Below are positions 1 to 34,056 of a stretch of DNA of 34,056 nt, piece by piece. Source of the stretch: a virus; IMG/VR virus record IMGVR_UViG_3300008116_000143, positions 1 through 34,056 of that record; one strand, given 5' to 3'. Numbering within the stretch: the stretch's first letter is position 1; the number at the start of each line of letters is the position of its first letter. The notes beneath the pieces are model-generated. The model was not told where the DNA came from. It saw only the letters and a program-made list of their open reading frames with translations, and did not search any database. The position numbers and the translations under genes are program-made.

Positions 1-213
1 CATCCCATCATAATCAAAACCCCATTTAGTACAGAACTCTTTTGCCTTTACGATAGCATCGGCAGCATCTTGTTCTGCTTCGTCCCATGATTCAGCGGTG
101 TATGCATCACCACCACACCCACAATCACAACCAAACTTAATACCCATAGCAGTAGGCGACCATGTGGCATCCTCATAGTCACGGATCAAATTTACAAGTT
201 CAGAGAATTTCAT
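1..213 (-). CDS. Small acidic Cys-containing phage protein (partial)
   Basis: The start codon is at 211-213 and overlaps the TGA of the next gene upstream as ATGA. The frame stays open to the window edge for 71 codons, so the C-terminus is missing. The protein begins MKFSELVNLIRDYEDATW and contains a CDCGCGG cluster followed by an acidic, alanine-rich helix (AEQDAADAIVKAKEF). The cysteine cluster could bind metal, but no family was recognised. It is the last visible member of a run of overlapping small accessory genes. Confidence 0.6.
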   Translation of the reverse strand, partial: MKFSELVNLIRDYEDATWSPTAMGIKFGCDCGCGGDAYTAESWDEAEQDAADAIVKAKEFCTKWGFDYDGM

Positions 214-590
214 TTGTTCTTCTCTTTTAATTTGGCTTCTGTGGCTTTAATCAACTCATGCCAGCGAGTGTTTTTGACAAGGCTGTCAATGTCATCATCT
301 GTCAGCCCAACCCATTCACGCCCAGTATGCTTTACATACATTTTGTGACCGCATTGGCATTGAATCTCATTCCAATCTTTACCGTTCACTCCAATCTGAG
401 CATCACGGATAGTAAATCCACGCCTACGGACTTCTTCAATCAAAGCATCGTCAGTTACATTTTCCCATTCACGCTTTGGTGGTTCGGTGTATAGCTTTGT
501 GCCTACTGGAGGCATTTTAGGAATACTTACCGATACCAAATCAGAAAATGCATGCGATGGCTTGGCGTAGGGTTGTGATGGCTCCGCCAT
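210..590 (-). CDS. Phage accessory protein with REW-LTDD repeats
   Basis: The 126-codon frame contains the segment PVGTKLYTEPPKREW followed by two related units, REWENVTDDALIEEV and REWVGLTDDDIDSLV. This is the 'PPqReWvGLTDeEI' type common in small proteins of tailed phages, whose function is unknown. A CQCGH motif near residue 80 could bind metal. The first 50 bases overlap the end of the 541-774 gene in another frame, and no good ribosome-binding site precedes the ATG at 590 or the internal ATG at 515. In related phage proteins, as I remember them, the 'AITALRQAI' helix and the 'LYTxPPxREW' segment belong to one protein, so this may be the C-terminal half of a frameshifted gene. Confidence 0.6.
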   Translation of the reverse strand: MAEPSQPYAKPSHAFSDLVSVSIPKMPPVGTKLYTEPPKREWENVTDDALIEEVRRRGFTIRDAQIGVNGKDWNEIQCQCGHKMYVKHTGREWVGLTDDDIDSLVKNTRWHELIKATEAKLKEKNK

Positions 591-774
591 TCAATTCGTA
601 CCCATCTGTAGAAATTCCAGTTTGCTCAAAGCGTTGTCGCTGTCTGCGTTCAACCAATGACCGATACAACTTGTCGTCACTTTTCGCCATGTCGCCATAA
701 GTGTCGATGTCATCAATGATGTCCCAGAGTTTTTCCAACGCCTCCAATGCTTGCTTCATTGCTGAGATGCTCAT
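541..774 (-). CDS. MKQALEALE-type phage accessory protein, possibly frameshifted
   Basis: The 77 codons begin MSISAMKQALEALEKLW and end with GGAITTLRQAIACIF. Both blocks are hallmarks of a large family of phage accessory proteins of unknown function. The start ATG at 774 overlaps the TGA of the 32-residue gene upstream as ATGA. In family members, as I recall them, the C-terminal 'ITALRQAI' helix is normally followed by a linker and an 'LYTxPPxREWxGLTDEEI' block. Here that block continues in another frame (210-590). The protein may therefore be truncated by an indel near 541-570, or split into two overlapping genes. Confidence 0.65.
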   Translation of the reverse strand: MSISAMKQALEALEKLWDIIDDIDTYGDMAKSDDKLYRSLVERRQRQRFEQTGISTDGYELNGGAITTLRQAIACIF

Positions 775-869
775 ACCGTAGACCTCACTCTTTTATCAAT
801 TACAACAAGCAACATTCCATTTCGCACTACAAGGCAATGCCGATTCCAACTAGCACCATACCCGTTCAT
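771..869 (-). CDS. 32-residue small protein, ATGA-coupled at both ends
   Basis: A short frame MNGYGASWNRHCLVVRNGML continues to a TGA at 771-773. Its ATG overlaps the stop of the 866-1183 gene as ATGA, and its stop overlaps the start of the 541-774 gene as ATGA. Such exact overlaps on both sides are unlikely for a random short frame and match the style of the surrounding genes. No domain was recognised. Confidence 0.5.
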   Translation of the reverse strand: MNGYGASWNRHCLVVRNGMLLVVIDKRVRSTV

Positions 870-1183
870 TCTGCATTATCCCAATCAGCAACATCAAAAC
901 TCATTCGTAACCATAGAAACCCATCTTCATAGAGTTTGGCTTCAAATCTAAATCCACCACTGGCCATGACGTATTGACCACCTTCTTTTTCTCGTTCTAA
1001 TGCACCACGAACCACTTCTTGTAGATATTTCCTACAATGCTTACGGAGGTCAGTTATCTCTGGCACTCCCTTTACATCGGACCAGGTCCAATTGAGGTAT
1101 TTCATTACGGTATGGACTTTCTCAAAATCAAACTCATCCAAGCAGTCCATTATCGTATCATAGTGTTTTGCTTCTAGTTCCAT
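866..1183 (-). CDS. Conserved small phage protein (MASGGFRxE / WDN type)
   Basis: This 105-residue protein has a helical N-terminal half and a C-terminal half containing VMASGGFRFEAKLYEDG and FDVADWDN. These motifs recur in a widespread family of phage proteins of unknown function. The start overlaps the stop of the 1183-1350 gene by one base and the stop is ATGA-coupled to the 32-residue gene. Position and size suggest an early accessory protein. The sequence suggests no biochemical role. Confidence 0.7.
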   Translation of the reverse strand: MELEAKHYDTIMDCLDEFDFEKVHTVMKYLNWTWSDVKGVPEITDLRKHCRKYLQEVVRGALEREKEGGQYVMASGGFRFEAKLYEDGFLWLRMSFDVADWDNAE

Positions 1184-1350
1184 TATTCTTCAACTCCAAA
1201 ATGTTCTTTAATCTTGGCTTCATACATCCACGGAACAATGCCAATACATTCTCGCACAATCAATTCGGCAAACTGCTCTTGATCAAAATGTCGACCATCA
1301 AGTCTCAAATCCCAACACTGAGATGCTAACTCTTTAATTCGTTGGTTCAT
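1183..1350 (-). CDS. Conserved small phage protein (FAELIVRECI...IKEHFGVE)
   Basis: The chosen start at 1350 forms an ATGA overlap with the gene upstream and gives 55 residues beginning MNQRIKELASQ. A longer in-frame start at 1377 would overlap the upstream gene more. The blocks HFDQEQFAELIVRECIG and IKEHFGVEE are very common in small proteins of myophages. The function is unknown. Confidence 0.75.
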   Translation of the reverse strand: MNQRIKELASQCWDLRLDGRHFDQEQFAELIVRECIGIVPWMYEAKIKEHFGVEE

Positions 1351-1538
1351 TCTACAACCTCTTCCCAATGTCTGCAATAGAAGTGTTCACCCATCTTATC
1401 GATCTCTTTTTCTGGATATCCCTCTGAGATGAGCCATGCTTTCTGTTCTTCCCAATCATCAAACTTCTTTGGAACGGCTTTAGGAAATCCATACTTCCAC
1501 CCACCAGGGGGATCAATCATGTGTATGACGTTACTCAT
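1347..1538 (-). CDS. Conserved small phage protein (DPPGGWKYGFPK family)
   Basis: This 63-residue protein carries the signature DPPGGWKYGFPKAVP, then a WLISEGYP segment and GEHFYCRHWEE. The arrangement is found in many T4-like phages and has no assigned function. It heads a short chain of overlapping genes running to 771. No clear promoter was seen in the 42 bases upstream. Confidence 0.75.
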   Translation of the reverse strand: MSNVIHMIDPPGGWKYGFPKAVPKKFDDWEEQKAWLISEGYPEKEIDKMGEHFYCRHWEEVVE

Positions 1539-1580
1539 AACTATCTACTCCAATATGATCATTGTACATCAAAATGTATT

Positions 1581-1823
1581 CTAATAATTCTCAATAAATG
1601 TTCTAGACTCAGCATCCCAAAACAATTCAACAGCAGACTTTGCAAATTGCATAGACACGTATTGACCAAGCATTCTCTCCTGCACCGGTGAAACCCATAC
1701 CTTGGCCACATATACAATAGAATGGGCAATAGGATGACATTGACCTAATACCAATCCAGTGGTAATATCGTGGTAGTACTCAACATTGGGTGTAGGATTA
1801 AAAAACCATTGACATTTGTTCAA
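1581..1823 (-). CDS. Unrecognised 80-residue protein
   Basis: The start overlaps the TGA of the 2OG oxygenase gene as ATGA, so the two are probably co-translated. The protein (MNKCQWFFNPTPNVEYYHDI) is aromatic-rich, with several predicted strands and no membrane segment. No family was recognised. A role linked to the upstream oxygenase is possible only on the strength of the coupling. Confidence 0.6.
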   Translation of the reverse strand: MNKCQWFFNPTPNVEYYHDITTGLVLGQCHPIAHSIVYVAKVWVSPVQERMLGQYVSMQFAKSAVELFWDAESRTFIENY

Positions 1824-2440
1824 TCTCTATTCCCCGGTCCGATCTTTAAAATCTCCAATGAATTTGAAGTGTAGTGCTCACCCAACAACCCCACTGGAAA
1901 GGTATTGAATGACAATGATATGCGCTCATCGGTCTCTACTGTGTTAACACCATGGGTCAAGTTTGATGGAAACAACAACAAATCACCCCCACCCACATCT
2001 ATCCACCATGAGTAGGAATTGTACTCATTATATTCTTTAGGGTATACTCTTAATTGGGCATACTCCTCTTTGTAAAAATAAATTTTATCTTTCTCTCTAT
2101 CGGCCTTAATATAAAACACACCACTTAGAAAAGAGTTCTGATGGGTGTGAGTATGATGATAGTCACCTTTCTTGGAAAAATTGATCCATGATTGAGTGAT
2201 ATCTAATCTTACCTCACGCTGGGGACTATACACAGTCTGAAAGAAATTATTAAGAGCATCATTTACATACTTTCTTACTGAAGATAATTCCTTTATGTCC
2301 AGTACGTTGTGATTTATAGTCATATGATTACCGGTATTATTCATACGCTCTAATGAATTGATTGCCTTTAGTTCCTTTACAGTAAACTCACGCCCAATCT
2401 CATTACGGCCAACGGCGGTGGGAAATAGCGGTACTATCAT
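1820..2440 (-). CDS. Putative 2OG-Fe(II) oxygenase
   Basis: The 206-residue protein fits the small 2-oxoglutarate/Fe(II) dioxygenase type found in aquatic T4-like phages. It begins IVPLFPTAVG. An HHTHTHQNSFLSGVFYI segment near residues 94-110 offers the metal-binding histidines. The distal part has GGGDLLLFPSNLTHGVNTVE, with the second metal histidine, followed by RISLSFNTFP, whose arginine would bind 2-oxoglutarate. The substrate is unknown; members hydroxylate proteins, nucleic acids or small molecules. A promoter with the window-wide motif lies about 40 bases upstream, and AAAGGATCAA precedes the ATG. It begins the leftmost operon. Confidence 0.75.
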   Translation of the reverse strand: MIVPLFPTAVGRNEIGREFTVKELKAINSLERMNNTGNHMTINHNVLDIKELSSVRKYVNDALNNFFQTVYSPQREVRLDITQSWINFSKKGDYHHTHTHQNSFLSGVFYIKADREKDKIYFYKEEYAQLRVYPKEYNEYNSYSWWIDVGGGDLLLFPSNLTHGVNTVETDERISLSFNTFPVGLLGEHYTSNSLEILKIGPGNRD

Positions 2441-2480
2441 TTGATCCTTTCAATGTACTCTACTCTAATAAGACTCTGTA

Positions 2481-2509
2481 AGTATACAGTGTCGGAAAAA
2501 TTAAATCAA
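2481..2509 (-). promoter_or_regulatory. Sigma70-like promoter for the 2OG oxygenase operon
   Basis: On the minus strand TTGATT (2504-2509) is followed after exactly 17 bases by TATACT (2481-2486). The -35 lies within the extended motif GGTTGATTTAATTTT that recurs at five other sites in the window. The predicted transcript starts about 35 bases before the ATG at 2440. Confidence 0.7.
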
Positions 2510-2517
2510 CCATGACT

Positions 2518-2834
2518 TTGTACCGGGGGAGTTTTAGACCGAAAATTGGCCGGGGAAAAATTTTAGAGGGGGGTTTATACAGGGACAGTGACTGCTTTGG
2601 AAAACCCCAGATATGGTGGTCTAGATAGAGCCTGAATTTAGACCACCACTGTTCTCCACTGTACGCGCTCTTGGGGGCACCTCACATGGTTGTTTAAGAG
2701 TAGGTGCGTTCGGTAATGGTATACCAACACTCACCACTCCCCCTTTTGAGCTGGGTAAGGGCGCAACTCTATTGTCGTTTATAGGCTAGGACAATCCGGG
2801 CATCTCCGTGCGTCCTGCCGCCCCCTTTGATTCT
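2518..2834. other. GC-rich non-coding stretch with inverted repeats
   Basis: About 317 bases without a supportable gene separate the 2835-3089 gene from the oxygenase promoter. The stretch is visibly richer in G and C than the AT-rich surroundings, with runs of five to six G or C. It holds a 10-bp perfect inverted repeat (2614-2648), a 10-bp palindrome TGGTATACCA (2717-2726) and a 6-bp stem ATTGTC/GACAAT (2771-2795). No tRNA T-arm signature or tRNA-like fold was found. It could encode a structured RNA, contain an origin, or be recently acquired sequence. Confidence 0.5.
2614..2648. repeat. Inverted repeat, 10-bp perfect stem
   Basis: TGGTGGTCTA at 2614-2623 pairs perfectly with TAGACCACCA at 2639-2648 around a 15-base loop. 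No T-tract follows on the minus strand, so it is not a typical intrinsic terminator. It is the strongest stem in the GC-rich non-coding stretch. Confidence 0.7.
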
Positions 2835-3089
2835 TTAGGCCGCCATCTGTTGTTCGGCCTTAGCTACCACATCAATAGCAACCTTGGTAGCCTTTTGCAT
2901 CGATACTACATTGCCACCTTCAATGCGCTTGATGGCTTTGGCCACGTACACAGAGGCGTTGTTAGGCGATACGGCCAGCTTTTCGGTGATCGTCTTTAGA
3001 AGGGCCAGCTTGTCACTGCGCTGGTTGAACGGATACACCTCTTTGACCATCTCGGTTACTAGATCTAAGTTTGTGATTTTCTTACTCAT
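2835..3089 (-). CDS. Small helical, possibly DNA-binding protein
   Basis: The 84 residues begin MSKKITNLDLVTEMVKEVYP and appear almost wholly alpha-helical, with basic residues spread through the N-terminal half and an alanine-rich C-terminus (AIDVVAKAEQQMAA). The NLDLVTEMV... segment is reminiscent of small phage regulators, but no confident family assignment is possible. The ribosome-binding site AGGAG lies 9 bases before the ATG. It is the last gene of the short operon starting at the 3718-3746 promoter. GC-rich codons are used more than in the central genes. Confidence 0.65.
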   Translation of the reverse strand: MSKKITNLDLVTEMVKEVYPFNQRSDKLALLKTITEKLAVSPNNASVYVAKAIKRIEGGNVVSMQKATKVAIDVVAKAEQQMAA

Positions 3090-3119
3090 TATATAATACT
3101 CCTATCAATGTTAAAAGAT

Positions 3120-3230
3120 TTACTTCTTATTGGGCACGAATGTTTCGATCAGGAAATAGGCCAGCGCACCCACCGACCAGGCCACACAAAGGTAAAACAC
3201 AATCTCTAAGATATCATAAAGATGGTTCAT
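3120..3230 (-). CDS. 36-residue single-span membrane protein
   Basis: The short frame starts MNHLYDILEIVFYLCVAWSV and continues with a hydrophobic helix (roughly residues 8-30) before a short polar tail ending NKK. Its ATG overlaps the TGA of the 3227-3451 gene as ATGA. The coupling, the hydrophobic profile and the position in the operon support a real small membrane protein. The function is unknown. Confidence 0.6.
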   Translation of the reverse strand: MNHLYDILEIVFYLCVAWSVGALAYFLIETFVPNKK

Positions 3231-3451
3231 CTAGATGATACTCCGTCAAAGGATTCAAGGGCCCGGGCCTTGACCAAAGCATCATACCGGGCCAGCTCTC
3301 TCCGATCCCGCTCCTGTTGTTGAAAGGAGATGGCATTGGACAGGCGCTCGGCCAAACACTGATCATACCAGACCAGACCAGTGGCCACCACATCGAGCTC
3401 TTTTATAGACAACTCACTAAGGAGTCTAACGATCTTGGCGGTTCTGGTCAT
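3227..3451 (-). CDS. Small charged helical protein
   Basis: This 74-residue protein begins MTRTAKIVRLLSELSIKEL. The start overlaps the stop of the previous gene by one base (TAATG). The C-terminal half is a charged helix with FQQQERDRRELARYDALVKA. No family was recognised. It sits in a four-gene operon driven by the 3718-3746 promoter, suggesting expression soon after infection. Confidence 0.6.
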   Translation of the reverse strand: MTRTAKIVRLLSELSIKELDVVATGLVWYDQCLAERLSNAISFQQQERDRRELARYDALVKARALESFDGVSSR

Positions 3452-3687
3452 TATACGCGCTCGTCTTTCATCGTCTCAAACAGGCAATACTTGGCAATGT
3501 TCAATTGCTTGATCACCGCCTGATCGATCGTTGCCGGACCACGCATCTCTAACAACTCCTGGCAATCACTCAGAATGCCGGCTACAACCATCTCAATACC
3601 TGAGAGTTTAGCGGTCATTGATTCGAGATACTGTCTACGAACATCTTCATAAGACATACCTAAAGCATTCTTCTCAAATTCAGTCAT
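3451..3687 (-). CDS. Unrecognised helical protein, first gene of its operon
   Basis: The start at 3687 (MTEFEKNALGMSYEDVRRQY) is chosen because AGGAAG lies just upstream. The alternative start at 3711 would be almost at the predicted transcription start. The 78-residue protein has no membrane segment or known motif. It directly follows a strong sigma70-like promoter and a three-copy repeat array, so its operon is probably the regulated target of that array. Confidence 0.6.
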   Translation of the reverse strand: MTEFEKNALGMSYEDVRRQYLESMTAKLSGIEMVVAGILSDCQELLEMRGPATIDQAVIKQLNIAKYCLFETMKDERV

Positions 3688-3717
3688 TTCACTTCCTTTC
3701 TTATTTACCATACATTA

Positions 3718-3746
3718 ATTATAAGAAAAGGCAGTAATTAAGTCAA
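3718..3746 (-). promoter_or_regulatory. Sigma70-like promoter, near consensus
   Basis: TTGACT (3741-3746) and TATAAT (3718-3723) on the minus strand are separated by exactly 17 bases. The extended motif AGTTGACTTAATT matches five other promoters in the window. The iteron-like array at 3756-3818 begins 10 bases upstream of the -35, where activators or repressors usually bind. Confidence 0.8.
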
Positions 3747-3755
3747 CTGAAGAAA

Positions 3756-3818
3756 CCACGGCTAGCCGTAGTCGACCCCCACAGCTAGCCGTAAGATAGA
3801 ACCACATCTAGCTGTGGG
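3756..3818. repeat. Three 17-bp direct repeats at a 23-bp period
   Basis: Copies CCACGGCTAGCCGTAGT (3756), CCACAGCTAGCCGTAAG (3779) and CCACATCTAGCTGTGGG (3802) share the consensus CCACRKCTAGCYGTRRK and start exactly 23 bp apart. Each has dyad symmetry around CTAG; the first contains the perfect palindrome ACGGCTAGCCGT. The second and third can also pair as an 11-bp inverted repeat. The array sits directly upstream of the promoter at 3718-3746 and is probably a multi-site protein-binding array or iteron set. Confidence 0.75.
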
Positions 3819-3840
3819 TGGAATAATACTGTACTATTCA

Positions 3841-3909
3841 AGTAAAGTACTCATTAACAGGCTATAGCTATAGTAAAGAGCCCTTTAATAGCCCTGACCC
3901 GTAGTAAAG
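3841..3909. repeat. Three AGTAAAG repeats at a 31-bp period
   Basis: AGTAAAG occurs at 3841, 3872 and 3903, so the copies are exactly 31 bp apart. Similarity extends beyond the heptamer in the first two copies (a TTAA-AG segment at the same offset), while the third is weaker. The last copy lies just beyond the stop of the 3915-4115 gene. A palindromic CTATAGCTATAG lies at 3862-3873. It could be a second binding array in the same non-coding stretch (3712-3914). Confidence 0.5.
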
Positions 3910-3914
3910 TATGA

Positions 3915-4115
3915 TTAAGAATAATCACCATATGATTGCCACATAACATAATTAGCTACAATCTCCTTGCCCCCATCCATAAGCCACACCTCATTGGGAC
4001 TCTTATCTTCAAAAGCTTTGTTCTTAGAGTCCCACCATTGATCTACCTGATGTTGGGTACCTAATAATGAAAGTAAATGTGTGTTGAGCCATAGCTTTAA
4101 ATCACTTATCCCCAT
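3915..4115 (-). CDS. Unrecognised 66-residue protein
   Basis: The start at 4115 (MGISDLKLWLNTHLLSLLG) is preferred because AGGAG lies four bases before it; a longer in-frame start exists at 4139. The protein is tryptophan-rich near the middle (QWWDSKN, VWLMDGG, MWQSYGDYS). No family was recognised. It is transcribed away from the plus-strand gene at 4232, leaving a 116-base divergent region. Confidence 0.45.
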   Translation of the reverse strand: MGISDLKLWLNTHLLSLLGTQHQVDQWWDSKNKAFEDKSPNEVWLMDGGKEIVANYVMWQSYGDYS

Positions 4116-4231
4116 CGCTCTCCTGTTGTCTTTATCCATATACGCTGCCTCGTCTTTCCCTTTTCCCCCGCCTCACGACACCAATACCTATATAAGAATT
4201 GATAACTTAATGTTTTTGGGAGTCTTTTCCT

Positions 4232-4729
4232 ATGGTCTTTATCTATCTCTATCAGAATAATACTATCATCGCTACTGAAGAACCGTTGAAAGGTTCTGAA
4301 TACGAACAACTTCTTACTGTAAAAGACTTACACAATGTTGAAAAGGTATTGGCCAGATATGATGCCAAATACAAAATCGACAATCGTATCAATAAGAAGA
4401 AGTTACTTCGCTTTACTGCCGAACAACGTGCTTTAGGTGTTGAGCGTATGACTGAGGCCGTTAAAGGTGTTCCTAAGTCTGTCTCCCATCGCCTGGCTAT
4501 GTCTGAGGCTAAGAAAGGAAAAGCTTCAAACTTCAAAGGCAAGAACCATACCGACTATGCTAAAGCTCTCATCAAAATAGGACGAGGTACTCGTGATCCT
4601 ATTATGGGTAAGAAGTGGTGTCATGATCCTATGACCGGTAAGGAGAAGAGATGTCATCAACTACCTGAAGGATATCGATGGGGGCGTACTCCAGAATTTA
4701 ATGACTGGAAGACGGCAACCTCTCTATAG
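4232..4729 (+). CDS. NUMOD3-like DNA-binding protein, possible homing-endonuclease relative
   Basis: This is the only convincing plus-strand gene. The 165 residues contain a helical middle part and a typical NUMOD3-type segment near residues 88-108 (MSEAKKGKASNFKGKNHT), a small DNA-binding motif seen in GIY-YIG and HNH homing endonucleases. The C-terminus has KKWCHDPMTGKEKRCHQLPE followed by GYRWGRTPEF, a block often found with such modules. No GIY-YIG or HNH catalytic motif is visible, so it may bind DNA without cutting or be a degenerate homing gene. GGGAG lies upstream of the ATG. Its 3' end overlaps the minus-strand gene at 4698-4892, as expected for an inserted mobile gene. Confidence 0.65.
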   Translation: MVFIYLYQNNTIIATEEPLKGSEYEQLLTVKDLHNVEKVLARYDAKYKIDNRINKKKLLRFTAEQRALGVERMTEAVKGVPKSVSHRLAMSEAKKGKASNFKGKNHTDYAKALIKIGRGTRDPIMGKKWCHDPMTGKEKRCHQLPEGYRWGRTPEFNDWKTATSL

Positions 4730-4892
4730 CCTTACACTTGAATACTGTGTCCTGCTTGTCTTTCATATCGGCATTCGAATTCAAATAAAATTGATGTCTT
4801 GCCTTCAATGAGTACGAGCAATCTCTAACGTTCTCGTACTTGTTTACCGGGATTTCTACTCCATTCAAAGCCATTATCAATAACCAACTCAT
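4698..4892 (-). CDS. Small protein with hydrophobic N-terminus
   Basis: The 64 residues begin MSWLLIMALNGVEIPVNKYE and include a CSYSLKARHQFYLNSN segment. The start overlaps the preceding gene's stop as ATGA. The first hydrophobic stretch is short and could be a weak signal or anchor. The 3' end overlaps the oppositely oriented NUMOD3-like gene by 32 bases. It could be a small exported protein; the family was not recognised. Confidence 0.5.
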   Translation of the reverse strand: MSWLLIMALNGVEIPVNKYENVRDCSYSLKARHQFYLNSNADMKDKQDTVFKCKAIERLPSSSH

Positions 4893-5170
4893 CGTCTCAT
4901 CCTTGCAATATCTATAGCGTCGTCACCCTGGAACACTGGTATTAGATTAGATTTATGAAGGGTGCCAATGCCTATTATCTTAGTACCAGTATACGTATTG
5001 GATTCTTTCTTTACCGCGACCGTTACAGAGTCGGGCTTAGATGGAATGGAAGTAGTAAGCCGATGAGAATTAAGAGAAAGACGATCCGTCTGAGGTAAAG
5101 CGGCCGGGGTTTCAGGCAAGCGCTTACCAGTGAAGAAACGTTTAGTATTAGAATAGCTAGCCTCATCCAT
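4889..5170 (-). CDS. Unrecognised phage protein ending ...IARMRR
   Basis: The start at 5170 (MDEASYSNTKRFFTGKRLPE) is chosen because it overlaps the upstream TGA by eight bases. A longer frame to 5254 would overlap the previous gene by 92 bases. The N-terminal half is proline/serine-rich and probably disordered. The C-terminal block GTKIIGIGTLHKSNLIPVF plus ARMRR looks like a conserved tail of small phage proteins. The function is unknown. Confidence 0.55.
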   Translation of the reverse strand: MDEASYSNTKRFFTGKRLPETPAALPQTDRLSLNSHRLTTSIPSKPDSVTVAVKKESNTYTGTKIIGIGTLHKSNLIPVFQGDDAIDIARMRR

Positions 5171-5483
5171 AGATCGCTGCAAAGACAGCTTCTCTTTTTG
5201 CTTTTTCTTTTGCCTGCTTGTCTTCTTCGACCTTTCGTGCACTATCAGAAACATCTTGCATTATCTCCTCAACTGAAACCATCTTAGAAAGACCCCAGAC
5301 TACTACCGCGCGCTCGTTCTGCCTATCCAACCAACGAATAAGCATCTGAAGGAACGATTGCTTGATAGAGTACATGTCCTTCTGACCTTTCACCGGCCTA
5401 ACCTCATTCTTAAGAACGCGATTAAGATTCTGAATACGATCAAAGGTTCGCTTTTCCATCCTGACGTAAGTATATCTGTTCAT
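5163..5483 (-). CDS. Basic helical protein, first gene of its operon
   Basis: The 106-residue frame starts MNRYTYVRMEKRTFDRIQNL and ends with a charged helix (VEEDKQAKEKAKREAVFAA). The ATG at 5483 lies only about one to three bases beyond the predicted transcription start, so the message could be leaderless. Otherwise translation begins at the internal ATG at 5459, which has AGG directly before it. The IKQSFLQMLIRWLDRQNE segment resembles ribbon-helix-helix-type or other small DNA-binding proteins only loosely. No family is assigned. Confidence 0.6.
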   Translation of the reverse strand: MNRYTYVRMEKRTFDRIQNLNRVLKNEVRPVKGQKDMYSIKQSFLQMLIRWLDRQNERAVVVWGLSKMVSVEEIMQDVSDSARKVEEDKQAKEKAKREAVFAAIYG

Positions 5484-5489
5484 AGTTCT

Positions 5490-5518
5490 ATATTACACTT
5501 AATAGGAAATTAACTCAA
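5490..5518 (-). promoter_or_regulatory. Sigma70-like promoter
   Basis: TTGAGT (5513-5518) and TAATAT (5490-5495) on the minus strand are 17 bases apart. The motif AGTTGAGTTAATTTCCTA is shared almost exactly with the promoter at 6748-6776. It drives the 5483-4698 operon. Confidence 0.65.
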
Positions 5519-5543
5519 CTGTTCTTTTTCAATGTGTGTCATA

Positions 5544-5813
5544 TTAACCCCAGTCCTTTTTATCACCATACTCTTCGTTGTAGTTGTAACCGGCTGTGTA
5601 AGCGGTTATCTCATCGGCAGTCATCTGTCCAAGCTCTACTCTTTCTGATTGAAAAGAATCACCTTTGAAGTAATGAGGGTTAAACGCTCGCCAGTAATAA
5701 GAGTCAGCTGAACCTCGATCATAAGGGCTTCCATGACGCATGTCATACATTTCTTTGTGCTGCCTGGACAGTTCACTTCCTAGATAAATCTTTGCTGGAT
5801 ATAAACCTACCAT
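5544..5813 (-). CDS. Conserved phage protein (YDRGSADSYY ... GDKKDWG)
   Basis: This 89-residue protein has the pattern MRHGSPYDRGSADSYYWR, then MTADEITAYTAGYNYNEE and GDKKDWG. The set is found in many tailed phages and some bacterial genomes as an uncharacterised family. It lies 13 bases downstream of the AAA ATPase gene and is probably in the same transcript from the 6748-6776 promoter. The sequence shows no enzymatic motif. Confidence 0.75.
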   Translation of the reverse strand: MVGLYPAKIYLGSELSRQHKEMYDMRHGSPYDRGSADSYYWRAFNPHYFKGDSFQSERVELGQMTADEITAYTAGYNYNEEYGDKKDWG

Positions 5814-5826
5814 ATCACTCTCCTTA

Positions 5827-6720
5827 TTAAGCTACTAATACGTACTTGGCCATCTGCTCCCAATTCTGACGACCGGTAGAACGAATCTTAGTCGTCTGAA
5901 TCAGAGTACGAAGGCTAATCTCTTTTGCATCAAACCGATACTTCTTGATGATAGAGAGCGATTCCTCTTTCATCTTGAGATCGATATTAGGCAAAAACTC
6001 AGGCTCACGCATGATAGCGTCCATACGCTCGAGCTTTTGATCTACAGTCATCGACAGGTCGATACACATCGAACGAGTCTTGAGAGCTTGATCAAGACGA
6101 TCAGGCGTAAGGTTAGAGATGAACACAATCCCACCTTTAAACTCAAACATACGGGGGAGATTAGGGTCTCTCAGTTCGCTATTCCAAGTCACTATCCTCT
6201 TATCAAACGAGTCAAGTGCCCCTTTGAGAATGTTGACTGCATCGGGGTCCTTCTGAATAGAATCACAATCGTCAAACACAATAACCGAGTTACGATTTTC
6301 GTAGAGAGTACGATAGAGAGCCTTAGCAGTAGAAAAGCCCTTGATGACTACAAACATAGTCTTAGACATAACTACCGATCCTAGATCAGTCTCCGATAAG
6401 ACCGTAGTCATATTCTTAAGACCGGCAGCCTCTAGAGCCTTGATCACGGTAAACGACTTACCGAGACCACCTTCGCCAGTAATAATCACAGACGGGGTCT
6501 GACGCTGGGCGACCATGTCGACAACGTTCTTGACAAAGTCAAAGCGCTCGTTGATAGGAAGCTCAACGGCTTTCTGCTCTTCCTTCTGGATTTGAACGAC
6601 TACGTCCTCTTTGTGATTCTTGAGCTGGCGCTCGACGTAGTACTTAGAGGTTGATTTGACTACTAGGTTACCGTTAACATAGCCATGGTACTTTCCGTTG
6701 ATCAATTCGATCTTCGTCAT
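5827..6720 (-). CDS. AAA-type phage ATPase
   Basis: The start at 6720 (MTKIELINGKYHGYVNG) has an ideal GGAG six bases upstream; the frame is also open to 6741. The 297-residue protein has an N-terminal region of about 85 residues and then an ATPase core. This core has Walker A GEGGLGKSFT, a Walker B-like VIVFDDCDSI and a sensor-like FISNLTP. A basic C-terminal region with KTTKIRSTGRQNWEQ follows. The family is a single-domain AAA ATPase frequent in phages with no firm role; remodelling of a nucleoprotein complex is plausible. Its own promoter and long leader suggest early expression. Confidence 0.75.
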   Translation of the reverse strand: MTKIELINGKYHGYVNGNLVVKSTSKYYVERQLKNHKEDVVVQIQKEEQKAVELPINERFDFVKNVVDMVAQRQTPSVIITGEGGLGKSFTVIKALEAAGLKNMTTVLSETDLGSVVMSKTMFVVIKGFSTAKALYRTLYENRNSVIVFDDCDSIQKDPDAVNILKGALDSFDKRIVTWNSELRDPNLPRMFEFKGGIVFISNLTPDRLDQALKTRSMCIDLSMTVDQKLERMDAIMREPEFLPNIDLKMKEESLSIIKKYRFDAKEISLRTLIQTTKIRSTGRQNWEQMAKYVLVA

Positions 6721-6747
6721 TGATATCTCCTTATTCATCATACATTC

Positions 6748-6776
6748 ATTATGTATTCCCTAGGAAATTATCTCAA
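6748..6776 (-). promoter_or_regulatory. Sigma70-like promoter for the AAA ATPase
   Basis: TTGAGA (6771-6776) and CATAAT (6748-6753) on the minus strand have a 17-base spacer. The first part, AGTTGAGATAATTTCCTA, matches the promoter at 5490-5518 in 17 of 18 bases. The 5' leader before the ATG at 6720 is about 20 bases. Confidence 0.7.
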
Positions 6777-6789
6777 CTCTCTCCCTAGA

Positions 6790-6813
6790 GAAAACCTCAA
6801 TGAAATCAATGAG
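6790..6813 (-). terminator. Weak terminator-like hairpin
   Basis: An imperfect 8-bp inverted repeat (6796-6813, one mismatch, 2-base loop) is followed on the minus strand by GGTTTTCTC. It lies between the putative structured RNA and the promoter at 6748-6776 and could end transcripts coming from the 6960-7496 gene. The short stem and short T-run make it weak. Confidence 0.3.
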
Positions 6814-6837
6814 TTAGAAGTACCTGACTAAAATGCT

Positions 6838-6950
6838 TGGGTATTACTGCTTAGAACTCACAGAGCTCCGTGGTTTTGCCGCCTCTCCAATTGCTCTATA
6901 CGGGGAATATATGGCAAAAAGCCACATATTCACCCAGTAATCAAACCATT
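6838..6950 (-). ncRNA. Candidate structured RNA or 3' UTR element
   Basis: The gap 6777-6959 contains no gene. ATTACTG (6843-6849) pairs with CAGTAAT (6935-6941), closing a roughly 100-base domain. Inside it a hairpin has arms 6907-6915 and 6921-6929: nine pairs on the minus strand including one G-U, with a five-U loop. The domain also contains a GAGCTC palindrome and a purine-rich GGAGAGGCGGC segment. The G-U wobble favours the minus-strand RNA, consistent with the direction of transcription. It might be an independent small RNA or a 3' end of the membrane-protein transcript. Confidence 0.35.
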
Positions 6951-6959
6951 GCTCTATCA

Positions 6960-7496
6960 TTACTCGTCACTATCGGGACGAGGAGGGCGGCCAAGTCCTA
7001 CTGGCGGAGGCGGATCTCCAAAAGAGGCTCCAGGAGGAGGAGGTAATGGTCCTCTAGGACCAGGAGCAGAAGGAGCTCCGAATGAAGGAGCGGGAGGAGC
7101 ACCAAAAGCAGGGCTAGCACCAAAAGACGATACAGGAGAAGGTCTTCCTAGAGGTGACGGACTAGAGGGGGAAGGAGTAGAAGGTCTTGTAGCTGCTTCT
7201 ATTGCTTTCATCTTTGCTTCTTTATCATCCTTACCTGCAAGCATGATACCAGATAATGTTCCAGTTAAAAATGTAGCAATAGGAATGATTAACTCAAAGA
7301 ACTTCTGATCAATAGGAGAGATAGCGTTGAGAGGCTGGGTTACGAATATGATAGAATAAAGAACAACAAACACAATACCAGTAAGAGTTAATGCCAGGCA
7401 GATTCCGATGAAGAATCTAAGACGAGCCATGAGTTGGTCTTCGGTATAGATGAAAGGATCCTCTCCTTCTTTCTCTTTAAAAAATTTATGGTTCAT
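6960..7496 (-). CDS. Membrane protein with proline-rich tail
   Basis: The protein (178 residues from the ATG at 7496, which overlaps the upstream TGA; 180 if ATG 7502 is used) has two membrane spans, about residues 28-52 and 70-92. After a charged KDDKEAKMKAIEAA stretch, about 80 residues consist almost wholly of Pro, Gly, Ser and Ala (for example PPAPSFGAPSAPGP), ending RPPRPDSDE. Such tails are flexible and may reach through the periplasm or cytoplasm. It closes the block of envelope-directed proteins. A holin- or spanin-related role is conceivable but not shown. Confidence 0.7.
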   Translation of the reverse strand: MNHKFFKEKEGEDPFIYTEDQLMARLRFFIGICLALTLTGIVFVVLYSIIFVTQPLNAISPIDQKFFELIIPIATFLTGTLSGIMLAGKDDKEAKMKAIEAATRPSTPSPSSPSPLGRPSPVSSFGASPAFGAPPAPSFGAPSAPGPRGPLPPPPGASFGDPPPPVGLGRPPRPDSDE

Positions 7497-7771
7497 TTGC
7501 ATGCTGCCCCCGATTTAGATAATTGTGAAGTCATAGATGGAGTGGTTGGTGCTTTGTCATCAGGAGGACCTAGTCTAGGATCTCTCCCTCCTTTAAATAT
7601 ATGTTCTGGACACGTTCTAGTTACATCGCAGAGAGGCTTTTGGCATTCTTGTTTATCCCAGTTAGCTGGATCTTGACATGAGTATCTAAATCGATCTCCT
7701 CCAAATACTGCCAGCAATAATGGAACAAATATTAATAGTGCAAGCCACTTAAACAGTCTTCTATCGTTCAC
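7493..7771 (-). CDS. Membrane-anchored cysteine-containing exported protein
   Basis: The 92 residues begin with a charged segment and one hydrophobic helix (WLALLIFVPLLLAVFGG, about residues 10-26), which could be a signal anchor. The exported part has paired cysteines: YSCQDPANWDKQECQKPLC, then CDVTRTCPE. The spacing suggests disulfides in the periplasm. This Cys pattern recurs in T4-like marine phages as an uncharacterised protein. The stop overlaps the start of the proline-rich membrane protein gene. Confidence 0.7.
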   Translation of the reverse strand: MNDRRLFKWLALLIFVPLLLAVFGGDRFRYSCQDPANWDKQECQKPLCDVTRTCPEHIFKGGRDPRLGPPDDKAPTTPSMTSQLSKSGAACK

Positions 7772-7790
7772 TCTTCACCTCTCTGTGTAA

Positions 7791-8264
7791 TTACCTTCCA
7801 GATAATGGATTATCCATTGCTTTCTGAATCTTATTATCTATCTCTTTTCGTAATTCTCGAACGTCCTTTTCAGTTTCACGTTGGCTTTGCTTAGCTCCTC
7901 GTTCCACTTGCTCAACCACATTTTCCAACCTTCTGATGTCGTTTTTAAGATCGTTCTTAATGTCGCGGGTGTAGTCTGTAGTTTTAGCAGAATTCTCTTC
8001 TATAACAGCCAATCGCTTATCAAACTCCGAAAGGTCAGGAGCAACATAGGTTGCTATTTTTTTCTGCATATCCTGATAAGATTTATATACTTCAAATGCT
8101 CCATATAGCGAGCCAAGCACAGAAGAAACTATACCAGCAGCAATCATTAGCTTGGCAGGAGTAAATTCATATCCTCCAATACTAATCACTGTGTCTTTAC
8201 TAGCATACTTCTTTGCTGCTGCTTCCAGCTCTTCTACTTTTTTGTCTATATTTTTGTCTGACAT
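7791..8264 (-). CDS. Membrane-anchored coiled-coil protein
   Basis: The 157-residue protein has an N-terminal charged helix, a short strand block (VISIGGYEFTPAKL), one membrane span near residues 38-60 (MIAAGIVSSVLGSLYGAF), and a long coiled coil to the C-terminus (DIKNDLKNDIRRLENVVEQV). It belongs to the envelope block. By topology it could span the periplasm, but no spanin lipobox is visible. The ribosome-binding site AAGGAAG lies before the ATG. Confidence 0.65.
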   Translation of the reverse strand: MSDKNIDKKVEELEAAAKKYASKDTVISIGGYEFTPAKLMIAAGIVSSVLGSLYGAFEVYKSYQDMQKKIATYVAPDLSEFDKRLAVIEENSAKTTDYTRDIKNDLKNDIRRLENVVEQVERGAKQSQRETEKDVRELRKEIDNKIQKAMDNPLSGR

Positions 8265-8265
8265 T

Positions 8266-8373
8266 TTACTTCCTTATTTCTTGTTTAGTTATTTGATTAT
8301 ACTGATGTTCCAACCAAAGACCAAAAAAACTAATAATAAGGCATGTTGCTGCAAACCAGTGGGCAGGTCTCAT
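8266..8373 (-). CDS. 35-residue single-span membrane protein
   Basis: The frame MRPAHWFAATCLIISFFGLW continues to TKQEIRKAA-like polar residues (actual end QEIRK) before a TAA at 8266-8268. The ATG overlaps the TGA of the 8370-8807 gene as ATGA. A hydrophobic helix spans residues 6-21. The coupling and the neighbouring membrane genes support it as real. Its function is unknown. Confidence 0.6.
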   Translation of the reverse strand: MRPAHWFAATCLIISFFGLWLEHQYNQITKQEIRK

Positions 8374-8807
8374 ATTTTGTAGACCTTAAACAAATAAATT
8401 ACTATAGAAACTATTCCTAATATCCACCAAAAAAGATCATTGACCTTGTCTTTATCTTTTTGTATGAGTTTCATTTCCTCTTCATTTGATTTATTAATTT
8501 CTTGTTTTAGTTGTTGAACTCTTTGCCAAGCTTCTTTTCCGTATTTGTTAATTACATCTTTCTCCATTTTTTGGAGCATTTCTTTTCGTTCTTGTTCTTC
8601 TTGAAACTTTTCAAACGCTTGAATTTCTGCATTTATATACATTCTTTCTTTTTGTCTCTTTTCATACTCTCTTTTTTTCTGAGCTTGCTTTACCGCTTCG
8701 TTGTTATCTGATTGTATATCAGTAACAATTTTTGCAGTATCTTTACCAATTTTTTGAGCTTCCTTTAACGTATTTAAATTTTTGGAAACTTCATTTAAAT
8801 CGCTCAT
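8370..8807 (-). CDS. Coiled-coil protein with C-terminal membrane anchor
   Basis: The first 115 of 145 residues are highly charged and helical with Lys/Glu/Gln heptads (KKREYEKRQKERMYINAEIQ). The C-terminus is a single span (DLFWWILGIVSIVIYLF). This tail-anchored topology mirrors the 7791-8264 protein, which has its anchor at the other end, so the two may interact. The start overlaps the stop of the 8804-9013 gene as ATGA. Confidence 0.65.
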   Translation of the reverse strand: MSDLNEVSKNLNTLKEAQKIGKDTAKIVTDIQSDNNEAVKQAQKKREYEKRQKERMYINAEIQAFEKFQEEQERKEMLQKMEKDVINKYGKEAWQRVQQLKQEINKSNEEEMKLIQKDKDKVNDLFWWILGIVSIVIYLFKVYKI

Positions 8808-9013
8808 TTGTTTTGTCTTTCCAATTCTTTAGCAACTGCTCTCATTTTAATAAGGTCAGAAGCACTCGGTCCTTTTTTAGATTGAACGTTTCCATCGTCT
8901 TCAGAAATATTATCTTGTTTTGCTTCTCGCAATATGTTGACCGCAATTGCTCCTAGAATTAAAATCTCTATGAGATAAAATACCATAAACGACTCAAACA
9001 ATGTACTTGTCAT
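8804..9013 (-). CDS. Small single-span membrane protein
   Basis: The start at 9013 (MTSTLFESFMVFYLIEILIL) makes an ATGA overlap with the upstream gene; the frame extends to 9076 but without need. The 69 residues have one N-terminal hydrophobic helix and a polar tail (QDNISEDDGNVQSKKGPSAS), followed by a basic helix. The function is unknown. It is part of the tightly overlapped envelope gene set. Confidence 0.65.
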   Translation of the reverse strand: MTSTLFESFMVFYLIEILILGAIAVNILREAKQDNISEDDGNVQSKKGPSASDLIKMRAVAKELERQNK

Positions 9014-9279
9014 CTCTTTGTCATCCAGGTTGATATTCCAACATATGTACCAACTACCCCACCCAAAGCAATCCAATACAAATCAAGCATGTCTTTAATC
9101 TTTTCTAATCTTGATTCAGGTACAAAGAACATTAAAGCAAACGCTGAAGCAATCATAGCAACTAACGAAAGCCAGGCCATTCTCCTTCGATTAACTGCTT
9201 TACGTTCGTATTGCGCTTCTTCTTTAGAAGATACTTTTCCATCCTTGTTTAGATCTATTTCATTATTTGTATTGTCCAT
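9010..9279 (-). CDS. Two-span membrane protein with EF-hand-like loop
   Basis: The N-terminus contains DLNKDGKVSSKEE, a match to the calcium-binding loop of EF-hands (Asp1, Asn3, Asp5, Gly6, Val8, Glu12). Two membrane spans follow (about residues 33-52 and 68-84), separated by RLEKIKDMLDL. The total is 89 residues. GGAG sits seven bases before the ATG, which lies inside the end of the 530-residue exported protein gene. A similar loop occurs in the 20235-20432 membrane protein. Small two-span proteins may be holins, but this remains an inference. Confidence 0.65.
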   Translation of the reverse strand: MDNTNNEIDLNKDGKVSSKEEAQYERKAVNRRRMAWLSLVAMIASAFALMFFVPESRLEKIKDMLDLYWIALGGVVGTYVGISTWMTKR

Positions 9280-10855
9280 CTACCATCTCCTGATGTAATC
9301 TATCTGCTGCTCCAAAAAGTCTTCTCCCAGCTTGTCTATTATCTATTACATCTTTACCATATTGTTTTTTTATTTGTTTTTCAAGAATGTCCGGGATGTT
9401 AGATTGAGCATAGGAAGAAAATCCTGGCACAAAACTCATTGCACTGATAACATTTGCTTGAACTGCTACTTGTCCTTCAAAAGAAGTGGCTTGTTCAGCT
9501 TTTCTCATTTCTTCTTTCGCTTTCTTTTCACTTGCTAACTTTACTTCGGAACCAAGTTTACCTTCATTAGAACTAGATTTGGATTCTGCTCTTTCACTTC
9601 TTTCTGTTCTGGTTGTTCTTTGAGCTGATTGCTGAGATTGTGATTGGGATGCTGAGGGTTTTGCTTCTCTTTTTTCTGTTGTTTGTTGGGGTGAGGCAAT
9701 TGCTTGAATTCCAGCATTTTGAGTTCCTGAGGGTGTTAACTTTACCGCAGCAGTTGTATCACTTGGAGAGGCTGAAGTAGTCTTTGTTTCTATTACGCTA
9801 TCAACGGCACTATCTCCAGTTTTTGAAACTGTTGTTTGAACTGCACCGTCTGTTTTTATAGATGTTGTCGGCTCTGTTTTTGAAACTACGGTAGAAGATG
9901 TTGTGTTAGTGCTAGATGAAGAATTTAAAATATTTTGTCTAGCATACGCGGAAGAATAGCCTGGACACTCTTGAGAGTAAAGAGGATTATCAGAACATTG
10001 TTGAGTTAAAAGTGCTTGATCGTAACCTGAGCACGATTTATCATAGAGAGGATTTAAAGAGCACTGTTGAACAAGAAATGCTGCTTGATAGCCTGGACAT
10101 ATCTGAGAAGATAGCGGGTTAATGTTACATTGAGCTAAAGTATAACCTGGGCAAGAAGGATCAAACAATGGATTTATCGAACATTGTTGGGTTTGATAAG
10201 CTGCTGCATAGCCTGGGCACGAGGGACTAGATAGAGGATTAGATTGGCAAAGGTCCTGGGTGTATTCTAACATTATAGATGGCATTCTAACTTGAGGGCC
10301 ATAATACCCTGCCCAGAATTTAGCATCTTTTCCTGTAAATTTTAACTCTAAATCTGTTACACTAGACAAAGGATAATCTTGAGGGAACCATTGAGTACCG
10401 GAATAGTTAATAAATCCCATTCCTATCATCTGAGGATAATTAGAGGTGTAAGACTGTAAGATTGCGCCTGATGTATCTCTTAGAGAAACAGTACTTGATA
10501 ATGTTCCATATTGACCAGATGATGAGTCGTTATTAATATTCCATGAATACGAGTACCCTCCAATTTTTAATCCGGTTCCTGCGGTTGCAAGCGCAGCATT
10601 AATTCCTATAGTTTGAGTTGCAGATGCAACAGTATATCCAAAAATAATAGTATTAGTTCCTGGATTAAAAGCAGGTGTTGTTCCTCCTGCAAATCCTCCA
10701 TTCTGCCCGGCAACAGTTCCTGTCCATGCGTTTACGGTAGGAGATAGGAGGTTTTGAGATTGAGTATACGTAGCGTAAGGGTCTGGCTGAGACCCGACAA
10801 CCTGGGCATATGATACGTTACTCAAAAACAAGAGAAACAACAGATACTTTTTCAA
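9263..10855 (-). CDS. Large exported protein with five Cys-Asn-Pro-Leu repeats
   Basis: The 530 residues begin with a signal peptide (MKKYLLFLLFLSNVSYAQ, probable cleavage after SYA). The N-terminal half (about 20-200) is Gly/Thr/Ser-rich and beta-like, resembling secreted or adhesin domains. Residues about 203-305 contain five repeats of the type CSxNPLxxxxCPGYxxA, each with two cysteines. A Ser/Thr-rich low-complexity region and a charged Ala/Lys/Glu helical region follow, with C-terminal YGKDVIDNRQAGRRLFGAAD. Such proteins occur in T4-like marine phages without known function. The signal peptide implies export into the host envelope during infection. It is co-transcribed with the preceding secreted protein. 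Confidence 0.75.
   Translation of the reverse strand: MKKYLLFLLFLSNVSYAQVVGSQPDPYATYTQSQNLLSPTVNAWTGTVAGQNGGFAGGTTPAFNPGTNTIIFGYTVASATQTIGINAALATAGTGLKIGGYSYSWNINNDSSSGQYGTLSSTVSLRDTSGAILQSYTSNYPQMIGMGFINYSGTQWFPQDYPLSSVTDLELKFTGKDAKFWAGYYGPQVRMPSIMLEYTQDLCQSNPLSSPSCPGYAAAYQTQQCSINPLFDPSCPGYTLAQCNINPLSSQICPGYQAAFLVQQCSLNPLYDKSCSGYDQALLTQQCSDNPLYSQECPGYSSAYARQNILNSSSSTNTTSSTVVSKTEPTTSIKTDGAVQTTVSKTGDSAVDSVIETKTTSASPSDTTAAVKLTPSGTQNAGIQAIASPQQTTEKREAKPSASQSQSQQSAQRTTRTERSERAESKSSSNEGKLGSEVKLASEKKAKEEMRKAEQATSFEGQVAVQANVISAMSFVPGFSSYAQSNIPDILEKQIKKQYGKDVIDNRQAGRRLFGAADRLHQEMVDGQYK
9958..10256 (-). repeat. Five tandem codon-level repeats (CxxNPLxxxxCPGY)
   Basis: Within the exported protein gene, five units encode QSNPLSSPSCPGY, SINPLFDPSCPGY, NINPLSSQICPGY, SLNPLYDKSCSGY and SDNPLYSQECPGY. 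Four are spaced by 21 residues with an alanine/glutamine linker (AAAYQTQQC type) and one by a shorter linker of about 17. In one unit the Pro before Gly-Tyr is Ser. The boundaries are approximate. Confidence 0.7.
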
Positions 10856-11427
10856 TTGCAGCCCAATCTAGCCTTTACAATTGGATCGTCCCCGGCAAAG
10901 TCTTTGCAAAGAAATTCATCTTTCTTCTCTGCTTGTTTCTTAGACTCTACTCTAGGAGGATTGACACCGTACGCACCAATATTTGCTTTATCAGCTTTGT
11001 TTACTACTCCTCGCTTTTCCCACTCGTCTTTTGCATCCTGTCCAATCTTTCCCTCTACTGGGCAGGGTGTTCCCGCAGCAATCATAGCGGTAAAAATTCT
11101 CTCGTCTTGACATAGAGTAGCAACTGCAGCTACTTTCATGCCCATGTCGTATAAATTTTTAGCTAATTTAATTCTTTCACAATTCATATCTCTCATAGTA
11201 CCGCCCATAGAGATGCCTAGAATTTGTGTTTGAACGGCTCCAGAAGCAGCAACAGCACACACATCGTTGTTAATGGTAGTGATGGATGGAGCTACAGCGG
11301 TTGGAGGGGGGCTTTCAACTTTTGTTTCGGATGAACTTCTCGAAGTCGAATCAGTGACAACTGTTTGAGCAGTTGCAGATGATGAAAACATAACAAAAAG
11401 CAGCACACTTGCTAGCTTTTTGTACAT
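10852..11427 (-). CDS. Exported protein of the SGAVQTQxLGISMGG type
   Basis: The 191-residue protein has a signal peptide (MYKKLASVLLFVMFSSSATA) and a Ser/Pro-rich linker. The conserved domain that follows contains SGAVQTQILGISMGGTMRD, NCERIKLAKNLYDMGMKVAA, LCQDERIFTAMIAAGTPCP and GKIGQDA. Paired cysteines suggest disulfides outside the cytoplasm. This domain occurs in many phages of aquatic bacteria with unknown function. A TATAAATA late-type promoter lies about 40 bases upstream, so the gene probably heads a late transcript. It overlaps the next gene by four bases. Confidence 0.75.
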   Translation of the reverse strand: MYKKLASVLLFVMFSSSATAQTVVTDSTSRSSSETKVESPPPTAVAPSITTINNDVCAVAASGAVQTQILGISMGGTMRDMNCERIKLAKNLYDMGMKVAAVATLCQDERIFTAMIAAGTPCPVEGKIGQDAKDEWEKRGVVNKADKANIGAYGVNPPRVESKKQAEKKDEFLCKDFAGDDPIVKARLGCN

Positions 11428-11457
11428 TTTTTTATTTCCTTTTTTTGGTTGTTACAA

Positions 11458-11730
11458 CTACTTCTTATTTATAAGGCGTCTGTCATCAGCCTGTATCCAA
11501 TAGGTAATAAACATATTGGCATCCATCTCAGAACTGAAAAACCCTGTTTGAACTTCTCCGGTCTCGGCATGAGTCATTACTACGAGGATGGAGTCAAATG
11601 TTGATGATGAAGCTTTAATGATCCAATTTTCAATCTTAATAGGATCAACAGAAAGTATTTCTAGGCCAGGATAACGATCAGATGTTATTGACTTCAAAGA
11701 GCGATAAAACTTATCGAAGTCTTCGTGCAT
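11458..11730 (-). CDS. Unrecognised 90-residue protein
   Basis: The protein begins MHEDFDKFYRSLKSITSDRY and contains a beta-rich middle (DSILVVMTHAETGEVQTGFF). The start overlaps the stop of the putative peptidase by one base (TAATG). There is no membrane segment and no recognised motif. Its 3' end holds the late-type promoter of the next gene. Confidence 0.6.
   Translation of the reverse strand: MHEDFDKFYRSLKSITSDRYPGLEILSVDPIKIENWIIKASSSTFDSILVVMTHAETGEVQTGFFSSEMDANMFITYWIQADDRRLINKK
11466..11473 (-). promoter_or_regulatory. T4-type late promoter TATAAATA
   Basis: The minus strand reads CTTATAAATAAGAAG, an exact match to the T4 late -10 element TATAAATA. No sigma70 -35 is needed for such promoters. 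It lies inside the last codons of the 11458-11730 gene, 39-46 bases before the ATG of the secreted protein. It is the only exact minus-strand match I found in this window by eye. Confidence 0.55.
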
Positions 11731-12248
11731 TAATCACTTCCAAATGTTTCAACGTAACGGGCATATAAGCCTATTTCTCTCCCGTACGCTTCAATCTCCC
11801 AAGGCTGGTCCCAATAATCAACCTTGTTTTCATCTATGTGAGAGGATTGCCATCTGGCTTTTCTCTTTGATACAAACCCATCATTAAGCTCCCCAAGTGC
11901 AAACTGTTTCATATGGACAACTTCATGGGCTAAGTATTTTAGTAACTCTTCTTTTGACATCTTCTTATATAATTCTATTTCAAACTCTTTGTACTGGCCA
12001 TCTCGTTCAACATATGAACAATAACCCATTGCGTCATCAGCAAGCTTGGGCATAAGTCTAATGTTAAGAGAGATGTTCTTACAGATTCGTCTTGGGAGCA
12101 AAAGGGATGCATAATACTCAGCAGCAATTGCAAGCTCGTCTTTGAGCTTGGATGAACGATGTCCAACAACCGATACATCCATCAAGTTACCGATAGAGTA
12201 ACGATAGTTGAACGTCTTAGTAAATACTAATTCACCCTTCTTTCTCAT
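11730..12248 (-). CDS. Putative HExxH metallopeptidase-like protein
   Basis: A zinc-binding helix LAHEVVHMKQFALGEL (HExxH type) sits in the middle, preceded by SKEELLKYLAHE. The context resembles SprT- or minigluzincin-like proteins, and the downstream WEIEAYGREIGLYARYVE segment may supply a third ligand glutamate. The frame is open to an ATG at 12317, but a promoter-like TATAAT lies immediately upstream of that codon. I therefore place the start at 12248 (MRKKGELVFTKTFNYRYSIG; 172 residues) and regard the start as uncertain. The target is unknown. Confidence 0.65.
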   Translation of the reverse strand: MRKKGELVFTKTFNYRYSIGNLMDVSVVGHRSSKLKDELAIAAEYYASLLLPRRICKNISLNIRLMPKLADDAMGYCSYVERDGQYKEFEIELYKKMSKEELLKYLAHEVVHMKQFALGELNDGFVSKRKARWQSSHIDENKVDYWDQPWEIEAYGREIGLYARYVETFGSD

Positions 12249-12325
12249 ACGCTTTTTTGATCCCCTCCCAGAGATCGTAAGGCCCGTGGAATAAGGCAGA
12301 TAGTAAGTGAAATGCATGTGAGATT

Positions 12326-12352
12326 ATTATAGCTGTTATAAAAACTGGTAAA
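12326..12352 (-). promoter_or_regulatory. Possible promoter for the peptidase-like gene
   Basis: TATAAT (12326-12331) on the minus strand is preceded by TTTACC (12347-12352) with a short 15-base spacer. It lacks the TTGAnwTAATT motif of the other promoters. The position in the only gap between gp41 and the next gene supports it, but the spacing is poor. Confidence 0.3.
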
Positions 12353-12371
12353 AGTAACGTAAACCTTAAAA

Positions 12372-13760
12372 TCACTTAAATTCCTCGAAAACGCTTTTCT
12401 CTATACGTCTTTCATTATTTATTCTTTCTCCAGCCTGAGAGCTATCAAAAACCGGCTTATCATTAGACACGTCATCTTGAGCAGTCTGCTCTACATTGTA
12501 AAGCCGCATTTTTGATCTATCCACACCAATCACAAACTTTCTATGAAATGACGGGTCATTGTAGCGATTCTTTAGCTGTTTAACTAAAAACTGATTGAGA
12601 TCCTGCAATTCGTCTGTAGAAATTAAAGCGAACATGAAGTCCGCTGTAGCCGGTAGACCAAAGGATTCCGATGTATCTTCAAGTCCTAGGTCGCTATTCG
12701 TATAACCCGAACGAGTAGTCTGAGTAGCCGTTACAATAGGTACGTCAAACTCTACTGCTAACCCTCTAAGTTCCTCGGCAATTGCTTTGATATAAGAATA
12801 AGAATTAACATTACTTCCAAACTTAAGTCTAGATGAAATGCAAATATTTAAGTAATCGATGTAGATAATCTCAGGCTTAAAATTCTTCTTTATCTTGAGT
12901 TCATTTAGAAGATGTCTGATGTGTCCAGATCCAGCTGAGGCAGTGGGATACTCTTTTATAATTAGTTTACCTTTAGTTTTCTCTAGAAGTCTATCTACCT
13001 TTCTCTTGTAAGCATCTTCAGTCAGCATTGATAGCATGTCGATAGTTTCATTTAGAAGATTTGCGTCAATTCGTTCGGCAATCTTCTCCTCTGACATCTC
13101 CATCGTTACGTAAAGTACATTACGTCCTTGAATAAGGTTGGCTGCTGCACAATGACACATAAAGAGAGACTTACCTACACCAGTACCAGCTAGCGCTACA
13201 TTGAGTGTCTTAGTTGGTAGACCCCCTTTAGTTATTTTATTAAAGAATTCTAGATCAAACTCAACACGCTTTTCTTTTCTATGATATGAATTATACCGCT
13301 CCAAGAAGTCACCTAGAAAGTCGTGACCTACTGATGTATCGAACGATACTGCTAATGCATCAGAAAGTATTTGTGGAATAGCTTCTTTTGTATACTTCCC
13401 TGTCCTATCATCAAGGATGTGAATTGATTCCATGATAGCATTTTGAATAGCTTTATCCTGACAATGCTTTTCAGTATTATCCACAAGCCATTCAAGATCA
13501 CAAGGTTCATCCTTAAGATTGTTAAGATAGTCTATTGTTTGCTTAACTTCATCATCAGATACTTTTTCTAATTTGTCAGCATCGATGACAAGAGCGGCAG
13601 TAGTTGGTTGTTTATTGTACTCTTTTGAATACGCTTCAATAAGATTGAAAACGTTTTTATGGATTCTGTCGGTAAAGTAATCCGACTTAATAAAGGGTAG
13701 TGTCTTTCTTAAAAATTCTTCGTTGTTGATCAGATTAGTTAGTATTGTATTCTCAATCAA
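12372..13760 (-). CDS. 41: Replicative DNA helicase gp41 (DnaB-like)
   Basis: This is the 5'-3' replicative helicase of the phage fork. The 462-residue protein has an N-terminal helical domain and a RecA-fold ATPase with Walker A GTGVGKSLF, VLYVTMEMSEEKIAERIDAN, Walker B IIYIDYLNI, and TATQTTRSGYTNSDLG followed by a KNRYNDP region, all typical of T4 gp41. The start is a TTG at 13760, with AAAGG five bases upstream and a TTGA overlap with the preceding stop. It forms a transcript with uvsX and small genes between. The primase gp61 partner is not in the window. Confidence 0.9.
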   Translation of the reverse strand: MIENTILTNLINNEEFLRKTLPFIKSDYFTDRIHKNVFNLIEAYSKEYNKQPTTAALVIDADKLEKVSDDEVKQTIDYLNNLKDEPCDLEWLVDNTEKHCQDKAIQNAIMESIHILDDRTGKYTKEAIPQILSDALAVSFDTSVGHDFLGDFLERYNSYHRKEKRVEFDLEFFNKITKGGLPTKTLNVALAGTGVGKSLFMCHCAAANLIQGRNVLYVTMEMSEEKIAERIDANLLNETIDMLSMLTEDAYKRKVDRLLEKTKGKLIIKEYPTASAGSGHIRHLLNELKIKKNFKPEIIYIDYLNICISSRLKFGSNVNSYSYIKAIAEELRGLAVEFDVPIVTATQTTRSGYTNSDLGLEDTSESFGLPATADFMFALISTDELQDLNQFLVKQLKNRYNDPSFHRKFVIGVDRSKMRLYNVEQTAQDDVSNDKPVFDSSQAGERINNERRIEKSVFEEFK

Positions 13761-13972
13761 TTTTTACCTTTCATAGAACCAGGTTTCTTCATATTTCTTT
13801 TTACCCACGTTTTATTAATCATCGTAACGTGCTCCTCGTCAGTAGAAAAGACTACATCATCTCCTTCCCTCCAGTCTAACTCTTTCATCATTTCTTCATC
13901 AAACTGAAGAATCTGTTCTTTAGTTGCAGGATCTTCTAGTACTTCAGCTTGATATACCTTTGATGAGGTCAA
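13757..13972 (-). CDS. AbrB/MazE-like small protein
   Basis: The 71 residues contain an ILQFDEEMMKELDWREGDDV segment that matches the swapped-hairpin (SpoVT/AbrB, MazE) pattern 'lP.ell.elgwkeGD.v'. These proteins usually bind DNA, and in phages they are common orphan members. The start is a TTG with GGAG seven bases upstream; no ATG is available until residue 28. It overlaps the helicase gene start. Confidence 0.55.
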   Translation of the reverse strand: MTSSKVYQAEVLEDPATKEQILQFDEEMMKELDWREGDDVVFSTDEEHVTMINKTWVKRNMKKPGSMKGKN

Positions 13973-14270
13973 GTTCTTTCTCCGTCACATTAAAATGTTT
14001 GCCAGGGTATTTTGTTTTTATATTCGCAACGATTTCTTCGTAGTTCTTACCCTGAAGTAAGAATTCTTTTGTATCTCTGCTATAGAAGAAAAATTGTTCG
14101 TTATGAACCTCTACTGACGCATCTATTATTTTTGACCTTAGATCATCCAAAACGTCTTGCGCAAACGTGGCAAGCATTTTGATTCGTTGATATCTTTTAT
14201 AAACCAGCCATCCTCGATAGACAGCTGCTCCGATAACAAATCCAATCATAAGAAAAATAAATTCAATCAT
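13944..14270 (-). CDS. Single-span membrane protein
   Basis: An N-terminal span (FIFLMIGFVIGAAVYRGWLV) is followed by a roughly 85-residue cytoplasmic domain with FFFYSRDTKEFLLQGKNYEE and KYPGKHFNVTEKEL. The start overlaps the previous stop by eight bases (ATGATTGA). The soluble part looks like a compact alpha/beta domain seen in other T4-like aquatic phages. The function is unknown. Confidence 0.6.
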   Translation of the reverse strand: MIEFIFLMIGFVIGAAVYRGWLVYKRYQRIKMLATFAQDVLDDLRSKIIDASVEVHNEQFFFYSRDTKEFLLQGKNYEEIVANIKTKYPGKHFNVTEKELDLIKGISS

Positions 14271-14553
14271 TACTATCTCCTACAAGATTAAATCCTACCT
14301 CTTTAATTTTGTTATCGCTCCATGTAGCAAGATAATTATTGTCTTTCCGAAAAAGATCTAGTGCGTCTTGTTCGGTAACAGTGCGGTGACTAAAGATTGT
14401 TTCTCCTAAATGCTCCTGTGAGAATTCTTTAATTACTTTGTTATTAACATGCCCCTCCACTACACTATCCAAAGCCCATTCGGGATGGTTGTCATTAGTT
14501 TCAATAAGATAACGCATACGAAATTGAGAGATAGTTTCAACGAGTACTAACAT
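14263..14553 (-). CDS. Conserved phage protein, unknown function
   Basis: The 96-residue protein begins MLVLVETISQFRMRYLIETN and contains WALDSVVEG, KEFSQEHLGETIFSHR and DNNYLATWSDNKI. The pattern is familiar from T4-like cyanophage genomes near uvsX and 41. The conserved Trp and acidic residues have no assigned role. It lies downstream of uvsX with a 54-base gap. Confidence 0.65.
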   Translation of the reverse strand: MLVLVETISQFRMRYLIETNDNHPEWALDSVVEGHVNNKVIKEFSQEHLGETIFSHRTVTEQDALDLFRKDNNYLATWSDNKIKEVGFNLVGDSND

Positions 14554-14607
14554 AAGTCACCTTTGCTAACAAGATAATCATATGATAAAATTAAACCTAA
14601 ATTAAAT

Positions 14608-15678
14608 CTACTCGACTTCGCTAGTAATCTCTTCGGACGAATTAGGATCTGGAAGCCCGGGGGCACCGTAACTATACTCGTTTTTCGCACATTCTTCAAG
14701 CCTTGCCATTACTTCCTCAGTAAAGTACTTTTCAGGGTTGGTGTTAATTTCCTTCCCAAATACTTTCTGTCCATTTGGAAGCTCATAACGAGTAGATGTC
14801 TTCTTGAAGATTTCATACTTCTCAGCCAAGTCTAGGAGACCGTAGTATCGGTCAAGACCTTTGTCGTAAGTAAGAAGCACTTCGACTTTTGAATGTTCTT
14901 TCGATAGTCGAGATTTGTACATTTGAACCTTGATGATATTTCCGATGATTGCACCGGAAGTGTCTTTTTCTTTCTTTTTTGATAACATTGCAATAGAACT
15001 GGCAGCATATTTTAACCCCGTACCTCCCCCTAACTCTTTCATAGGTATATAAGAACCGACTAAATCATAAACGTGATTAGTTACTAACATTGGCACACTT
15101 ACCTTGGCAAGTCTAAGTGTAAGCACTCTAAACGTTGCTTTAATGACCTGTGCCTTGGTCATATCTCTAGTATCTTTACCTTCCAGACTATCTTCCATCT
15201 CCTTAGAGGTAGAGAGTAGTCCTAGACTATCTAATACAAACAGCATAGGGGGGCGCTTATCTTTAGGCTGCTTATCGTATGCATCTAACATCTTAAGTGC
15301 ATGAGTCTTAAACTTCTGAATAGTATCAGGCTCGGCAATAATAACACGTTTAGTATCAATACCTCGCTCCTCCATCATTCCTTTGGTGACGGCTGCTTCG
15401 GTGTCATAATAGACGACTCCACCTGTTGGATGCTTTTCGAGGAAAGATCGGACGATCCCAAGAACGAAGTAACTCTTACCAGTAGCGGACTCTCCTGCAA
15501 AACCAGTAATTTTATTATCAGGTACGCCGCCATAGAGGCTGCCTGAGAGAGCAGCGTTGAGAATGTAGCTGCCAGTATCAATAAAGCTCCCAAACTCAGC
15601 ACTACCAGCACCGTCAGCGGCAATAGAAGTATCTTCATCTTTAATAGTCTCCACAAGGTCTCTAAAAAAATCACTCAT
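14608..15678 (-). CDS. uvsX: UvsX recombinase (RecA family)
   Basis: The phage RecA/Rad51 homolog catalyses strand exchange for recombination-dependent replication. The 356 residues include Walker A GESATGKSYF near residue 48, a Walker B-like MLFVLDSLGLLS and the loop-2 region LVTNHVYDLVGSYIP with KELGGGTGLKYAAS. The length is close to T4 UvsX (about 390). The acidic C-terminus (SSEEITSEVE) is typical. The start ATG overlaps the upstream stop. UvsY is not visible in the window. Confidence 0.9.
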   Translation of the reverse strand: MSDFFRDLVETIKDEDTSIAADGAGSAEFGSFIDTGSYILNAALSGSLYGGVPDNKITGFAGESATGKSYFVLGIVRSFLEKHPTGGVVYYDTEAAVTKGMMEERGIDTKRVIIAEPDTIQKFKTHALKMLDAYDKQPKDKRPPMLFVLDSLGLLSTSKEMEDSLEGKDTRDMTKAQVIKATFRVLTLRLAKVSVPMLVTNHVYDLVGSYIPMKELGGGTGLKYAASSIAMLSKKKEKDTSGAIIGNIIKVQMYKSRLSKEHSKVEVLLTYDKGLDRYYGLLDLAEKYEIFKKTSTRYELPNGQKVFGKEINTNPEKYFTEEVMARLEECAKNEYSYGAPGLPDPNSSEEITSEVE

Positions 15679-15851
15679 TGTATACCTTCCTCTATTTGTT
15701 TTTCATAATACTTTTTAAGCTCTTTTACTGCTTCAAGCACTGTAGGATGAAGGTGCTCAAAATTTTGATAGTCCATAATATTATTCATAAGATTACGAGA
15801 CAATCTTATTTCTCTAAAATATCCAATAGGATTAACTTCAAAATCATTCAT
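15675..15851 (-). CDS. Small protein upstream of uvsX
   Basis: From the ATG at 15851 the protein has 58 residues (MNDFEVNPIGYFREIRLSRN), ending KYYEKQIEEGIQ. An in-frame TTG at 15869 is an alternative start. It is wholly helical apart from the first strand. It sits between the large membrane protein and uvsX, overlapping the uvsX start. No family was recognised. Confidence 0.5.
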   Translation of the reverse strand: MNDFEVNPIGYFREIRLSRNLMNNIMDYQNFEHLHPTVLEAVKELKKYYEKQIEEGIQ

Positions 15852-15855
15852 GATG

Positions 15856-16860
15856 TTAGTATTCTCCAACGTCTATAGATTTAGGTTTAACTATTCCAGC
15901 TGCCTCTTTCTGTCTTCTAGAAATGCTTGCGGCATCGTCTGGAATGTCGTCTTCAGGCATTACTTTAATTTTTTTCTTGTCAATCTCTATTTTACCTGCT
16001 TTACGTTTTTCGTTCAACTTATGAGTACGTTTAAGCCATCTAGGGATTACATTGTCTTTATTTTTTAAATCATCCTCTACCTCTATTTTATTTTGAGGAG
16101 GTAAAGGAGTTTTTAACTGACTGTTAGCAGCAATTAAAAGAGCTATAGCGAGGGGATCGAACACTGCAACTATTAAAATTATAACCCATCTTACTGCTTT
16201 ATCAATAACAGAGTCATCAGCCTCTCCATAGATAAGCTCTGCTATGTATTTGATAGGCCCTACTTCAGCTGTAATTTTTCTTAACTCGGAAGCTAGAGGT
16301 GCTTTTTCTTCGTTAAGCTTTGTAATTTCTTTTTGTGCATTTGCAATATCAAGTAAGAGTTTTTCACGCTCCTTTGCTTGCGCTCGACGAACAAGCACAG
16401 CTCTTTCTGCCCCCTGACCTTCAGAGGTTCTTGAAAGAAGCTGATCAACCTGTTCATCCATTTGTTTGATAGCTTTACGAGCAGCATCGATATTGTCTTT
16501 CTGAATCTTTATTTTATCTTCAACGATAGAAACTTTACTTAGAGCATCTCCTGTAGGAACCGCTTGATCTAAATGTGCTTTAGACAGATAACCAAACGTT
16601 CCCATTGAAGTAATAAACATTAAAACAACTACCGCCGAAACTAGATAATATTTTAATGTTTTACTAACAACATCCCAGTTTCTATATAGCCACGAGACTG
16701 ACACTACCTTGGCTAATCCTAACGACCCTCCTAAAATAACTATAGGCCAAAATGCAGAAGAAAAAATAGTGGTAAGGCCAATTATAGAGTAAAACTCCGC
16801 TACCGCCGAGAGAAGTAACGCAGTTGCTAAAGCTACGTGATTAATGTTTATTGATTTCAT
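15856..16860 (-). CDS. Multispan membrane protein with coiled-coil domain
   Basis: The 334 residues show three N-terminal spans (about 8-30, 36-55 and 70-92), a long coiled coil at about 110-205 (EDKIKIQKDNIDAARKAIKQ), a fourth span near 220-245 (WVIILIVAVFDPLAIALLIA) and a charged tail ending GIVKPKSIDVGEY. This four-span plus coil layout occurs in T4-like aquatic phages as an uncharacterised protein near gp43. It could sense or alter the inner membrane; no enzyme motif is present. The start is ATGA-coupled to the upstream gene. Confidence 0.65.
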   Translation of the reverse strand: MKSININHVALATALLLSAVAEFYSIIGLTTIFSSAFWPIVILGGSLGLAKVVSVSWLYRNWDVVSKTLKYYLVSAVVVLMFITSMGTFGYLSKAHLDQAVPTGDALSKVSIVEDKIKIQKDNIDAARKAIKQMDEQVDQLLSRTSEGQGAERAVLVRRAQAKEREKLLLDIANAQKEITKLNEEKAPLASELRKITAEVGPIKYIAELIYGEADDSVIDKAVRWVIILIVAVFDPLAIALLIAANSQLKTPLPPQNKIEVEDDLKNKDNVIPRWLKRTHKLNEKRKAGKIEIDKKKIKVMPEDDIPDDAASISRRQKEAAGIVKPKSIDVGEY

Positions 16861-17162
16861 GAATTAACTATTTTTTTAACTTTAGAAATAAAATCATTCA
16901 TTTTTTGTGATCTATTTGGCCAGTAAATATATTCTTTTGAATCATCTTTAGCCAAATTAACTAACAATGGCATTACCATTTTATAAAGCTGTTCGAGCTT
17001 ACCCTTGTATGTCTCTTCTATTTCTGCTAATGCCTGATCTTTAGATGTTACTTCTTGTTGGAGCTGACGCTCCATTGCTTTAAGTTCATCTTCGCTTACA
17101 GCAGAGAATCCAAAATCATTTGAATCCATATCGTACATATCATCAATGGTAGTTTTAATCAT
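16857..17162 (-). CDS. Coiled-coil protein following gp43
   Basis: The 101-residue protein begins MIKTTIDDMYDMDSNDFGF and continues as a coiled coil (EDELKAMERQLQQEV ... ALAEIEETYKGKLEQLYKMV), then EYIYWPNRSQKMNDFISKVK. The C-terminal 'YIYWPNR' block is common in the T4-like aquatic phages next to gp43. The start overlaps the polymerase stop as ATGA. The function is unknown. Confidence 0.65.
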   Translation of the reverse strand: MIKTTIDDMYDMDSNDFGFSAVSEDELKAMERQLQQEVTSKDQALAEIEETYKGKLEQLYKMVMPLLVNLAKDDSKEYIYWPNRSQKMNDFISKVKKIVNS

Positions 17163-19702
17163 CCGAAAAATCCTTCTAATGTGCTATGCCGCTCTGTCTT
17201 CCAACCAATAGTATCTAAAATGGAGGAGAGGGGCTCAAGGAAAGCTTTCTCAAACTGCTTATCATAATCAATTAATGTATCGAGATTAAGTTCTTTAGGA
17301 AGCTTTCCAGGGGTGGAGATAACATGCTCACCTAGGTAGTTAGGTGTCTTAAGATAACAAAATTTAATCTTCTCTCCCGAATAGATTAAATCATATTTAT
17401 TATCTAGGCCTTTCTTTTTTAGCTGATTATTATACAGCAGTGCGCCTTTAACGTGAATTGGAGTTCCCAGCTTAAACACCTTAATAGAATTCTTACTGTT
17501 ATCAGTCCACTTATCTAGATCTTTACATCCTCGAGGAAACGAAACATCCTCAAACGGGAGCCTGGCAAACTTGTCTCTCTCCTCGGCAATGTAATCAATC
17601 ATCTCATCTTCTGTTCTAGTCATGATGATGTTAAAGGCTTTTGTAATACTGTTTCTAACTGAAAGCGGCGTTGAACTCCTAACCGCTTCTACACCCATCA
17701 TCTTAAGCTTAGGTTCTGAGTAGCGAACTCCTTCGTTATCATACACATTTAAAATGTATCGCTTTTTAGCAATGAATATACCTTTATCAGCAATCGCCTC
17801 GCGCTTCATCTTCATCTTTTGTGCATAGGCGTTTACATATATTGCAAGCTCATCATAGTACTTGTTTAGTTGCTTTTCAATCACATCGTTACAATACTTG
17901 TCAAGAATAGCAACCTTATCGTCGATAGGTTTATCTTTCCCTATGAACTTGTTTACAATACCGCTTAAATTAAGATACATTGAGTCGGTATCAACAGCAA
18001 TAACGTAATCAACGTCCGATGTATTAAGTTGCTTATTAATAAACTCGTTCATCTTATTTTCAGCCCAGCGAATAGACAGTTGTCCGGACTTAGTAATTGA
18101 TTCGGCAAAACGAACATCATACCACCTAAAGAACTTATTTGCTAAAGCACCATAAGCGGAGTTAAGCTGAATTTTTTTAGCTAACTGCATGTTGTGACAT
18201 CGAGCAATTTCTTTCTCCAGCTCATATGTCTTTTCTTTTTCAAACTTTTTCTTTGCCTCAATCATCTGATTCTTATACTTAACACGATCATCATACATTT
18301 TCTGCATGAGCTCGGAAAGGAATCCTTGTCTGTCTTTATCGTAGTAACACCCAGAAGCAGCTACCGTATAGTTAGAGGCGTTCATTTCGTTTCTGATACC
18401 AAAATCATCTAACGCGCCGTTAATTATTTTATCTACTCCATCACTAGAAGCAAGCGAGGAGAATGTTCCTTTAAATGTTTCGGGTGAAATATTATACTGC
18501 ATAATTAAGTGAGGGTACAAACTATTCAAGTCAAACGAGCAAACCCATTCATGCATTCCTATTTGCGGGTCTTTAACGTACGCACCTACAATAGGATTAT
18601 CTTTCTGCCGCTTGGAAGGATCAAACATTGGCACGACTATATTCTTCTGCTTTAGATAATTTGTTATAATAATGTCCCACATCCGTACAGATGTAAATGT
18701 ATCAAGGTAGTTTACCTTAGCGTCGTATGCAATAGCAAAGACTTGCTCAATAAACTTAAGCTTATCTTCTAACATATCTACTAGTTCAACGTCTCGAATA
18801 TTATAGTTTACATAGTTCTGAAAATCGTTCTCGTAGAACTGCGTAAGGTTTTCGTACCCTAGTTCGGCATAGTCTAACTTTTTCTCTCCTAGCTCGTGAT
18901 CGCAAACAAAATCTAGTTTGTAACTCTCAAGCATCTTAAACGAGAACTTTCTATACAGCTGGAGATAATCGAGAATTGTAATACCGACAATAATAGGAAT
19001 AATAACTTGTCGACCGGCAAACTCTACTTCCCGCTCATCTAGTATACCCCAAGGAGAGAGCTTTTTTGCTGACTCAGGTCCAAGTATGCGCGTGATTCTA
19101 TTAATCATGTACGGCATATCAAACCCTTCAACGTTCCATCCTGTTACAATATCGGGTAAGTATTGTTTAGAGCGCCAGATTGTGATAAACTTTGATAAAA
19201 GATCTCCCTCGTCTACACATTTAATAAAAGTCACAGACTCTTTCTCTGGCTTGTAATCTTTCATTGCAAGCACTACACTCTTTCCATTTTTTCGAACAGT
19301 AAGAGATGTTAGAGGTCTGTCAGCTTTAGTTATGTCCGGGAACCCTCCAGTAGCTTCAATCTCAATATCGATTGTAACTACCGAGATGAGATTAGGATCG
19401 TAATCGATCTCTCCAGGGTAATGGTCGTCAATGAAGTTGTAAAGGTAATTGGTATTGCCGTACATTAACTTACCAGAGACATCCCTGTATTGCTTGACGT
19501 AGTCTCTAGCTTCATAAACGTTCTCAAACTCTCGTTTATAAACAGTCTTACCGTCGATAGTTTTGTATTCTTCTATCGAGGTTTTATCGTTGGTGAAGAT
19601 GTAAGGTTTGAGAGGGATTGAGCGTTGGATCTTTTCTCCGTTCTCAAACCCTCTTAACAGAATTTCGCTTCTGTACTGATGTACGCTGGTATAAAAATTC
19701 AT
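17159..19702 (-). CDS. 43: DNA polymerase gp43 (family B)
   Basis: This is the replicative polymerase with proofreading exonuclease. Of 847 residues (T4 gp43 has 898), the exonuclease motifs are visible as TIDIEIEATGG, NVEGFDMPYM and YNIRDVELVD. The polymerase motifs are A SFDLNSLYPHLIMQYNISPE, B KKIQLNSAYGAL and C VDTDSMYLN, and all catalytic aspartates are present. The C-terminus HSTLEGFFG resembles the clamp-binding tail of T4 gp43. It lies downstream of the endolysin gene rather than directly after regA as in T4. A hairpin lies between the endolysin stop and the ribosome-binding site AAGG. Confidence 0.95.
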   Translation of the reverse strand: MNFYTSVHQYRSEILLRGFENGEKIQRSIPLKPYIFTNDKTSIEEYKTIDGKTVYKREFENVYEARDYVKQYRDVSGKLMYGNTNYLYNFIDDHYPGEIDYDPNLISVVTIDIEIEATGGFPDITKADRPLTSLTVRKNGKSVVLAMKDYKPEKESVTFIKCVDEGDLLSKFITIWRSKQYLPDIVTGWNVEGFDMPYMINRITRILGPESAKKLSPWGILDEREVEFAGRQVIIPIIVGITILDYLQLYRKFSFKMLESYKLDFVCDHELGEKKLDYAELGYENLTQFYENDFQNYVNYNIRDVELVDMLEDKLKFIEQVFAIAYDAKVNYLDTFTSVRMWDIIITNYLKQKNIVVPMFDPSKRQKDNPIVGAYVKDPQIGMHEWVCSFDLNSLYPHLIMQYNISPETFKGTFSSLASSDGVDKIINGALDDFGIRNEMNASNYTVAASGCYYDKDRQGFLSELMQKMYDDRVKYKNQMIEAKKKFEKEKTYELEKEIARCHNMQLAKKIQLNSAYGALANKFFRWYDVRFAESITKSGQLSIRWAENKMNEFINKQLNTSDVDYVIAVDTDSMYLNLSGIVNKFIGKDKPIDDKVAILDKYCNDVIEKQLNKYYDELAIYVNAYAQKMKMKREAIADKGIFIAKKRYILNVYDNEGVRYSEPKLKMMGVEAVRSSTPLSVRNSITKAFNIIMTRTEDEMIDYIAEERDKFARLPFEDVSFPRGCKDLDKWTDNSKNSIKVFKLGTPIHVKGALLYNNQLKKKGLDNKYDLIYSGEKIKFCYLKTPNYLGEHVISTPGKLPKELNLDTLIDYDKQFEKAFLEPLSSILDTIGWKTERHSTLEGFFG

Positions 19703-19715
19703 TATTATCCTTAAA

Positions 19716-19743
19716 GTACTCCGAGGCTTTCCTACACGAGTAC
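19716..19743 (-). promoter_or_regulatory. Hairpin in the gp43 leader, possible translational operator
   Basis: GTACTC and GAGTAC form a 6-bp stem, and an inner AGG/CCT pairing lies within the loop. The structure ends five bases before the AAGG ribosome-binding site of gp43. T4 gp43 represses its own translation through a hairpin at the same relative position. The loop sequences differ, so this is an analogy. It lacks a T-run and is not a clear terminator. Confidence 0.35.
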
Positions 19744-19760
19744 AACAATTTTAAACTACT

Positions 19761-20225
19761 TTAGGCAATTAATCCAGGCTTGTAAACAACTTTACCGTTC
19801 TCTCTCATTGCTGTGAGAGTCTGACATTTTAGATCAGCCGGGTTGTAAGATACGTGAACCCATCCAGAGTCAGGTACCCCGGGGGTATAGAATTCTAGGA
19901 TTACTTGAGTATACCAAAAATTCTCTGAAATGTATTTTGCTAGGTCGTAATTTGCTACTCCGGGAATCTCAATATCAGCTGCTTGACCTCGACAATGATC
20001 AGAGGTTCTAGATCCTCCTACGGCAGCATTAACATTAGGATGTCTAAAGCCAGAATTAACTTTAATTCCTCTTCCGTAAGCTGTTCTTAGCGGCTGGAGA
20101 ATGTTTTCGCAAAGTATTCTTAAATTCTCAATCTCAGCATCTCCTGGAGTATTGTCTAGACCGTTTCTGAGAGCGGTCTCACTTTTAACTAATTCCGCAA
20201 GGGAAAAATTTTCTGTTAGTTGCAT
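19761..20225 (-). CDS. Endolysin / M15-type peptidase
   Basis: The 154-residue protein fits the M15 (D-Ala-D-Ala carboxypeptidase or L-Ala-D-Glu endopeptidase) fold used for cell-wall lysis. It begins MQLTENFSLAELVKSETA, then has KVNSGFRHPNVNAAVGG, the zinc site SDHCRGQAADIEI (His and Asp) and the second half-site GWVHVSYN (His). No signal peptide is seen, so export would depend on a holin. The preceding gene encodes a small membrane protein, fitting a lysis pair. It lies between regA/hsp20 and gp43. Confidence 0.85.
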   Translation of the reverse strand: MQLTENFSLAELVKSETALRNGLDNTPGDAEIENLRILCENILQPLRTAYGRGIKVNSGFRHPNVNAAVGGSRTSDHCRGQAADIEIPGVANYDLAKYISENFWYTQVILEFYTPGVPDSGWVHVSYNPADLKCQTLTAMRENGKVVYKPGLIA

Positions 20226-20234
20226 GTTAACCCT

Positions 20235-20432
20235 TTACTTTGCTGCTGGAGTTTTTTTAGCTCTCGCTTTTTGAGCAGTCTTTTTAACGGTTGTTTTGAC
20301 TTGCTCAACAGCAACCTTAGCATCTGCTTGATCTACTTTTCCGTCATTATTTAAATCAAAAATTTTGCTTCTTCTATTAACATAAAAGGCCATTGCGGCT
20401 ACTATAATTACAAGAACGATTAAAATTTCCAT
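20235..20432 (-). CDS. Single-span membrane protein with EF-hand-like loop
   Basis: The 65-residue protein has an N-terminal span (MEILIVLVIIVAAMAFYV) followed by DLNNDGKVDQADAKVAVE, a good match to a calcium-binding EF-hand or dockerin loop. A very basic Lys/Ala-rich tail (TVKKTAQKARAKKTPAAK) follows. GGGAGGG precedes the ATG. Placement directly upstream of the endolysin suggests a lysis-related role such as a holin or regulator, but this is inferred only from context. Confidence 0.65.
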   Translation of the reverse strand: MEILIVLVIIVAAMAFYVNRRSKIFDLNNDGKVDQADAKVAVEQVKTTVKKTAQKARAKKTPAAK

Positions 20433-20463
20433 GGTACCCTCCCTTGTGCTGTATTTAGTAAAA

Positions 20464-20483
20464 AGAAGCCCCGAAGGGCCTCT
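20464..20483 (-). terminator. Intrinsic terminator with UUCG tetraloop
   Basis: On the minus strand AGAGGCCC and GGGCTTCT form an eight-pair stem (one G-U) around the very stable TTCG loop, followed by TTTTA. It lies four bases after the stop of the 49-residue gene, closing the hsp20 transcript. The A-rich sequence before the stem makes it possibly bidirectional. Confidence 0.8.
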
Positions 20484-20486
20484 TTT

Positions 20487-20636
20487 TTACTTCTTAGGAC
20501 CGTAAAGATCGTTTAAGATCTGCTCAACCTCTTCTCTAGTTCTAACGCTAGAGGAGAGAAGAGCTGCGGTTTTGTATCGACTATACTGCTCGGTAATGTC
20601 AAATAATTTATCTAAAATCTTATTGATAAATTTCAT
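20487..20636 (-). CDS. 49-residue protein coupled to hsp20
   Basis: The frame MKFINKILDKLFDITEQYSR continues through SSSVRTREEVEQILNDLYGP to a TAA at 20487-20489. Its ATG overlaps the hsp20 TGA as ATGA, and a strong terminator follows immediately. The predicted protein is two amphipathic helices. The coupling and terminator make it very likely real. The function is unknown. Confidence 0.7.
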   Translation of the reverse strand: MKFINKILDKLFDITEQYSRYKTAALLSSSVRTREEVEQILNDLYGPKK

Positions 20637-21109
20637 TTTTTAGTCGCTTCTGTTAGCAATTGTTTCTGGCTAACTTCAGCGGCTGATTCATCTACAATAT
20701 CAATTTTCTTAGCTGGAATTAACTTAGACATATTTTCCAGCGTAACTTTAAGCATTCCATTAACCAGGGATGCATTCTTAACCTCAACAGAATCAGCTAG
20801 TTTAAACGAGCGAGAAAACGATCTCTCCGCAATACCTTTGTACACATAGTCGCTATCATCAGAATGTGATGCACCGGAGATCTTCAGAGTATCCCCTGAT
20901 AAATCAATGTCTATATCGGCTTTACTGAAACCGGCAACGGCCATCTCAATAGTGTACTTTCCCTCATCAACCTTCTTAATATTGTAAGGAGGCCAGTTAG
21001 GGATTGTTTTTGCGACGTTATTTTGCAAAGTAGCTAGATCATTCCAAAGACGATCAAAACCAATAAAATTACGTTCGAAGTCCTTAAAAAAGGGTACTGT
21101 AGCGTTCAT
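20633..21109 (-). CDS. Hsp20 small heat-shock protein
   Basis: The 158 residues carry an alpha-crystallin domain (about 45-135): YTIEMAVAGFSKADIDIDLS, LKISGASHSDDSD, the FSRSFKLADSV strand and the signature NGMLKVTLEN (GxLxVxLE type). Small heat-shock proteins prevent aggregation by binding unfolded proteins and are frequent in T4-like phages of aquatic bacteria. They may help particle assembly or protect host proteins. The gene is transcribed with the 78-residue gene upstream from the 21415-21443 promoter. Confidence 0.9.
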   Translation of the reverse strand: MNATVPFFKDFERNFIGFDRLWNDLATLQNNVAKTIPNWPPYNIKKVDEGKYTIEMAVAGFSKADIDIDLSGDTLKISGASHSDDSDYVYKGIAERSFSRSFKLADSVEVKNASLVNGMLKVTLENMSKLIPAKKIDIVDESAAEVSQKQLLTEATKK

Positions 21110-21119
21110 AGTAAACTCC

Positions 21120-21356
21120 TTAAGCTGCTGCTTTGTAAGGTTTTAGAGCTTTATCGAAAGCACTAAAAAAGTCATATTTAGAAGCAACATCGATAAGATC
21201 TTCAACTGCTGCAATTGACTGACGCGCAAATTGAGCTTGAGCGTTTACAAATTGCTGAAGAGGCTCTCGAACCGTTTCTTCTTTTACAAAGGTGTTAAGG
21301 AATTGAGTTTTGGCGTATTGATCAGAATCAACAGCCGAAGAAAGATATGTGTTCAT
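21120..21356 (-). CDS. Small helical, weakly phasin-like protein
   Basis: The 78 residues include LQQFVNAQAQFARQSIAAVE and DLIDVASKYDFFSAFDKALK. The helical, alanine-rich pattern is reminiscent of short phasin-type proteins but this likeness is weak. It is the first gene after the regA terminator and has its own promoter, with AAAGGAG before the ATG. It is co-transcribed with hsp20. Confidence 0.6.
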   Translation of the reverse strand: MNTYLSSAVDSDQYAKTQFLNTFVKEETVREPLQQFVNAQAQFARQSIAAVEDLIDVASKYDFFSAFDKALKPYKAAA

Positions 21357-21382
21357 GTGTTCTCCTTTGAACTAAGCGAGTT

Positions 21383-21412
21383 AAAAAATACCGACCCTAT
21401 TGGCATCGGTAT
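21383..21412 (-). terminator. Terminator after regA overlapping a promoter
   Basis: On the minus strand ATACCGA and TCGGTAT form a 7-bp stem around an 11-base loop, followed by a run of six T. It ends the gp45-regA transcript. The 5' arm begins only a few bases after the -10 element of the 21415-21443 promoter, so RNA begun there carries little or only part of the 5' arm and should escape termination. Confidence 0.7.
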
Positions 21413-21414
21413 AT

Positions 21415-21443
21415 TATATATACCCTTTTGGGGTAAAAATCAA
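21415..21443 (-). promoter_or_regulatory. Sigma70-like promoter for the hsp20 operon
   Basis: TTGATT (21438-21443) begins immediately after the regA stop codon. TATATA lies 17 bases on (21415-21420), with TATAAT at 21413-21418 as an overlapping alternative. The AGTTGATTT start matches the shared -35 motif, although the following TAATT is replaced by TTACC. Confidence 0.6.
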
Positions 21444-21842
21444 CTATTTTTTACGTCCTATGTTGTACTTAGATACTAGTTCCCAATCGTCCTTTTCTTT
21501 GTATGGAAGGACTTTAATCTGGGATAAAAGAGCAACAGGCTCTCTAGTTTTAGAAGGGTCTATTAATTGTACCAGGCCCCACTCGGCAACCAGGTTAGCA
21601 ATAGTATTCCTTCTTCCTTTATCTTCTTCTGAAAAATTAGATGGTTTTCCATCTAACATAAACAATTCTTTAAAATGCACAATATAATACCTACCCTGCT
21701 TATGAAGGATATGGCATGACTGATACAATTTTCTGTCTTTTCTAGACGCTACACCAATTCTCGTCAGAGTTTCTCTGATCTTTAAGAAGTCATCCTCGCT
21801 TACGAGTCTTACCTCTACCAACGAATCTATAATGCTCATCAT
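21444..21842 (-). CDS. regA: RegA translational repressor
   Basis: The 132 residues are clearly homologous to T4 RegA (122 residues): DDFLKIRETLTRIGVASRKD, KLYQSCHILHKQGRYYIVHF, KELFMLDGKP, then EWGLVQLI and WELVSKYNIG. RegA binds mRNA at ribosome-binding sites of early genes and blocks their translation, including its own. The position after gp62 is conserved with T4. The start overlaps the gp62 stop (ATGATGA). Confidence 0.95.
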   Translation of the reverse strand: MMSIIDSLVEVRLVSEDDFLKIRETLTRIGVASRKDRKLYQSCHILHKQGRYYIVHFKELFMLDGKPSNFSEEDKGRRNTIANLVAEWGLVQLIDPSKTREPVALLSQIKVLPYKEKDDWELVSKYNIGRKK

Positions 21843-22219
21843 CCACCTTTTTGTAATTTTATTTTTATAGTATGGATTTGTTCGGAGGAGAGAATGTCTA
21901 GAGCTTGTGCGGCCTTTGCATTACTATAGCCAAAATATTCTTTTACTGCATCTAGATCATTACTATCCTGCTTCTTCACCCATTTTGCAAATCGCTTGGC
22001 GGGCCGTATACTATTTAGCATATAGTAAAATTGCATTTTATTATCTAGATTAGCGTTCATATTCATCTCATTAGCATAAAGAACAGTATCTTTAAAGTAC
22101 GAGAAGGATCTATTAGAGTACCACGGACTATAGCCGTCCTCCATAAGCTTTGGATTATCAGGATCTTTCATGATATCTTTACCGCTATTAATGGCGTTAA
22201 TGTAATCAAATGGGTTCAT
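21839..22219 (-). CDS. 62: Clamp-loader small subunit gp62
   Basis: The 126 residues begin MNPFDYINAINSGKDIMKDP and include SPWYSNRSFSYFKDTVLYAN, NLDNKMQFYYMLNSIRPAKR and EYFGYSNAKAAQAL. These blocks match the short gp62 proteins of T4-like phages (T4 gp62 has 187 residues, so this is shorter). With gp44 it loads the gp45 clamp. It is ATGA-coupled to the AAA ATPase upstream and to regA downstream. Confidence 0.85.
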   Translation of the reverse strand: MNPFDYINAINSGKDIMKDPDNPKLMEDGYSPWYSNRSFSYFKDTVLYANEMNMNANLDNKMQFYYMLNSIRPAKRFAKWVKKQDSNDLDAVKEYFGYSNAKAAQALDILSSEQIHTIKIKLQKGG

Positions 22220-23439
22220 ATAAATCCAATCTTACTCTCTCTCGGCTTATGAGTGTTGCGTTGCTGGAAGAATATTTCAGCTAATGAGTAAGTGTCTGTA
22301 TCCGGAGTTGGTTTAAACTCAATATTTAATCGGGTGGCGAGTTTCTCTGCTTGCCCTTTAGTGTAGTTATCAAAGTGAAGGATATCAAAGCATCGTCCTG
22401 GGCGAGTTAAGGCAGGGTCAATATCTTTAATCGACGGGAGGTTAGTAGAAAAAATTAACTTCTTTCCTTTCATAGTAATTAGACCGTCACCTACGTTAAG
22501 AAAACGATGCATCATATGATTACCATCTTTTCTTGACTTAAGAAAGTTATCAGCATCTTCAATAACCATAACGCCTGAATCGGCCTCAATAAATCTAGCG
22601 AAGATGTAATCTTTGTCTAGAATTTTTTCATCGTAAGTAACCATTGCATTCTTTCCGGAATGAAATAGTAGTCCGCGAATAAAAGTAGTTTTACCGGTTC
22701 CAGGAGGTCCAATAAGAAGTAAAATAGACGCTGATGATTCTAAAAACCTATCGTAATAGTCTGTAATTTCTTCTCTATCTAAAAAAGGGTACATTTCAGT
22801 CACGGGAAGCTTCTCCCCAGTAAGAGGAATCTCTACCGAGCTTCCATCTCCACCGTATACCCACTCTACAGTACAAGAAGCAATAGTAAACTTCTGCGAT
22901 AGTAAATCATATTCTCTCTCTACAAATTCTTTAGTGCCATATAACTTCACCGTAATGCTGGTGTTACTAATAGCATAGTCAATAAATCCCTCTACATCCT
23001 TCTTAATAAGAATGCCTGCTAGATCACCAAACTCTACTACCTGCCATTCATCTCCAGAGGCTCGAGTATGCTTTCGCCACTCAACATCAGAGCAAACAAA
23101 GTTCTCTTCTTTTTGATATGTACTTTCTAAAAGTTCACTCGTTCTATAATCTAAAAGTTTTGAGAGGTAATGATCATTAAGAGATGTTCCTGCTAGGAAA
23201 AATTCATCTCTACTTTCTACTTTAGAGAGGGCTTCGCTTTCTGCATTCATATATTTTTTATGTGCTCCATCATAATGTTTTCTTTCATCAAAAAGACACT
23301 TTTCTGTAGAAGACATGTCCCATGGTTGTTTTCTTCTTACAGATTTTCGCCTTACTCTTTTTCTTCTTAAAAGTCGAGATAAAGATTTAGGAGAATATTC
23401 TTGTACTTCCTCTATAATACTTTTTACAAAATCTCTCAT
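22216..23439 (-). CDS. BCS1-like AAA ATPase inserted between gp44 and gp62
   Basis: The 407-residue protein has a very basic N-terminus (RLLRRKRVRRKSVRRK), a mixed alpha/beta region and an AAA domain near 230-370. Walker A is LLIGPPGTGKTTFIRG, Walker B GVMVIEDAD, sensor 1 LIFSTNLP, and the arginine finger motif is DPALTRPGRC. The arrangement resembles BCS1/FtsH-class AAA proteins, not clamp loaders. It is ATGA-coupled on both sides within the clamp-loader operon, an unusual place. A role in remodelling replication complexes is possible. The basic N-terminus could bind DNA. Confidence 0.75.
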   Translation of the reverse strand: MRDFVKSIIEEVQEYSPKSLSRLLRRKRVRRKSVRRKQPWDMSSTEKCLFDERKHYDGAHKKYMNAESEALSKVESRDEFFLAGTSLNDHYLSKLLDYRTSELLESTYQKEENFVCSDVEWRKHTRASGDEWQVVEFGDLAGILIKKDVEGFIDYAISNTSITVKLYGTKEFVEREYDLLSQKFTIASCTVEWVYGGDGSSVEIPLTGEKLPVTEMYPFLDREEITDYYDRFLESSASILLLIGPPGTGKTTFIRGLLFHSGKNAMVTYDEKILDKDYIFARFIEADSGVMVIEDADNFLKSRKDGNHMMHRFLNVGDGLITMKGKKLIFSTNLPSIKDIDPALTRPGRCFDILHFDNYTKGQAEKLATRLNIEFKPTPDTDTYSLAEIFFQQRNTHKPRESKIGFI

Positions 23440-24374
23440 TTAAACTCACACTCAACCATCAGTTCAGTTAAACAAGCAACAATATTAACTTCTTGATCGG
23501 CTACAAACGCAGCTTTATATTGATAGTCAGCAATGATAAGAACCATCTGCGGGATAGAAGAGGGTTTAAGATATACTGATGCAGTATCGTATAACTTTCT
23601 AAAGAACGTTGTGCTATCTATATCTAGATTTTCTCCAGCCCACTTTCTGATACCTGTAAAGTTTTTATCCTTTAACATCTCGGTTAACTCTTTTAACTTT
23701 TCATCTTGAAAGCTAGAAAGAATACCTGTATCTATTTTACCCATAGCGCTATAGCGCTGTAGTTCGTTAAGTACTCGTCTGAAATCAGGAAAGTATTTTT
23801 TTACTACTTCGGCAACTGCTTTAGGGTCAGAATCAACTCCCTCTTTTTTTAAAATATCCATTACGCGCTTGTAAAATACAGAAGCGAGCTCGGGCTTATC
23901 TTGCTGTGATATTTTAAATTCTACTATGCTACATCTAGAGTGTAGTTCAGGAATGATTCGATTTTTATAATTACAAGTTAAAATAAACCCGCAGTTCTTA
24001 GAATATTCTTCCATAAAATTTCTAAGAGCAGGTTGAGTAGAGTTAGGATTGAGGTAATCGGCCTCGTCTAGAATAACATATTTCCTCCCTCCAGTGAGAG
24101 ACACGGAAGAAGCGAAAGCTACTATCTCTGTTCTCAACGTATCAATATTACCATATAATGACCCGTTAATAATCATGTAATTACATCCAAGCTCCTCCAT
24201 CATCGCTCTAGCAATAGTAGTCTTTCCCATTCCTGCGCGCCCAGTAAGCAGCAGGTTAGGAATATTTTCTTGCTCGACGAAAGTTTGAAAGGTCTTTTTT
24301 AAATCGGCAGGAAGTATAACTTCACTGATTGAGCGGGGTCGATATTTTTCAACCCATAGAAAGTCTTCAAGCAT
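23436..24374 (-). CDS. 44: Clamp-loader large subunit gp44
   Basis: The 312-residue AAA+ ATPase (T4 gp44: 319) begins LWVEKYRPRSISEVILP, with Walker A LLTGRAGMGKTTIARA, Walker B KYVILDEADYLNP, sensor and SRC motif ELHSRCSIVEF. It opens and loads the gp45 clamp with gp62. It is separated from gp45 by the FkbM-like methyltransferase and from gp62 by the BCS1-like ATPase, whereas T4 has all three adjacent. Confidence 0.95.
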   Translation of the reverse strand: MLEDFLWVEKYRPRSISEVILPADLKKTFQTFVEQENIPNLLLTGRAGMGKTTIARAMMEELGCNYMIINGSLYGNIDTLRTEIVAFASSVSLTGGRKYVILDEADYLNPNSTQPALRNFMEEYSKNCGFILTCNYKNRIIPELHSRCSIVEFKISQQDKPELASVFYKRVMDILKKEGVDSDPKAVAEVVKKYFPDFRRVLNELQRYSAMGKIDTGILSSFQDEKLKELTEMLKDKNFTGIRKWAGENLDIDSTTFFRKLYDTASVYLKPSSIPQMVLIIADYQYKAAFVADQEVNIVACLTELMVECEFK

Positions 24375-24381
24375 AATATCC

Positions 24382-24951
24382 TCATGTCAAATATCCAAAT
24401 ACATCTTCACTATCATACCAACAATTATAGCCTTTACTTTTTAATATATCAAGCAAAGTAGTCAGATCTATGAACTTATGTTCGATTTTTAATATTTCTG
24501 GTTTAACTAACCAATCAAACCCTTCTAGTACTTCTAATTCGTGACCTTCCACATCTAATTTTAAAATTCCTATTTTTTCTATACTGAATTTTTTTACTAA
24601 AGAGTCTAGCTGCCATGTTTTTACTGTTGTTGTTTTAACATTACCTAAATTATGGCCGAGAGTTTTATTTTTATCAATCAGACGGCTTGAACGGGTTTCA
24701 AGGTGACTAATTCCCCTGATCCATCTAGCATTTTCTGTTCCCGGTTCAACATATTTTAATTGAAGTTCTCCCTCCCTATTCGAAAGGGCGCCTTGAAGAA
24801 CTACTACATTCTCAAAATCTTTAAATGAATCACTAAGTTTGCTAGCATAATATGGAACAGGCTCAACAAAAATAGTTTTATGTTGGGGATTAGGATTAAT
24901 ATTATCGAAATCGCATGCACCGACTTCGATGTCCCACGTAACATTATTCAA
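24382..24951 (-). CDS. FkbM-type methyltransferase inserted between gp45 and gp44
   Basis: The 189 residues fit the FkbM SAM-dependent methyltransferase family. A shortened VTWDIEVGACDF replaces the usual glycine-rich motif I, then come TIFVEPVPYYASKL, VVLQGALSNREGELQL, and the strongly conserved IGILKLDVEGHELEVLEGF. No ATG is available. Translation probably starts at TTG 24951 (GGAGG 12 bases upstream), overlapping the gp45 stop. Members methylate hydroxyls of sugars or small molecules. The N-terminus is slightly short for the family and the substrate is unknown. Confidence 0.75.
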   Translation of the reverse strand: MNNVTWDIEVGACDFDNINPNPQHKTIFVEPVPYYASKLSDSFKDFENVVVLQGALSNREGELQLKYVEPGTENARWIRGISHLETRSSRLIDKNKTLGHNLGNVKTTTVKTWQLDSLVKKFSIEKIGILKLDVEGHELEVLEGFDWLVKPEILKIEHKFIDLTTLLDILKSKGYNCWYDSEDVFGYLT

Positions 24952-25597
24952 AGACAGAACTTGCCTCCGTCGCTACCCAATAAGTTACGGTCTTGCCTTG
25001 AAGTTCGGCTAGACCCTTCTTAGAGATTTTAACTTTATAGGAGTCACTAATAAGTTTAAGATTGTTATCTTTAATAATTACTTTAAACTTAGAGGTTGTA
25101 GAGCCTACCTTTACCTTGAACGTATCACTGCTAGGATTCTTAGTATTTACAGTTTCAAGATAGATGCTTTCACCTGTACCAGAAATAGCAACCTCACTAT
25201 ACTTTAAAACGGCCATTGCCTTTAACAGGCTATTTAATGTTGACTCCGGTAAGTCAAACTCAATATCAAACTCTGGTAGTTTAAGTTCTTTTTGTGGATA
25301 GACTATTAATGATTCTTCACCAAATGTATAGCTCACAGATTGATCATCTTTCATAATCTCGAGATGATTGTCTTTTACATCTAGTGTAGGAGTATCAAAC
25401 AATGACATTACACTAAGAAACTTACTTAACTCAGCAATAGCAAACTGCTTTGGTATTGTCTCTGTAATGGTAGCCTTAGCGATAATCGTTTGTACAGGTG
25501 ACATCGTGGTGATACTATTACCCTCCTTGAATACAATAGAAGGGTTAATAGTAGAAAAGTTTTTCAAAATATTTAAAGTGCGATTCTCAAATTGCAT
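24944..25597 (-). CDS. 45: Sliding clamp gp45
   Basis: The 217-residue protein (T4 gp45: 228) begins MQFENRTLNILKNFSTINPS and contains the strands TIIAKATITETIPKQFAIAE, LSVMSLFDTPTLDV and KVIIKDNNLKLISDSYKVKI, ending VTYWVATEASS. It is the trimeric processivity clamp for gp43 and, in T4, the mobile activator of late transcription. AAGGAAGG precedes the ATG. It begins the clamp/clamp-loader operon. Confidence 0.95.
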   Translation of the reverse strand: MQFENRTLNILKNFSTINPSIVFKEGNSITTMSPVQTIIAKATITETIPKQFAIAELSKFLSVMSLFDTPTLDVKDNHLEIMKDDQSVSYTFGEESLIVYPQKELKLPEFDIEFDLPESTLNSLLKAMAVLKYSEVAISGTGESIYLETVNTKNPSSDTFKVKVGSTTSKFKVIIKDNNLKLISDSYKVKISKKGLAELQGKTVTYWVATEASSVFE

Positions 25598-25612
25598 GAT
25601 ATAGACCTTCCT

Positions 25613-26479
25613 TTAGATCTTTTTAACTACTTGCTTTTTATCCTTCTTCATAAGCCCTGCATCGGCGGTAGCAGAAGCACCAATCTGCGCTAGATCAAGT
25701 AAACTTCCTCCAAATACATAGCTACCAACGTGCTGCAACTTCATCCAAGGGCAGAACCATACTTTCATTCCAGCCTTTGCTGCATGGTAACAGAAGTTAT
25801 AGTCCTCAGACAAGTAGCGCTTTGAATCAGGATCAATAATACAATCAAAATAAGCCATAATTTCTCGGCTTCCATCAAAATGCTCAGTACGTATATGATC
25901 TGGTTTATAACTTAGTTCAGGATACGCTTTAGCATACTGCTCGAACGTCTTTCTACGTGCCATAAAGAACCCCGTACCAATTTCTAATACTTCTACTGGT
26001 TCACCTAGAGGAATTTCTCTCTGCGAATGTTTAGGGTTAAACACATAGTCGCCAACATACTTCTCTAAATCATTAGGATTCTCATCTGCAAAACCTTTGT
26101 CTACTGCAACCTTAATTTTCTCCCACGAAATACACTTCTTAGGATATGGACCTCCCATAACATCATAAGGTGTATCATCATCCATTAATGCAAGCATTGC
26201 AATAACGTCTTGTGGATTAAATCCAATATCTGAATCAATAAACATTAAATGTGTGGCGTCCGATCGCATAAACTCATCTACACAATAGTTACGTGCGCGA
26301 GTAATAAGCGATTCATTAAACAGGTAGTATAGTTGAAGAGGGATCTGATATTTTGCACAGAATGCCGATAGGTCAGCAATAGAGCGGGTATACATCCCTG
26401 CACACTGCCCACCGTACATTGGCGTAGCAACGAACAGTTTTTTCTTTTGTAGGTCTTCAATTTTAATTTCAAGTTTCAT
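25613..26479 (-). CDS. Glycosyltransferase (GT-A fold)
   Basis: The 288-residue protein shows a GT2/Anp1-like nucleotide-sugar fold: LFVATPMYGGQCAGMYTRSI, the DSD metal motif in LMFIDSDIGFNPQDV, and the acceptor-site region RYLSEDYNFCYHAAKAGMKV followed by WMKLQHVG. Phages use such enzymes to glycosylate DNA bases, host surface sugars or proteins. The gene lies just after the nucleotide cassette and before gp45. A role in decorating a modified base is possible, but it could equally act on another acceptor. Confidence 0.75.
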   Translation of the reverse strand: MKLEIKIEDLQKKKLFVATPMYGGQCAGMYTRSIADLSAFCAKYQIPLQLYYLFNESLITRARNYCVDEFMRSDATHLMFIDSDIGFNPQDVIAMLALMDDDTPYDVMGGPYPKKCISWEKIKVAVDKGFADENPNDLEKYVGDYVFNPKHSQREIPLGEPVEVLEIGTGFFMARRKTFEQYAKAYPELSYKPDHIRTEHFDGSREIMAYFDCIIDPDSKRYLSEDYNFCYHAAKAGMKVWFCPWMKLQHVGSYVFGGSLLDLAQIGASATADAGLMKKDKKQVVKKI

Positions 26480-26481
26480 TA

Positions 26482-26976
26482 TTACGCTCCATATTTTTTA
26501 TCATGTTCTTTTCCAATACCATATGACCCATCGTACATTGTAAGTGCTTCGGCGTTAAAGCTCAAGTATTGTCCAATGCGAGTACCTTTCTTAATCTTCG
26601 CTGGACCCACCGTAACGTGCATAACGCCTGCCATAACACCATGATAGCCAGAGTCGTAAAGGCCTCAAGTAATAAAGCAGCCGTTCCGATTAAGAGTGCT
26701 ACGAGTAATAACCCAGCCAGCTTCACCCTCACCGACGTTGATGATGTTTTCCATGACAACCTCGTAGTGACCAGGGTCCAGGAAATAGAATCCTTCGCTG
26801 TCTGGTAATAACTCTTCAGTTCCTCTATGGGTCTTAGTTTCATTTGTCACCTCAAATACATTAGGTAAAATTTTAAATACCTTTCCAAGCCTCAAATCGA
26901 CAGCATTAGGCTGGCTGTCTCCATTACAAACATTTGATAAAGTACTTTTGGAATTAGGTCCGAGTATGTGCTTCAT
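26482..26976 (-). pseudogene. dUTPase/dCTP-deaminase-like gene with in-frame TGA
   Basis: The frame encodes 103 residues (MKHILGPNSKSTLSNVCNGD ... GWVITRSTLNRNGCFIT), then a TGA at 26665-26667. It continues in the same frame for 60 more codons (GLYDSGYHGVMAGVMHVTVG ... GIGKEHDKKYGA) to a TAA at 26482-26484. The whole 164-codon frame looks like one member of the dUTPase/dCTP deaminase superfamily: QPNAVDLRLG, RSTLNRNG and GLYDSGYHG are its motifs. The TGA replaces the residue before Gly in 'ITSGLYDSGY'-like sequences, probably serine (TCA to TGA). The downstream part shows no decay. Options are readthrough, recent mutation or sequencing error. Confidence 0.75.
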
Positions 26977-27624
26977 TCATTCTCCAAAATAATAAGGATT
27001 TTCAACAGTTTCAAATTTAGCTTTTGCGATCAGTCGGTTTCGATTGAAATCAATCTTACTAACGACGTTAGGTGTGGTTTCTATACTTCCTTCAAACTTA
27101 GTAGAGGAAATATTCAACTCATGATCTAAGTACATGGGCGAAATTTCGTTACGAAAAAGATTCAGCGAAAGGTCGTCCCGATCATAATACAGGCAGCTAA
27201 AAGTACCGTCAAATTCATTCAACTCATCAAAACTCGTTCGAACACTTTCTAACATCTGCATTGTGTCCCACGATGTATTATACTTAGCTGCTTTCCCCTT
27301 GATAACTTCAGCTTTTATAATACCATTGTGCCACAGCGCTTTGTTTGGCCATGTTTGATATTTCTCTGTAATAACGGCAGGATGAATAGATTGCTCCGAG
27401 CGCATTTCGGTTGTAGGGGCCTGTACATGAACTATACCGTAATTGTTATGAGGTATTATATGCCTAGTTAAATCTATAGTTCCAAGTTTTTTTACTTCAA
27501 CAGTTAAAATACCTGTTGTAATATTATAGAGGGAGAAAGAATAAGAATGAGAACCTCTATAAGAATTAAGAGCTACAAGCTCTCTTAATGTATCAATATT
27601 CTTTGATCCGATGATTGCGCACAT
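26977..27624 (-). CDS. Class II glutamine amidotransferase domain protein
   Basis: The 215-residue protein starts Met-Cys, so cysteine 2 becomes the N-terminal nucleophile of an Ntn-type glutaminase. The fold motifs are MCAIIGSKN, LNSYRGSHSYSF (the RG substrate loop), NNYGIVHVQAPT and ALWHNGIIKAE (resembling 'L.HNGEIyN'). There is no synthetase or transferase domain, so a partner must use the ammonia. The gene overlaps the HAD gene by 40 bases and lies two genes after queC. The amidotransferase domain fused to QueC (Gat-QueC) makes archaeosine, so a similar partnership is possible here. Confidence 0.75.
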   Translation of the reverse strand: MCAIIGSKNIDTLRELVALNSYRGSHSYSFSLYNITTGILTVEVKKLGTIDLTRHIIPHNNYGIVHVQAPTTEMRSEQSIHPAVITEKYQTWPNKALWHNGIIKAEVIKGKAAKYNTSWDTMQMLESVRTSFDELNEFDGTFSCLYYDRDDLSLNLFRNEISPMYLDHELNISSTKFEGSIETTPNVVSKIDFNRNRLIAKAKFETVENPYYFGE

Positions 27625-28106
27625 AATATACCTTTCTCAAGCATGCAGTTAATTTCTATTATAGTTGATTTTGCATTTTTGTGCAAGATTGCATACCCTC
27701 CCGCAGCTTTAAAAGGATCTATACATGCTTCAGAATCGTCAATTAGTAAGGTATTTTCAAATGCGTAATTTGCTTTCTCTTTTTTAGTAAGAGTGAAATT
27801 ATAGTTAAGAGATTCAAACCCTTTATTTTCTAGCCAGAGTATTTTTTGAGCTACTACTAGACTAGAGTTAAATTTATCTGATGCACAGGAGAGTATTTCA
27901 ATGTTAACTTTTAGTCCACTGAGGCCTTGTACAAGAAGAAGGGCATCGGCACACATTGGTAGATTGGCAAATCCTTTTCTATCCACAAAATCAAACCAAT
28001 TATTTTTGTTAGGATCATCTCTGCAATTACATCCATAAATGCTTGAGTAATGCTTATCGAAGTCAGCAATGACCCCGTCCATATCTAAGTAAATAGTATC
28101 AATCAT
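27585..28106 (-). CDS. HAD-family 5'-nucleotidase-like protein
   Basis: The 173 residues show motif I YLDMDGVIADFD, a motif II region EILSCASDKF, Lys in TLTKKEKANY and motif IV LLIDDSEACI. This matches the 5'(3')-deoxyribonucleotidase-like HAD proteins of phages, which dephosphorylate nucleotides. The start overlaps the queC stop as ATGA, placing it in the deazaguanine/nucleotide operon. Confidence 0.8.
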   Translation of the reverse strand: MIDTIYLDMDGVIADFDKHYSSIYGCNCRDDPNKNNWFDFVDRKGFANLPMCADALLLVQGLSGLKVNIEILSCASDKFNSSLVVAQKILWLENKGFESLNYNFTLTKKEKANYAFENTLLIDDSEACIDPFKAAGGYAILHKNAKSTIIEINCMLEKGILCAQSSDQRILIH

Positions 28107-28879
28107 TTTAATAGTTTATCCCATGGTATGTCTGTCGAATAAGGTATCGGATCTTTTAGTTTAGCTTTACTAAAGTTAGCAATACGCTCACTGCAAGAAG
28201 GACACTTACCGCAACTTCTGCCTGAAGAATCAGGATTATAGCAAGTAAGAGTAAAATCCAGTCTAACATTTCCAATCTCCTTTGCAATTTCTAACTCTTC
28301 GTACTTTGATAAGTGACTGAAGGGAGCTAGTAATTTAACTTTATGTGTTCTATTTTGATCGGCAACAGCATTCATACTATCTACAAACTTCTGCGTTGTA
28401 TCCCAGTATCCGTATTCATCGTGTACTTGCAACCCGGTAAAGACATACGGTGCATTATGTGACTCAGCAAACGAAAATGCCAATGCATTTAATATCATAT
28501 TACGAAACGGAACATAAGTCTTAGGTTGAGGGTCACCAAGAACTTCTTTTATTGTTGGCATATTAACGTTTGTACCAGATATATTAGCGGAGATAGGCTT
28601 GGCAATCTCTCCTAAAATACCTAAGTCAAGTACATGATGTTGAATGCAAAGATACTCACAAGTTTTTTTAGCTAATTCTAATTCGCGCTTTTGCTTTTGA
28701 CCATAATCAAACGAGAGAGCAATCACTCGACTATACTTACCATCAGGTCGATGTCCGTACTTTGCATTTAAGATATAGGTCATAATAGTACTATCCAGAC
28801 CTCCAGATAGTACCGATACTACATTCTGATTATACTCAATACTTGGTAGATTACTAACAGCCTTGTCCAGGGTCATCAT
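28103..28879 (-). CDS. queC: 7-cyano-7-deazaguanine synthase QueC
   Basis: QueC converts 7-carboxy-7-deazaguanine to preQ0 using ATP and ammonia. The 258 residues start at ATG 28879 with AGGAAAGAC directly before it (an open frame continues to 28918). The PP-loop VSVLSGGLDSTIMTYIL binds ATP, and LSFDYGQKQKRELELAKK and PFRNMILNALA are typical. The zinc cluster TCYNPDSSGRSCGKCPSCSE has the four cysteines. It is the third preQ0-pathway gene in the window and overlaps the MazG-like gene. Confidence 0.95.
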   Translation of the reverse strand: MMTLDKAVSNLPSIEYNQNVVSVLSGGLDSTIMTYILNAKYGHRPDGKYSRVIALSFDYGQKQKRELELAKKTCEYLCIQHHVLDLGILGEIAKPISANISGTNVNMPTIKEVLGDPQPKTYVPFRNMILNALAFSFAESHNAPYVFTGLQVHDEYGYWDTTQKFVDSMNAVADQNRTHKVKLLAPFSHLSKYEELEIAKEIGNVRLDFTLTCYNPDSSGRSCGKCPSCSERIANFSKAKLKDPIPYSTDIPWDKLLK

Positions 28880-29066
28880 GTCTTTCCTTTTGTACTTTAT
28901 GTACATACACAACAGCATCCATAAGTTCTTCTTTTAGATGCTGTAACCATTGATCGAAGTTTAAATCATTACGCTCCGTAGTAACACCATATTTTTTAAA
29001 GCCATGTAAAGAGCGATCTACAAACTCTCCACATATTTCATTTACATTGTTATCAGGTGATTTCAT
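28854..29066 (-). CDS. Small MazG-like nucleotide pyrophosphohydrolase-type protein
   Basis: The 70-residue protein has FDQWLQHLKEELMDAVVYVH, the EExxD-type helix that binds magnesium in MazG-like NTP pyrophosphohydrolases. Only this half-domain is present, as in other short phage versions that probably form dimers. The start overlaps queF as ATGA and the end overlaps queC by 26 bases. It may remove non-canonical nucleotides. Confidence 0.7.
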   Translation of the reverse strand: MKSPDNNVNEICGEFVDRSLHGFKKYGVTTERNDLNFDQWLQHLKEELMDAVVYVHKVQKERHDDPGQGC

Positions 29067-29992
29067 TGTCTTGGTGTCTTAGTAGAAGGTACTGCTGGGT
29101 TAATAATAGAATGATCATAAAGTAGGTTCATAGAAGAAGCACGTACGGGGTTAATATCAATACCCCCTCTTCGAGTATATAAACATCCTACTAATAGCTC
29201 TTCTGGTTCAAGTAAGTCCCAGAGTCGTTTGTAGATACATTCGCAAATTTCTTCGTGAAAATGATTCTCTTTTCTCATTGAGATAATATATTGCAGAAGC
29301 GACTCATCTGTAACTCCTTTCTTACCCTTTACATGAATATACACATCACCCCAATCGGGTTGATTAGTAACACGACAGTTCGAACGTAAGGAATGTGAGC
29401 GTCGTTTAACAGCGTATTGCTCTTTTGTTGGAATAACTTCTAGAATATCAGCCGATTCGTTGTAACGATCAAATGAGATGTTTTCTACATCACAATAAAA
29501 CTCTAGAGAAATAAAATCACCATTAAAAGGTCTCACTGTATCGCTAGGGTTAATAAACAAGCAAGCTTCCACTGAGGCCGGGCCCCCAATCGCCTTTTGT
29601 AAATCATCTTCAATCATTCTTTCAATCTTGTATATCTCATCATGCGTATCAATTAAGCGAGCCATATTATAAGAGTTGAGATAAAGCTTAACTGACTTTG
29701 ATTCTACAATGTTAGGTGAATGACTATTATAAACAAATTTTAACCAGCCTGAGATAGGATAGCCATTTTTAAGAAGCGTAGAAAACTCATATGAGTTCCA
29801 GCTATCTCTTCCTACAAACGGCAACTTTTCACCATCTAACCCGTAAGCTGTTCGATTAAGCTGTCTTGGTACGGCTACTAACAGCGTTGGATCTACATTG
29901 TCAGGTGTTACGTATGGTTTAACAACCGTCCCGTCTCCCGCCTTACCCAGGTGTACTGAAACTAGTTTATTAAGTTCTTCTTGATTATCCAT
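29063..29992 (-). CDS. queF: NADPH-dependent preQ0 reductase QueF
   Basis: QueF reduces the nitrile of preQ0 to the amine of preQ1. The 309 residues are the long, two-domain type (E. coli QueF: 282). Visible are the substrate motif VESKSVKLYLNSYNM, the catalytic cysteine region LRSNCRVTNQPDWGDVYIHV, and the FHEEICECIY and YTRRGGIDINPVRAS motifs, with the catalytic Asp in PDWGD. QueF commits the pathway to the preQ1 branch. The start overlaps the kinase stop by eight bases. Confidence 0.95.
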   Translation of the reverse strand: MDNQEELNKLVSVHLGKAGDGTVVKPYVTPDNVDPTLLVAVPRQLNRTAYGLDGEKLPFVGRDSWNSYEFSTLLKNGYPISGWLKFVYNSHSPNIVESKSVKLYLNSYNMARLIDTHDEIYKIERMIEDDLQKAIGGPASVEACLFINPSDTVRPFNGDFISLEFYCDVENISFDRYNESADILEVIPTKEQYAVKRRSHSLRSNCRVTNQPDWGDVYIHVKGKKGVTDESLLQYIISMRKENHFHEEICECIYKRLWDLLEPEELLVGCLYTRRGGIDINPVRASSMNLLYDHSIINPAVPSTKTPRQ

Positions 29993-30545
29993 TATGATTT
30001 GTCCTCTTTTCTAACTCCGTATTGTAGATGTCTAGAATAAATTGAGTGCGCTGTCTTACCGATCCATTTACAAATAAAAAGTTAATGTTATGCCCACTCA
30101 TAACATCGTTAAAAATTTGTACGATGTCATCTCTAAATTCTGTATCAGTACTTCTAGTGCCGTCGTCCACAATGTCAAACTCCGGCACAATATAAAATAA
30201 AAGATCGTACAGTTGTACGGTCTTATTAAAAATTCTATATGCGAGATCTAATATTTCCTGACTTACCTTACCTTTATTTCTCAAATACTTTGTATATACC
30301 AGTCCGTCAAGAGAAGTTCTATCCGTAATCATATTGTCATGCATGAAGAGATTTACTATATGCTCTTGCATGATTAGTCTTTGAGTCACGTCACTCCCGT
30401 GCTCATTAATTAGTAAGCCATAACTTTTTACTCTACGTGTTACTTCATCACAAATAGAGTAATCTTTAAATATTGGTTCTGATCTTAATGCATTAAGTAA
30501 AGTAGTTTTACCTACAGACTGTGCTCCGCTAATCCCAATTCTCAT
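29985..30545 (-). CDS. NadR-like P-loop ATPase/kinase
   Basis: The 186-residue protein has a Walker A GISGAQSVGKTTLLNALR, then ICDEVTRRV and ITDRTSLDGLVYTKYL. This is the DR(S/T)-type motif of deoxynucleoside- and NadR-type kinases and of the AAA_28 family. A DDGTRSTDTEFRDD segment may be a lid. In phages such proteins are of unknown substrate. The gene is embedded between the formyltransferase and queF, so a role in nucleotide metabolism is likely. Confidence 0.75.
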   Translation of the reverse strand: MRIGISGAQSVGKTTLLNALRSEPIFKDYSICDEVTRRVKSYGLLINEHGSDVTQRLIMQEHIVNLFMHDNMITDRTSLDGLVYTKYLRNKGKVSQEILDLAYRIFNKTVQLYDLLFYIVPEFDIVDDGTRSTDTEFRDDIVQIFNDVMSGHNINFLFVNGSVRQRTQFILDIYNTELEKRTNHNG

Positions 30546-31089
30546 TTAACATTAACCTTGTATTTAAAAAGTCTACCCATAATTCTATAGACCTTTCCTT
30601 CAATTTGCCAATCAGACTGTCCAGTGTTTCATTTTCTTCAATCAGGCAAGCATGAAGGCGCATAATTTCTCCCTCATCTACCTCCGGTGTTACTCTGTGT
30701 ATAACCGTACCTGTGGTAGGTAGTTTAAGCTCTAATGCTTTCTTTTGCGGGTCTTTACCCTTAAGTATAGGATAAGTTCTAATGTCTCCTGGATGGCCGT
30801 TATATACTTCAAACTTCTCGCAGATGTCAGCCGGAAGAATTCTTAGATACCCATGTAGTGTAATAAGCCACTTCCCGTTATACTCCTCTCTTAGGAAGTC
30901 CATAATTATATCATGCTTCCATTTTACGATGTTAAAATTATTAACCGAGGTATGAAAGGTAGACTCGTTTAAATTGTTAGTAAAAACGATTGAGGGTTGG
31001 TATCCCAGTCGTTCACAAATGCCTACTAACTCGGAGCCAGATTGGCTGAACATAGCAATCCAGCCCTTTTTAACAGGTAAACTATCCAT
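30529..31089 (-). CDS. PurN-like formyltransferase, candidate DpdN
   Basis: The start at 31089 (MDSLPVKKGWIAMFSQSGSE) overlaps the DpdA stop by eight bases and gives 186 residues. A longer frame to 31146 with GAGG upstream is also possible. The formyl-transfer fold shows SGSELVGICERLGYQPSIVF, then LITLHGYLRILP with the typical Gly-Tyr-Leu, and YNGHPGDIRTYPILKGKDP with the Asn/His of the active site, and GTVIHRVTPEVDEGEIM. A phage dPreQ1 formyltransferase named DpdN has been reported for N-formylating preQ1 in DNA. QueF and DpdA next door make that role likely here. PurN-type purine synthesis is the alternative. Confidence 0.75.
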   Translation of the reverse strand: MDSLPVKKGWIAMFSQSGSELVGICERLGYQPSIVFTNNLNESTFHTSVNNFNIVKWKHDIIMDFLREEYNGKWLITLHGYLRILPADICEKFEVYNGHPGDIRTYPILKGKDPQKKALELKLPTTGTVIHRVTPEVDEGEIMRLHACLIEENETLDSLIGKLKERSIELWVDFLNTRLMLNENWD

Positions 31090-31870
31090 TACAGATAGCT
31101 CTGAAACATTCAATATTGTAGAGGACTTTTTCAAGAGTTCCATCATCCACCTCTTGGTTAATCATAGTAAATAATTTTTGTGAAGGTTTATCTTCCAAAC
31201 CGTCTTCACCTTTGTATCGCATTCCCTTTAAGCCCGCAACGACGGGGTTTGAAGTATCGATAGAATCGAGCCAGGTAAAATCACGGTATGAGGAAAATTC
31301 TTGCGGGAGGCCACATCCGAGGAGGTGATGAGGTTTCTGTGTGTTGATAATCCCGGTATGGAGTAGATGGTGTAAAAGTGCGTCCCGTCCGTACATGTAA
31401 TGATGATACACTGTCGGGAGTTTTCCATTTACATTTTCGTCCACAAAGAATGAATAATCAAATGAGAATGCAACCTTATCTACTCGAGGTTCTACTTCCT
31501 CATAACACCAAATAATATCCTCTAAGCTCTTACCTTGAACTACTCCTATAGTTTTACACCCAGCAACAGGCTCCCAGTTAAGTAAGCGTGCTACTGTTCC
31601 TTCTGCATCTTCCAATACATCAGGAATAATATAATAATCAGGCATTAACTTCTCAATCCAGCCACGATACTTTTCTGAATCAAATGCCTCGCCAAGTTCA
31701 AAGATAGAGTTATCAAGAATAATCTCTCGACCCTTTTCTTTTGCTCGTTTAAACTTAGCCCAATACTCTTCACTCTCCTCAAACAAATGCACTAAAGCAT
31801 AATCGTAATCAGTAACTTCTTGTACGTGATTAAAAATAGAAAGAGGTGCTTCGTGTGCAATTTTAGCCAT
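31082..31870 (-). CDS. dpdA: DNA guanine transglycosylase, DpdA-like
   Basis: The start at 31870 (MAKIAHEAPLSIFNHVQEVT) has AGGAG upstream and overlaps the preceding stop. The 262-residue protein matches the TIM-barrel of phage transglycosylases related to tRNA-guanine transglycosylase: ILDNSIFELGEAFD, YYIIPDVLEDAEGTV, TIGVVQGKSLEDI, KVAFSFDYSF, LLGCGLPQEFS and WLDSIDTSNPVVAG. Such DpdA enzymes exchange guanine in DNA for 7-deazaguanine derivatives, protecting it from restriction. The preceding pathway genes support the assignment. The subfamily cannot be stated from sight. Confidence 0.8.
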   Translation of the reverse strand: MAKIAHEAPLSIFNHVQEVTDYDYALVHLFEESEEYWAKFKRAKEKGREIILDNSIFELGEAFDSEKYRGWIEKLMPDYYIIPDVLEDAEGTVARLLNWEPVAGCKTIGVVQGKSLEDIIWCYEEVEPRVDKVAFSFDYSFFVDENVNGKLPTVYHHYMYGRDALLHHLLHTGIINTQKPHHLLGCGLPQEFSSYRDFTWLDSIDTSNPVVAGLKGMRYKGEDGLEDKPSQKLFTMINQEVDDGTLEKVLYNIECFRAICNG

Positions 31871-32249
31871 TAAGATTATACTCCTGTTGGGCGTGCGCTC
31901 GATCACGCTCTCGTTTTTGATAGTACTTCGTCCCTAGAAATTCCATACGCGTAATAATTTCGTTTACTTGAGGTTGTTCTAGCTTTACAATTTCGGTCAC
32001 ACCACTAATCTTTTCCTCTAACCAGAAGTTCTTTGGGTAGAAAGCTTTAAATGCTTCTTCTACTCCTTTCATTTCTTCTAGAGGTCCGGCTATCGTTTTC
32101 ATTATTTTAATGTCCCAACTTTCATACTGCTCGGGAGAATGTTTAAAACGATCTAATGCATCCCACGAACCAGTATGTCCGAATTTATAAAAGACCTCTT
32201 TGGTCTTCTTATCTGTAAACCTGGCAAAATACATCTTACCTATGTTCAT
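31863..32249 (-). CDS. GIY-YIG-like (T5orf172/MUG113-type) protein
   Basis: The 128 residues begin MYFARFT (after an N-terminal MNIGK), continuing with KEVFYKFGHTGSWDALDRFK. Such sequences are typical of T5orf172-type GIY-YIG-like domains, in which the second Tyr and the Arg of the 'K-G-T...RF' block remain. EEAFKAFYPKNFWLEEKISG could supply the final acidic residue. The exact nuclease activity is uncertain. It overlaps the dpdA start and its upstream neighbour as ATGA. Confidence 0.5.
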   Translation of the reverse strand: MNIGKMYFARFTDKKTKEVFYKFGHTGSWDALDRFKHSPEQYESWDIKIMKTIAGPLEEMKGVEEAFKAFYPKNFWLEEKISGVTEIVKLEQPQVNEIITRMEFLGTKYYQKRERDRAHAQQEYNLNG

Positions 32250-32536
32250 AACACCATCCTTAAAAGTCCTACTGTATCAATTGTGGTAAGTAGTAAATAG
32301 TTTGCTAGAAGGCCAAAAGACCTTCTCGTCCAGGAAGCCCATGCATATAATGCACAACCGGCAATCCAAACAGGATAGAGAGCGAGTAATGGAGGATTGG
32401 GTACAGTAAGAGCCATAGTGATACTACAGCCAATACTAATAGCCCAGGCCAGGACCTCAATAGCAAAGCGTAACCGATTCGACTTAAAGTCGTCCTTAAT
32501 CCAGTCAAAGATTCCACCAATAACCCCTTCATTCAT
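32246..32536 (-). CDS. Membrane protein with three predicted spans
   Basis: The start at 32536 overlaps the preceding stop as ATGA (a TTG three bases upstream is an alternative). The 96 residues have hydrophobic segments at about 25-42, 48-66 and 73-90 (AIEVLAWAISIGCSITMALT, LLALYPVWIAGCALYAWASW). Tryptophans flank the spans. Similar proteins occur in other T4-like phages near folE. The function is unknown. Confidence 0.65.
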   Translation of the reverse strand: MNEGVIGGIFDWIKDDFKSNRLRFAIEVLAWAISIGCSITMALTVPNPPLLALYPVWIAGCALYAWASWTRRSFGLLANYLLLTTIDTVGLLRMVL

Positions 32537-32802
32537 CAAACCCCCTTACCTTCACCTGCTAAAAAGTAGTTAGTTACTTTTTGCATCATAACAGTTTTAC
32601 TTTGAGTGCGACTAAGTTCGTCCTTGAAGCGGAGTTTAGTAGCGTCTTTTCCACTTGACTGATTAATAACATTGATGCATTGCTCTCTAAACGTTTCTAC
32701 TGACGCAATTGGAAAAAGAGCAAAGAGTTGGGTCATCGTCTCACTACCAATTCCATCTTCTTTAACACGATTACGAGAGTTAGTCTGAGTATTAAGTTGC
32801 AT
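32536..32802 (-). CDS. Unrecognised 88-residue protein
   Basis: The protein begins MQLNTQTNSRNRVKEDGIGS and contains TMTQLFALFPIASVETFREQ and KTVMMQKVTNYFLAGEGKGV. It is predicted helical, without membrane segments. It directly follows the 32828-32856 promoter with AGGAGACCGTA before the ATG and heads the operon running through dpdA to queC. Confidence 0.6.
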   Translation of the reverse strand: MQLNTQTNSRNRVKEDGIGSETMTQLFALFPIASVETFREQCINVINQSSGKDATKLRFKDELSRTQSKTVMMQKVTNYFLAGEGKGV

Positions 32803-32827
32803 TACGGTCTCCTAAGTTAACATCTAT

Positions 32828-32856
32828 ATTATAATATAACTTAGAAATTATATCAA
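32828..32856 (-). promoter_or_regulatory. Sigma70-like promoter of the DpdA/QueF/QueC operon
   Basis: TTGATA (32851-32856) and a perfect TATAAT (32828-32833) on the minus strand are separated by 17 bases. The motif GGTTGATATAATTTCTAAG matches the consensus of the other promoters. It lies in the 74-base gap between folE and the 88-residue gene, so folE/queD and the downstream genes can be expressed separately. Confidence 0.8.
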
Positions 32857-32876
32857 CCCTACAACTTGCTCCGGTA

Positions 32877-33569
32877 TTACAGCTTCTCCCCATACGTCTG
32901 CTGTAGTGCTATGTTATCGAAGAACTCTTTCTTTACTGACGCGTCATGAAACTGTCCGTGTAGAACGGTTGTTTGAGTTAGAGAGGATTGTGCCATAATA
33001 CCTCTATTTTCACAACAGCCATGCTTTGCAGCAATATAGACAGCTACGTCCTGTGATTCAGTTGCATCCATAATTGACTTGGCAATCTGATTACACAGTT
33101 CCTCCTGAAGAGTTCCTCTCCTAGCATGCCACTGCGCAATACGGGTGTACTTGGATAACCCAATTACTTTATTACTAGGAATAATTCCAATGTACGCAAC
33201 CCCTCTTACCGGCTGATGATGGTGTGAACAAAGAGATTTTAACTCTGACCGTACCACAAGCATGCCCGAGTACCTATCATCACTATCGTTAGGAAATGCG
33301 GTAGAATCGGGTGCAGGGTCATATCGCCCGGCCATAATTTCGTTGTAGTACATTTTAGCTAGTCGACGAGCAGTCCCTTTAGAATTAGGATCAGTCTCTC
33401 GATCAATTAAAAGCGCATCTAATACCTTTTCAAATGCTTCCGTAGCTTCATCTATTAAATGTATCTTAGATGCCTCTACGACATACTCACTAACATTATC
33501 TCCGGCCCAAAAGCGCTTACCATCCGACCTCATTCGTTCTCTAAGTACTTGCGATAAATTTTTTTCCAT
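32877..33569 (-). CDS. folE: GTP cyclohydrolase I (FolE)
   Basis: FolE converts GTP to dihydroneopterin triphosphate, the first step toward preQ0. The 230-residue protein has the zinc/active-site motif SLCSHHHQPVRGVAYIGIIP, then SKYTRIAQWHARRGTLQEEL and the third zinc ligand in KHGCCENRGIM. The Cys-x-x-x-Arg-Gly end of the motif matches the usual 'HgCMxxRGi' pattern with Met replaced by Cys. GAGGAAC is just upstream of the ATG. It follows queD and a YdcH-like gene. Confidence 0.95.
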   Translation of the reverse strand: MEKNLSQVLRERMRSDGKRFWAGDNVSEYVVEASKIHLIDEATEAFEKVLDALLIDRETDPNSKGTARRLAKMYYNEIMAGRYDPAPDSTAFPNDSDDRYSGMLVVRSELKSLCSHHHQPVRGVAYIGIIPSNKVIGLSKYTRIAQWHARRGTLQEELCNQIAKSIMDATESQDVAVYIAAKHGCCENRGIMAQSSLTQTTVLHGQFHDASVKKEFFDNIALQQTYGEKL

Positions 33570-33571
33570 TA

Positions 33572-33763
33572 TTAAAGTTCCTCAAGCTTTTTTTTGTAAT
33601 GCTCAATTTGATCTTTCAATTCTAGTTTTTTCTTTTTTAACATCCTTACATGTATGTCATCATCGTATTGACGGTAGTTAACTTCTATTTGCTTATCAAC
33701 TGCTTGATGTAAATCTTCTAGATGCATAATAAACTCTTCCATTTCACGTTTTGTCATAATCAT
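33572..33763 (-). CDS. YdcH/DUF465-like small protein
   Basis: The 63 residues MIMTKREMEEFIMHLEDLHQ to the charged VRMLKKKKLELKDQIEHYKK helix fit the YdcH (DUF465) family of short coiled-coil proteins, whose role is unknown. It starts at ATG 33763 after GAGGGGCTG and adjoins the queD stop. It lies between queD and folE and is probably only a bystander. Confidence 0.65.
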   Translation of the reverse strand: MIMTKREMEEFIMHLEDLHQAVDKQIEVNYRQYDDDIHVRMLKKKKLELKDQIEHYKKKLEEL

Positions 33764-34056
33764 CTACAGCCCCTCAAATAAATTCTCTTCCCACTCTCTA
33801 TGACCTTCTCTAAAAGCCATATTAGCTTGCGTTTCTCTAACTTCTACTCTAAAGCACCAAAGCCGACTTGCTTCTCCCGGGCCCCAGTAATCAGGTACAT
33901 AAACGCCATTAATATACTTGTACAACATATCGGCTAGCCCTTCACACCCTAACCTTGGTAGAACAGTAAGTTTAGCTAACTTAAGTCTTTCAAGTTCGTG
34001 AAATTTTTCAATTAATGGATCATCTTGAGCAACTAGTAAGGTATGATCGAATTGAT
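33764..34056 (-). CDS. queD: 6-carboxy-tetrahydropterin synthase QueD (partial)
   Basis: The TAG at 33764-33766 ends a frame open to the window edge (96 codons). It contains FDHTLLVAQDDPLIEKF (the QueD 'lDH..L' block), then LGCEGLADMLYKYI with the catalytic Glu, and SRLWCFRVEVRETQANMAF, the 'V.V.ET' terminus. The N-terminus with the zinc histidines is beyond the edge. QueD makes 6-carboxytetrahydropterin after FolE. The end extends as ...EGHREWEENLFEGL, longer than usual. Confidence 0.85.
   Translation of the reverse strand, partial: QFDHTLLVAQDDPLIEKFHELERLKLAKLTVLPRLGCEGLADMLYKYINGVYVPDYWGPGEASRLWCFRVEVRETQANMAFREGHREWEENLFEGL

Follow-up and report, generated by a model that had tools for sequence, protein, structure and literature searches.

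A viral operon predicted to make a 7-deazaguanine DNA modification, with candidate enzymes for ammonia supply and guanine salvage

A run of mostly overlapping minus-strand genes in a viral DNA record quite probably constitutes a phage 7-deazaguanine DNA-modification system of the immuto type, in which a formylated preQ1 would be the product, ammonia would be supplied to QueC and guanine would be salvaged. The run lies in a stretch of 34,056 nucleotides (IMG/VR record IMGVR_UViG_3300008116_000143, positions 1 to 34,056; hereafter the window).

Results

Organization and recurrence of the operon

The run encodes the C-terminal part of QueD, followed by FolE, a DpdA-type transglycosylase, a formyltransferase, a P-loop kinase, QueF, QueC and a class-II glutaminase (Table 1). 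Between queD and a DCD-like gene only a single intergenic gap, of 74 bp, exceeds 2 bp; all other neighbors abut or overlap. The same gene order recurs in dozens of other IMG/VR contigs, and thus is not a product of chance. No close DNA match to the window was found among isolated phages.

An initial annotation of this DNA had listed a partial queD, folE, queC, queF and a DpdA-like gene on one strand, all of which are present; Pfam and phrog matches identify queD, folE, queC and queF. Four members of the operon lay beyond that list: the formyltransferase, the kinase, an NT5C-like nucleotidase and the class-II amidotransferase. The nucleotidase gene is absent from some relatives, and the small open reading frame between queF and queC is kept in 16 loci. 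A reading of the dCTP-deaminase-like gene as frameshifted proved to be wrong; a substitution creates the stop.

Table 1. Genes of the predicted modification operon in the window.
Feature	Position	Strand	Basis
Stand-alone class-II (Ntn) glutaminase	26977..27624	-	phrog_12378 2.6e-45; GlmS profile match 2.8e-5
NT5C-like 5'-deoxyribonucleotidase	27585..28106	-	phrog_2643 7.8e-29
QueC, preQ0 synthase, glutaminase-associated lineage	28103..28876 (start 28876 or 28918)	-	PF06508 5e-51
Conserved 70-aa ORF located between queF and queC	28854..29066	-	phrog_17558 2.6e-17; no Pfam match
QueF, 7-cyano-7-deazaguanine reductase, two-domain	29063..29992	-	PF14819 8e-29; PF14489 2.6e-19
P-loop kinase, NadR/deoxynucleoside-kinase-like	29985..30545	-	PF13521 2.4e-17; PDB profile matches 8puu 1.2e-3, NadR 5e-3
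Formyltransferase, candidate preQ1/dPreQ1 formyltransferase (DpdN-like)	30529..31146	-	PF00551 1.6e-9
DpdA-type DNA guanine transglycosylase (DpdA3-like by relatives)	31082..31870	-	relatives, AF2 fold, motifs
FolE, GTP cyclohydrolase I	32877..33569	-	PF01227 1.9e-40
QueD-like 6-carboxy-tetrahydropterin synthase, C-terminal part	33764..34056	-	phrog_2389 9e-14

A complete pathway to preQ1

Another contig, L003, is 100% identical to positions 27795-34056 of the window (6,262 bp) and extends past its end. Upstream, it carries a full queD (L003:7607-8143; PF01242 4e-13 for the full protein), a gene for a xanthine-guanine (Gpt-like) phosphoribosyltransferase (PRT) and queE. The only gene thought to be missing, queE, had been predicted to lie beyond position 34056, which is where L003 places it. 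The window itself encodes FolE, QueC and a portion of QueD, and L003 adds QueE and the full QueD, so that the preQ0 pathway lacks no enzyme. In two 164-kb relatives, queE has no Pfam match yet was found by direct search.

FolE, QueD and QueE would convert GTP to 7-carboxy-7-deazaguanine, and QueC would then make preQ0 with ammonia from the nearby stand-alone glutaminase. QueF would reduce preQ0 to preQ1, which DpdA would exchange for guanine in phage DNA. As far as base insertion, this is the route that had been proposed from the window, and it is supported gene by gene. The formyltransferase would act on the aminomethyl nitrogen, either before or after insertion, to yield 2'-deoxy-7-(formylamino)methyl-7-deazaguanosine. 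Free guanine would be converted to GMP by the PRT encoded just beyond the window end, a salvage reaction that would both refill the GTP pool for FolE and clear the exchange product.

QueF has both QueF_N and QueF domains. Its active site is intact, with C206, D213, H246, E247 and E97 aligning with the E. coli QueF residues. By domain architecture and catalytic residues it is a nitrile reductase and not QueF-L.

A transglycosylase related to those of immuto and CP220

Pfam and PDB sequence searches returned no usable match for the DpdA candidate, and we therefore relied on fold comparison. All of the top 50 Foldseek matches in the PDB for its AF2 model are TGTs (best E 2e-6), although the pLDDT of this model is a modest 64 and is lowest around the proposed nucleophile. 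The protein thus falls within the transglycosylase family, as the initial annotation had supposed. The TGT-like motifs LDNS, VVQG, LLG and IDTSNP are conserved. When the DpdA alignment was compared by hhalign against E. coli TGT and against 9g DpdA, it scored only weakly.

The protein shows 55.6-57% sequence identity to the DNA guanine transglycosylase annotated in Flavobacterium phage immuto and 35-37% to proteins of CP220-type Campylobacter phages, the next-closest relatives, compared with 15-21% to the proteins of 9g, 6E35.1a and pf16. Judged by sequence, the enzyme is kin to the immuto and CP220 proteins rather than to DpdA1 or DpdA2. We take the immuto and CP220 proteins to be the defining members of DpdA3, a subfamily that Cui in 2023 reportedly linked to complete guanine replacement. 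By analogy with its relatives, the enzyme would act on DNA and not on tRNA.

According to PMC8713573, which cites Crippen 2019, CP220-type Campylobacter phages are reported to replace guanosine with deazaguanosine. Because these phages encode the next-closest DpdA relatives, the earlier proposal that guanine is partly replaced may be too weak, and replacement in this virus could possibly be near-complete.

A candidate preQ1 formyltransferase

The catalytic triad of the formyltransferase (N116/H118/D157) is invariant. PurN is its nearest solved relative, but all aligned phage members have Glu in place of the GxGSN-loop Asn of PurN, a ligand of the GAR phosphate. The gene sits between dpdA and the kinase gene adjoining queF, and it tracks QueF, being present in 59 of 60 loci with QueF and in none of the four without. 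Among 50,697 phage records, matches are confined to immuto phages. These features make the protein a candidate for formylation of preQ1 or dPreQ1, in the manner of the dPreQ1 formyltransferase DpdN; another amine is a possible substrate. Because the operon includes this gene, formylated preQ1 would be a likelier end product than preQ1 and is the best-supported one. The proposal that guanine is replaced by preQ1 or a derivative thus stands as to pathway, with preQ1 itself the less likely outcome.

A glutaminase tied to one QueC lineage

QueC carries the SGGLDS and C(x)9CxxCxxC motifs and is 46-61% identical to its counterparts in KVP40-type and pf16 phages. The glutaminase, annotated as hypothetical in most phage records carrying the gene, yields a model with a pLDDT of 93.8 whose fold matches GlmS, PurF and EgtC. 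C2, H99-N100-G101 and D120 are invariant, which provides the N-terminal Cys and the His-Asn-Gly motif of the class. However, the position of the glutamine-binding Arg (R73 in GlmS) is occupied by Gln (Q68) in 29 of 29 aligned glutaminases. Given this substitution, we class the protein as an Ntn enzyme resembling class-II amidotransferases, with glutamine as its putative donor.

We assigned QueC types by tree and pairwise scores; iterated profiles, each of which had taken up members of the other type, gave the same outcome. The glutaminase is confined to one QueC lineage, requiring one change on the QueC tree compared with 7.6 for shuffles. On the DpdA tree, glutaminase and QueC lineage switch together in all four independent changes, a number of events too small for significance in a sign test (p 0.125). 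This tie to a single QueC lineage is new here. It seems likely that the glutaminase supplies ammonia to QueC, serving as the nitrogen source for that lineage.

A phosphoribosyltransferase that accompanies preQ0 genes

Among annotated phages, all seven records with a match to the Gpt-like PRT, drawn from three phage groups, also carry preQ0 genes, and in two of these groups the PRT gene adjoins queE or folE. That the PRT of annotated phages occurs solely alongside preQ0 genes is likewise new here. Its role is probably to salvage guanine released by DpdA. CP220 and several relatives lack the gene, and so the PRT is dispensable in some. An apparent functional link between the PRT and the P-loop kinase (raw counts of 43:1 versus 9:10) vanished on the DpdA tree.

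Comparison with known systems

Phage immuto_2-6A (NC_055915), in which DpdA and the Que genes are annotated as such, shares the order queE, PRT, folE, dpdA, formyltransferase, kinase, queF. It differs in that queD precedes queE, a different QueC (27%) is encoded ∼15 kb away, and no glutaminase was found.

In Vibrio phage 6E35.1a, 15% of dG carries a modification whose mass fits dPreQ1 (PMC12028318). Its QueF is 44% identical to that of the window, and it has the same queC-glutaminase pair. As in the window, 6E35.1a and Pseudomonas phage pf16 encode QueF, QueC of the same lineage and a stand-alone glutaminase consecutively. Their transglycosylases, however, are longer (440-458 aa) and of another type, and the regions read contain no formyltransferase or kinase.

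CP220-type firehammerviruses share the P-loop kinase, which in them is encoded directly downstream of dpdA. Near dpdA they encode neither QueF nor a formyltransferase nor a glutaminase, and the modification reported for them is dADG. Enterobacteria phage 9g, which makes dG+, shares FolE, QueD, QueE, QueC and a transglycosylase; in contrast, its Gat is fused to QueC, QueF is lacking and its DpdA is distant (21% identical).

Discussion

Three other explanations of the operon deserve consideration. The final base might be unformylated preQ1, with the formyltransferase serving as an additional PurN to increase purine production, the situation in cyanophages. The relationship to PurN and the existence of purN-like genes in phages (phrog_9240) are compatible with this, as is 6E35.1a, which has QueF, no formyltransferase in the 20 kb examined, and dPreQ1 in its DNA (PMC12028318). 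We regard it as unlikely in view of the gene's position and pairing with QueF, its confinement to immuto phages and the Glu in the GxGSN loop. The target might instead be host tRNA, with the operon raising queuosine during infection, since the preQ1 pathway is common to queuosine and some phages have these genes without DpdA (PMC6884629). This is highly improbable: in all relatives examined the operon contains a TGT-fold enzyme akin to annotated DNA transglycosylases, and deletion of DpdA from phage CAjan abolishes DNA modification (PMC6884629).

The glutaminase and QueC could also represent a split Gat-QueC archaeosine synthase that yields the amidino base dG+ instead of, or beside, preQ1. 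Phage 9g Gat-QueC makes dG+ (PMC6884629), and the glutaminase profile weakly matches the 9g Gat domain. The window nonetheless encodes QueC and glutaminase as two genes with the NT5C-like gene between them, not as one chain, and the Arg of the 9g Gat motif is absent from the glutaminase, as read from the alignment. An intact QueF, together with the dPreQ1 of 6E35.1a, whose genes include queF, queC and a related glutaminase (PMC12028318), further reduces the standing of dG+ to an improbable product.

Our preferred reading remains modification of phage DNA with formylated preQ1. Many restriction enzymes are blocked when the guanine of phage DNA is replaced, and the modification would most likely protect this virus against them. 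Modules of this type are widespread among environmental viruses, one scan of which recovered DpdA relatives from at least 507 stretches of contig. The literature searched holds no description of the roles of helper enzymes in such systems and no account of the fate of guanine released by DpdA. We tentatively suggest that phages replacing most of their guanine may maintain a dedicated supply loop, in which a glutaminase that co-evolved with one QueC lineage feeds nitrogen, and the PRT recaptures released guanine for the modified base, pulling exchange toward completion. If DpdA swaps bases after replication, one guanine would be freed per swap, and the gene associations described here offer a simple, testable answer to its fate.

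Predicted genes for 7-deazaguanine synthesis and insertion

The window is a tailed-phage fragment of 34,056 bases, classed as linear in its viral record, that carries T4-type replication genes including a gp45-type clamp and a Gp44-type loader. Its DNA polymerase is ~50% identical to cyanophage enzymes. From position 34056 down to 26977, the minus-strand genes abut or overlap with a sole gap of 74 bp. Every gene listed for this run in the initial annotation is right, although other members were left out, and its interpretation as a preQ1-type 7-deazaguanine DNA modification system is supported. The system belongs to an already known kind.

The suggestion that queE might lie beyond 34056 is borne out by L003 (contig IMGVR_UViG_3300008448_012396), of which 6,262 bases are identical to window positions 27795-34056 and which runs on past the window. 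Because L003 supplies both queE and full queD, the preQ0 pathway is complete. The third cysteine of the radical-SAM motif is displaced in this QueE (CxxxC and the last C are 33-35 residues apart in most of its relatives), a layout similar to that of QueE from Pseudomonas phage pf16.

Features of the modification gene run, in order of transcription within the window, and of related loci
Feature	Source	Coordinates	Strand	Remark
queE	L003	6349-7194		phrog_2076, 1.5e-54
Phosphoribosyltransferase	L003	7182-7637		between queE and queD
queD, full	L003	7607-8143
QueD, C-terminal part	window		-
63-residue protein	window		-
FolE	window		-
Three small proteins	window		-
DpdA	window	31082-31870	-	transglycosylase
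Formyltransferase	window	30529-31146	-
P-loop kinase	window		-
QueF	window	29063-29992	-
70-residue protein	window		-
QueC	window	28103-28876/28918	-
NT5C-like nucleotidase	window		-
Class-II glutaminase	window	26977-27624	-
dCTP-deaminase/dUTPase-like	window	26482-26976		PF22769
Conserved protein	window	25613-26479		phrog_1574
Hypothetical protein	L197	6975-7775		after queE

Codon 104 of the dCTP-deaminase/dUTPase-like gene is a premature stop, in frame, whereas contig L023, nearly identical, encodes an amino acid at this codon and reads through to 164 aa; the stop may stem from a sequencing error. The conserved protein after the operon, whose resemblance to glycosyltransferases is weak (Anp1, 0.002), is likewise found behind the operon in 14 related loci at 64-100% identity.

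Transglycosylase, QueF and formyltransferase

DpdA has no match in Pfam and no sequence match in the PDB. Its identity is 56-57% with a protein of Flavobacterium phage immuto whose annotation reads DNA guanine transglycosylase, and 35-37% with proteins from Campylobacter CP220-type phages. For an AlphaFold2 model built from 15 relatives (pLDDT 64, pTM 0.70), the best 50 matches among PDB folds are all tRNA-guanine transglycosylases (top E 2e-6). The segments LDNS, VVQG, LLG and IDTSNP are kept across the family and align with active-site segments of those enzymes; reliability is lowest in the C-terminal third of the model, where the proposed nucleophile lies. Separately, a hypothetical protein of Brevundimonas phage StAshley (L197) matches the DpdA-group profile (E 1e-7). 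This protein is probably a DNA transglycosylase that had gone unrecognised.

In QueF, both domains are present and the active-site residues match those of E. coli QueF. QueF and QueF-L are difficult to distinguish on similarity (Hutinet 2019). The QueF of Vibrio phage 6E35.1a is 44% identical to that of the window; in 6E35.1a DNA, 15% of dG carries a modification whose mass fits dPreQ1 (PMC12028318).

The formyltransferase has an Asn-His-Asp triad. In all aligned phage formyltransferases, Glu takes the place of the PurN GxGSN-loop Asn, the GAR-phosphate ligand. Of the DpdA loci, 64 extend far enough downstream to be scored: the enzyme occurs in 59 of the 60 with QueF and in none of the four without. 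A joint function would fit this pattern, but QueF undergoes only a single change on the DpdA tree, so the co-occurrence is no independent statistical proof. Cui 2023 reportedly describes a dPreQ1 formyltransferase, DpdN, and the nucleoside fdPreQ1. Four loci (L154, L155, L156 and L157) combine a distant DpdA of the window's group with QueC and glutaminase; neither QueF nor formyltransferase was found in them, and their final base is expected to differ.

Glutaminase and QueC

The glutaminase, 'hypothetical' in most phage records having it, matches the GlmS glutaminase domain by profile (2.8e-5), and its model (pLDDT 93.8) matches GlmS, PurF and EgtC. Cys2, the HNG motif and Asp are all invariant. 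At the position of the Arg that in GlmS binds the glutamine carboxylate, all 29 aligned members have Gln, so the nitrogen donor should not be assumed. Glutaminase is tied to one QueC lineage: a 58-sequence QueC tree requires 1 change in its presence versus 7.6 in shuffles, none of 500 being as low. On the DpdA tree, glutaminase and QueC lineage switch jointly in four of four independent changes, concordant but too few for significance. The nearest phage QueC proteins (46-61% identical) are from KVP40-type Vibrio phages and pf16, and glutaminase is present in the records of this group that both QueC and glutaminase searches returned. Since QueC uses ammonia (PMC13329287), the simplest reading is that the glutaminase supplies it.

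Proposed guanine salvage and the probable modified base

Profile matches of the L003 phosphoribosyltransferase are to purine and xanthine-guanine phosphoribosyltransferases (best 1.4e-20, with E. coli Gpt at 1.6e-12), and the protein retains a Trp at the aligned position of Gpt's base-stacking Trp. Matches occur in only 7 of 50,697 phage records, and preQ0 genes are present in all seven. These comprise four immuto records, two Brevundimonas phages (after folE) and Synechococcus phage BUCT-ZZ01 (after queE). With E. coli Gpt as query, only four more records appear, all unannotated, two being short fragments 98% identical to the bacterial gene. The gene is present in 29 of 42 related contigs with enough upstream sequence and absent from CP220. 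We infer that it salvages the guanine that DpdA releases. No description of this salvage association or of the glutaminase-QueC pairing was found in the searchable literature, though other papers may have them.

An apparent link between the phosphoribosyltransferase and the P-loop kinase was lost after correction for ancestry on the DpdA tree. The kinase is unlikely to act on a formylated base, because it also adjoins dpdA in CP220-type phages, where no formyltransferase was found nearby. For the phage of the window, formylated preQ1 is a likelier product than preQ1, and guanine replacement is possibly near-complete.
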